From Oscillospiraceae bacterium (GTDB lineage: Bacteria > Bacillota > Clostridia > Oscillospirales > Oscillospiraceae), in assembly GCA_017458825.1 (NCBI GenBank), contig JAFSZX010000022.1:1-35087 (forward strand): DNA of 35,087 nt. The letters are read 5' to 3'. A model generated the notes under the pieces. It was not told the origin of the DNA. It did no database searches and saw nothing but the letters and a program-made list of their open reading frames with translations. Position 1 is the stretch's first letter. Every line of letters starts with the position of its first letter. Made by a program: the position numbers and the translations under genes. Shown here piece after piece: positions 1-35,087 of this stretch.

Positions 1-1
1 C

Positions 2-859
2 GTGACCTCGTCCGTTTTGCCCGGCAGCGGACTGTCCAGCTCCGCCGCCTTTGAGGTGCTGTTGGGCACGGTGATGAACGCCTTGTTCTCCGGCGGTCTG
101 GACGCGGTGGAGATCGCCAGGATCGCCCAGTTTGCCGAGAACGTGTATTTCGGCAAGCCCTGCGGACTGATGGACCAGATGGCGTCCTCCGTCGGCGGCT
201 GTGTGTTCATTGATTTTGCCGACCCAGACGCGCCGGTGATCGAGCCGGTGTCCTTTGACTTTTCCCGCTGCGGACATACCCTGTGTATCATCGACTCCGG
301 CGCCAGCCACGCCGACTTGACGGAGGAGTACGCCGCCATTCCGGCGGAGCTGGGTAAGGTATGCGCCGTGTTCGGCAAGAAGGTACTGCGTCAGGTGCCG
401 GAGGAGGACTTTTACAATAAGATCTCCCAAGTACGCGCCGCCGCAGGCGACCGGGCGGTTTTGCGCGCCATGCACGTATATAACGATAACCGTCTGGTGC
501 TGGAGGAGGCGGAGGCGCTACGCCGGGGCGACTTTGATGCGTTCCTCTCCTGCGTGAACCGCTCCGGCATATCCTCACAGCTCTTTTTGCAAAACGTGAT
601 TCCTACCGGCGCGGCGGCACATCAGGAGGTGGCGCTGGCACTGGCGCTGGCACGCCGCGCGCTGCAGGGGAGAGGCGCCTGCCGCGTCCACGGCGGCGGT
701 TTTGCCGGAACGATCCAGGCGTTCGTGCCAAACGAACTGCTGGACGCGTTCCGCGCCGAAATGGAGGCGGTTTTGGGCGAGGGGAGCTGTCACGTGCTGT
801 CCGTCCGCCCCACCGGCGGCGCGGAGTGGGCGGCAAAACCCGATACGCGTTCCCGTTGA
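2..859 (+). CDS. galK: Galactokinase, 3' part (gene starts before the window)
   Basis: Galactokinase phosphorylates alpha-D-galactose with ATP in the Leloir pathway (cytoplasm). About 285 C-terminal residues are visible; the family is usually 390-430 aa, so the N-terminal part with the galactose-binding signature lies upstream of base 1. The first residues carry the GHMP-kinase ATP-binding loop LPGSGLSSSAAFE. The substrate loop region around GLMDQMASSVGG and the third GHMP motif VHGGGFAGTIQAF near the C terminus follow in the expected order. The GTG at position 2 is internal, not a start. The gene is followed by a strong intrinsic terminator. The DeoR-type regulator nearby could be a sugar regulator, but nothing in the sequence links the two directly. 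Family assignment is secure; galactose specificity rests on overall similarity. Confidence 0.93.
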   Translation: MTSSVLPGSGLSSSAAFEVLLGTVMNALFSGGLDAVEIARIAQFAENVYFGKPCGLMDQMASSVGGCVFIDFADPDAPVIEPVSFDFSRCGHTLCIIDSGASHADLTEEYAAIPAELGKVCAVFGKKVLRQVPEEDFYNKISQVRAAAGDRAVLRAMHVYNDNRLVLEEAEALRRGDFDAFLSCVNRSGISSQLFLQNVIPTGAAAHQEVALALALARRALQGRGACRVHGGGFAGTIQAFVPNELLDAFRAEMEAVLGEGSCHVLSVRPTGGAEWAAKPDTRSR

Positions 860-900
860 TCAGACTGAGTTCGGCGGCGCAGATCCGCCCGATAGGATAT

Positions 901-930
901 AAAAGTCCGGCGCTTGCACGCCGGACTTTT
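901..930. terminator. Intrinsic terminator after galK
   Basis: A perfect 12-bp inverted repeat (AAAAGTCCGGCG, positions 901-912, paired with 919-930) has a 6-nt loop and ends in TTTT. It lies 41 bp after the galK stop. A palindromic repeat element begins within 6 bp of its end. Confidence 0.85.
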
Positions 931-935
931 GAGAC

Positions 936-1129
936 TGTCAAAAAACGGCAAAGCCGTTTTTTGACAAAAGGGTTGCAGCCTACTGCGCGCACGAATGGTG
1001 CGCCAGTGGCGCACCATTCGCACACTTCGTAGTCTGAGCGGTGTCATTTGCCACGTACACGCCGCGGCAAATGACAATTTAATATCTTCGCGCCGTGCGC
1101 GGCGCGAACTCTGCGAGGCTTTTTTGACA
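936..1129 (+). repeat. 194-bp palindromic interspersed repeat, copy A
   Basis: Copy A of a repeat whose second copy lies at 19268-19461 in the opposite orientation. By manual alignment the copies have the same length and differ at 6 positions. The ends form a 10-bp terminal inverted repeat (TGTCAAAAAA / TTTTTTGACA). Four hairpins lie inside: 936-949 with 953-966 (14 bp), 992-1004 with 1008-1020 (13 bp), 1042-1052 with 1066-1076 (11 bp) and 1087-1095 with 1100-1108 (9 bp). An outer stem, 976-983 with 1029-1036, encloses the second hairpin. It has one mismatch in this copy and none in copy B. No gene is evident inside. The size, terminal repeats and lack of coding capacity fit a MITE-like or REP/BIME-like element. 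A structured RNA is the alternative. The first hairpin, with T-runs on both strands, could also stop transcription. Confidence 0.85.
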
Positions 1130-1174
1130 ATATATCGATCTACTGCGTGGATTTGTACGATACCGTTTGGCACC

Positions 1175-1954
1175 TTATCCGAACAGCGTGTCCAGCGCCA
1201 TCATCAGCACAAAGCCTATCGCAAAGCAGACGGTGCCCACGTTGGTATGCTTTCCCTCGGACATATCGGGTACCAGCTCCTCCACCACCACATAGAACAT
1301 GGCGCCGGCGGCGAATGCCAGCAGGCAGGGGATCACCGGCAGGAACAGTCCCGCGGCAAAGGCGGTCATCAAAGCGCCCACCGGCTCGATGGCGCCGGAA
1401 AGCGTTCCGTAGAGAAACGTTTTCGCTTTGGGCATTCCCTCCGCACGCAGGGGCATGGACACGATGGCGCCTTCCGGCAGATTCTGCAGCGCGATGCCTA
1501 TGGCAAGTACCGTGGCGCCTGCCAGCGAAATGGTACTCTGCCCGTACATCCAGCCGGCGAACACGATGCCTACCACCATGCCTTCCGGCAGATTGTGCAG
1601 TGAAACGGCGAGAAACAGCTTGGTACTGCGGGAAAGACCGCTGTGGGGCCCCTCCTCGCTGTGATCCAGATGGATATGGGGGATCAGAATATCCAGCACC
1701 AGTAAGAACAGCATACCGGCCAAAAAGCCCAGCCCCAACGGTATGATCGATCTGCCGCCGATACCCTTGAGCTGTTCCATAGCGGGCAGGATCAAACTGA
1801 AAAAGGAGGCGGAAACCATGATGCCGCCGGCAAAGCCAGACAACGCATGGCGAAGCCGCTCACTCATTTCGCCCTTGAGAAAAAACACACAGGCGGATCC
1901 CAAAGCCGTCCCCAAAAAGGGGATCAGAATACCGATGGCAACCTTTACCCACAT
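1175..1954 (-). CDS. ZIP-family divalent metal transporter
   Basis: Predicted inner-membrane importer of zinc or related divalent metals (ZIP family, ZupT/GufA-like), 259 aa. Hydrophobic segments run along the whole protein. The family metal-site motifs are visible as SLHNLPEG in the fourth membrane segment and ALQNLPEG in the fifth. A His-rich loop (IPHIHLDHSEEGPHSG) lies between segments 3 and 4, as is usual for ZIP proteins. The ATG at 1952-1954 is chosen because GGAGG stands 10 bp upstream; an upstream in-frame ATG at 1979-1981 lacks such a site. A sigma-A-like promoter lies 70-100 bp upstream. No terminator of its own is seen, but the palindromic repeat just past its stop has T-rich hairpins that could serve. 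The metal cannot be told from sequence. Confidence 0.9.
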   Translation of the reverse strand: MWVKVAIGILIPFLGTALGSACVFFLKGEMSERLRHALSGFAGGIMVSASFFSLILPAMEQLKGIGGRSIIPLGLGFLAGMLFLLVLDILIPHIHLDHSEEGPHSGLSRSTKLFLAVSLHNLPEGMVVGIVFAGWMYGQSTISLAGATVLAIGIALQNLPEGAIVSMPLRAEGMPKAKTFLYGTLSGAIEPVGALMTAFAAGLFLPVIPCLLAFAAGAMFYVVVEELVPDMSEGKHTNVGTVCFAIGFVLMMALDTLFG

Positions 1955-1980
1955 ATAAAAGCGTCCTCCGAACTGCCGCA

Positions 1981-1995
1981 AACGGTTTCACCGTT
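1981..1995. promoter_or_regulatory. Short dyad in the leader of the ZIP gene
   Basis: The inverted repeat AACGGT-TTC-ACCGTT lies between the predicted promoter and the ribosome binding site of the ZIP transporter gene. It could be a repressor site or a small leader hairpin. The 6-bp arms could arise by chance, and I do not recognise it as a known metalloregulator box. Confidence 0.3.
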
Positions 1996-2023
1996 AACAA
2001 TGACGGCGCAAATGTCTTTGGCC

Positions 2024-2052
2024 ATTATACAATAGAATCCGACCAAATACAA
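2024..2052 (-). promoter_or_regulatory. Predicted sigma-A promoter of the ZIP gene
   Basis: Read on the minus strand: TTGTAT (2047-2052), a 17-bp spacer, then TATAAT (2024-2029). The -10 is perfect and the -35 matches 4 of 6 positions. Transcription would start near 2017 and give a leader of about 60 nt. Confidence 0.65.
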
Positions 2053-2074
2053 CGGATAATTCCGCGCGCTATCC

Positions 2075-2827
2075 TCAAAGTACCTGAATGTCCGTCCCTG
2101 TCAGGTCGATCCGCTCGTCCGGCGCCGTTTCACTGATAAGAACGTCCACGTCCTGCAGGGAACACTGCCGGTAGGGCGAGCAGGTGCCGAACTTGGTGCT
2201 GTCGCACAAAAACACTTTCTTTCCGGCGTTTTCCAGCATGGCGTTGCGTACCAGAATCTCCTCCCGATCACAATCGCTGATTACACCCTCGCGGGAGAGA
2301 GAGTGGGCGGAAAAGAACATAATATCCGCATGGATATTTTCAAAAGTACGGCAGGCGTCGCCGCCTAACAGGCAGTTTCGGTTTTCGTTGCTCAACCGTC
2401 CGCCGGAGGAGATGGCTCCGGCACTGCCGCGGGAGAGAAGGAGCAGTATCTCGGCATTGTTGGTCACCACAGTCAGCGAGCCGCGGTTCACCAGTTCCTC
2501 CGCCAGATAAAAAGCGGTGGAGGACTGGTCGAGAAACACAATGTTGCCGTCCTGCACCAGCGCGGCGGCTTTTCGCGCGATGGCGCGTTTTGCCGCCACG
2601 TTTTGCCGCGTGCGATGGTCAAAGGTGATGATGCCGGAAAAACCACCCACCAACTGTGCACCGCCGTAAATATGCTTAACCAAACCCTGCCGCTCCAGCG
2701 TTTTCAGATCCCGCCGCACGCTGGATTCACTCACATACAGCACCCGACATAATTGGGCGACGGTGACGAAACCGTTGCTGTCTTTCAATATGCGAAGGAT
2801 CGCCTGTTCCCGTTCTTTTGTCAGCAT
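2075..2827 (-). CDS. DeoR/GlpR-family transcriptional regulator
   Basis: DNA-binding regulator of 250 aa. Residues 1-57 form the DeoR helix-turn-helix: it begins MLTKEREQAILRIL and has the recognition segment VSESSVRRDLKTLERQGL followed by HIYGGA, a family hallmark. The rest is a DeoRC sensor domain, which is related to sugar-phosphate isomerases; FLDQSSTAFYLAEEL and VVTNNAEI fit its phosphosugar-binding loops. The start is supported by AGGAGGAGCT immediately upstream. Members usually repress sugar catabolic genes and respond to a phosphorylated sugar. The galactokinase gene lies about 1.2 kb away on the other strand, but a regulatory link is only a guess. Neighbouring genes do not reveal an obvious target operon. 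Confidence 0.9.
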   Translation of the reverse strand: MLTKEREQAILRILKDSNGFVTVAQLCRVLYVSESSVRRDLKTLERQGLVKHIYGGAQLVGGFSGIITFDHRTRQNVAAKRAIARKAAALVQDGNIVFLDQSSTAFYLAEELVNRGSLTVVTNNAEILLLLSRGSAGAISSGGRLSNENRNCLLGGDACRTFENIHADIMFFSAHSLSREGVISDCDREEILVRNAMLENAGKKVFLCDSTKFGTCSPYRQCSLQDVDVLISETAPDERIDLTGTDIQVL

Positions 2828-3067
2828 AGCTCCTCCTACTTGCGCGTTTTTGGCTGTTTTATGGAAATATAACGCCGTATAATAGACGTTTTTTGCTGGT
2901 TACCGCCTGTTTTTGACAGAATCATTGTACTGCACGGAGCCAAAAAAGTAAAGAGCGTTTTCCGCACCGGAAAGAATGCCGCGGGCGTGAGCGCGGTTTT
3001 TCACGCCTTTCTCCCTGCGGCGGACGTTCCGCGTCAAAAAACCGTAAAAGTTTACAACTTTTTTTCA

Positions 3068-3103
3068 GAAAACGCCACAGGACACTTGACCTGCGGCGTT
3101 TTC
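3068..3103. promoter_or_regulatory. Large imperfect dyad over the ftsZ promoter
   Basis: GAAAACGCC (3068-3076) pairs with GGCGTTTTC (3095-3103), and inside these CAGG (3078-3081) pairs with CCTG (3090-3093). The centre and right arm cover the predicted -35 box and spacer of the ftsZ promoter. An operator that blocks RNA polymerase is the simplest reading. It is unlikely to be a terminator because no proper T-run follows on either strand and no gene ends into it. Confidence 0.5.
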
Positions 3104-3114
3104 CGTATTACAAT
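3086..3114 (+). promoter_or_regulatory. Predicted sigma-A promoter of ftsZ
   Basis: TTGACC (3086-3091), a 17-bp spacer, then TACAAT (3109-3114). Both boxes match consensus at 5 of 6 positions. Transcription would start near 3121 and give a leader of about 70 nt before the ATG at 3191. The gap 2828-3067 upstream shows GC-rich short hairpins (for example around 2980-2999) but no gene. Confidence 0.7.
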
Positions 3115-3190
3115 AGGGAAAACACTCTATTTTGGGGTGGCACAACCCAAATTCATCAGTACAATATATTGGATGGCAGGAGGAACCGTC

Positions 3191-4285
3191 ATGGCTTTCG
3201 GATTGGAAACAGGCGTTGAAAACGTAGACATCATCAAGGTAGTAGGCGTCGGCGGCGGCGGCAACAACGTAGTGAACCGCATGGTGCACGCCGGTGTCAA
3301 GGGCGTGGATTTTGTAGCGGTCAATACGGACAAGCAGGTATTGAACGCGTCCAGCGCCACGTACAAGATTCAGATCGGCGAGAAGCTGACCGCCGGTAAG
3401 GGCGCCGGTGCGAACCCGGAAGTAGGTCGCAAGGCGGCGGAAGAGAGCCGCAGCCAGCTCACCAAGGCGCTGGAGAATACCGATATGGTATTCATCACCG
3501 CCGGTATGGGCGGCGGCACCGGTACCGGCGCGGCGCCCGTTGTGGCGGAGACCGCGCGGGAAATGGGCATACTGACCGTGGGCGTGGTCACCAAGCCGTT
3601 CGGTTTTGAAGGTCGCAAGCGCATGGAGCAGGCGGAGCAGGGTATCGCAGAACTGCGCGATAAGGTGGACTCCCTTGTCATCATCCCCAACGAGCGCTTG
3701 AAATACGCTACCGATGAAAAGATCACCTTTGCCAACGCGTTTGAGATCGCGGACGACGTGTTGCGTCAGGCGGTGCAGTCTATCTCCGATCTGATTCAGC
3801 AGACCGGCTTCATCAACCTGGACTTTGCGGACGTGACCGCGATCATGAAGGACGCGGGTCTTGCCCACATGGGCGTAGGCCGTGCCGCCGGCAAGAACAA
3901 GGCGGAGGAGGCCGCGCGTATGGCGATCTCCAGCCCGTTGCTGGAAACCTCCATCAACGGCGCCAAGGGCGTGCTGATCAACGTGACCGGCTCGGTGGAT
4001 ATCGGGCTGGAGGAAGTGGAGCAGGCCGCCGCGCTGGTGCAGGATGCGGTGGACGCCGACGCCACGACCATCTTCGGCGCTACGTTCGACGAGTCGCTGG
4101 AGGATGAGATCCGCGTGACCGTGATCGCCACCGGCTTTGCCGATGAGGCGAAGGCGAAAGAAGCGGAAAAGGCCAAAGTCGTTCTGGATCCGGTGGGCCC
4201 CCGCTCCGGCGCTTCGGAGGTCAATCTTCCGGAGGACGGCGCCTTTGACGACATTTTGAAGATCTTCGGCAAAAATAACATCTGA
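3191..4285 (+). CDS. ftsZ: Cell division protein FtsZ
   Basis: Tubulin-like GTPase that polymerises into the cytokinetic Z-ring and recruits the divisome. It is 364 aa, normal for Firmicutes. The N-terminal GTPase domain begins with [15 protein letters not shown]. The tubulin signature GGGTGTG lies at residues 107-113, and the T7-loop NLDFADV, which supplies the catalytic Asp to the next subunit, follows. The C-terminal tail after about residue 315 is acidic and ends [12 protein letters not shown], matching the conserved FtsA/SepF-binding peptide. The start at 3191 is set by AGGAGG 7 bp upstream; the frame is open further upstream, but that part has no similarity to FtsZ. It is a single-gene unit here with its own promoter and terminator. 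The usual partner ftsA is not next to it. Confidence 0.98.
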
Positions 4286-4306
4286 TCGGTAATTGATTTC
4301 TATTGA

Positions 4307-4338
4307 CCGACCGCGGCAAATGCCGCGGTCGGCTTTTT
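4307..4338 (+). terminator. Intrinsic terminator of ftsZ
   Basis: The 12-bp perfect stem CCGACCGCGGCA (4307-4318) pairs with 4321-4332, has a 2-nt loop, and is followed by CTTTTTT. Confidence 0.92.
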
Positions 4339-4434
4339 TATCCGCGTTTTCCTATATTTGACCCTCATAATCCGCTGTCAACAGCGCATAGTAATTTTGT
4401 CGCCGGCGACGAAAAACGATCAAGGGGTGATCCA

Positions 4435-5463
4435 ATGCATGAAACGCAAAGGCCATCCGTTTGGCGGCGCGGCGCGGCAATGTTCACAGCGCTCCTGCTG
4501 GCGATCTCTCTATGCACTCGCTACGCATGGGCGCAGGACGGTGAGCGGACTTTGATCCCCATGGGTTGTGCCGTGGGCATCAAGCTGTTTGCCGACGGTG
4601 TTTTGGTGGTGGATACCACCGGATTGGACGGCGCGAAAACTTCTCCTGCAACAGATTGCGGCTTGAAGGAAGGGGACCTGATCCTTCGGATCGACGATGA
4701 GCCGATCCGTTCAACGGAGCAAATGCAGTCTATTTTGCAGCAGAGCGCCGGCGAGATGCTGACGCTTACCGTGTGTCGCGGCGAAAAGACCATGCAGCTT
4801 GACACCCGCGGCATCCTGTGCGCGGACGGCGTATACCGTCTGGGTATTTGGATCCGTGACAGCATGGCGGGGATCGGCACCATGACCTATTACGATCCCG
4901 ACACCGGTCAATACGGCGCGCTGGGGCACGGCATCACGGACGTGGACACCCACGTTCTCATGCCGCTTTCCTCCGGCGCCATTATGGAAACCACGGTGAA
5001 AGCCGTGAAGAAGGGACAGCGTGGCGATCCGGGCGAGCTGAAGGGTGATTTTACCGTACAGCATGACGTGGGCACCGTCAGCGCCAACACCAGCGCCGGT
5101 ATTTTCGGCACGGCGGATGAGGATATCTTTTCCGATTCCGGCGAGCCGGTTCCGGTAGCGGCGGCGTCGGAGGTGCACACCGGCAGCGCTACGATCCTAT
5201 GTACCGTTTCCGGCAACGGAACGGAGAGCTACGAGGTGGAGATCGTGCGGCTGTACCACGACAAGGCGGATATGCGCGATCTTCTTCTGCGCGTTACGGA
5301 TCAGCGTTTGCTGGAGACCACCGGCGGCATCGTGCAGGGCATGAGCGGCAGCCCCATTTTGCAGGACGGAAAATTTGTGGGCGCTGTGACCCATGTGCTG
5401 GTGAACGATCCCACGCAGGGCTATGGCATTTTCATGGAGAATATGTTGAAAATGGCCGGCTGA
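4435..5463 (+). CDS. spoIVB: SpoIVB serine peptidase (S55), sporulation sigma-K checkpoint
   Basis: SpoIVB is made in the forespore, crosses into the intermembrane space and cleaves SpoIVFA, which triggers pro-sigma-K processing in the mother cell. The protein has 342 aa. Residues 14-33 are a hydrophobic signal or anchor segment. A PDZ domain spans roughly 55-125 (GLKEGDLILRIDDEPI). The S55 peptidase domain follows, with the likely triad H165 (GALGHG), D289 (VTDQRLL) and S304 (GMSGSP), all present. The ATG at 4435 follows AAGGGGTGA; upstream codons in the same frame show no SpoIVB similarity. It is followed by spo0A, the order conserved in spore formers, but separated by a terminator. It is shorter than the B. 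subtilis protein, mainly at the N terminus. Confidence 0.93.
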   Translation: MHETQRPSVWRRGAAMFTALLLAISLCTRYAWAQDGERTLIPMGCAVGIKLFADGVLVVDTTGLDGAKTSPATDCGLKEGDLILRIDDEPIRSTEQMQSILQQSAGEMLTLTVCRGEKTMQLDTRGILCADGVYRLGIWIRDSMAGIGTMTYYDPDTGQYGALGHGITDVDTHVLMPLSSGAIMETTVKAVKKGQRGDPGELKGDFTVQHDVGTVSANTSAGIFGTADEDIFSDSGEPVPVAAASEVHTGSATILCTVSGNGTESYEVEIVRLYHDKADMRDLLLRVTDQRLLETTGGIVQGMSGSPILQDGKFVGAVTHVLVNDPTQGYGIFMENMLKMAG

Positions 5464-5469
5464 CGAAAG

Positions 5470-5505
5470 AGCGCGGCGGGAACTTGTGTTCCTGCCGCGC
5501 TTTTT
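5470..5505 (+). terminator. Intrinsic terminator of spoIVB
   Basis: AGCGCGGCGGGAAC (5470-5483) pairs with 5488-5501 (one G-T pair), has a 4-nt loop and ends in a T-run. It separates spoIVB from spo0A. Confidence 0.9.
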
Positions 5506-5507
5506 GA

Positions 5508-5547
5508 TTGTCGAATAACGTCGAACGATTTTGTTTGAAATTCGACG
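5508..5547. promoter_or_regulatory. Cluster of Spo0A-box-like sites upstream of spo0A
   Basis: The Spo0A binding consensus is TGTCGAA. An exact match lies at 5509-5515. A 6-of-7 match (CGTCGAA) starts 10 bp later at 5519-5525, one helical turn away. A third, inverted 6-of-7 match (TTCGACG) lies at 5541-5547. The cluster is 120-160 bp before the spo0A start, so autoregulation is likely. No convincing -35/-10 pair was found in 5548-5660, where AT-rich stretches around 5560-5590 are the best candidates for a promoter. Confidence 0.6.
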
Positions 5548-5666
5548 AAATCCGAGGGAAAAAACTGTAATATCCTGCTACATTATAGACAGCTCAAGCG
5601 ACGGATGCGGATTTGTCGTGAAAATACAGGAAGTTACGATTCCGGAAGTGGAGAGAGGACATGCCT

Positions 5667-6425
5667 ATGGAAGTAAAAAGCAAGGTAGTGATCGCCGACA
5701 GCAGTGAGGAGTTCCGCACACTGCTGTGCCATCTGGCGGAAGAGAGCGGAGAATTTGAGATTTCCGGCGCCGTGCCGGACGGGGCGGAGGCGTGGGAGCT
5801 GGTACGCCGCCATCATCCGGCGCTTCTTGTCACGGAGCTGGTACTGCCCACGCTGGACGGTTTCGGCCTGCTGCGCCAGTGCGCCTCACTGGGTGAGGCG
5901 GCGCCCCAGACGCTGATCGTGTCCGCCTTCTGCACGGAGCGCGCCGCGGCGGAGGCGGCGGAGCTGGGCGCCTGCGCGTTTCTGGCAAAGCCGGTGAGCG
6001 GCCCGTCGCTGTTGGAGTATATGCGTCGGGCACTGCGCCGGGAAGAGCCCGCGCCTACGGCGGAAAACGATCTGGAGGCCCGGGTCACCGCCATCATCCA
6101 TGAGATCGGTGTGCCGGCGCACATCAAAGGGTACCAGTATCTGCGTGAGGCGATCCTCATCTCGGTATCGGATATGGACGTGATCAATGCCGTCACCAAG
6201 GTACTCTATCCGGAAGTGGCGCACCGATTCGGCACCACCGCTTCCCGGGTGGAACGCGCCATCCGCCACGCCATCGAGGTAGCGTGGGATCGGGGCGATC
6301 TGGATATTTTGCAAAAGTACTTCGGCTACACCGTCAACTCCGCCAAGGGCAAGCCCACCAACAGCGAGTTCATTGCCATGATTGCCGACCGCTTGAGCTT
6401 ACAGCGCAAGCAAAAACGGGCGTAA
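5667..6425 (+). CDS. spo0A: Spo0A sporulation master regulator with degenerate receiver site
   Basis: Response regulator that commits cells to sporulation, 252 aa. The N-terminal receiver (1-125) joins by a short linker to the Spo0A DNA-binding domain (about 140-250). That domain is strongly conserved: [35 protein letters not shown] and [10 protein letters not shown] are near-identical to classical Spo0A. The receiver is atypical. The phosphoacceptor Asp (D56 in B. subtilis) is replaced by Glu57, codon GAG at 5835-5837, in the context [12 protein letters not shown]. The second acidic metal ligand is Ser12 (IADSSEE instead of the usual ADD). The conserved Ser/Thr (VSAF) and Lys (AKPV) remain. 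The ATG at 5667 is preferred over 5661 because GAGAGG then stands 8 bp away. It follows spoIVB and carries its own terminator. It may act without phosphorylation or in a fixed, active-like state. Confidence 0.95.
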
Positions 6426-6450
6426 GAATAGGAGCTTATTAAATGAAAAT

Positions 6451-6481
6451 GGGAGCCTCCCGTCGGGAGGCTCCCTTTTTT
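6451..6481. terminator. Intrinsic terminator after spo0A
   Basis: GGGAGCCTCCC (6451-6461) pairs with 6465-6475, has a 3-nt loop and is followed by TTTTTT. AAAAT precedes the stem, so it may also act for luxS, which converges from the other side. Confidence 0.92.
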
Positions 6482-6508
6482 CTACGTCATGACCTGCTAT
6501 TGACAGTT

Positions 6509-6973
6509 TTACGCCGGATAGACGAGATCCGCCACCGTCCGGTTGCGGAGGATCTCGGCGTAGGCGGCGCAACAGCGGCGTGCCAGCGATACGTCGAGGT
6601 TTACATAATTTCCACATTCCTTGGCGCTTTGACCCGGCATGGCGCCGTCATACACGGCGGCGGCTTCAAAGCAGCGCTGCAGGAGGGCGATAGCGTCCGC
6701 CTCGGTGAGACGGCTGCTGTCAAAGAGAAAATAGAAGCCGGTCTGACAGCCCATGGGACCGAAGTACACCACCGCGTCCTTTTCCGGACTGTTGCGCAAC
6801 AGCGTGGCGATCAGGTGCTCCACCGAGTGCATTTCACTGTTGGAGAGAAGATCGCCGGTGTTGGGGGTTTTAAACCGCAGATCGAAGGTCACCACCGCGC
6901 CGTCCCGCCGGCTCAGGTATAGACCGGGCGTAAGCACGGTATGGTCTACCGTAAAGCTGTCAATGCGTTCCAC
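6509..6973 (-). CDS. luxS: S-ribosylhomocysteine lyase LuxS
   Basis: LuxS splits S-ribosylhomocysteine into homocysteine and DPD, the precursor of autoinducer-2, in the activated methyl cycle. It has 154 aa, the usual length. The iron/zinc site is intact: HSVEH (H49, E52, H53) and the distal Cys in KECGNY (C120). The catalytic Cys is in GPMGCQTG (C76). The start is taken as GTG at 6971-6973 because GGAGG stands 6 bp upstream and the product then begins MERIDSFTVDH, like other LuxS proteins. An upstream ATG at 6992-6994 would give an unusual extension. It overlaps the end of mtnN by 14 bp, so the two enzymes that act in sequence (SAH to SRH, SRH to homocysteine) are translationally coupled. 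Confidence 0.96.
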   Translation of the reverse strand: MERIDSFTVDHTVLTPGLYLSRRDGAVVTFDLRFKTPNTGDLLSNSEMHSVEHLIATLLRNSPEKDAVVYFGPMGCQTGFYFLFDSSRLTEADAIALLQRCFEAAAVYDGAMPGQSAKECGNYVNLDVSLARRCCAAYAEILRNRTVADLVYPA

Positions 6974-7649
6974 ACGGCACCTCCAATTTATCAATGAACG
7001 ACAGCACCACCTCGTTCAGCCGCGCCAGAGCGGCGGGGAACTGGAAGGTAAAATCGTTCTCACCGAACAGACAGTCGGAAACGGACTTGATCGCCATAAA
7101 GGGCACCTCGTTGCGATAGCACACTTGAGCGGCGGCACAGCCCTCCATCTCGCACAGCAGGGGATGAAACACCTCCGCGATATGCCGGGCGCGGGGCGTA
7201 TCCGTGGCGAACCAGTCGCCGGTCGCCACAATGCCGGTGCGATAGGGAAGACCCACCGCGTCCATAGCGGCGCGGGCGCGATCCTGCCACGACGTGGGGA
7301 AGACGACGCGATGCACCGTCGCTACGAATCCCTCCTGGCAATCGTCCAGTGTACTGATGTCGAAATCGTGCTGTATAAAGCCCTCCGCCAGCACCAGCGT
7401 ACCGATGGAAACGTTTTCAAAACAGCCTGCCACACCTGCGTTGATGATCAGCTCCGGATGGAATCGGTCGATCAGCAACTGGGTCGCCATGGCGGCGTTT
7501 ACCTTACCCACGCCGCCGCAACAGGCGATCACGCCGGGGCGGATGCGATAGAATTCCACGCCTGCCTCCTGCAACAGCAGGGGCGTTTTTTCGCCGTTGA
7601 GCATAGCGGCGATCTCCTCGCGCATGGCGAACAGTAACGCGATCTCCAT
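6960..7649 (-). CDS. mtnN: 5'-methylthioadenosine/S-adenosylhomocysteine nucleosidase
   Basis: Cleaves adenine from SAH and from methylthioadenosine, relieving product inhibition of methyltransferases and feeding LuxS. It has 229 aa, typical for MTAN/Pfs. Visible are the N-terminal IALLFAMREEI with the active-site Glu, the INAGVAG phosphorylase-fold loop, EMEGCAAAQV with Glu169 (ribose binding), and SVSD with catalytic Asp192. The ATG at 7647-7649 is chosen because GGGAGG lies just upstream; the frame runs further upstream to about 7727 without family similarity. It is the first gene of an mtnN-luxS operon on the minus strand, divergent from the OB-fold gene. No clear promoter was found in 7650-7815. 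Confidence 0.95.
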   Translation of the reverse strand: MEIALLFAMREEIAAMLNGEKTPLLLQEAGVEFYRIRPGVIACCGGVGKVNAAMATQLLIDRFHPELIINAGVAGCFENVSIGTLVLAEGFIQHDFDISTLDDCQEGFVATVHRVVFPTSWQDRARAAMDAVGLPYRTGIVATGDWFATDTPRARHIAEVFHPLLCEMEGCAAAQVCYRNEVPFMAIKSVSDCLFGENDFTFQFPAALARLNEVVLSFIDKLEVPCGTH

Positions 7650-7815
7650 AGTAGCCTCCCGATGGTTTTCTTTCAGCGCGAAGCGGCAACGCCGGATCCG
7701 CTGTCTCCCATTATGCCATAAAACCACCGGTTTGAAAAGAGGTATATTTCACGGTCCCGTCACATATAGTGTGGCATCACCAATGCGGACATATCACAAC
7801 GAACGGGGTGGACGT

Positions 7816-8439
7816 ATGGAGCAGAATTTCAACCGCGTCATGCTGTGCGGACAGGCGGCGGATGAGCCGCATCTGTCCCACATCAACCATGGCGAGAGCT
7901 TTTACAAATTTACGCTGTCTGTGCCGCGTTTGAGCGGACAGACGGACGACCTGCCGGTGATCCTGCCGCGGTCGCTGTTGTGGGAAACGCCGGTGGGGGA
8001 GGGGGACACCGTATCTCTGACAGGACAGCTCCGCTCCTTTAATAACAAGAGCGGCGAGGGACGCCGCCTGGTGATCTCCGTGTTTGCCCAACAGCTCGCC
8101 CTCACACAGGATCCGCCGGAAAACCGCATCCAGATCTCCGGCGTGATCTGCAAGCCGCCGATCCTGCGGCGCACGCCTCTGGGACGGGAGATCTGCGACG
8201 TGATCCTGGCGGTCAACCGCCGCTACGGACGCGCTGATTATCTGCCCTGCATCGCCTGGGGCGCTGTGGCACAGCACGCCGCCGATCTGACGGTGGGACA
8301 GCGCTTGACGGCGGAAGGGCGCGTGCAGAGCCGCACCTATACCAAAATGGTGTCCGGCGGCACAGAGGAACGGATAGCGTACGAGGTGAGCATCATGCGT
8401 CCGGCGGACGCGGCGGAGTTTCAGCAGGACGAGGTGTGA
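7816..8439 (+). CDS. SSB-like protein with two tandem OB folds
   Basis: A 207-aa protein that resembles single-stranded DNA-binding proteins. Two similar halves can be seen. Residues 1-100 begin NRVMLCGQAADEPHLSH and contain YKFTLSVPR. Residues 101-207 begin NRIQISGVICKPPILRR and contain CDVILAVNRRYGRADYLPC then WGAVAQHAADLTVGQRLTAEGRVQSR, the classic SSB strand pattern. The C terminus ends acidic (QDEV) but lacks the DDDIPF tip of housekeeping SSB. It is therefore probably an accessory or specialised ssDNA-binding protein rather than the replicative one. The start at 7816 has GGGGTGG a few bases upstream. It stands alone, before the T-box-controlled transporter operon. PriB-like or RNA-binding roles are possible. 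Confidence 0.75.
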   Translation: MEQNFNRVMLCGQAADEPHLSHINHGESFYKFTLSVPRLSGQTDDLPVILPRSLLWETPVGEGDTVSLTGQLRSFNNKSGEGRRLVISVFAQQLALTQDPPENRIQISGVICKPPILRRTPLGREICDVILAVNRRYGRADYLPCIAWGAVAQHAADLTVGQRLTAEGRVQSRTYTKMVSGGTEERIAYEVSIMRPADAAEFQQDEV

Positions 8440-8502
8440 CAGGCGGATCTCTTATTGCCGGATGTTTTTGATAAAAAAATGCAAAATCGGTAAAAATACC
8501 AC

Positions 8503-8531
8503 TTGACAAGCGGTATATGCCGTGCTACGAT
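8503..8531 (+). promoter_or_regulatory. Predicted sigma-A promoter of the trpXYZ-like operon
   Basis: TTGACA (8503-8508), a 17-bp spacer, then TACGAT (8526-8531). Transcription would start near 8538, directly before the T-box leader. Confidence 0.75.
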
Positions 8532-8537
8532 AAGCCA

Positions 8538-8815
8538 AACCGTTGAAGAAGAGTGAGTAGGCACAGCCTCTTTTCCCCAAGAGAGCCGCGGGTGGTGTGA
8601 TCGCGGCGGAAAACACCGTGCTGAATGGGCTTCCGAGGGCGAGCAGAAAGAGCGCAGGCTTGAGTAAGTAAGACGGAGATGGCGCTCCGTGATCAAACGC
8701 CGGCATATGAAAGGTATGCGCAAAGTGGGCGCGCGTGGCGCGTCAAGCCGGGTGGCACCGCAGGACGTGATTTGATCCTGTCCCAGCAAACGCTTGTTGG
8801 GACGGGGTTTTTTAT
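8538..8815 (+). promoter_or_regulatory. T-box riboswitch, tryptophan specifier
   Basis: Leader RNA that senses uncharged tRNA and then permits read-through of a terminator. Stem I features include AGTGAGTAGG near 8551 and the distal part up to 8645. The specifier is read as TGG (8626-8628) in the context CTGAATGGGC, where a GAA triplet usually precedes the specifier codon. The T-box core GGGTGGCACCGC is at 8750-8761. Its TGGC would pair with a tRNA acceptor end GCCA, which fits tRNA-Trp (discriminator G). The terminator stem is about 8777-8789 with 8794-8807, followed by a T-run. The transporter genes downstream belong to a family already tied to tryptophan, so specifier and target agree. When tryptophan is short the operon is expected to be switched on. 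Confidence 0.92.
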
Positions 8816-8945
8816 TTTTTCAAGGAGGGATGGATCGTATGATACGGCTGACGCGCCGATGGCGTATGATACATCGGACTGCCTGTAAACCAAACGTATA
8901 AACGAGAAGAAACAACTTTTTTAAAAGGAAGAAAGGACGGACACC

Positions 8946-9980
8946 ATGAAAAAGATCATTGCTCTGCTTCTTGCCGTACTGACGGCGCTGACCCTTGTCG
9001 CCTGCGGCGGCACTACCCAGCCGGACGACGGCTCTGCCAAGACCTACAAAATCGGCATCTGCAACTATGTGGACGACGCGTCCCTCAATCAGATCGTGGA
9101 CAACATCACCGCGCGGCTTACCGCGCTGGGCGAGGAAAAAGGCGTGGAATTCAAGATCCTCTACGATAACTGCAACGCCGATTCCAACGTACTCAACCAG
9201 ATCGTCGCCAACTTCGTCGCTGAGGGCGTGGATCTGATGATCGGCGTGGCAACGCCGGTGGCGATGGCGATGCAGGCGGCTACCGAGGAAATTCCGGTGG
9301 TGTTTGCCGCCGTATCCGATCCTGTGGGCGCGGGATTGGTGGAGTCACTGGAAGTGCCCGGCGGCAATCTGACCGGCACCAGCGATTATCTGGACACCTC
9401 CGCCATCTTCAACCTGATCTTTGCCGCAGATCCCGACGCGGACGTGATCGGGTTGCTCTATGACGTGGGACAGGATTCCTCCACCGCCGCCATCGCGGAG
9501 GCGAAGGCATATCTGGAGAGCAAGGGCGTTTCCTACGTGGAGCGCACCGGCACCACGGTAGAGGAAGTCACACTGGCGGTAGACGCGCTGGTGGCGGACG
9601 GTGTGGACGCCATCTTCACCCCCACCGACAATACCATTATGAAAGCGGAACTTGCCATCTATGAAACGCTGCTGCGCGCCCGGATCCCCCACTATACCGG
9701 CGCCGATTCCTTTGCCCTTAACGGCGCGTTCCTGGGCTACGGCGTGGATTACGCCAATCTGGGCGTAGAGACTGCCGATATGGCGGCGGATATCCTCCTG
9801 AACGGCAAGGATCCCGCTGCGGTAAGCGTTAAGACGTTTGATAACGGCACCGCTACGGTGAATACCGAGACGGCGGAAGCCATCGGGCTATCCTACGATC
9901 AGGTGGCGGAAGCCTTCGCGCCGTACTGTACGAAGGTGCAGTCCATCACCACCGCCGAGAGCTTTGACGAGCTGGGCTGA
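8946..9980 (+). CDS. trpX: ABC transporter substrate-binding lipoprotein, TrpX-like
   Basis: Extracellular, lipid-anchored binding protein of 344 aa. The N terminus is a lipoprotein signal peptide with lipobox LVAC and Cys20 as the acylated residue. The mature part (YKIGICNYVDDASLNQIVDN, then GVATPVAMAMQ, PVVFAAVSDPVGAGLV and TPTDNTIM) matches the PF04392 family of periplasmic-binding proteins, whose Streptococcus member TrpX binds tryptophan. It is the first gene after the Trp T-box and is followed by permease and ATPase genes, so uptake of tryptophan or a precursor is the best guess. A Gly/Ser/Asp-rich linker follows the lipidated Cys. The ligand could also be another aromatic compound; the T-box specifier is the main argument for tryptophan. 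Confidence 0.85.
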   Translation: MKKIIALLLAVLTALTLVACGGTTQPDDGSAKTYKIGICNYVDDASLNQIVDNITARLTALGEEKGVEFKILYDNCNADSNVLNQIVANFVAEGVDLMIGVATPVAMAMQAATEEIPVVFAAVSDPVGAGLVESLEVPGGNLTGTSDYLDTSAIFNLIFAADPDADVIGLLYDVGQDSSTAAIAEAKAYLESKGVSYVERTGTTVEEVTLAVDALVADGVDAIFTPTDNTIMKAELAIYETLLRARIPHYTGADSFALNGAFLGYGVDYANLGVETADMAADILLNGKDPAAVSVKTFDNGTATVNTETAEAIGLSYDQVAEAFAPYCTKVQSITTAESFDELG

Positions 9981-10010
9981 CGGAAAGTAAGCGGTAAGGA
10001 GCGATATACC

Positions 10011-10946
10011 ATGCCATTTTCCGTATTTGTCGATTTGGGACAGACGGCGCTGGAGCTGGGACTTATCAGCTCGCTGACGGTGCTGGCACTGTTTTTGAGC
10101 TATTCCATGCTCAATGTGTGCGATCTGTCCACCGACGGCTGTTTTACACTGGGCGCCACGGTAGGCGCGGTGGTGGCGCTGTCGGGGCATCCGTATCTTG
10201 CCATTGGGGCGGCGATGGGCGCCGGAATCCTCTCCGGCTGTACTACCGCGGTGCTGCAGACGAAGCTGGGCGTGGACAGCCTGCTGTCCGGCATCATTGT
10301 CAACACGGGACTTTACAGCGTGAATATCGCCGTTATGGGCGGCGCCTCCCTTTTGAATATGAACAAAACGGAGACTGTGTTTACCAAGATGGCGGCACTG
10401 CTTCAGGGAACGCCGTTCGCCCGCCAGTCAAAGCTGGCGGTGGCACTGATCGCGGTGCTGGCGGTGAGCGTATTTCTGGCGCTGTTTCTGCGGACGCGGT
10501 TGGGACTTGCCATCCGCGCCACCGGCAACAACCCCGATATGGTGCGTTCCTCGTCCATCAATCCGGCGTTCACCACCATCGTGGGCCTGTGCGTTGCCAA
10601 CGCCTTTACGGGGCTGTCCGGCTGTCTTTTGGCGCAGGCGCAAAAGTCGGTGAATATTGATATCGGAACGGGTATGGTCACCATTGCGCTGGCGTCGCTC
10701 CTGATCGGCAACACCTTTGCCGGTAAGGGGCGGAACATTCCGCTCCGTCTGGCGGGTGCGGTACTGGGCGCGGTGATCTTCCGCCTGGTGTACATGGTGG
10801 CACTGCGGTTCCACATGCCGGCATTTATGCTCAAGCTGGTATCCTCGGTGATCGTGATCATCGCCATCGCCGGACCGTATTTGAAATCCCGGTTTCCCGT
10901 TTTGCGCCGGCGCCTTGTGCACCGGAGCGGAAAGGAGGCGCGGTGA
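10011..10946 (+). CDS. trpY: ABC transporter permease, TrpY-like
   Basis: Membrane permease of 311 aa, with about 8-9 hydrophobic segments, belonging to the BPD_transp_2 group (relatives of ribose and branched-chain amino-acid permeases). The conserved segment LGLAIRATGNNPDMVRSSSIN corresponds to the cytoplasmic coupling region (GlnxAlaxxGxNxxxAxxxGI in relatives). AAGGAG stands 9 bp before the ATG at 10011. It is the second gene of the T-box-controlled operon and overlaps the ATPase gene by one base (TGATG). It ends in a basic tail. Substrate is inferred from the operon, not from the permease itself. Confidence 0.88.
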   Translation: MPFSVFVDLGQTALELGLISSLTVLALFLSYSMLNVCDLSTDGCFTLGATVGAVVALSGHPYLAIGAAMGAGILSGCTTAVLQTKLGVDSLLSGIIVNTGLYSVNIAVMGGASLLNMNKTETVFTKMAALLQGTPFARQSKLAVALIAVLAVSVFLALFLRTRLGLAIRATGNNPDMVRSSSINPAFTTIVGLCVANAFTGLSGCLLAQAQKSVNIDIGTGMVTIALASLLIGNTFAGKGRNIPLRLAGAVLGAVIFRLVYMVALRFHMPAFMLKLVSSVIVIIAIAGPYLKSRFPVLRRRLVHRSGKEAR

Positions 10947-11740
10947 TGCTCTCGATCCGACATATTTCCAAGACCTTTTATCCCGGCACCGCCAATGCCA
11001 AAACGGCGCTGGACGACTTGTCGCTGGAGGTGGCGCAGGGGGATTTCATCTCCATCATCGGCGCCAACGGCGCGGGAAAATCCACGCTGTTCAACGCCAT
11101 CTGCGGCACGTTTTTGACCGACAGCGGCGCTATCCTGCTGGACGGGCAGGACATCACGCTCCTGCCGGAGCATAAGCGGGCGTTCCATATCGGGCGGCTG
11201 TTTCAGGATCCCCTGCGCGGTACGGCGCCGGGCATGACCATTGAAGAAAATCTGGCACTGGCGGCAGGACACGGCGGCTGGATCTCTACCGTGTCCAAGG
11301 CGGATAAGAAGCTGTTCCGTGAAAAGCTGTCACTGCTTGGGATGGATTTGGAGAACAGGATGCGCCAGCCGGTGGGACTCCTCTCCGGCGGACAGCGGCA
11401 GGCGCTGACGCTGATGATGGCGACCATTGATCCGCCCAAACTGCTTTTATTGGATGAACACACCGCCGCGCTGGATCCGGCGGCGGCGGAAAAAGTGCTG
11501 GAGCTGACGGAAAAGATCGTGGCGCAACAGCACCTGACCTGCTTGATGATCACCCACAACATGGCGTCTGCGCTGGCACTGGGCAACCGCACCGTCATGA
11601 TGGACAGGGGACGGATCCTCTTTGACGTATCCGGACAGGAGCGGCGCGATCTGACGGTGCCGGATCTTTTAGAGCGGTTTCGCGCGTCCTCCGGCAGGGC
11701 GCTGGATAACGACCGTATGCTGTTGGGTACAGACGCGTAA
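10946..11740 (+). CDS. trpZ: ABC transporter ATP-binding protein, TrpZ-like
   Basis: Cytoplasmic ATPase that powers the transporter, 264 aa. Walker A GANGAGKST is at about 39-47, the ABC signature LSGGQ at about 146-150 and Walker B LLLLDE at about 166-171, followed by HTAALDP and the switch His in ITHN. All catalytic residues are present. The start is taken as the ATG at 10946, which shares its A with the permease stop, because AAAGGAGG then has 7-bp spacing; GTG at 10943 is the alternative. It is the last gene of the operon and ends at a perfect bidirectional terminator. Confidence 0.93.
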   Translation: MLSIRHISKTFYPGTANAKTALDDLSLEVAQGDFISIIGANGAGKSTLFNAICGTFLTDSGAILLDGQDITLLPEHKRAFHIGRLFQDPLRGTAPGMTIEENLALAAGHGGWISTVSKADKKLFREKLSLLGMDLENRMRQPVGLLSGGQRQALTLMMATIDPPKLLLLDEHTAALDPAAAEKVLELTEKIVAQQHLTCLMITHNMASALALGNRTVMMDRGRILFDVSGQERRDLTVPDLLERFRASSGRALDNDRMLLGTDA

Positions 11741-11744
11741 AACA

Positions 11745-11780
11745 AAAAAGAGTCACGGCACATGTGCCGTGACTCTTTTT
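11745..11780. terminator. Bidirectional terminator between trpZ and the SDR gene
   Basis: A perfect 36-bp palindrome: AAAAAGAGTCACGGCACA (11745-11762) with its exact complement at 11763-11780, so T-runs occur on both strands. It serves two convergent genes. Confidence 0.93.
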
Positions 11781-11790
11781 ATACCGCTTT

Positions 11791-12582
11791 TCAGGAGGCG
11801 TACAGCAGACCCACCAGCCAGTTCAGCAAGCGGCCGGGGAGGATACGCACCAGAAACGTGAAGAGTTTGTAGGTAAAGCCGATGGTGTAGATGGGCGCCA
11901 CCGTCTTTTTTTGCGCTATCCGCGCGATAAAGCGCCCTGCCGCCGCCGGATCCATACCGGTCTGCTCATCGTGTTCCATGCGCCCCACACTGCGGCTGAT
12001 GCGCCCTTCGTACACGTCGTCGCCCACCGTCAGTTTTTCCCGGGCGGCGGTAAAGCCGGTTTTGATGTCCCCGGGCTGTACGGCGCATACGGTAATGCCA
12101 AAGGGACGCACCTCGTTGGCAAGCGCCGCGGTATAGGCGTTGACTGCCGCCTTACCGGCGGAGTAATACGCCTGAAAGGGAATGGCGATGGGCGCCGCCA
12201 CGCTGCTCAAATTCACGATGCGGCCGTATCCCTGCTGACGCATCAAGGGGAGCACCGCCCGATTCATGCGCACCATGCCAAAGAAGTTCACGTCAAAGAG
12301 CCGTTTGGCTTCTGCGGTGTCGGTAAACTCCACCGCGCCGGAAATGCCGAAACCGGCGTTATTCACCAGCACGTCGATCTGCCCCGCCTCTTCCATGACC
12401 TGCGCCACCGCGGCGCGTACCGCGGCCTCGTCGGTAATGTCGGCGGAAACGTGGCGCAGACCCTCCACGCCTTCGGCGCGGCGGCTGAACTCATACACGG
12501 TATAGCCGGCGTCTTTGAGGCATAGCGCCGTGGCTTTTCCGATGCCGGAGGTGCCTCCGGTGACAATAGCGACCTTACGCAT
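11791..12582 (-). CDS. Short-chain dehydrogenase/reductase, possible 3-ketosphinganine-type reductase
   Basis: NAD(P)-dependent reductase of 263 aa with a classical SDR fold. The cofactor loop TGGTSGIG is at residues 8-15, NNAG at 74-77, catalytic Ser127 in LSS, and Tyr140-x3-Lys144 in YYSAGK. After about residue 225 the C terminus is hydrophobic with basic residues (KLFTFLVRILPGRLLNWLV), suggesting membrane association, as in reductases that act on lipids. It overlaps by 8 bp the upstream gene for an alpha-oxoamine synthase of the serine palmitoyltransferase type. Such a synthase makes a 2-amino-3-ketone, and an SDR would reduce it to the amino alcohol, so the gene order mirrors a pathway. 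The substrate is inferred from context; a general ketoreductase role cannot be excluded. Confidence 0.85.
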   Translation of the reverse strand: MRKVAIVTGGTSGIGKATALCLKDAGYTVYEFSRRAEGVEGLRHVSADITDEAAVRAAVAQVMEEAGQIDVLVNNAGFGISGAVEFTDTAEAKRLFDVNFFGMVRMNRAVLPLMRQQGYGRIVNLSSVAAPIAIPFQAYYSAGKAAVNAYTAALANEVRPFGITVCAVQPGDIKTGFTAAREKLTVGDDVYEGRISRSVGRMEHDEQTGMDPAAAGRFIARIAQKKTVAPIYTIGFTYKLFTFLVRILPGRLLNWLVGLLYAS

Positions 12583-13759
12583 GGAGCATCACATCCGCGA
12601 TAATGTCCATCGCCTCGTCCAGCAGAGCTTCCGTATGGGTCGCCATATAGCTGGTGCGCAACAGCGCCTCGCCCTCCGGCGTAGCGGGCGGCAAGGTGGG
12701 ATTGACGTAAACGCCCCGATCGTAGATCTTGGCGGCAACGTCCAGCGTGCGGTACGTTTCATACGTATAGATGGGGATGATAGGCGTGGGAGCGTACAGT
12801 GCGCTCTCGCGGATCTTCAAACCCCGATCCGTCATACCCTTGCGGGCGTACATGCTCAGATCCCGCAGGCGATCCGGCAGTTCGGGATGCGCCTCCAGAT
12901 GCTTCAGCGCCGCCAGCGCCGTGGCGCAGTTGGCAGGGGGCATGGAGGCGGAGAAAATAAAGGGACGGGACGCGTGGCGCACAAACTCCGTCACCTCTGC
13001 GCTGGCTGCCATATAGCCGCCCAAAGACGCCAGAGACTTGGAGAACGTACCCATATATACGTCCACTTGATCTTCCAGACCGAAGTAGCTGGCGGTACCG
13101 CGGCCGCCCTCGCCCAATACGCCCAGACCGTGGGCATCGTCCACCATGACGCGGGCGCCGTATTTCTTCGCCAGCGCGCAGATCTCCGGCAGTTTGGCAA
13201 TATCGCCGCCCATGGAGAACACACCGTCGGTGATGATGAGAGCGCCGGCGGTCTCCGGCACACGCTGGAGGCATTTTTCCAGCGCGTCCATATCGCTGTG
13301 GGCGTAGCGGAGCATTTTGCCGTAGCTCATCTGACAGCCGGCGTAGATGCTGGCGTGGTTTTCCTTATCGCAGATCATGTAATCGTGCCGCCCCACCAAC
13401 GCGCTGATGATGCCCACGTTGGACTGGAAACCGGTACCGAAGGTGATGACGCCGCCTTTGCGCAGGAATTTGGCAAGCTCCGCTTCCAGCTCCAGATGGA
13501 GCTCCAGCGTGCCGTTGAGGAAGCGGGAGCCGGAACAGCCCGTGCCGTATTTCTCCAGCGCGCGGATCCCTGCCTCAATGATCTCGGGATGGATGGTCAG
13601 CCCCAGATAGTTGTTGGAGCCCAACATGATCCGGCGTTTGCCCTCCATGATGACTTCCACGTCCTGCCGGGATTCCAGCGCGTGGAAATACGGATAAACG
13701 CCCCGTGCCTTCAGCTCGCCCGCCAAAGACGGCTGAAAACATTTTTCAAATAGATCCAT
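12575..13759 (-). CDS. Alpha-oxoamine synthase, serine palmitoyltransferase-like
   Basis: PLP enzyme of 394 aa that condenses an amino acid with an acyl-thioester and releases CO2. PLP residues are in place: NHAS with His135, DDAHG around 207-211, and the Schiff-base Lys241 in GTFSKSLASLGGY. Several stretches look more like bacterial serine palmitoyltransferase than BioF or KBL. These are GVYPYF (20-25), GSNNYLGL (47-54), GSRFLNGTLELH (77-88), the FSKSLAS form of the lysine loop, and NPTLPPATPEGEALLR (353-368) followed by MATHT. This suggests condensation of serine (or alanine/glycine) with a fatty acyl-CoA or acyl-ACP to a 3-keto long-chain base. It has its own consensus promoter and is translationally coupled to the SDR gene. 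BioF and 2-amino-3-ketobutyrate ligase remain possible; no bio or tdh genes are nearby. Confidence 0.8.
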   Translation of the reverse strand: MDLFEKCFQPSLAGELKARGVYPYFHALESRQDVEVIMEGKRRIMLGSNNYLGLTIHPEIIEAGIRALEKYGTGCSGSRFLNGTLELHLELEAELAKFLRKGGVITFGTGFQSNVGIISALVGRHDYMICDKENHASIYAGCQMSYGKMLRYAHSDMDALEKCLQRVPETAGALIITDGVFSMGGDIAKLPEICALAKKYGARVMVDDAHGLGVLGEGGRGTASYFGLEDQVDVYMGTFSKSLASLGGYMAASAEVTEFVRHASRPFIFSASMPPANCATALAALKHLEAHPELPDRLRDLSMYARKGMTDRGLKIRESALYAPTPIIPIYTYETYRTLDVAAKIYDRGVYVNPTLPPATPEGEALLRTSYMATHTEALLDEAMDIIADVMLHA

Positions 13760-13797
13760 GGGTTTTTGCCCCTTTCTGTCGATTACAAATATGTCTT

Positions 13798-13826
13798 ATT
13801 ATAGGCGCACAGGTTAGCTGTGTCAA
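13798..13826 (-). promoter_or_regulatory. Consensus sigma-A promoter of the SPT-like/SDR operon
   Basis: On the minus strand: TTGACA (13821-13826), a 17-bp spacer, then TATAAT (13798-13803), perfect at all 12 positions. The spacer carries a dyad CACAG-gttag-CTGTG (13808-13822) that could bind a repressor. The operon is therefore independent of the lysR gene located just upstream on the same strand. Confidence 0.85.
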
Positions 13827-13844
13827 ATATTTCTTTACCGCCGC

Positions 13845-14744
13845 CTACAAATAGAGCTTGCGCGTTTCGTTGTAGAAGCCCACGATATCGTGGAGCATTT
13901 CAAACTGTGTGAAATCGTTGTTATACGCCACGTTGATTTCCCGCATCATGCTTAAATTTTCCACCGGCAGTACGGCGATCTTGCCTTTTTTCAACTCATC
14001 AAGACACACGCTGCGCGCCAGAACGGATACGCCCAGATTCCGCCGGATCAGATCCTTAATGGTCGCCATATTGTCCACCTCCAGGATCACGTTGAACTCG
14101 TCCAGGCTCATGTTATTGCTCTCCAGATGCGCCTGGAAAAGATTCCGCGTGCCGGAATCGGGCAGACGGAGGATCATGCGCTCCTGCTTGAGTTCCTCCA
14201 GCGTGACCATGCTCTTTTTGGCAAAGGGGTGGTCGGTGGCTACCGCCAGCACCAGATAGTCAGTGTCCAGCAGGAGATGGTGAACGGAGGGGTCTGCGAT
14301 CCGCCCTTCGATCACGGCGATGTCCAGTTGATAGCTTTTGAGCATGGTGTAGAGATTGCTCACCGTGTCGGTGATCATTTTGATACTGATACTGCCCCGA
14401 CGGGCGCAGTATTTCGCCAGCGTCTCGGCAATGGGGTTGCTCTCCGCCGTATGGGTGATGCCCACGGTGAGATGCTCCATCTCGGCGGCATTGTCACTGA
14501 GCTTTTTCAGGAGGTTATCGTACAGCGCCACTTCCTTTTTGGCGTAGTTGACCACCGCCTCCCCCTGTCGGGAAAGAAGCAGTTTGCCGTTGATCCGCTC
14601 GAAAATATGCACGCCCAGTTCCTGCTCCAGCGCCCGAATATGCTGGCTCACCGCCGGTTGCGTGATAGACAGCCGCGCCGCCGCCTTCGTATAATTCCGG
14701 CATTCTTCCACCGCCAACAGCGTATATATCTTTTGATCTACCAT
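13845..14744 (-). CDS. LysR-family transcriptional regulator
   Basis: Regulator of 299 aa. The N-terminal winged helix-turn-helix (about 1-60) has the family pattern: YTLLAVEECRNYTKAAARL, then SITQPAVSQHIRALEQELG and FERINGKLLLS. The remainder is a LysR substrate-binding domain (LTVGITHTAESN onward; VLAVATDHPFAKK and NLGVSVLARSVCLDELKKGKI are typical). The inducer cannot be told from sequence. It lies upstream of the SPT-like/SDR operon on the same strand and divergent from the mgtC-like gene. LysR proteins usually control a divergent neighbour, so the mgtC-like gene is a candidate target, with the AT-rich gap 14745-14830 as binding region. Confidence 0.93.
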   Translation of the reverse strand: MVDQKIYTLLAVEECRNYTKAAARLSITQPAVSQHIRALEQELGVHIFERINGKLLLSRQGEAVVNYAKKEVALYDNLLKKLSDNAAEMEHLTVGITHTAESNPIAETLAKYCARRGSISIKMITDTVSNLYTMLKSYQLDIAVIEGRIADPSVHHLLLDTDYLVLAVATDHPFAKKSMVTLEELKQERMILRLPDSGTRNLFQAHLESNNMSLDEFNVILEVDNMATIKDLIRRNLGVSVLARSVCLDELKKGKIAVLPVENLSMMREINVAYNNDFTQFEMLHDIVGFYNETRKLYL

Positions 14745-14794
14745 TTCACCGCACCGCCATTACAAAATATTATGTACATGAAAATAAATATAAT

Positions 14795-14822
14795 TTGACA
14801 TTATGCTGATAACCGCTAAAAT
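14795..14822 (+). promoter_or_regulatory. Predicted promoter of the mgtC-like gene, with a long leader
   Basis: TTGACA (14795-14800), a 16-bp spacer, then TAAAAT (14817-14822) in the AT-rich gap between lysR and the mgtC-like gene. Transcription would start near 14829 and give a leader of about 160 nt (14829-14988) with no gene in it. The leader contains a segment ACCGCGTTTTTTCGGTCGCGG (approximately 14876-14897) that may fold, but no known riboswitch was recognised. Confidence 0.6.
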
Positions 14823-14988
14823 AGTAACATCATATCCGTTGATTGTCAAGTCGCACAGAGGCTTTTTGCCGAATAACCGCGTTTTTTCGGTCGCGGATCG
14901 CTTGGTACAGTACGGTGGAAGTATAACGATTATTTATATGCTGAAAAGAAACGGTTCTATATAGCTCAATCAGGAAGGGATGAAAGGT

Positions 14989-15720
14989 ATGCCGGTATTG
15001 AGAGAATTCACAGGCGGCGGTTTTGACTGGATGCAGTTGTTGGGGTTTGCTCTGCGGCTGTTGGTGGCGTGCGTCTGCGGCGCCTGTATCGGTTTTGAGC
15101 GCAGTAAACGCCTGAAAGAGGCAGGTGTGCGGACCCACGTGATCGTGGCGTGCGCCTCGGCGCTGTTCATCATCGTGTCTAAATACGGCTTTACCGATCT
15201 GACGCTTGCCGACGGAAGCGTGTTCAGCGGGACGCGCGGTGCCGATCCGGCGCGTATCGCGGCGCAGGTAGTCAGCGGCATCAGCTTTTTGGGCGCCGGC
15301 GTGATCTTTAAAAACGGCAACACAGTCAAAGGGCTCACTACCGCCGCCGGAATCTGGGCGACCTCCGCCATCGGGCTTGCCATCGGCGCGGGGATGTACG
15401 CCATCGGTCTGCTTGCCACCATCTTGGTTGCGGCGGTGCAGATGCTGATGCACAAGTTCAACGTGGGAGCTGACGCGTATGCTACCACGGTGCTGATCTT
15501 TACCGTGCGGGATGAATCGGATATTTACGCCCTGCTGGCGGAGAAGCTCAAAGACTGGGGCGCGCAGATCCTGGAGAGCAGTGTCAGCCGTACCGGAAAG
15601 GGTCTGCTGGAATATACGCTCACCATGCGTGCGCTCAAATCCATCAGCTATGAGGAAGTGGACGCGCTGGTGCGGGAGAATCCGGAGATCCTCTCCGGCA
15701 GTAATCAATCGGTGCGATAA
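14989..15720 (+). CDS. MgtC/SapB-family membrane protein
   Basis: Membrane protein of 243 aa. The N-terminal half has about 4-5 transmembrane segments with the MgtC signature: RLLVACVCGACIGFERS, then RTHVIVACASALFI, ISGISFLGAGVIF-like SGISFLGAGVIFKN and LTTAAGIWATSAIGLA. The C-terminal part after about residue 160 is a soluble ACT-like domain, as in many family members. MgtC proteins are linked to survival in low magnesium and modulation of the F-type ATPase in pathogens; the role in a gut-type Clostridium is unknown. The ATG at 14989 is preferred over 14980 because AGGAAGGG then has proper spacing. It is preceded by a long leader and followed by a terminator. Confidence 0.9.
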   Translation: MPVLREFTGGGFDWMQLLGFALRLLVACVCGACIGFERSKRLKEAGVRTHVIVACASALFIIVSKYGFTDLTLADGSVFSGTRGADPARIAAQVVSGISFLGAGVIFKNGNTVKGLTTAAGIWATSAIGLAIGAGMYAIGLLATILVAAVQMLMHKFNVGADAYATTVLIFTVRDESDIYALLAEKLKDWGAQILESSVSRTGKGLLEYTLTMRALKSISYEEVDALVRENPEILSGSNQSVR

Positions 15721-15741
15721 GGGACAAAGCGTGTTTTGCTC

Positions 15742-15785
15742 CGCCGCGGCAGACGTTATAAAGGCGTTTGCCGCGGCGCGTTTTT
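15742..15785 (+). terminator. Intrinsic terminator after the mgtC-like gene
   Basis: CGCCGCGGCA (15742-15751) pairs with TGCCGCGGCG (15769-15778), followed by CG and TTTTT. The loop of about 17 nt may pair further. Confidence 0.75.
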
Positions 15786-15790
15786 ACCCC

Positions 15791-15820
15791 TTGCGTTTCG
15801 GGCGTCAAATCGTGTACAAT
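15791..15820 (+). promoter_or_regulatory. Possible promoter of the RNA methyltransferase gene
   Basis: TTGCGT (15791-15796), an 18-bp spacer, then TACAAT (15815-15820). It lies directly after a terminator and 34 bp before the predicted start codon, so it is well placed, although the -35 is weak. Confidence 0.5.
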
Positions 15821-15853
15821 AGGACGAGACAACAAGGCGAGGTATCCGCAGAG

Positions 15854-16681
15854 ATGAGATCTGTCATTGAAATCACGAACATTGACGCGCCGGAGCTTGA
15901 CGCATACGCCCGACTGACGGAGCGCCAGCTTTTGGGGCGTGATGAAAAGGCAACGCCCGTTTTTATCGCGGAAAGTCCCAACGTGATCCTTCGGGCACTG
16001 GACGCCGGCTATACGCCGGTTTCCCTCCTGATGGAGCGGCGGCATATCGACGGCGCGGCGCGGGAGGTGGTCGCCCGATGCGGCGGCGTACCGCTCTACA
16101 CGGCGGAACTGGACGTATTGACAAAGCTGACCGGCTATCCCCTGACCCGTGGCGTACTGTGCGCCATGAAGCGCAAAGCGCTTCCCGACGCGCGGGATGT
16201 GTGCCGCGGCGCTAAAACCGTGGCGGTGCTGGAAAACGTGATGAACCCGACCAACGTGGGCGCTGTTTTCCGTTCCGCCGCCGCGCTGAACGTGGACGCG
16301 GTGCTGCTGACCGACTCATGCTGTGACCCGCTGTACCGCCGGTCGGTGCGGGTGAGTATGGGAACGGTGTTTCAGGTGCCGTGGGCATTTTTGCCGCCGG
16401 ACTGGACGGCGCTGCTGGGCGACATGGGGTTTACCACCGCCGCGCTGGCACTGCGTCAGGACGCGTGGACGGTGGACGATCCCCGTCTGGAAAAGATCGA
16501 GCGGTTAGCCATCGTGCTGGGCGCCGAGGGGGACGGCTTGCGGGAGGAAACCGTGGCGTCATGCGATCTGACGGTGCGGATCCCCATGTCCCACGGGGTG
16601 GATTCGCTGAACGTGGCGGCGGCAGGCGCCGTGGCGTTTTGGCAGCTGGGGCGGCGAAACCCGTCACAGCGGAACAAATAA
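15854..16681 (+). CDS. TrmH/SpoU-family RNA 2'-O-methyltransferase
   Basis: SAM-dependent methyltransferase of 275 aa with a trefoil-knot (SPOUT) fold that methylates 2'-OH groups of rRNA or tRNA. The N-terminal part (about 1-100) is a substrate-binding domain. The catalytic domain shows the three SPOUT motifs: AVLENVMNPTNVGAVFRSAA, then IVLGAEGDGL, and PMSHGVDSLNVAAAGAVAFW at the C terminus, which forms the knot. The start at 15854 is set by AAGGCGAGG about 10 bp upstream; the open frame reaching back to 15512 is antisense-like noise inside the mgtC gene. It is probably co-transcribed with the aminopeptidase gene 27 bp downstream. The target nucleotide cannot be told from sequence. Confidence 0.9.
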   Translation: MRSVIEITNIDAPELDAYARLTERQLLGRDEKATPVFIAESPNVILRALDAGYTPVSLLMERRHIDGAAREVVARCGGVPLYTAELDVLTKLTGYPLTRGVLCAMKRKALPDARDVCRGAKTVAVLENVMNPTNVGAVFRSAAALNVDAVLLTDSCCDPLYRRSVRVSMGTVFQVPWAFLPPDWTALLGDMGFTTAALALRQDAWTVDDPRLEKIERLAIVLGAEGDGLREETVASCDLTVRIPMSHGVDSLNVAAAGAVAFWQLGRRNPSQRNK

Positions 16682-16708
16682 TGTTACGTCATATTGAGGA
16701 GGAACGTG

Positions 16709-17932
16709 ATGAAAAAAACAGTATTGCGGCAGTATGCGCGGCTGATCGTCCAAACAGGCGCCAACGTACAGCCGGGACAGGAAGTATTTATCTTTGCCGG
16801 ACTGGATCAGCCGGAATTCGTGAAGATGGTGGCGGAGGAATGCTACCGCCGCAAGGCGGATCGGGTGGTGGTGAACTGGGACTACCAGCCGTTGCAAAAG
16901 CTTGATTACCGCCGCCGCACGTTGCGTTCTCTCAAACGCATGGATGAGTACGAAACGGCGCGCTGGGCGCACATGGCGGAAAAACTGACCTGCCGGATCT
17001 ATCTGGAGTCTGAGGATCCTGACGGCTTGAGCGGCGTCAACGCCGCGAAGATGTCGGCGGCTTTACAGGCGCGCTATCGCGTCATCAAACCGTATCGCGA
17101 CAAGATGGAAAACCGCCATCAGTGGTGTATCGCCGCGGTGCCGGGTACGGCGTGGGCAAAAAAGGTATTTCCCGATCTGCCCGCCCGTCAGGCGACGGAG
17201 AAGCTGTGGCAGGCGATTTTAGATACCTGTCGGGTGGGAGAGGATCCTATGGCGGCGTGGGAGGCGCATAACCGCGCCTTGCAGGAATATTGCGCGTGGC
17301 TCAACAGTCTGCACATTGAACGCCTCCACTATACCGCCTCCAACGGCACCGATTTCACCGTGGGCATGATTCCGGAGGGGCGTTTTTGCGGCGGCAGTGA
17401 AGCGACGATACAGGGTGTGGTGTTCAACCCCAACCTGCCCACGGAGGAGTGCTTTATCTCCCCCATGCGCGGACAGGCGGAGGGTGTGGTCTACGCCACG
17501 AAGCCGCTGTGCTATCAAGGTCAGCTCATTGAGAATTTCTCTATCCGCTTCCACGAGGGCAAAGCGGTGGAATGGCACGCGGAGAAAAACGAGGCGCTGT
17601 TAGGCGAGCTGATCGGTATGGACGAGGGGAGCGCGTATCTGGGTGAATGCGCGCTGGTGCCCTACGATTCACCGATCAGCCGCAGCGGCCTGCTGTTTTA
17701 CAACACGCTCTTTGATGAAAACGCCGCCTGCCATCTGGCGCTGGGCAAGGGGTTTGCCGATACGATCGAGGGCTTTACCCACCGCACGCAGGAGGAGGTC
17801 CGGGCACTGGGCGTCAATGAATCCATGATGCACGAGGACTTTATGATCGGCTCGCCGGATATGCGGATCGACGCCATCTGCCGTGACGGATCGGTGGTGC
17901 CGGTATTCCGCAACGGAAACTGGGCGAAATAA
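16709..17932 (+). CDS. Aminopeptidase, M29 family (PepS/AmpS-like)
   Basis: Metal-dependent cytosolic aminopeptidase of 407 aa (M29 thermophilic-type family: AmpS, PepS, AmpT). The N-terminal half contains VQTGANVQPGQEVFI and DQPEFVKMVAEECYRRKAD, typical of this family. The metal-binding half contains FNPNLPTEECFISP, then LGECALVPYDSPIS and HEDFMIGSPDMRID, which hold the expected Glu, His and Asp ligands. The ATG at 16709 with GAGGAGG 6 bp upstream is chosen. It likely removes N-terminal residues from peptides during intracellular peptide turnover. It sits between an RNA methyltransferase and a glycerate kinase, probably in one operon, without obvious shared pathway. Confidence 0.93.
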   Translation: MKKTVLRQYARLIVQTGANVQPGQEVFIFAGLDQPEFVKMVAEECYRRKADRVVVNWDYQPLQKLDYRRRTLRSLKRMDEYETARWAHMAEKLTCRIYLESEDPDGLSGVNAAKMSAALQARYRVIKPYRDKMENRHQWCIAAVPGTAWAKKVFPDLPARQATEKLWQAILDTCRVGEDPMAAWEAHNRALQEYCAWLNSLHIERLHYTASNGTDFTVGMIPEGRFCGGSEATIQGVVFNPNLPTEECFISPMRGQAEGVVYATKPLCYQGQLIENFSIRFHEGKAVEWHAEKNEALLGELIGMDEGSAYLGECALVPYDSPISRSGLLFYNTLFDENAACHLALGKGFADTIEGFTHRTQEEVRALGVNESMMHEDFMIGSPDMRIDAICRDGSVVPVFRNGNWAK

Positions 17933-17977
17933 CATTTCGGCGGACGCACAAGCGCGATATAAAAGGGGAGAAATGAT

Positions 17978-19216
17978 ATGAACCGTACCTTGCGTGAACA
18001 TGCCGAGCAGATCATTCGGGGATCCATTGCCGCCGTACAGCCGGACGCCGCCGTACAGCGTGCGCTGGCGGGGCGCACGTTTCCGGGGCGCGTGGTGCTG
18101 GTGGCGGCGGGAAAAGCCGCCTGGCAGATGGCAAAGGCGGCGCTGGATGTGCTGGGTGAACGGATCGACAGCGGCGTTGTAGTGACTAAATACGGTCATG
18201 TGATGGGAGAACTTCCCGGCGTGACCTGCTATGAAGCGGGGCATCCCGTGCCGGACGAGAACTCTTTTCGCGGCACCGAGGCGGCGCTCCGGCTGGTGGA
18301 GGGTCTGTCACCGCGGGATACGGTGCTGTTCCTGCTCTCCGGCGGCGGCAGTGCCCTCTTTGAAAAGCCGCTCCTTCCGGCGGCGCAGCTGCAGGATATC
18401 ACCGCGCAACTGTTGGAATGCGGCGCCGATATTGTGGAGATCAATACCATCCGCAAGCGGCTCTCCGGCGTAAAGGGCGGCAGATTTGCCCAGCTCTGCG
18501 CGCCGGCGCAGGTAGAAGCGGTGGTGCTGTCCGATATTTTAGGCGATCCGCTGGATATGATCGCATCAGGTCCCGCCTGTGCCGACAGTGCCACTGCCGA
18601 TGACGCGCGGCGCATCGCGGAGAAATATGCCTTGCGCCTTTCCCCCGCGGCGCGGGAGCTGTTGGCGGTGGAAACGCCCAAACAGCTTCATAACGTCCAT
18701 ACCCAGATCAACGGCAGTGTGCGCGAGTTGTGCGCCGCGGCGGCGGCGGTGTGCCACCGGTTGGGCTATGCGCCCTGCGTGCTGACCGACCGGCTCTGCT
18801 GTCAGGCGCGTGAGGCGGGCAGCATGCTGGCCTCCGTCGCTCTTACCCATGCCGATGACGGTTGTGATCTGGCATTCATCGCCGGCGGTGAAACGGTGGT
18901 GCGCCTGACCGGTCACGGCAAGGGCGGTCGCAATCAGGAGTTGGTGCTTGCCGCGGCGCAGGGTATCCGCGGTCTTTCCCGCGTGGCGGTATTCTCCGTA
19001 GGCAGTGACGGAACTGACGGACCCACCGACGCCGCCGGCGGATACGCGGACGGCGATACCTGTGATACGTTACTGGCGCAGGGCGTGCGGATCGACGACG
19101 TGTTGCGGGAGAACGACGCCTATCACGCGCTGGGGAAAGCGGACGGCCTTTTGTTTACCGGTCCCACCGGCACCAATGTCAACGACGTGGCGGTGGTGCT
19201 GATCCGAGCGAAATAA
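17978..19216 (+). CDS. Glycerate 2-kinase (DUF4147/MOFRL family)
   Basis: Phosphorylates D-glycerate to 2-phosphoglycerate with ATP, linking glycerate, tartrate or serine breakdown to glycolysis. It has 412 aa, as usual for the GckA/TtuD class. The N-terminal DUF4147 domain shows VLVAAGKAAWQMAKAA, then EAGHPVPDENSF and FLLSGGGSALFEKP. The segment INTIRKRLSGVKGGR contains the conserved Lys/Arg of the active site. The C-terminal MOFRL domain begins near FIAGGETVVRLTGHGKGGRNQE and includes SVGSDGTDGPTDAAGG. Ribosome binding site GGGGAG precedes the ATG at 17978. It is the last gene of its unit and ends at a perfect hairpin terminator. Confidence 0.93.
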   Translation: MNRTLREHAEQIIRGSIAAVQPDAAVQRALAGRTFPGRVVLVAAGKAAWQMAKAALDVLGERIDSGVVVTKYGHVMGELPGVTCYEAGHPVPDENSFRGTEAALRLVEGLSPRDTVLFLLSGGGSALFEKPLLPAAQLQDITAQLLECGADIVEINTIRKRLSGVKGGRFAQLCAPAQVEAVVLSDILGDPLDMIASGPACADSATADDARRIAEKYALRLSPAARELLAVETPKQLHNVHTQINGSVRELCAAAAAVCHRLGYAPCVLTDRLCCQAREAGSMLASVALTHADDGCDLAFIAGGETVVRLTGHGKGGRNQELVLAAAQGIRGLSRVAVFSVGSDGTDGPTDAAGGYADGDTCDTLLAQGVRIDDVLRENDAYHALGKADGLLFTGPTGTNVNDVAVVLIRAK

Positions 19217-19225
19217 AGAGATGAA

Positions 19226-19265
19226 AAAAGAATGGGATACCGCAGAGTATCCCATTCTTTTTATG
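19226..19265. terminator. Terminator after glycerate kinase, left copy of a 40-bp duplication
   Basis: A hairpin with arms AAAGAATGGGATAC and GTATCCCATTCTTT and loop CGCAGA. The whole 40-bp segment is repeated exactly at 19467-19506 on the far side of the palindromic element. T-runs on both strands make it bidirectional. Confidence 0.9.
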
Positions 19266-19267
19266 CG

Positions 19268-19461
19268 TGTCAAAAAAGCCTCGCAGAGTTCGCGGCGCGC
19301 ACGCCGCGAAGATATTCAATCGTCATTTGCCGCGGCGTGTACGTGGCAAATGACACCGCTCAGCCTACGAAGTGTGCGAATGGTGCGCCGCTGGCGCACC
19401 ATTCGTGCGCGCAGTAGGCTGCAACCCTTTTGTCAAAAAACGGCTTTGCCGTTTTTTGACA
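19268..19461 (-). repeat. 194-bp palindromic interspersed repeat, copy B
   Basis: Reverse-complement copy of the element at 936-1129, of identical length, with 6 substitutions. All four hairpins are kept. In the stem 19289-19297 with 19302-19310, a C-G pair of copy A is a G-C pair here, a compensatory change. The outer stem around the 13-bp hairpin is a perfect 8 bp in this copy. Read in the element's own orientation (minus strand), it starts 5 bp after a terminator T-run with the same junction CTTTTGAGAC as copy A. It lies between convergent genes (glycerate kinase and RluA), as copy A does (galK and ZIP). Confidence 0.87.
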
Positions 19462-19466
19462 GTCTC

Positions 19467-19506
19467 AAAAGAATGGGATACCGCAGAGTATCCCATTCTT
19501 TTTATG
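19467..19506. terminator. Terminator after rluA-type gene, right copy of the 40-bp duplication
   Basis: Exact repeat of 19226-19265. On the minus strand it begins at the stop codon of the pseudouridine synthase gene (19502-19504) and would terminate that transcript. Confidence 0.9.
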
Positions 19507-20176
19507 TGTTTTCAAAGGCGCGCTCACCGAACAGCGTCCAGGGGTATTCTTTCGGCGGCGGACAGGTGAGGGAAACGGGTTTGCCTGTTATCGGATGGCA
19601 AAACGCCATGTGATACGACCACAGAGCGGCATGGCAACGGTCGTCCCGACTGCCGTAGCGTATATCGCCCAACAGCGGAAGGCCACGGTGGGAAAATTGC
19701 ACACGGATCTGGTGTGTACGTCCGGTATGAAGCGTTACCTTTACCAGGGTCAGCGCATCAGTCTGCGCCAGCGTTTCATAGGAAAGGGAGGCTTCCCGCA
19801 CGCCTTTTCGCATCCGCGTGACCACAAAGCTCTTGTTATGGGCGGCGTCGTGAAAAAGAAGATCAGTATACGTTCCGGCAGGTTCGGACGGGTGTCCCCG
19901 CAGTACCGCCAGATACTCCTTAGTAACCTGCCGGTCCCGTATGGCGGCGGTGAGCTTGCCGGTGATCTCCTTGCGGCGTGAAAAGAGCATCACGCCGCCG
20001 ACGATCTTATCCAGCCGGTGCACAGTGAAGATCTGCCCGTTTTGCCCCGACGAGCTGTAATGCTCGCGCAAAAGCGCCGGCATGGAGGCGCCGTCCGGCG
20101 TATCCTCCGACAGGACGCCTGCCGGCTTTACGGCGGCGACCAGCCAGCGATCCTCATAGAGAACGGTCAAAGGCAT
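19502..20176 (-). CDS. RluA-family pseudouridine synthase
   Basis: Isomerises uridine to pseudouridine in rRNA or tRNA. It has 224 aa, a short form of the family without an N-terminal S4 domain. The catalytic motif HRLDKIVGG has the essential Asp56; relatives usually show HRLDxxTSG, so the two residues after the Asp differ slightly. Other family blocks are DRWLVAAVKPAGVLS near the N terminus, VTKEYLAVLRG, and TGRTHQIRVQFSHRGLPLLGD, followed by a C-terminal LWSYHMAFCHPITGK. It starts 3 bp after the carboxypeptidase gene on the same strand, so the two are probably co-transcribed. The target site is unknown. Confidence 0.92.
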   Translation of the reverse strand: MPLTVLYEDRWLVAAVKPAGVLSEDTPDGASMPALLREHYSSSGQNGQIFTVHRLDKIVGGVMLFSRRKEITGKLTAAIRDRQVTKEYLAVLRGHPSEPAGTYTDLLFHDAAHNKSFVVTRMRKGVREASLSYETLAQTDALTLVKVTLHTGRTHQIRVQFSHRGLPLLGDIRYGSRDDRCHAALWSYHMAFCHPITGKPVSLTCPPPKEYPWTLFGERAFENT

Positions 20177-20179
20177 GGC

Positions 20180-21523
20180 TTATCTCCGGCGCCCGCGATA
20201 GGTGAGTTGCTTGCGGCGGCTGTTTTTTTCGGATTGCCGCCGGAAGCGCGACCATGCCCACCACAGGATAAGAACGATCACCGCTGCCGCCAGCACTGTC
20301 AGCGCCAGTTTGACCGACGGACGGGCAAAAAACGATTGCAAATCGGCTTTGATCGCCATGAACCGGGACGCCGACACGTCGTTGAGCGCCAGAAGCGGCA
20401 CGGTAACGTAGTCGTGCCCTTGATAGCTTACCGTCACGGTGCCGAGCTGCTCTCCGGCGGTGACCGGCGCTTCCACGGATTCCGGCAGAGACAGTGTATA
20501 CGTCAAGTCCGTGTCGGGATCCAGATCAATGGGCAAAAGCGCCTGTGTGTCCTCCGCCGGATACGCCATGACCGTGTCGGTCTCCTTAGACAGCGTCACC
20601 GCCACGGGATAGAGCCGTCCGGTGCGCAACACCGTCATAGGCGCGAAATTGTCAAACCCCCAGTCAAACAGCCGGGCGGACTCCGTAAAGCTCATGATCC
20701 ATCCGTCCTCGCTGAGCCGGGCGCCCAGCACCACGCATAAAAGCGTCCTGTCGCCCCGTTTAGCGGCGGATACCAGACAGTAGCCGGCCTCGTCGGTGGT
20801 GCCGGTCTTGATGCCGAACGCGCCGTCGTAGAGATAGCCGATACGGATCCAGTTGGAGATCAGGGCATTGGTGGTGTGAAGCTCCCGCTCTTCAGACATA
20901 TTGGTAGCAGGGACAATGTAGGAAAGACTGCCGCACACGGTGAGAAATCCCTCGTATTTCATCGCCTCGCGGGTGATCAGATAGATGTCCCATGCGGTGG
21001 TATAGTGCTGGGGATCGTGGAGTCCGGAGGTGTTGGCAAAGTGTGTGCCTTCACAGCCCAGTTCCTGCGATCGCCGGTTCATCAGATCTATGAATGCCTC
21101 CCGCGATCCGGAGACCGCCTCGGCAAAAATGTTGCCCACTTCGTTGGCGGATGCCAGCAACAGGCAGTACAGAAGCTGTTCCACCGTCAACCGCTCACCG
21201 GTCACGATATTGGCGGTACTGCTGTCCCACGTCAGGTCCGCCAGCGCGGTGGAGCTGGCGGTCAGATACTGTTCCATCCGCAGTTCGCCCCGCTCGATCG
21301 CCTCGAACACCAGCAGAGCCACCATCACCTTGGTAATGCTGGCGGGATACTGGGCGGACCGCTCGTTTTTTCCGTAGAGCATGAGTCCGGTATCCATGTC
21401 GATAAGCAGAGCCGCCTTCGCCTGCGCGTCAGGATCCTCCAGCGCCTGCGCCGCGGGAACGGGAACGGTCAAAAAAAGCAGTGCCGCGAGCAAAAAAGCA
21501 GATAGTATACGGTGTAATTTCAT
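20180..21523 (-). CDS. D-alanyl-D-alanine carboxypeptidase (DacF/PBP5-like)
   Basis: Low-molecular-weight penicillin-binding protein that trims the terminal D-Ala of peptidoglycan stem peptides outside the membrane; 447 aa. Residues 1-28 are a signal peptide ending near AQA. The active-site triads are complete: SITK (Ser62-Lys65), SAN (125-127) and KTGT (239-242). A C-terminal beta-rich PBP5_C domain (about 290-395) precedes a transmembrane segment around 405-428 and a very basic tail (RRQSEKNSRRKQL), so the protein is anchored at the C terminus by a true membrane helix. The ATG at 21521-21523 has AGGAG upstream; the frame continues further upstream but runs antisense to the comEA gene. In spore formers such enzymes (DacF, DacB) act in cortex or vegetative wall maturation. 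Confidence 0.95.
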   Translation of the reverse strand: MKLHRILSAFLLAALLFLTVPVPAAQALEDPDAQAKAALLIDMDTGLMLYGKNERSAQYPASITKVMVALLVFEAIERGELRMEQYLTASSTALADLTWDSSTANIVTGERLTVEQLLYCLLLASANEVGNIFAEAVSGSREAFIDLMNRRSQELGCEGTHFANTSGLHDPQHYTTAWDIYLITREAMKYEGFLTVCGSLSYIVPATNMSEERELHTTNALISNWIRIGYLYDGAFGIKTGTTDEAGYCLVSAAKRGDRTLLCVVLGARLSEDGWIMSFTESARLFDWGFDNFAPMTVLRTGRLYPVAVTLSKETDTVMAYPAEDTQALLPIDLDPDTDLTYTLSLPESVEAPVTAGEQLGTVTVSYQGHDYVTVPLLALNDVSASRFMAIKADLQSFFARPSVKLALTVLAAAVIVLILWWAWSRFRRQSEKNSRRKQLTYRGRRR

Positions 21524-21604
21524 GTATCCATTTCTCCTGAAGTATGTTATAATGGTAACCGGAGGAGAATTCCCCCTGCGCGACCGTTTGTATCGTATGA
21601 CCGT

Positions 21605-21633
21605 ATTATAAACAAAATGCAAAGAGGAGTCAA
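21605..21633 (-). promoter_or_regulatory. Predicted sigma-A promoter of the carboxypeptidase-rluA operon
   Basis: On the minus strand: TTGACT (21628-21633), a 17-bp spacer, then TATAAT (21605-21610). It overlaps the ribosome binding site of the divergent comEA gene. A second TATAAT, on the plus strand at 21548-21553, has no good -35 but could belong to comEA. Confidence 0.75.
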
Positions 21634-21635
21634 CC

Positions 21636-21995
21636 TTGGGCAAGTTGGGAAAACTGACAAAAAGTGAGAGATTTCTCCTTATCTGCACGGCGTTATTCCT
21701 CATAGGAACGGCGGTGCTGTATCTTTTGCGCGAACCGGCGGAATACGAGCATTTCCGCGTCCAGACGGAGCGGGAGGCAAGCGAGGCGGAGAAAGCGCCG
21801 CCGTTGGACCTGAACGCCGCCGACGCGGCGGAATTAGAGGCGCTTCCGGGTATCGGACCTGCGCTGGCACAGCGAATTGTGGCGTATCGGGAAGAACACG
21901 GGTCCTTTGCGTCGGTAGATGAGCTGACAAACGTCAGCGGAATCGGCGCGCAAACACTGGAACGCCTGCGCGCATACGTGACGGTAACGCCGTAA
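21636..21995 (+). CDS. ComEA-like helix-hairpin-helix protein
   Basis: A 119-aa protein with an N-terminal membrane segment (about residues 13-31) and a C-terminal double helix-hairpin-helix domain. The domain reads LDLNAADAAELEALPGIGPALAQ then SVDELTNVSGIGAQTLERL, as in ComEA. ComEA binds incoming double-stranded DNA at the outer face during natural transformation. The short linker resembles the ComEA architecture but lacks the long N-terminal SLBB domain, so a DNA-binding or transformation role is likely but not proven. The start is TTG at 21636, with AGAGGAG 6 bp before it. It lies 18 bp upstream of a response regulator gene, probably co-transcribed, and no comEB/comEC follows. Confidence 0.85.
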   Translation: MGKLGKLTKSERFLLICTALFLIGTAVLYLLREPAEYEHFRVQTEREASEAEKAPPLDLNAADAAELEALPGIGPALAQRIVAYREEHGSFASVDELTNVSGIGAQTLERLRAYVTVTP

Positions 21996-22013
21996 GGAGG
22001 AGGGAAACGGGAT

Positions 22014-22709
22014 ATGAAGATTCTGGTGGTAGACGACGAGAAACTGTTGGTCAAAGGGATCCGGTTCAATCTGGAAAACGAGGGCTATCAGGTGGAGACC
22101 GCCTATGACGGCGCCGCCGCTGTGGAGCTGGCGCGGACGGGCGCCTTCGATCTGATCGTGCTGGATCTGATGATGCCGGTACTATCCGGCAGTGAAGCGT
22201 GTATGCAGATCCGTGCCTTTTCCGAGGTGCCTATCATTATGCTCACCGCCCGCAGTGAGGACGCGGACAAGCTGATGGGCTTTGCCTGCGGCGCGGACGA
22301 TTATGTGACCAAACCGTTCAACATTCTGGAGTTGAAAGCGCGGATCCGCGCCCTGTTGCGCCGCGCCGGCGCCGCACAGCAGCACAGCGGCGCCATACTG
22401 ACCGTAGGCGATGTAAGTCTTGACACCCGGGAGCGTGTGGCGATTCGGGACGGAAAGCGTATCGATCTGACCGCCAAGGAGTATGACCTGATAGAACTGC
22501 TGATGAAGAACCCGCGGCGCGTGTTCAGCCGCGAGACGCTGATGGATCAGGTGTGGGGTTATTCCTATGCCGGAGACTACCGCACGGTGGACGTGCATAT
22601 CCGCCGCCTGCGTGAGAAGCTGGAGCCGGATCCTGCCGAGCCGGTATATATCATCACCAAATGGGGAGTTGGTTATTATTTTCAAGGGGAGAATCGGTCT
22701 GCCATTTAA
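22014..22709 (+). CDS. OmpR/PhoB-family response regulator
   Basis: DNA-binding response regulator of 231 aa. The receiver keeps all key residues: acidic pair in VVDDE (D7-D8), phosphoacceptor D51 in VLDLMMP, T78 in MLTAR and K100 in VTKPF. The C-terminal winged helix (about 130-228) has the OmpR signature TAKEYDLIELLMKNPRRVFSR... and VDVHIRRLREKLEPD with IITKWGVGYYF. AAGGAGGAGG lies directly upstream of the ATG. The partner kinase gene overlaps its 3' end. The pair resembles PhoPR/VicRK-type systems; the signal cannot be told from sequence. Confidence 0.96.
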   Translation: MKILVVDDEKLLVKGIRFNLENEGYQVETAYDGAAAVELARTGAFDLIVLDLMMPVLSGSEACMQIRAFSEVPIIMLTARSEDADKLMGFACGADDYVTKPFNILELKARIRALLRRAGAAQQHSGAILTVGDVSLDTRERVAIRDGKRIDLTAKEYDLIELLMKNPRRVFSRETLMDQVWGYSYAGDYRTVDVHIRRLREKLEPDPAEPVYIITKWGVGYYFQGENRSAI

Positions 22710-24093
22710 GTTCGGCGTCAGCTACATTGCCCTGCTTGCGGCGGTGCTGGTGCTGATGAACTCCTATCCGCTCCTTGTTTCCCAAAATCTGGTGTTTCGT
22801 TCCAAGGAGAGCAGTATGTCCGCCAGCGTCAAACTGATCAGCGCGTCGCTGTCGGGTCTGGCGGAGCTGACGGAGGACAACGTGGCGCAGGCGCTGATCG
22901 ACCTGCGCCAAACCGGCGTGAGCCGCGTTCTGATCACCGATCCCGCCGGACAGATCCTCTACGACACGCGGGACAGTGACGGCGCCGGAGGCGAGTACGC
23001 CCTGGACACGGAGATCACGCAGGCGCTGGAGGGGAACGACGCGTTTTTTTGTCGCTATGACGCCGAGGCGTTCCACAGCCGTTTTGCGTCCCCTGTGGTA
23101 TATAGAAGCCGTATCATCGGCGCCGTCTATGCCTACGATTACGATACGGAGCAGGCACGGTTACTGCAAAGCCTGCAGAACAACCTGCTGGTCATCTCCG
23201 GCATTGTGGCGGCGCTGGCACTGGTGTTGAGTATCCTGCTCAGCCGCGTGCTGACGTGGCGGATCAGCGGCTTGCTCCAATCCATCCGTAAGGTGCGCCA
23301 AGGCTCCTATAACCACCGCGCCCGGGTAAGCGGTCACGACGAGATCTCCCAGATCGCCGCGGAATTCAACAGCCTGACCGACCGTTTGCAGACCACCGAG
23401 GCGGCGCGCCGCCGCTTTGTTTCTGACGCCAGCCACGAGCTGAAAACACCGCTGGCGGGCATCCGGTTGCTGGCGGACTCCATTTTGCAGACCGACGGCA
23501 TGGAGGCGGATACGGTGCGGGAATTCGTCAGTGACATCGGGCAGGAGGCGGAGCGATTGAGCCGTATCACCGAGGACCTGCTTCACCTGACGCGTCTGGA
23601 TAACGGCGCGATGGCAAGCCCCGGCCGCGTGGAGGTATCGCCGGTGCTGGCGCGGGTAGAACACATGCTGGGCGCCGTGGCGCGGGAAAAAGGCGTGGCG
23701 CTTTCCTGCCATGTTGACGGCACCGCCGCCGTCTACGCCACGGAGGATGAACTGCACCAGATCCTGTACAACATGATGGAAAACGGGGTAAAATACTCCC
23801 ATTCCGGCGGCTTTGTCCATACAGCTGTTCGCGTGGACGGCGACGACGTGGTCATCGACGTGGAGGATGACGGGATCGGGATCCCCGATGAGGATATGCC
23901 CCATATTTTTGACCGGTTTTACCGGGTGGATAAAATGCGCTCCCGACAGATCGGCGGTACCGGACTGGGTTTATCGATCGTCCATGATACCGTCAAGCGC
24001 AGAGGCGGCACGGTGGAGGCGCGTCACCGCGTCGGCGGGCAGGGTACCGTGTTTACGGTGCGTCTGCCGCTGTGTCAGGCGGAACAGCCATAA
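22669..24093 (+). CDS. Sensor histidine kinase, PhoR-like
   Basis: Membrane-bound kinase paired with the preceding regulator, about 474 aa. A first transmembrane segment (GVSYIALLAAVLVLMNSY) is followed by an extracytoplasmic sensor region of about 125 residues. A second segment (VISGIVAALALVLSILLS), a HAMP linker, the HisKA phosphorylation box SDASHELKTPLAG, and the ATPase domain come next. The ATPase domain has N box ILYNMMENGVKYS, G1 DVEDDGIGIPDED, F box IFDRFYRVD and G2 GGTGLGLSIV. The start is uncertain: TTG at 22669 overlaps the regulator gene by 41 bp; CTG at 22699, with AAGGGGAG before it, is an alternative. No ATG fits before the first membrane segment. It ends 57 bp before polA. Confidence 0.92.
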   Translation: MVIIFKGRIGLPFKFGVSYIALLAAVLVLMNSYPLLVSQNLVFRSKESSMSASVKLISASLSGLAELTEDNVAQALIDLRQTGVSRVLITDPAGQILYDTRDSDGAGGEYALDTEITQALEGNDAFFCRYDAEAFHSRFASPVVYRSRIIGAVYAYDYDTEQARLLQSLQNNLLVISGIVAALALVLSILLSRVLTWRISGLLQSIRKVRQGSYNHRARVSGHDEISQIAAEFNSLTDRLQTTEAARRRFVSDASHELKTPLAGIRLLADSILQTDGMEADTVREFVSDIGQEAERLSRITEDLLHLTRLDNGAMASPGRVEVSPVLARVEHMLGAVAREKGVALSCHVDGTAAVYATEDELHQILYNMMENGVKYSHSGGFVHTAVRVDGDDVVIDVEDDGIGIPDEDMPHIFDRFYRVDKMRSRQIGGTGLGLSIVHDTVKRRGGTVEARHRVGGQGTVFTVRLPLCQAEQP

Positions 24094-24150
24094 GAAAACG
24101 AGCTCCCGCGCGGGGAGAGAAACGAGAACGGATGGCAGGAGGAAACGACC

Positions 24151-26799
24151 TTGAAACTGATGGTGATAGACGGCAACAGCATCATCAACCGCTCCTTTTA
24201 CGGCATTCGGCCGCTGACCACCAGAGAGGGGCTGTACACCCACGCGGTGTACGGCTTTGTGACCACGCTGCAGCGACTGATCGACGAGGAAAAGCCGGAA
24301 GCACTGTGCGTGACGTTTGACCGGCGGGAGCCAACATTCCGGCATCTGGCGGATGAAAACTACAAAGCCACCCGCCACGCCATGCCGGAGGAACTGGCGA
24401 TGCAGATGCCGGTTTTGAAACAGGTGCTGGACGCGATGGATATCCCACGGTACGAGCTTGCCGGATACGAGGCGGACGATCTGATCGGCACCATCTCCCG
24501 CCGCTGTGAGGCGGAGGGCTGGGACTGCGTGGTGGTGACCGGCGATAAGGACAGCTTACAGCTTATTACCGACCGTACCACCGTAAAACTGGTGTCCACC
24601 CGAATGGGGCAGACCACCACACGTGACATGACGCCGGAGACCTTCCGCGAGGCGTACGGGTTTGCGCCGATCCACATGATCGACTTGAAGGCGCTCATGG
24701 GCGACAGCTCCGATAACATTTCCGGCGTTGCGGGGATCGGGGAGAAAACCGCCATGGCACTGATCGGGCGGTACGGTTCCATCGACGCTATCTATGACGC
24801 GATGCCGGCGGTGGAGGCAAAGCCCGCCGTAGTCGGCAAACTGGCGGAGGGCGAGGAGAGCGCCCGCCACTCCAAATGGCTTGCCACCATTGTCACCGAC
24901 GCGCCGCTTTCCTTTGTGCCGCAGGAGAATTTGCGCCGCCCCTTCAAACCGGAGCTATATGACGTTTTCCTGCGTCTGGAGTTTAAAAAGCTCATTGACA
25001 AGTACCATCTTACCCCCCGACAGACGCCGGCGCAGCAGCGCACGGAGTGTGATGTGACGGTGGAAACCGTAGAGGATCCGACGCGTCTGGAGGAGCTTTT
25101 GGCACTGTGGCGCGGCGCGGATAGCGTGACCGTCTACGCACCGGGCGATCTTACCGCGCTGGCGGTGGAGTGCCAAACAGGGGAGCACAGCTCCCTGACG
25201 GTGAATTTGCTGGACAGCCGCTATCAGGGTGACTGGGAGGCAATGCTCTCGGCGCTGTTTTCCGCTGATATCGCCAAAACGTCCCACAACGTGAAGGATC
25301 TCACCGGCGCGCTTTTATCCCGCGGGATCGAGCCGGAGGGCTTCACCTTTGATACGGCGCTTGCCGGATATCTGCTGGACGCCACCGCCGGAAACTACGG
25401 CGTGGACAGGCTGTTTTTGACCTACTATAACGAAGAGCTGATGCAGCCGCTCCATCTGGAAGAGGGCGCCTTTTCGCCGCTGGGCGATACCGTTATGGCG
25501 GAGGCGGCGCTGGACAGTTGGTGCAGCGGCGTGTCGGCACTGCGGGAGTATCAGGAACCGAAATTGAAGGAACAGAAACTTTGGACACTCTTTTCGGAAG
25601 TGGAACTGCCGCTGTGCCGTGTGCTGGCGGAGATGGAACGCTCCGGCATGAAGTGCGACGGCAAACGGCTCTATGAATTTTCCCAATGGCTGCAAGGGGA
25701 GATCGACACGCTGGAGCAGGAGATCTATCGGCAAGCGGGCGGCACGTTCAATATCCAGTCGCCCAAACAGCTGGGCAAAGTGCTCTTTGAAGATCTTCAG
25801 CTTCCCCACGGGAAAAAGACGAAAACCGGCTGGTCCACCGGCGCCGAGGTGCTGGAAAACCTGCGGTACGTATCGCCGGTCGTGGATCAGATCCTTACCT
25901 ACCGGCAGTATACCAAGCTCAAATCCACCTATGCCGACGGGTTGCTCAAAGCCATCGGGGAGGACGGCAGGGTGCATACCAGTTTCCAGATGACCGCCAC
26001 TGCCACCGGCCGGCTCAGCTCCACGGAGCCGAACCTGCAGAATATCCCCACCCGAACCGAGCTGGGCAGTCAGATCCGGCGCCTTTTCACAGCGGAGGAC
26101 GGCTGTGTACTGGTGGACGCGGACTATTCCCAGATCGAACTGCGGCTCCTGGCGCACATGGCGAACGACGAGGCGATGTGTCAGGCGTTCCGCTCCGGCG
26201 GCGATTTCCATACCGCTACCGCCGCAAGCGTCTTTCACCTGCCGCCGCAACAGGTGACGGGCGAACTGCGCCGCCGCGCCAAGGCGGTGAATTTCGGCAT
26301 CGTGTACGGCATCTCCGCTTTTTCCCTCAGCCGCGACATCGGCGTAACGGTGGCGGAGGCAAAGGAGTATATGGACCGGTATTTTGAAACGTATCGGGGC
26401 GTGCGGCAATATATGACCGACGTGGTGGAACAGGCGGGAGAGCGCGGCTATGTGGAAACGCTGTGGCACCGCCGTCGGGCACTGCCGGAGCTGAAATCAT
26501 CGAATTTCAATCTCCGCTCCTTCGGTGAGCGCGTGGCGCTCAATATGCCCGTTCAAGGCACCGCCGCCGACATTATGAAACTCGCCATGGTGCGGGTATG
26601 GCGCCGCCTGCGTGGGGAGGGACTGAAGGCACGGCTCATCATGCAGGTGCATGACGAGCTGATCGTAGAGTGTCCGGAGAGTGAACAAGAAGCGGTACAA
26701 ACGCTGCTGCGTCAGGAAATGGAGCAGGTGGCGTCGTTGAAAGTGCCGCTGATCGCCGAGGCACACGCGGGGAAGAACTGGCTGGAGGCAAAAGAATGA
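24151..26799 (+). CDS. polA: DNA polymerase I
   Basis: Repairs DNA and replaces Okazaki primers; 882 aa. The N-terminal 5'-nuclease domain (about 1-290) begins with VIDGNSIINRSFYGI and has YEADDLIGTI and GDSSDNISGVAGIGEKTA. The middle 3'-5' exonuclease-like domain (about 295-480) lacks the Asp-x-Glu motif of active proofreaders, as in many Firmicutes. The polymerase domain is intact: motif A VDADYSQIELR near 655, motif B RRRAKAVNFGIVYG near 707-720, motif C QVHDE near 832-836. The start codon is TTG at 24151, with AGGAGG 8 bp upstream. It overlaps rimI by 4 bp (ATGA). It opens a long overlapping gene run through rimI and tsaD into the cobalamin genes. Confidence 0.98.
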   Translation: MKLMVIDGNSIINRSFYGIRPLTTREGLYTHAVYGFVTTLQRLIDEEKPEALCVTFDRREPTFRHLADENYKATRHAMPEELAMQMPVLKQVLDAMDIPRYELAGYEADDLIGTISRRCEAEGWDCVVVTGDKDSLQLITDRTTVKLVSTRMGQTTTRDMTPETFREAYGFAPIHMIDLKALMGDSSDNISGVAGIGEKTAMALIGRYGSIDAIYDAMPAVEAKPAVVGKLAEGEESARHSKWLATIVTDAPLSFVPQENLRRPFKPELYDVFLRLEFKKLIDKYHLTPRQTPAQQRTECDVTVETVEDPTRLEELLALWRGADSVTVYAPGDLTALAVECQTGEHSSLTVNLLDSRYQGDWEAMLSALFSADIAKTSHNVKDLTGALLSRGIEPEGFTFDTALAGYLLDATAGNYGVDRLFLTYYNEELMQPLHLEEGAFSPLGDTVMAEAALDSWCSGVSALREYQEPKLKEQKLWTLFSEVELPLCRVLAEMERSGMKCDGKRLYEFSQWLQGEIDTLEQEIYRQAGGTFNIQSPKQLGKVLFEDLQLPHGKKTKTGWSTGAEVLENLRYVSPVVDQILTYRQYTKLKSTYADGLLKAIGEDGRVHTSFQMTATATGRLSSTEPNLQNIPTRTELGSQIRRLFTAEDGCVLVDADYSQIELRLLAHMANDEAMCQAFRSGGDFHTATAASVFHLPPQQVTGELRRRAKAVNFGIVYGISAFSLSRDIGVTVAEAKEYMDRYFETYRGVRQYMTDVVEQAGERGYVETLWHRRRALPELKSSNFNLRSFGERVALNMPVQGTAADIMKLAMVRVWRRLRGEGLKARLIMQVHDELIVECPESEQEAVQTLLRQEMEQVASLKVPLIAEAHAGKNWLEAKE

Positions 26800-27272
26800 C
26801 AGAGAGGAAAACGATCCGTATCGTTCCCATGGGTCGGGAGCATCTGGACGCGCTGGCGTCGCTGGAGCAAATCTGCTTTTCCCGCCCCTGGTCGCGGAAG
26901 ATGCTGGAGGAGGAGCTGGAGAACCAGTGCGCGGCATTTCTCGTAGCGCAGGAGGCGGATAGCGACTCGGTGCTGGGCTACGCGGGATTGCTGGTGGTAG
27001 CGGACGAGGGCTATATCACCAACGTTGCGGTACAGCCGGCGTGCCGCCGTCGGGGCATTGCCACACAGCTCCTTCAGGTGTTTGACCGGTTTGCCAGAGG
27101 GCACCGTCTGGCGTTTTTGACACTGGAGGTGCGGCCGTCCAACACGGCGGCGATCGCGCTATATAACACATTCGGGTTTGAAGAGGCGGGGCGGCGGAAA
27201 AACTATTACGACCTGCCCCGCGAGGACGCGCTGATCCTCACCAAAACCTATACGTATGAGGAGGAAGCATGA
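26796..27272 (+). CDS. rimI: Ribosomal protein S18 alanine N-acetyltransferase
   Basis: GNAT acetyltransferase of 158 aa that acetylates the N terminus of a ribosomal protein (S18 in E. coli). Acetyl-CoA-binding motif A is visible as ITNVAVQPACRRRGIATQLL (R/QxxGxG/A type), and the C-terminal half has LEVRPSNTAAIALYNTFGF, a RimI hallmark, followed by KNYYD. It overlaps polA at ATGA and tsaD at ATGA. rimI next to tsaD is a common order (often tsaB-rimI-tsaD); tsaB is not here. Confidence 0.93.
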   Translation: MTERKTIRIVPMGREHLDALASLEQICFSRPWSRKMLEEELENQCAAFLVAQEADSDSVLGYAGLLVVADEGYITNVAVQPACRRRGIATQLLQVFDRFARGHRLAFLTLEVRPSNTAAIALYNTFGFEEAGRRKNYYDLPREDALILTKTYTYEEEA

Positions 27273-28291
27273 ACATTCTCGCCTTTGAATCCTCCTGTGA
27301 TGAAACGGCGGTGGCGCTGGTGCGGGACGGGCGTACTGTACTGTATGACGCCGTCTTATCCCAGGCGGATATGCATGCCATCTACGGCGGCGTGGTGCCG
27401 GAGATCGCCTCCCGTAAGCACGTGGAAGCCATTGCCGCGCTGACAGATCAGGCGCTTTGCGGCGCCGGACTCACCAAAAAGGACGTGGACGCCGTGGCGG
27501 TGACATACGCGCCGGGGCTGATCGGCGCGGTGCTGGTGGGCGTCAGCTTTGCCAAATCCGTGGCGTACGCCCTGGGCGTTCCCCTGATTCCGGTACATCA
27601 TATTCGAGGTCATATTGCCGCCAACTATCTGGCGTTTCCCGCGCTGGAGCCGCCGTTTCTGTCGCTCGCCATCTCCGGCGGCAATACGCTGATCGTAGAC
27701 GTGCGGGATTATACCGATATGGAGATCTTGGGCAGTACGCGGGACGACGCCGCCGGAGAGTGCTTTGACAAGGCGGCGCGTGTGCTGGGACTGCCGTATC
27801 CCGGCGGCAAACCGATGGACGAGCTGGCACAGCAGTCGTCGGGCGGCGTATACGATCTGCCCCGTGCGCATATCGACGGCGCGGAGCTGGACATGAGCTT
27901 TTCAGGGCTCAAAACAGCGGTGGTGAATCTGGTGCATCGCGCCGAGCAGCGTGGCGAAACGCTGGATCGGGCGGCGCTGGCGCGGGATTTCACCCGCGCC
28001 GTGAGCGACGAGCTGGTACCCCGCGTTATGGAGGCGTTGCGCCGCACCGGGCGCAATAAGCTGGTGGCGGCAGGCGGCGTGGCGGCGAACTCTTTTATCC
28101 GCGCCGATCTGGAAGCGGCGTGCCGCGCCGCGGGGGTGGAGCTGTATCTGCCGCCTCTGCGCTGGTGCGGGGACAACGGCGCCATGATCGGCGCCCAGGG
28201 GTACTATGAGTATCTGGCAGGTCATACCGCCGGACTGGATCTGAACGCCTACGCCACCATGGATCTATCCGGGAAAGAGAGCGTTGAGTGA
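27269..28291 (+). CDS. tsaD: tRNA N6-adenosine threonylcarbamoyltransferase TsaD
   Basis: Transfers threonylcarbamoyl to A37 of tRNAs that read ANN codons, together with TsaB and TsaE; 340 aa. The ASKHA ATPase fold is visible: AFESSCDETAVALV at the N terminus, then GGVVPEIASRKHVEAI, YAPGLIGAVLVGVSFAKS, and the metal site VHHIRGH with its two His residues. Further on are LAISGGNT, GECFDKAARVLGL, and MSFSGLKTAV, with AGGVAANSFIR and CGDNGAMIG near the C terminus. It overlaps rimI by 4 bp and shares one base with cobT (TGATG). All functional residues appear intact. Confidence 0.97.
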   Translation: MNILAFESSCDETAVALVRDGRTVLYDAVLSQADMHAIYGGVVPEIASRKHVEAIAALTDQALCGAGLTKKDVDAVAVTYAPGLIGAVLVGVSFAKSVAYALGVPLIPVHHIRGHIAANYLAFPALEPPFLSLAISGGNTLIVDVRDYTDMEILGSTRDDAAGECFDKAARVLGLPYPGGKPMDELAQQSSGGVYDLPRAHIDGAELDMSFSGLKTAVVNLVHRAEQRGETLDRAALARDFTRAVSDELVPRVMEALRRTGRNKLVAAGGVAANSFIRADLEAACRAAGVELYLPPLRWCGDNGAMIGAQGYYEYLAGHTAGLDLNAYATMDLSGKESVE

Positions 28292-29379
28292 TGAACGAGC
28301 GTGAATTGCGTGACTATATCGCCGTGCTGTCGCCGCCCGACCGTCGCGTCATGGACGACGCCCGGGCGCGGCAGGCGCGGCTTGCCAAGCCGCCGGGAAG
28401 CTTGGGCGCGCTGGAGGACTATGCCGTTGCCGTTGCCGGTATCACGGGGCAGGTCTGCCCGACGCTGTCCCAATGCGGTGTGGCGGTCTTTGCCGCCGAT
28501 AACGGCGTGGTCGCCGAGGGCGTCAGCGTGACGCCGGTGAGCGTTACGTGGCGTCAGTGTGTCAACATGGCGCGCCATAAAACCGGCATGTCCGCGCTGG
28601 CGCATCGGTTCGGTGACAGCGTGACGGTGTACGACGTGGGGGTAGAACGCCCTCTGCCGCCTCCGGCGGTCGATGTGAGAATCCGTGCCGGAACGGGCAA
28701 TATCGCCGTAGAGCCGGCGATGACGCGCTCACAGGCGGTGGACGCGATAGCCGCGGGGATCCGCGCCGCGCGTCGGGCAAAAGAGGAGGGCTTGCAGGCA
28801 CTGGGTATCGGTGAAATGGGCATCGGCAATACCACCACCGCCGCGGCGGTCTTATCAGCACTGACCGGCTTGCCGCCGGAGGCGGTAACAGGGCGTGGCG
28901 GCGGGTTGACCGACGCGGGTCTGGCGCGCAAAAAGCAGGTGATCGCCGGCGCGCTGGCACGCCATCAAGTGAAGCCGGACGATGTGCTGGACGTGTTGCA
29001 CAAGGTAGGCGGACTGGATATCGCCGCCATGTGCGGCGCGTTTCTGGGGTGCTGTGAACAGCGCCTTTGCGCGGTGGCGGACGGATTCATCAGCGTGGTG
29101 GCGGCGCTGTGCGCGGCGCGGCTTTGCCCCGTGGTATCGGACTATCTCTTTTTATCCCACGTTTCCCGCGAGATCGGTTATCGCGCGGCGGCGCAGGCGC
29201 TGGGAAAGGAGCCGTGCCTGGCGCTGGGAATGCGTCTGGGCGAGGGGAGCGGATGCGTGCTGATGTTCCGCGTGCTGGAGGCGGCGTGCGCCGCCATGAG
29301 CGATATGGCGACCTTTGAGGAGGCGGCGATCGACGACGGATATCTGGCGCCGATAAGAAACGGTCAGGTGGGACGATGA
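28291..29379 (+). CDS. cobT: Nicotinate-nucleotide--dimethylbenzimidazole phosphoribosyltransferase
   Basis: Makes alpha-ribazole phosphate from nicotinate mononucleotide and a lower-ligand base, for the nucleotide loop of cobalamin; 362 aa. Signature blocks are LAKPPGSLGALEDYA near the N terminus, FAADNGVVAEGVS, IGEMGIGNTTTAAAVL, GRGGGLTDAGLARK and, near the C terminus, GMRLGEGSGCVLMF with the catalytic Glu. The ATG at 28291 shares its first base with the tsaD stop; the GTG at 28288 is less likely. It starts the cob block inside the polA-rimI-tsaD transcript. No cobalamin riboswitch is seen upstream, so control by B12 is not evident. Confidence 0.96.
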   Translation: MNERELRDYIAVLSPPDRRVMDDARARQARLAKPPGSLGALEDYAVAVAGITGQVCPTLSQCGVAVFAADNGVVAEGVSVTPVSVTWRQCVNMARHKTGMSALAHRFGDSVTVYDVGVERPLPPPAVDVRIRAGTGNIAVEPAMTRSQAVDAIAAGIRAARRAKEEGLQALGIGEMGIGNTTTAAAVLSALTGLPPEAVTGRGGGLTDAGLARKKQVIAGALARHQVKPDDVLDVLHKVGGLDIAAMCGAFLGCCEQRLCAVADGFISVVAALCAARLCPVVSDYLFLSHVSREIGYRAAAQALGKEPCLALGMRLGEGSGCVLMFRVLEAACAAMSDMATFEEAAIDDGYLAPIRNGQVGR

Positions 29380-29900
29380 GGATCTTACTGATCGGCGGCA
29401 GTAAAAGCGGCAAAAGCCGTCTTGCTCAGGAGCTGTGTCTCCGGCTGGACGGCACGCGGTACTACTGGGCCACCATGGAACCGGCGGACGGGGAGGATCG
29501 GGCGCGGATCGCCCGACACAGAGAAGAGCGCGCCGGCTGTGGGTTTATCACCATCGAGCAGGGGCGACATCTCGCCGCCCGAACAGTGCCGCCGGACGCG
29601 GCGGTGCTGTTTGACAGCGTGACAGCTCTTTTGAGCAACGAAATGTTCTCCTCCGGCGGCATTGACCAAAGCGCCGGAGAACGAGCCGGGAAAGAATTGC
29701 TGGAGATAAGCCGCCGGTGCCGCCATTTCGTGTGCGTGTGCGACGATCTCTGGCGCGACGGCATGGATTATGACGACGCCACCCGGTATTATTGCCGCGC
29801 GCTGGCGCAGATCTGCCGCCGGTGCGCCGAGGAATTTGACACGGTATGTGAAGTAACGGGCGGACTTGTCCGGTGCTGGAAGGGGGCGTTGCCCGAATGA
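29376..29900 (+). CDS. cobU: Adenosylcobinamide kinase / phosphate guanylyltransferase (CobU), C-terminal motifs degenerate
   Basis: CobU phosphorylates adenosylcobinamide and adds GMP to give AdoCbi-GDP; 174 aa. The P-loop IGGSKSGKSR (residues 5-14) is intact. The segment RIARHREERAGCGFITIEQ holds the His that is guanylylated in the family. The block VLFDSVTALLSNEMF is also typical. In contrast, the usual xxNExGxGIVP block near the C terminus reads CVCDDLWRDGMDYDDATR here and is not recognisable. A second, shorter CobU-like gene three positions further in the operon has a good version of that block. Overlaps cobT by 4 bp and cobS by 4 bp. Probably active as the kinase/guanylyltransferase, possibly with help from the small paralogue. 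Confidence 0.9.
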   Translation: MRILLIGGSKSGKSRLAQELCLRLDGTRYYWATMEPADGEDRARIARHREERAGCGFITIEQGRHLAARTVPPDAAVLFDSVTALLSNEMFSSGGIDQSAGERAGKELLEISRRCRHFVCVCDDLWRDGMDYDDATRYYCRALAQICRRCAEEFDTVCEVTGGLVRCWKGALPE

Positions 29901-30628
29901 ATGCGATCACAGGCTTTTTCATGGCTTGGGGGATGTTTTTGGCGGTGCCGTGTCCGTGTAAACGCTGGGACGAATCGGCTCGTCCCTATATGCTGGCGTC
30001 ATTGCCGCTCATCGGCTGTATGACAGGCGCCCTCTGGTGGGCGGCGGGGGCATGGCTTCGCCCGCTGTTGCCTAATGCCGTGGCGGCGCTGTTGATGGCG
30101 GTGTTGCCCTGGCTGGTGACAGGTTTTATCCATCTGGACGGCTATATGGACGTGTGTGACGCGGTACTTTCCCGTCGCGACCTTGCCAGGCGGCGGCAGA
30201 TTCTGAAAGACCCCCACTGCGGCGCCTTTGGCGTTGTGGCGATGGTACTGCTGGCGCTGGCGCAATGGAGCTTCTTTTTCGGCGCCGGAATAGAGTCATA
30301 TCTGCCCCTTTTGGCACTGCCGGTGGCAAGCCGCGCCTGCGCGGCGCTGGCGGTGCGTCATCTGCGTCCCATGGAGGGCAGTCAGTATGAAAACATGGCT
30401 GTAAAGGGTGTGTGCTTTACAGCGCTTCCGGCGATCCTGCTCGCCGTATCGGTGGTTGCGCCGCTTCTTTTCTGGCACAGCGCTGCGCCGCTGGCGGCGG
30501 CGGCGGTCTACGCCTTGTGCCTTTTCTACGGCTATCGGCAGTTGGATGGCATGAGCGGCGACGTTTCCGGCTTTGCCCTGACGCTGGGTGAGTTGGCAGG
30601 TGTGGCGGTCTTGTGTCTTGTGGGGTGA
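29897..30628 (+). CDS. cobS: Adenosylcobinamide-GDP ribazoletransferase (cobalamin synthase)
   Basis: Integral membrane enzyme that joins AdoCbi-GDP with alpha-ribazole (phosphate) to form adenosylcobalamin (phosphate); 243 aa. About six to seven hydrophobic segments are seen. Family motifs are FIHLDGYMDVCDAVLSR with the acidic metal site, RRQILKDPHCGAFGV, and MSGDVSGFALTLGEL close to the C terminus. The ATG at 29897 overlaps the cobU stop (ATGA) and has GGAAGGGGG 10 bp upstream; the frame opens a few codons earlier without support. Confidence 0.95.
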   Translation: MNAITGFFMAWGMFLAVPCPCKRWDESARPYMLASLPLIGCMTGALWWAAGAWLRPLLPNAVAALLMAVLPWLVTGFIHLDGYMDVCDAVLSRRDLARRRQILKDPHCGAFGVVAMVLLALAQWSFFFGAGIESYLPLLALPVASRACAALAVRHLRPMEGSQYENMAVKGVCFTALPAILLAVSVVAPLLFWHSAAPLAAAAVYALCLFYGYRQLDGMSGDVSGFALTLGELAGVAVLCLVG

Positions 30629-30632
30629 AAAA

Positions 30633-30968
30633 ATGATATTGATCATCGGCGGCGCATGGCAGGGAAAACTGTCGTGGGCAATAAAGGAATACGGCTTACA
30701 GCCGGAGGAAATCTGGGATCTGGAGCAGGGGTATCGCGCCGGATACCGCTGTTATACCCATCTGGAGGCGCTGACCCGTCGAGGCGAGACGGCGCCGTTT
30801 TCGCAGGACGCCATCGTCATTGCCCGGGAGATCGGCAGCGGTGTGGTGCCGCTGGACGCCGCGGACCGGCTCTGGCGTGAGCGCCACGGCGCGCTGGTAC
30901 AGAGTCTGGCGGCACAGGCACAGCGGGTGGTACGGGTGGTTTGCGGCCTGCCGGAGGAGCTGAAATGA
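30633..30968 (+). CDS. Short CobU-like protein (111 aa)
   Basis: A reduced member of the CobU family. The N terminus MILIIGGAWQGKLSW looks like a CobU P-loop, but Leu13 replaces the usual Ser/Thr after the lysine. The rest, VIAREIGSGVVPLDAADRLW then LAAQAQRVVRVVCGLPEEL, matches the C-terminal block of full-length CobU very well. The middle region with the guanylylated His is missing. It may have lost independent kinase activity and form a complex with the full-length CobU encoded two genes upstream, or serve as a GTP/cobinamide-binding subunit. It lies 4 bp after cobS and overlaps the phosphatase gene by 4 bp (ATGA), so it is part of the same translation-coupled set. Confidence 0.8.
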   Translation: MILIIGGAWQGKLSWAIKEYGLQPEEIWDLEQGYRAGYRCYTHLEALTRRGETAPFSQDAIVIAREIGSGVVPLDAADRLWRERHGALVQSLAAQAQRVVRVVCGLPEELK

Positions 30969-31546
30969 ACCTGACGTTACTGCGCCACGGCGTTACCGAG
31001 GGCAATCTCCGGCGGCTTTACTACGGAAAGACCGACCTTCCCCTTTGCCGGGAGGGCGAGGAGGGTTTGCGCCTGTTGGCACAGCGCGGAAACTACCCCA
31101 CCGCACCACGGTATTATGTGAGCGGCTTGCGCCGCACGGTGGAAACGCTGAAGATCCTCTATGGCAACGTGCCGTATGAAACACTGTCCGACCTGCGGGA
31201 GATCGACTGCGGCGACTGGGAGATGAAACACTACGAGGAGCTGAAGGATGACCCGGCGTATCTCCGCTGGTGTGAGGATACGGCGCATACGCCCTGTCCC
31301 GGCGGCGAGAGCTTTCAGGCGGTGCAAAAACGGGCGCTTGCCGCCCTTACGCCGCTTCTGGGGCAGGATGAAGACGCGGTATGTATCACCCACGGCGGTG
31401 TGATCGCCCTACTGTTACAGGCGTGGTTCCCTGTGGAGGAGAACGAGAATTACCGCCGCGTGCCGATGCCGGGCACCGGATATCAGATCCGGATAGAGGG
31501 GGGCATACCCGTATCGTATTGCGCCGTTCCGCCGGAGGAAATATAG
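30965..31546 (+). CDS. cobC: Histidine phosphatase, probable alpha-ribazole phosphatase
   Basis: Member of the histidine phosphatase (phosphoglycerate-mutase-like) family, 193 aa. The catalytic motif LLRHGVTEGN is at residues 4-13, with conserved YVSGLRRTVET, the acidic block REIDCGDWE and CITHGGVI with the second His. In this place, after cobT-cobU-cobS, it most likely removes phosphate from alpha-ribazole phosphate or cobalamin phosphate (CobC). Related enzymes act on other phosphates, so the role depends on context. It is the last gene of the run; no clear terminator follows before the next promoter at 31581. Confidence 0.88.
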   Translation: MNLTLLRHGVTEGNLRRLYYGKTDLPLCREGEEGLRLLAQRGNYPTAPRYYVSGLRRTVETLKILYGNVPYETLSDLREIDCGDWEMKHYEELKDDPAYLRWCEDTAHTPCPGGESFQAVQKRALAALTPLLGQDEDAVCITHGGVIALLLQAWFPVEENENYRRVPMPGTGYQIRIEGGIPVSYCAVPPEEI

Positions 31547-31580
31547 GCGCGTCGTGACACGGTTTTTTGCCGCCGATCCA

Positions 31581-31609
31581 TTGACAGCACACTTGGTTTG
31601 TGCTACCAT
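31581..31609 (+). promoter_or_regulatory. Predicted promoter with an operator-like dyad before the ceramidase-family gene
   Basis: TTGACA (31581-31586), a 17-bp spacer, then TACCAT (31604-31609). Between the boxes is an inverted repeat AGCACA-(7 nt)-TGTGCT (31586-31604), centred in the spacer where a repressor would block RNA polymerase. The leader would be about 85 nt. Confidence 0.65.
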
Positions 31610-31702
31610 AGCAAACGTCAAATGCAAGAAAATGAAAGCACTTTGAAAGACAACGCAAGCAGTGTTATCAGAGAATGTTTTATACTACAGGAGGCGCAAA
31701 AC

Positions 31703-33043
31703 ATGTCATTGCAAGCAGGTTTTTATCGCGGAATCATCAATCCCGAACTTGGCACGCCCATTGAGGGGTATTTTGTTCCCCGTGCCACCGAGGGGTATCT
31801 GGACGATCTGGAGGTCAACGCGCTGGCGCTGGGCATGGGTACGGAGAAAGTTCTGATCATCAGTCTGGATCTGTGCCAGATCGCACAGCGCACCATGATC
31901 CGTCTGCGGGAAGCGGCGGCGAATAAGACGGGCGTGGCGGTGGATCATATTTTCATAAGTTGCACTCACACCCACACGGGTCCGATCGTTATTTACGATT
32001 CTGCCGATCCGCTGGTGCGCGGTTACGTTGAGAAACTGTGCGCTTGGGTGGCGGACGCGGCGCAGGCCGCCATAGACGATCTCAAACCGGCAAAAGCCGG
32101 CTGGGGCGTGGGCACGTGCGATATTTCCCATTGCCGCCGTCTGCGGATGAAAGACGGCAGTATCCGCACCAATCCCGGCGTGGGCAATCCGGACGTGGCA
32201 GAGGAACTGACGCCGATGGATCACCGGCTGAACGTTCTGCGCTTCGATCAGGAAGGCGGCGTAAACGTGGTCGTGATCAACTACGGTACGCATCCCGACA
32301 GCGTCGGCGGCAACAAGATCTCCGCCGACTGGCCCGGCTTCATGCGCCGCACGGTGGAGCTGGCGATTCCGGAGGCGCGGTGCCTGTTCCTCAACGGCGC
32401 CGAGGGCGACGTGGGCGTGATGGACATCTGGGCAAAAGGCGGCTGGTTCAACGACACCTTCAACGATTTTGACGACGTGATCCGCGGCTACGGACACTCC
32501 CGTTGGTACGGCCGGTATATCGCCGGCAGCGTATTGCAGGTATATGACAAGGTAAATTACTTTACACCTAATTGCCTGAAAGCATTGGAGTATACCATCC
32601 ACGTGCCGGCACAGGTGCCTTCGCCGGAAGAGCTGCCGGAGGCGCACCGCATCCATGAACTGCACATGGCCGGGCGCGACAGCGAGCTGGGCTACGAGGG
32701 CATGATGGTCACCACCGTCGTGGCGGAGGCGGAGCGCATGGTGCGCCTGGAGCACGGGCCCGACGCTTTTTCCATGCCGCTTCACGGCATCGCGCTGGGC
32801 AAGGTGGCGCTTGTGGGGATCGCCGGCGAGCCGTTCACCGGCATCGGCACGGGTATTAAGGATACCGAGGGCTGGGATCTCATCCTGCCTGTTTGCAACG
32901 CCGACGGCGCCGAGGGGTATTTCCCCATGCAGGATTGCTACGATGAGGGCGGCTACGAGACCCGCAGTTCGCCGTTCAAAGCAGGATGCGCCGAATATAT
33001 CGTGGACGAGGGCAAGAAACTGTTGAATGAAATGAGGGGTTAA
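31703..33043 (+). CDS. Neutral/alkaline ceramidase-family protein
   Basis: A 446-aa protein of the neutral/alkaline non-lysosomal ceramidase superfamily (zinc amidases). Family-like blocks are QAGFYRGIINPELGTPIEGY near the N terminus, the zinc-site motif SCTHTHTGP (about 95-103), VVINYGTHPDSVGG (second His), and LFLNGAEGDVGVM. The C-terminal half contains MPLHGIALGKVALVGIAGEPF, typical of these proteins. No signal peptide is visible, unlike secreted ceramidases, so it probably acts in the cytoplasm. The ATG at 31703 follows CAGGAGGCG. Next to a NagA-like deacetylase and YesL-type protein, it more likely hydrolyses an amide in an N-acyl sugar or glycoconjugate than true ceramide, but a sphingolipid-type substrate remains possible. 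Confidence 0.78.
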   Translation: MSLQAGFYRGIINPELGTPIEGYFVPRATEGYLDDLEVNALALGMGTEKVLIISLDLCQIAQRTMIRLREAAANKTGVAVDHIFISCTHTHTGPIVIYDSADPLVRGYVEKLCAWVADAAQAAIDDLKPAKAGWGVGTCDISHCRRLRMKDGSIRTNPGVGNPDVAEELTPMDHRLNVLRFDQEGGVNVVVINYGTHPDSVGGNKISADWPGFMRRTVELAIPEARCLFLNGAEGDVGVMDIWAKGGWFNDTFNDFDDVIRGYGHSRWYGRYIAGSVLQVYDKVNYFTPNCLKALEYTIHVPAQVPSPEELPEAHRIHELHMAGRDSELGYEGMMVTTVVAEAERMVRLEHGPDAFSMPLHGIALGKVALVGIAGEPFTGIGTGIKDTEGWDLILPVCNADGAEGYFPMQDCYDEGGYETRSSPFKAGCAEYIVDEGKKLLNEMRG

Positions 33044-33046
33044 ACG

Positions 33047-34192
33047 ATGCTTGCGATCATCAATGCCACACTGGTACTGCCTGACCGGTTGCAGCCGGAA
33101 TCCTATCTGCTCGCCGAGGACGGCGTAATCACCGCCACCGGTCGAATGGAGAACGTGCCGGAGCTGACCGGCGCGGAGGTATACGACGCGAAGGGTCGGT
33201 TTTTGGCGCCGGGCCTGGTGGATATCCACTGCCATGCCGGCGGTACGACCTGGTTCTATGAAGATCCCGCCGTGGCGGCGCGGCATCTGTTGAAAAACGG
33301 TACGACGACGGTACTGCCGACGCTGTATTTCAGTATGCCCAAGGATGAACTGGTGCGCAACTTCGCCCGCATCCAGGCGGCGATGCGCGCCGGTGAAACG
33401 CCTAACGTGGCAGGCTTTTACACCGAAGCGCCCTACATGAATCCCAAGTTCGGCGCCGATCGGGAGAACAACCCGTGGAAAGGCCCCATCTGCAGGGAGG
33501 AGTACCTGCCGGTGCTGGAGCAGGCGGGGAAGGACGCCAGAGTCTGGGTCGTGGCGCCGGAGCGCGAGCATATCGAGGACTTTGTCAAAGACGCGCTGGC
33601 GGTGAATCCCAACGTGCATTTTGCCGTGGGTCACAGTGAGGCGACGCCTTATGAGGTGGAGGCGCTGATGCCCTACGGACTTCAGATCGCCACTCACCAC
33701 ACCAACGCCACGGGTATGCTGCCCAAGTATCCCGAGTGCCGCGGCGTCTGTGTAGACGAGGCGGTATGGTATCATGACGAGATCTACGCCGAGATCATTT
33801 GTGACCGTATGGGGATCCACGTAGATCCTTATATGCAGCGTCTGGTGCGCAAGATCAAGGGGGCGGATCGGATCATTTTGATTTCCGACGCCTGCGTGTT
33901 TGACGGTCCTGTGCCGGAAGTGGGCGACTATGCCGGCGCCACCGATATTCTCTTTGACTGGTCGGGTGAGATCGCCGGCAGTAAACTGCTGTTGCTGGAC
34001 GCCTGCCGCAACTGGGCCAAGCATACCGGCGCCGGCATGGCGGAGGTGTTCCGCGCCGCGTCGCTGAACCCGTCCCGAGCGGTGGGCTTTACCGACCGCG
34101 GCGAGATCAAATCGGGCAAACGCGCCGACCTGATCGTGGTGGACGGCGGCTATACGCTCCAACAGGTGGTCTTTGAGGGAAAACTGCTCTAA
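33047..34192 (+). CDS. N-acetylglucosamine-6-phosphate deacetylase-like amidohydrolase
   Basis: TIM-barrel metal hydrolase of 381 aa, like NagA. The metal-site HxH is in DIHCHAGG; the catalytic Glu is in FYTEAPYMN (NagA has HLEGPF); further ligands or substrate residues are in VGHSEA, THHTNATGM and ISDACVFD (catalytic Asp). The C terminus RAVGFTDRGEIKSGKRADLIVVDG is the usual end of this family. The E-A-P instead of E-G-P block and the H-H-T-N-A-T block differ from classical NagA, so the substrate may be another N-acyl amino sugar. It follows the ceramidase-family gene by 3 bp with GAGGGG before its start and is almost certainly co-transcribed with it. Confidence 0.82.
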   Translation: MLAIINATLVLPDRLQPESYLLAEDGVITATGRMENVPELTGAEVYDAKGRFLAPGLVDIHCHAGGTTWFYEDPAVAARHLLKNGTTTVLPTLYFSMPKDELVRNFARIQAAMRAGETPNVAGFYTEAPYMNPKFGADRENNPWKGPICREEYLPVLEQAGKDARVWVVAPEREHIEDFVKDALAVNPNVHFAVGHSEATPYEVEALMPYGLQIATHHTNATGMLPKYPECRGVCVDEAVWYHDEIYAEIICDRMGIHVDPYMQRLVRKIKGADRIILISDACVFDGPVPEVGDYAGATDILFDWSGEIAGSKLLLLDACRNWAKHTGAGMAEVFRAASLNPSRAVGFTDRGEIKSGKRADLIVVDGGYTLQQVVFEGKLL

Positions 34193-34219
34193 CGTATACG
34201 AACGACCGGAGGTGCGGCT

Positions 34220-34870
34220 GTGAGAGGTCTTTTCAACGCGGATAGCTGGTTTTGGCAGCGCATGAATGAGGTGGCGGATCTGATTCTGCTGTCACTCATG
34301 TGGATCGTGTGCTGTTTGCCGGTGGTGACCATCGGTCCGGCTACGGTGGCACTGTATTACGTGATGCTTAAAAAGACGAAGGAGGAAGCGGATGAGGGGA
34401 TCTGGCGTCTGTTCTGGCGTTCCTTCCGCATGAATTGGAAAGTAGCAGGCGGGATCGGCTTGCTGTTTACGGCGCTGGGCGTACTGCTATACGTGGACGT
34501 GCAGTTCTACGCGCAGGCGCAGGGGACGCTTCGCCCGCTCTTTGGCGCGCTGACGGTGGTGGGCGGCGCGGTGTACCTTCTCTTGATGCCGTATATGGTA
34601 GGGCAGATCGCGTGGTTCCAAAACACGGTGCGGCGATACTTCATCAGCGGCTTATATCTGGTGCTGCGCCATTTTCTGCGGAGTATCGCCATGGTGGCGG
34701 TCACAGTGCTCGGTCTTGCGGCAATTTATTACTTTCCGCCGCTGATCATCCTGACTCCGGCGCTGGTGGCGCTGGGTCACGCGTCGATCCTGATGAAGAT
34801 CTTTGACCGCTACGCCACCGCCTCCGATAGTGACGGCGAGGAGGAAGAAACGCCGGAAGACGAGGCGTAA
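34220..34870 (+). CDS. YesL/DUF624-family membrane protein
   Basis: A 216-aa membrane protein with about five hydrophobic segments. It begins with FNADSWFWQRMNEVADLILL and LMWIVCCLPVVTIGPATVALYYV, the DUF624 (YesL) signature. Members usually sit in carbohydrate-uptake operons next to sugar ABC transporters; their function is not known. The start is GTG at 34220 with CGGAGGTG close upstream. It is the third gene of the ceramidase/NagA-like set and supports a carbohydrate-type substrate for that set. The C terminus is very acidic (DSDGEEEETPEDEA). Confidence 0.88.
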   Translation: MRGLFNADSWFWQRMNEVADLILLSLMWIVCCLPVVTIGPATVALYYVMLKKTKEEADEGIWRLFWRSFRMNWKVAGGIGLLFTALGVLLYVDVQFYAQAQGTLRPLFGALTVVGGAVYLLLMPYMVGQIAWFQNTVRRYFISGLYLVLRHFLRSIAMVAVTVLGLAAIYYFPPLIILTPALVALGHASILMKIFDRYATASDSDGEEEETPEDEA

Positions 34871-34888
34871 AAGCGATCGGTATCACGA

Positions 34889-34920
34889 AAACTGCGCCGC
34901 AGAAGCGGCGCACAAGAAAA
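34889..34920. repeat. 32-bp hairpin repeat, left copy
   Basis: Exact 32-bp direct repeat with 35005-35036. It contains the hairpin TGCGCCGC-AGAA-GCGGCGCA followed by AAGAAAA. It lies 18 bp after the yesL-like stop. The two copies flank an 84-bp G-rich segment. Confidence 0.8.
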
Positions 34921-34956
34921 AATACACTCGTCTCCCGATATGCCCGACCCTTGCAT

Positions 34957-34993
34957 GGGGAGGGTTTGGGAGGGGAGGGTATGCCCCTCCCAA
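34957..34993 (+). other. G-quadruplex-type tract and inverted repeat
   Basis: Five G-runs of at least 3 lie in 23 nt (34957-34979), enough for a G-quadruplex on the plus strand. The second half also pairs as TTGGGAGGGG (34966-34975) with CCCCTCCCAA (34984-34993), so it can form a hairpin instead. Confidence 0.6.
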
Positions 34994-35004
34994 TCTATTT
35001 CAAT

Positions 35005-35036
35005 AAACTGCGCCGCAGAAGCGGCGCACAAGAAAA
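35005..35036. repeat. 32-bp hairpin repeat, right copy
   Basis: Exact copy of 34889-34920. Its 3' end merges into the next terminator palindrome. Confidence 0.8.
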
Positions 35037-35064
35037 CACACCACCCTTTGGGTGGTGTGTTTTC
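35032..35064. terminator. Bidirectional terminator-like palindrome
   Basis: A perfect 15-bp inverted repeat (GAAAACACACCACCC with 35050-35064) around a TTT loop, with T-runs on both strands. It may close the ceramidase/NagA-like/yesL unit or a gene beyond the window. The remaining bases to 35087 show nothing. Confidence 0.75.
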
Positions 35065-35087
35065 TTGGAGCGGGCGACGAGGCTCGA

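Follow-up and report, generated by a model that had tools for sequence, protein, structure and literature searches.

The window, a stretch of 35,087 nucleotides from an Oscillospiraceae genome, was confirmed to encode one genuine Spo0A with glutamate in place of the phosphoacceptor aspartate. Phosphate on one Asp of Spo0A is normally needed to switch on spore formation. By descent, the protein is an ordinary Spo0A whose receiver became aspartate-less. We think it fairly probable that it is a working Spo0A which is no longer switched by Asp phosphorylation, and which pairing between the Glu and the pocket Lys would bias towards the active state.

The spo0A gene and its receiver pocket

The spo0A reading frame (5661..6425, plus strand, 254 amino acids) encodes a PF00072 and a PF08769 domain and passes the Spo0A equivalog profile TIGR02875 with 257.9 bits (cut-off 200). 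Its likely start is the ATG at 5667, which stands 7 bases behind an AGGA at 5656-5659. On the same strand, the receiver domain extends over 5685..6020 (PF00072, residues 9-120, 51.5 bits) and the Spo0A_C DNA-binding domain over 6084..6395 (PF08769, 154.3 bits). Comparison with solved structures gave 35/123 identical positions between the window receiver and the Spo0A receiver 1dz3, and 74/115 between the DNA-binding domain and 1lq1, the Spo0A C domain of B. subtilis. The recognition helix, at 6234..6287 (plus strand), is identical to 1lq1 at 18/18 positions. The original prediction had called the DNA-binding domain almost unchanged; with 18/18 positions in the helix but 74/115 in the domain, this wording is apt for the helix and not for the domain. 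Directly 5' of spo0A lies spoIVB (4303..5463, plus strand; TIGR02860, 363.9 bits, cut-off 305.25). The genome to which the window belongs (G000) comprises 918 kb, is 65.5% complete and has a single Spo0A_C match. Right beside spo0A, on the minus strand at 6509-7727, luxS adjoins a methylthioadenosine/S-adenosylhomocysteine nucleosidase-like gene. The window also contains a 204-nt inverted repeat pair (926-1129 and 19268-19471, 97% complementary, with about 18 kb between), which resembles a dispersed element and a 60-nt portion of which matches a contig of the sister species G298 (L142).

Alignment with Spo0A relatives and with 1dz3 places a Glu codon (GAG, 5835..5837, plus strand) at the phosphoacceptor position; this is residue 57 counted from the ATG at 5667, where 1dz3 has Asp, and the alignment of the window motif LLVTELVLP with motifs of the LLLLDIIMP type is unambiguous. 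In the numbering of B. subtilis Spo0A, D10, D11 and D56 correspond to D11, S12 and E57 of the window protein, respectively. The predicted Glu at the D56 equivalent is thus borne out by the alignment, and also by the same GAG in the sister species. At the acidic pair (5697..5702, plus strand) Asp is followed by Ser, i.e., the first ligand is retained and the second, direct metal ligand is lost, with S12 facing the second Asp of 1dz3. Also retained in the alignment, all on the plus strand, are Ser at the conserved Thr/Ser position (5922..5924), Phe at K-3, the aromatic residue of the Y-T coupling (5979..5981), and the pocket Lys (5988..5990), together with the landmarks T+1 Ala, D+4 Pro and D+8 Gly. 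Where a member of the Spo0A family is expected to have a phosphorylatable Asp, the window protein has Glu, and it corresponds to an aspartate-less receiver in that a domain recognized by PF00072 carries Glu instead of the phosphoacceptor Asp.

The sister species G298, which shows 93-96% nucleotide identity to the window over the region, has GAG at the same codon. Between the two spo0A genes, 16 codons differ synonymously and 2 in other ways, one of the latter being an alternative first codon; the receiver holds 4 synonymous and 0 non-synonymous differences, and the DNA-binding domain 10 and 0. Among the nine Glu pairs compared, the dN/dS of the receiver ranged from 0 to 0.34, and the Glu-bearing receivers in these pairs are under purifying selection. 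The window comes from a single incomplete genome assembly, which could favor a sequencing or assembly error as the source of the Glu codon. This candidate was rejected, because G298 carries the same GAG despite the 16 synonymous differences in the gene, and Glu recurs across numerous assemblies, among them records with the strain titles An100, Pseudoflavonifractor sp. 60 and CCNA10; we give an error practically no credence.

Glu and the second metal ligand among relatives

Spo0A rows were drawn from 32 genomes of the genus, an order sample, a family sample and 80 named loci. The starting set was 301 loci and the window, without two copies of the window (L001 and L032); filtering by length and coverage, which excluded fragments and rows split by stop codons (e.g., L004 and L061), gave 304 rows. 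Removal of 28 duplicates left 276 distinct Spo0A-like rows, and setting aside 11 paralog-like rows (2 with Glu and 9 with Asp) left 265 Spo0A rows. The phosphoacceptor site in the 276 rows is Asp in 218, Glu in 45, Asn in 9, Gly in 2, Ser in 1 and Trp in 1; without the paralog-like rows Glu is found in 43/265 and Asp in 209/265, in a set of rows mostly from relatives of the window. By sample, Glu occurs in 8/85 rows of the order, 5/28 of the genus, 15/72 of the named loci and 14/79 of the family (the window is the 43rd), where the sampling is weighted to the relatives of the window and the order sample, chosen by the C-domain alone, comes from the best part of a longer list. The 123 rows typed to the family of the window have Asp (100) or Glu (23) at the site and no other residue. 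The 43 Glu rows retain the pocket Lys and the first acidic ligand in 43/43, Ser/Thr in 42/43 and the K-3 aromatic residue in 37/43, and in 42/43 of them the recognition helix matches at 17 or 18 of 18 positions. Some rows from the order's other families have Asn, Gly, Ser or Trp at the site (L003, L012, L015, L016, L030 and others); the 13 rows with these residues retain the pocket Lys in 6 cases and have lost it as well in 7.

A FastTree phylogeny was built from the 276 rows with the site column excluded; on it, the distribution of Glu versus not-Glu requires a minimum of 21 changes, compared with a mean of 42 and a least value of 37 for shuffled labels, so the Glu trait is clustered yet has been repeatedly gained or lost. 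The minimum is 18 after collapsing branches with support <90 and 10 after collapsing those <95, and these counts carry no direction (Asp to Glu or Glu to Asp). According to PMC4395418, Glu is the commonest replacement among aspartate-less receivers (26%). Against this background, Glu takes 21/31, 18/27 and 10/19 of the non-Asp changes (binomial P-value about 1e-6, 1e-5 and 0.01, respectively), figures which are only a rough guide since the 26% is a share of sequences and not of changes. Near the window on this tree, G000 and G298 alone carry Glu; Asp is found in G311, their next relative, and in six others. The original prediction proposed that the Glu would be a rewiring of sporulation entry in one lineage. 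This part is corrected: 43/265 rows carry Glu with repeated changes on the tree, and a residue that arose or was lost many times is not peculiar to one lineage. A scan of the receiver for changes accompanying Glu found none that was consistent, the best being present in 7/23 pairs. Within the open-access literature, subscription papers lying mostly outside the search, we recognized no description of Glu at the phosphoacceptor site of Spo0A and found nothing on Spo0A D56E; the accessible part of PMC6136694 has no mention of Oscillibacter or Ruminococc.

The second ligand is acidic in 0/123 Spo0A-like rows typed to the window's family (paralogs included) and in 54/85 rows of the order sample. 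Outside the order, where the 29 rows with the best C-domain matches were taken from a class sample of 118 genomes, both the phosphoacceptor and the second ligand are Asp in 29/29. The predicted Ser at the D11 equivalent is therefore present as S12, but its reading as a change in the window lineage was rejected: with a non-acidic second ligand in all 123 family rows, S12 is a trait of the family. The second ligand hardly varies within the independent pairs compared for association with Glu. As stated in PMC12632262, the second residue of the acidic pair contacts the metal directly, and about 80% of pseudo-receivers have a non-acidic residue there.

Phosphate input and sporulation genes

A search of 30 genomes for SPOB_a (Spo0B-type) gave no match in G000 or G298, in agreement with the absence of Spo0B that the original prediction had proposed to check; the matches in 9/30 genomes are in ORFs 220 to 620 residues long and are not necessarily Spo0B. 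The number of HisKA kinases is 3 in G000, 4 in G298, 3 in G311, 4 in G306, 2 in G130 and 6 in G316. A response regulator adjoins 3/3, 3/4, 3/3, 4/4 and 1/2 of them in the first five genomes, which leaves one unpaired kinase each in G298 and G130, and all 5 examined of the 6 in G316, where the counts refer to the HisKA family only and exclude the kinase-like ORFs at edges (L373:5162-6001 and L377:3-947). Since the Asp-bearing sister G311 also has only paired HisKA kinases, an absence of orphans cannot be tied to Glu. This pattern agrees with a weak link to orphan kinases in the genus and does not separate Glu from Asp. At 22014-24093 of the window, an OmpR-type response regulator gene overlaps a histidine kinase gene, which is the only HisKA kinase of G000 inside the window.

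A second spo0A with an intact Asp, an objection already raised in the original prediction, was found in part. No second Spo0A-like gene was detected in G000, a 65% complete genome. In G298, a short contig encodes a diverged, Asp-bearing paralog of the Spo0A type (L142:2690-3454); its 72.7 bits are below the TIGR02875 cut-off of 200, and its recognition helix is far diverged (7/18 positions). On the tree this paralog groups with the Spo0A-like paralogs of seven close relatives (L144, L145, L146, L147, L148, L149 and L150), in which about 4 kb at most separates the Asp-bearing gene from spo0A; these too are diverged, with a changed recognition helix. Among the 30 genomes surveyed for Spo0A_C, 18 are Glu genomes at least 90% complete, of which 11 have one match and 7 have further Spo0A_C genes. 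In ten of the single-match genomes (G306, G549, G511, G650, G465, G553, G143, G166, G130 and G197), a whole-protein search found besides Spo0A only ordinary receivers (best 1e-9), and all ten have SpoIIGA and SpoIVA, with SASP in 8. In the eleventh, G310, a second receiver is cut by the contig end and itself has Glu. The further genes have Glu in G316 and G322 (paralogs L151 and L153), and those of G367, G359, G098, G151 and G284 are untyped. A second Asp-bearing Spo0A as a general rescue was rejected, given its absence from the ten Glu genomes and the Glu in the second copies of G310, G316 and G322.

Upstream of spo0A, a 0A-box-like site ATTGTCGAA (5507..5515, plus strand, with an exact box at 5509-5515) is a candidate for autoregulation, and a second, degenerate 0A-like site TTCGTCGAA is found at 5541..5549 on the minus strand; we took TGTCGAA as the 0A-box consensus. 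Exact boxes on either strand within 300 bp upstream of spo0A were present in 19/27 Glu rows (expected 1.1) and 78/119 Asp rows (expected 5.1), these being the only rows long enough, with expectations derived from resampled sequence. For spoIIGA, exact upstream boxes were no more frequent than chance predicts (Glu 1/24, Asp 1/16). Spore genes were searched in 60 genomes (29 Glu, 27 Asp and four untyped, G299, G297, G320 and G386), and most Glu relatives searched retain them: SpoIIGA was found in 26/29, SpoIVA in 27/29 and SASP in 22/29 Glu genomes, with the incomplete G000 counted as a miss in each, and in 23/27, 23/27 and 25/27 Asp genomes, respectively. All three have matches in G298, and none has a match in G000, which is 65% complete. 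PMC3558957 describes cultured Oscillibacter valericigenes as non-sporulating despite Spo0A and sporulation sigma factors, and several records in our set of relatives share its genus name.

Readings of the Glu-bearing receiver

The window protein resembles Spo0A (TIGR02875) in domain order, equivalog score, recognition helix and the 0A box 5' of its own gene, and differs from it in the Glu at the phosphoacceptor site and the Ser at the second acidic metal ligand. As described in PMC4395418 and PMC12632262, aspartate-less or pseudo-receivers likewise have no Asp and have lost the second acidic ligand while keeping the first ligand and the Lys; the window protein, unlike them, is the master regulator of sporulation, and its site has changed repeatedly between Asp and Glu within one bacterial family. 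A natural Glu at the site is also known from ChxR of Chlamydia trachomatis, which binds DNA unphosphorylated, but this regulator is of the OmpR/PhoB type with another role, and its binding survives Asp or Ala at the site (PMC4395418 and PMC3960148).

In the reading that we favor, that of a working Spo0A independent of Asp phosphorylation, an early family-wide loss of the second acidic ligand would have weakened or removed metal-dependent phosphorylation, and on this ligand-lacking background Asp would have changed to Glu in the window lineage and repeatedly elsewhere. Lys and Ser, both retained, are the probable partners of the longer Glu carboxylate, and this pairing would tilt the intact Ser/Phe coupling to a dimer-competent, DNA-binding state without phosphate. 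Sporulation entry would then be set by the amount of Spo0A via the upstream 0A-box feedback, or by another ligand or partner. Against activation by Glu, Asp-to-Glu alone is insufficient for constitutive activity in Spo0A according to PMC4395418. Asp is also the majority state, including in close sister species without the second ligand, which counts against a phosphate-free reading, as Asp must still matter there. The lack of a consistent second-site change with Glu, the Asp paralog in G298, the further Spo0A_C genes in 7/18 genomes and the chance level of boxes at spoIIGA count against the favored reading as well.

It is possible, although we consider it doubtful, that the whole family was freed from phosphate control. 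Loss of the metal ligand in the common ancestor would then have produced a charge-set receiver, in which Asp and Glu would be tuning states of lower and higher basal activity that were switched repeatedly, with sporulation set by the amount of Spo0A or by a non-phosphate signal. The observation that the second ligand is non-acidic in 123/123 family rows while the site is only Asp or Glu, with no consistent compensating change accompanying Glu, would also be expected if the two residues were of comparable worth, i.e., if the site had been no phosphoacceptor since the loss of the second ligand and only a negative charge near the Lys were needed for fold or output, the Asp forms being phosphate-independent too. 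Nevertheless, Asp was retained in 100/123 rows across long divergence, so Asp and Glu are not freely exchangeable, and we regard comparable worth as unlikely.

The main rival concerns the paralog: the Asp-bearing gene retained in G298, with its counterparts close to spo0A in the seven relatives, could still carry phosphate input in the window lineage. The Glu form would then be a phosphorylation-dead, weakly active basal DNA-binding regulator, and the Asp paralog would take the kinase signal, perhaps by pairing. The strong divergence of the paralog's recognition helix, the ten Glu genomes with a single Spo0A-like gene and the second copies typed as Glu in G316, G322 and G310 make this quite unlikely. 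We find it highly improbable that Spo0A is merely drifting as sporulation is lost in partly small genomes. Such decay would agree with the absence of SASP from 7/29 Glu genomes (G000 included) compared with 2/27 Asp genomes, and with the three spore genes unmatched in the incomplete G000. It is opposed by the zero non-synonymous receiver changes between the two window species, the pocket Lys in every Glu row, SpoIVA in nearly all Glu genomes (27/29) and the family rows, none of which has Asn, Gly or Ala at this position.

Natural Asp and Glu relatives, for example the tree neighbors G456 and G549, are at hand for testing the favored reading, and records titled as strains with Glu include Flavonifractor sp. 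An100, Pseudoflavonifractor sp. 60 and CCNA10. Textbooks describe phosphorylation of Spo0A as the gate to endospore formation. A family that retains spore genes and yet repeatedly exchanges the phosphoacceptor would mean that this gate can be run in another way, and finding spo0A in a genome is no proof of kinase-controlled sporulation.
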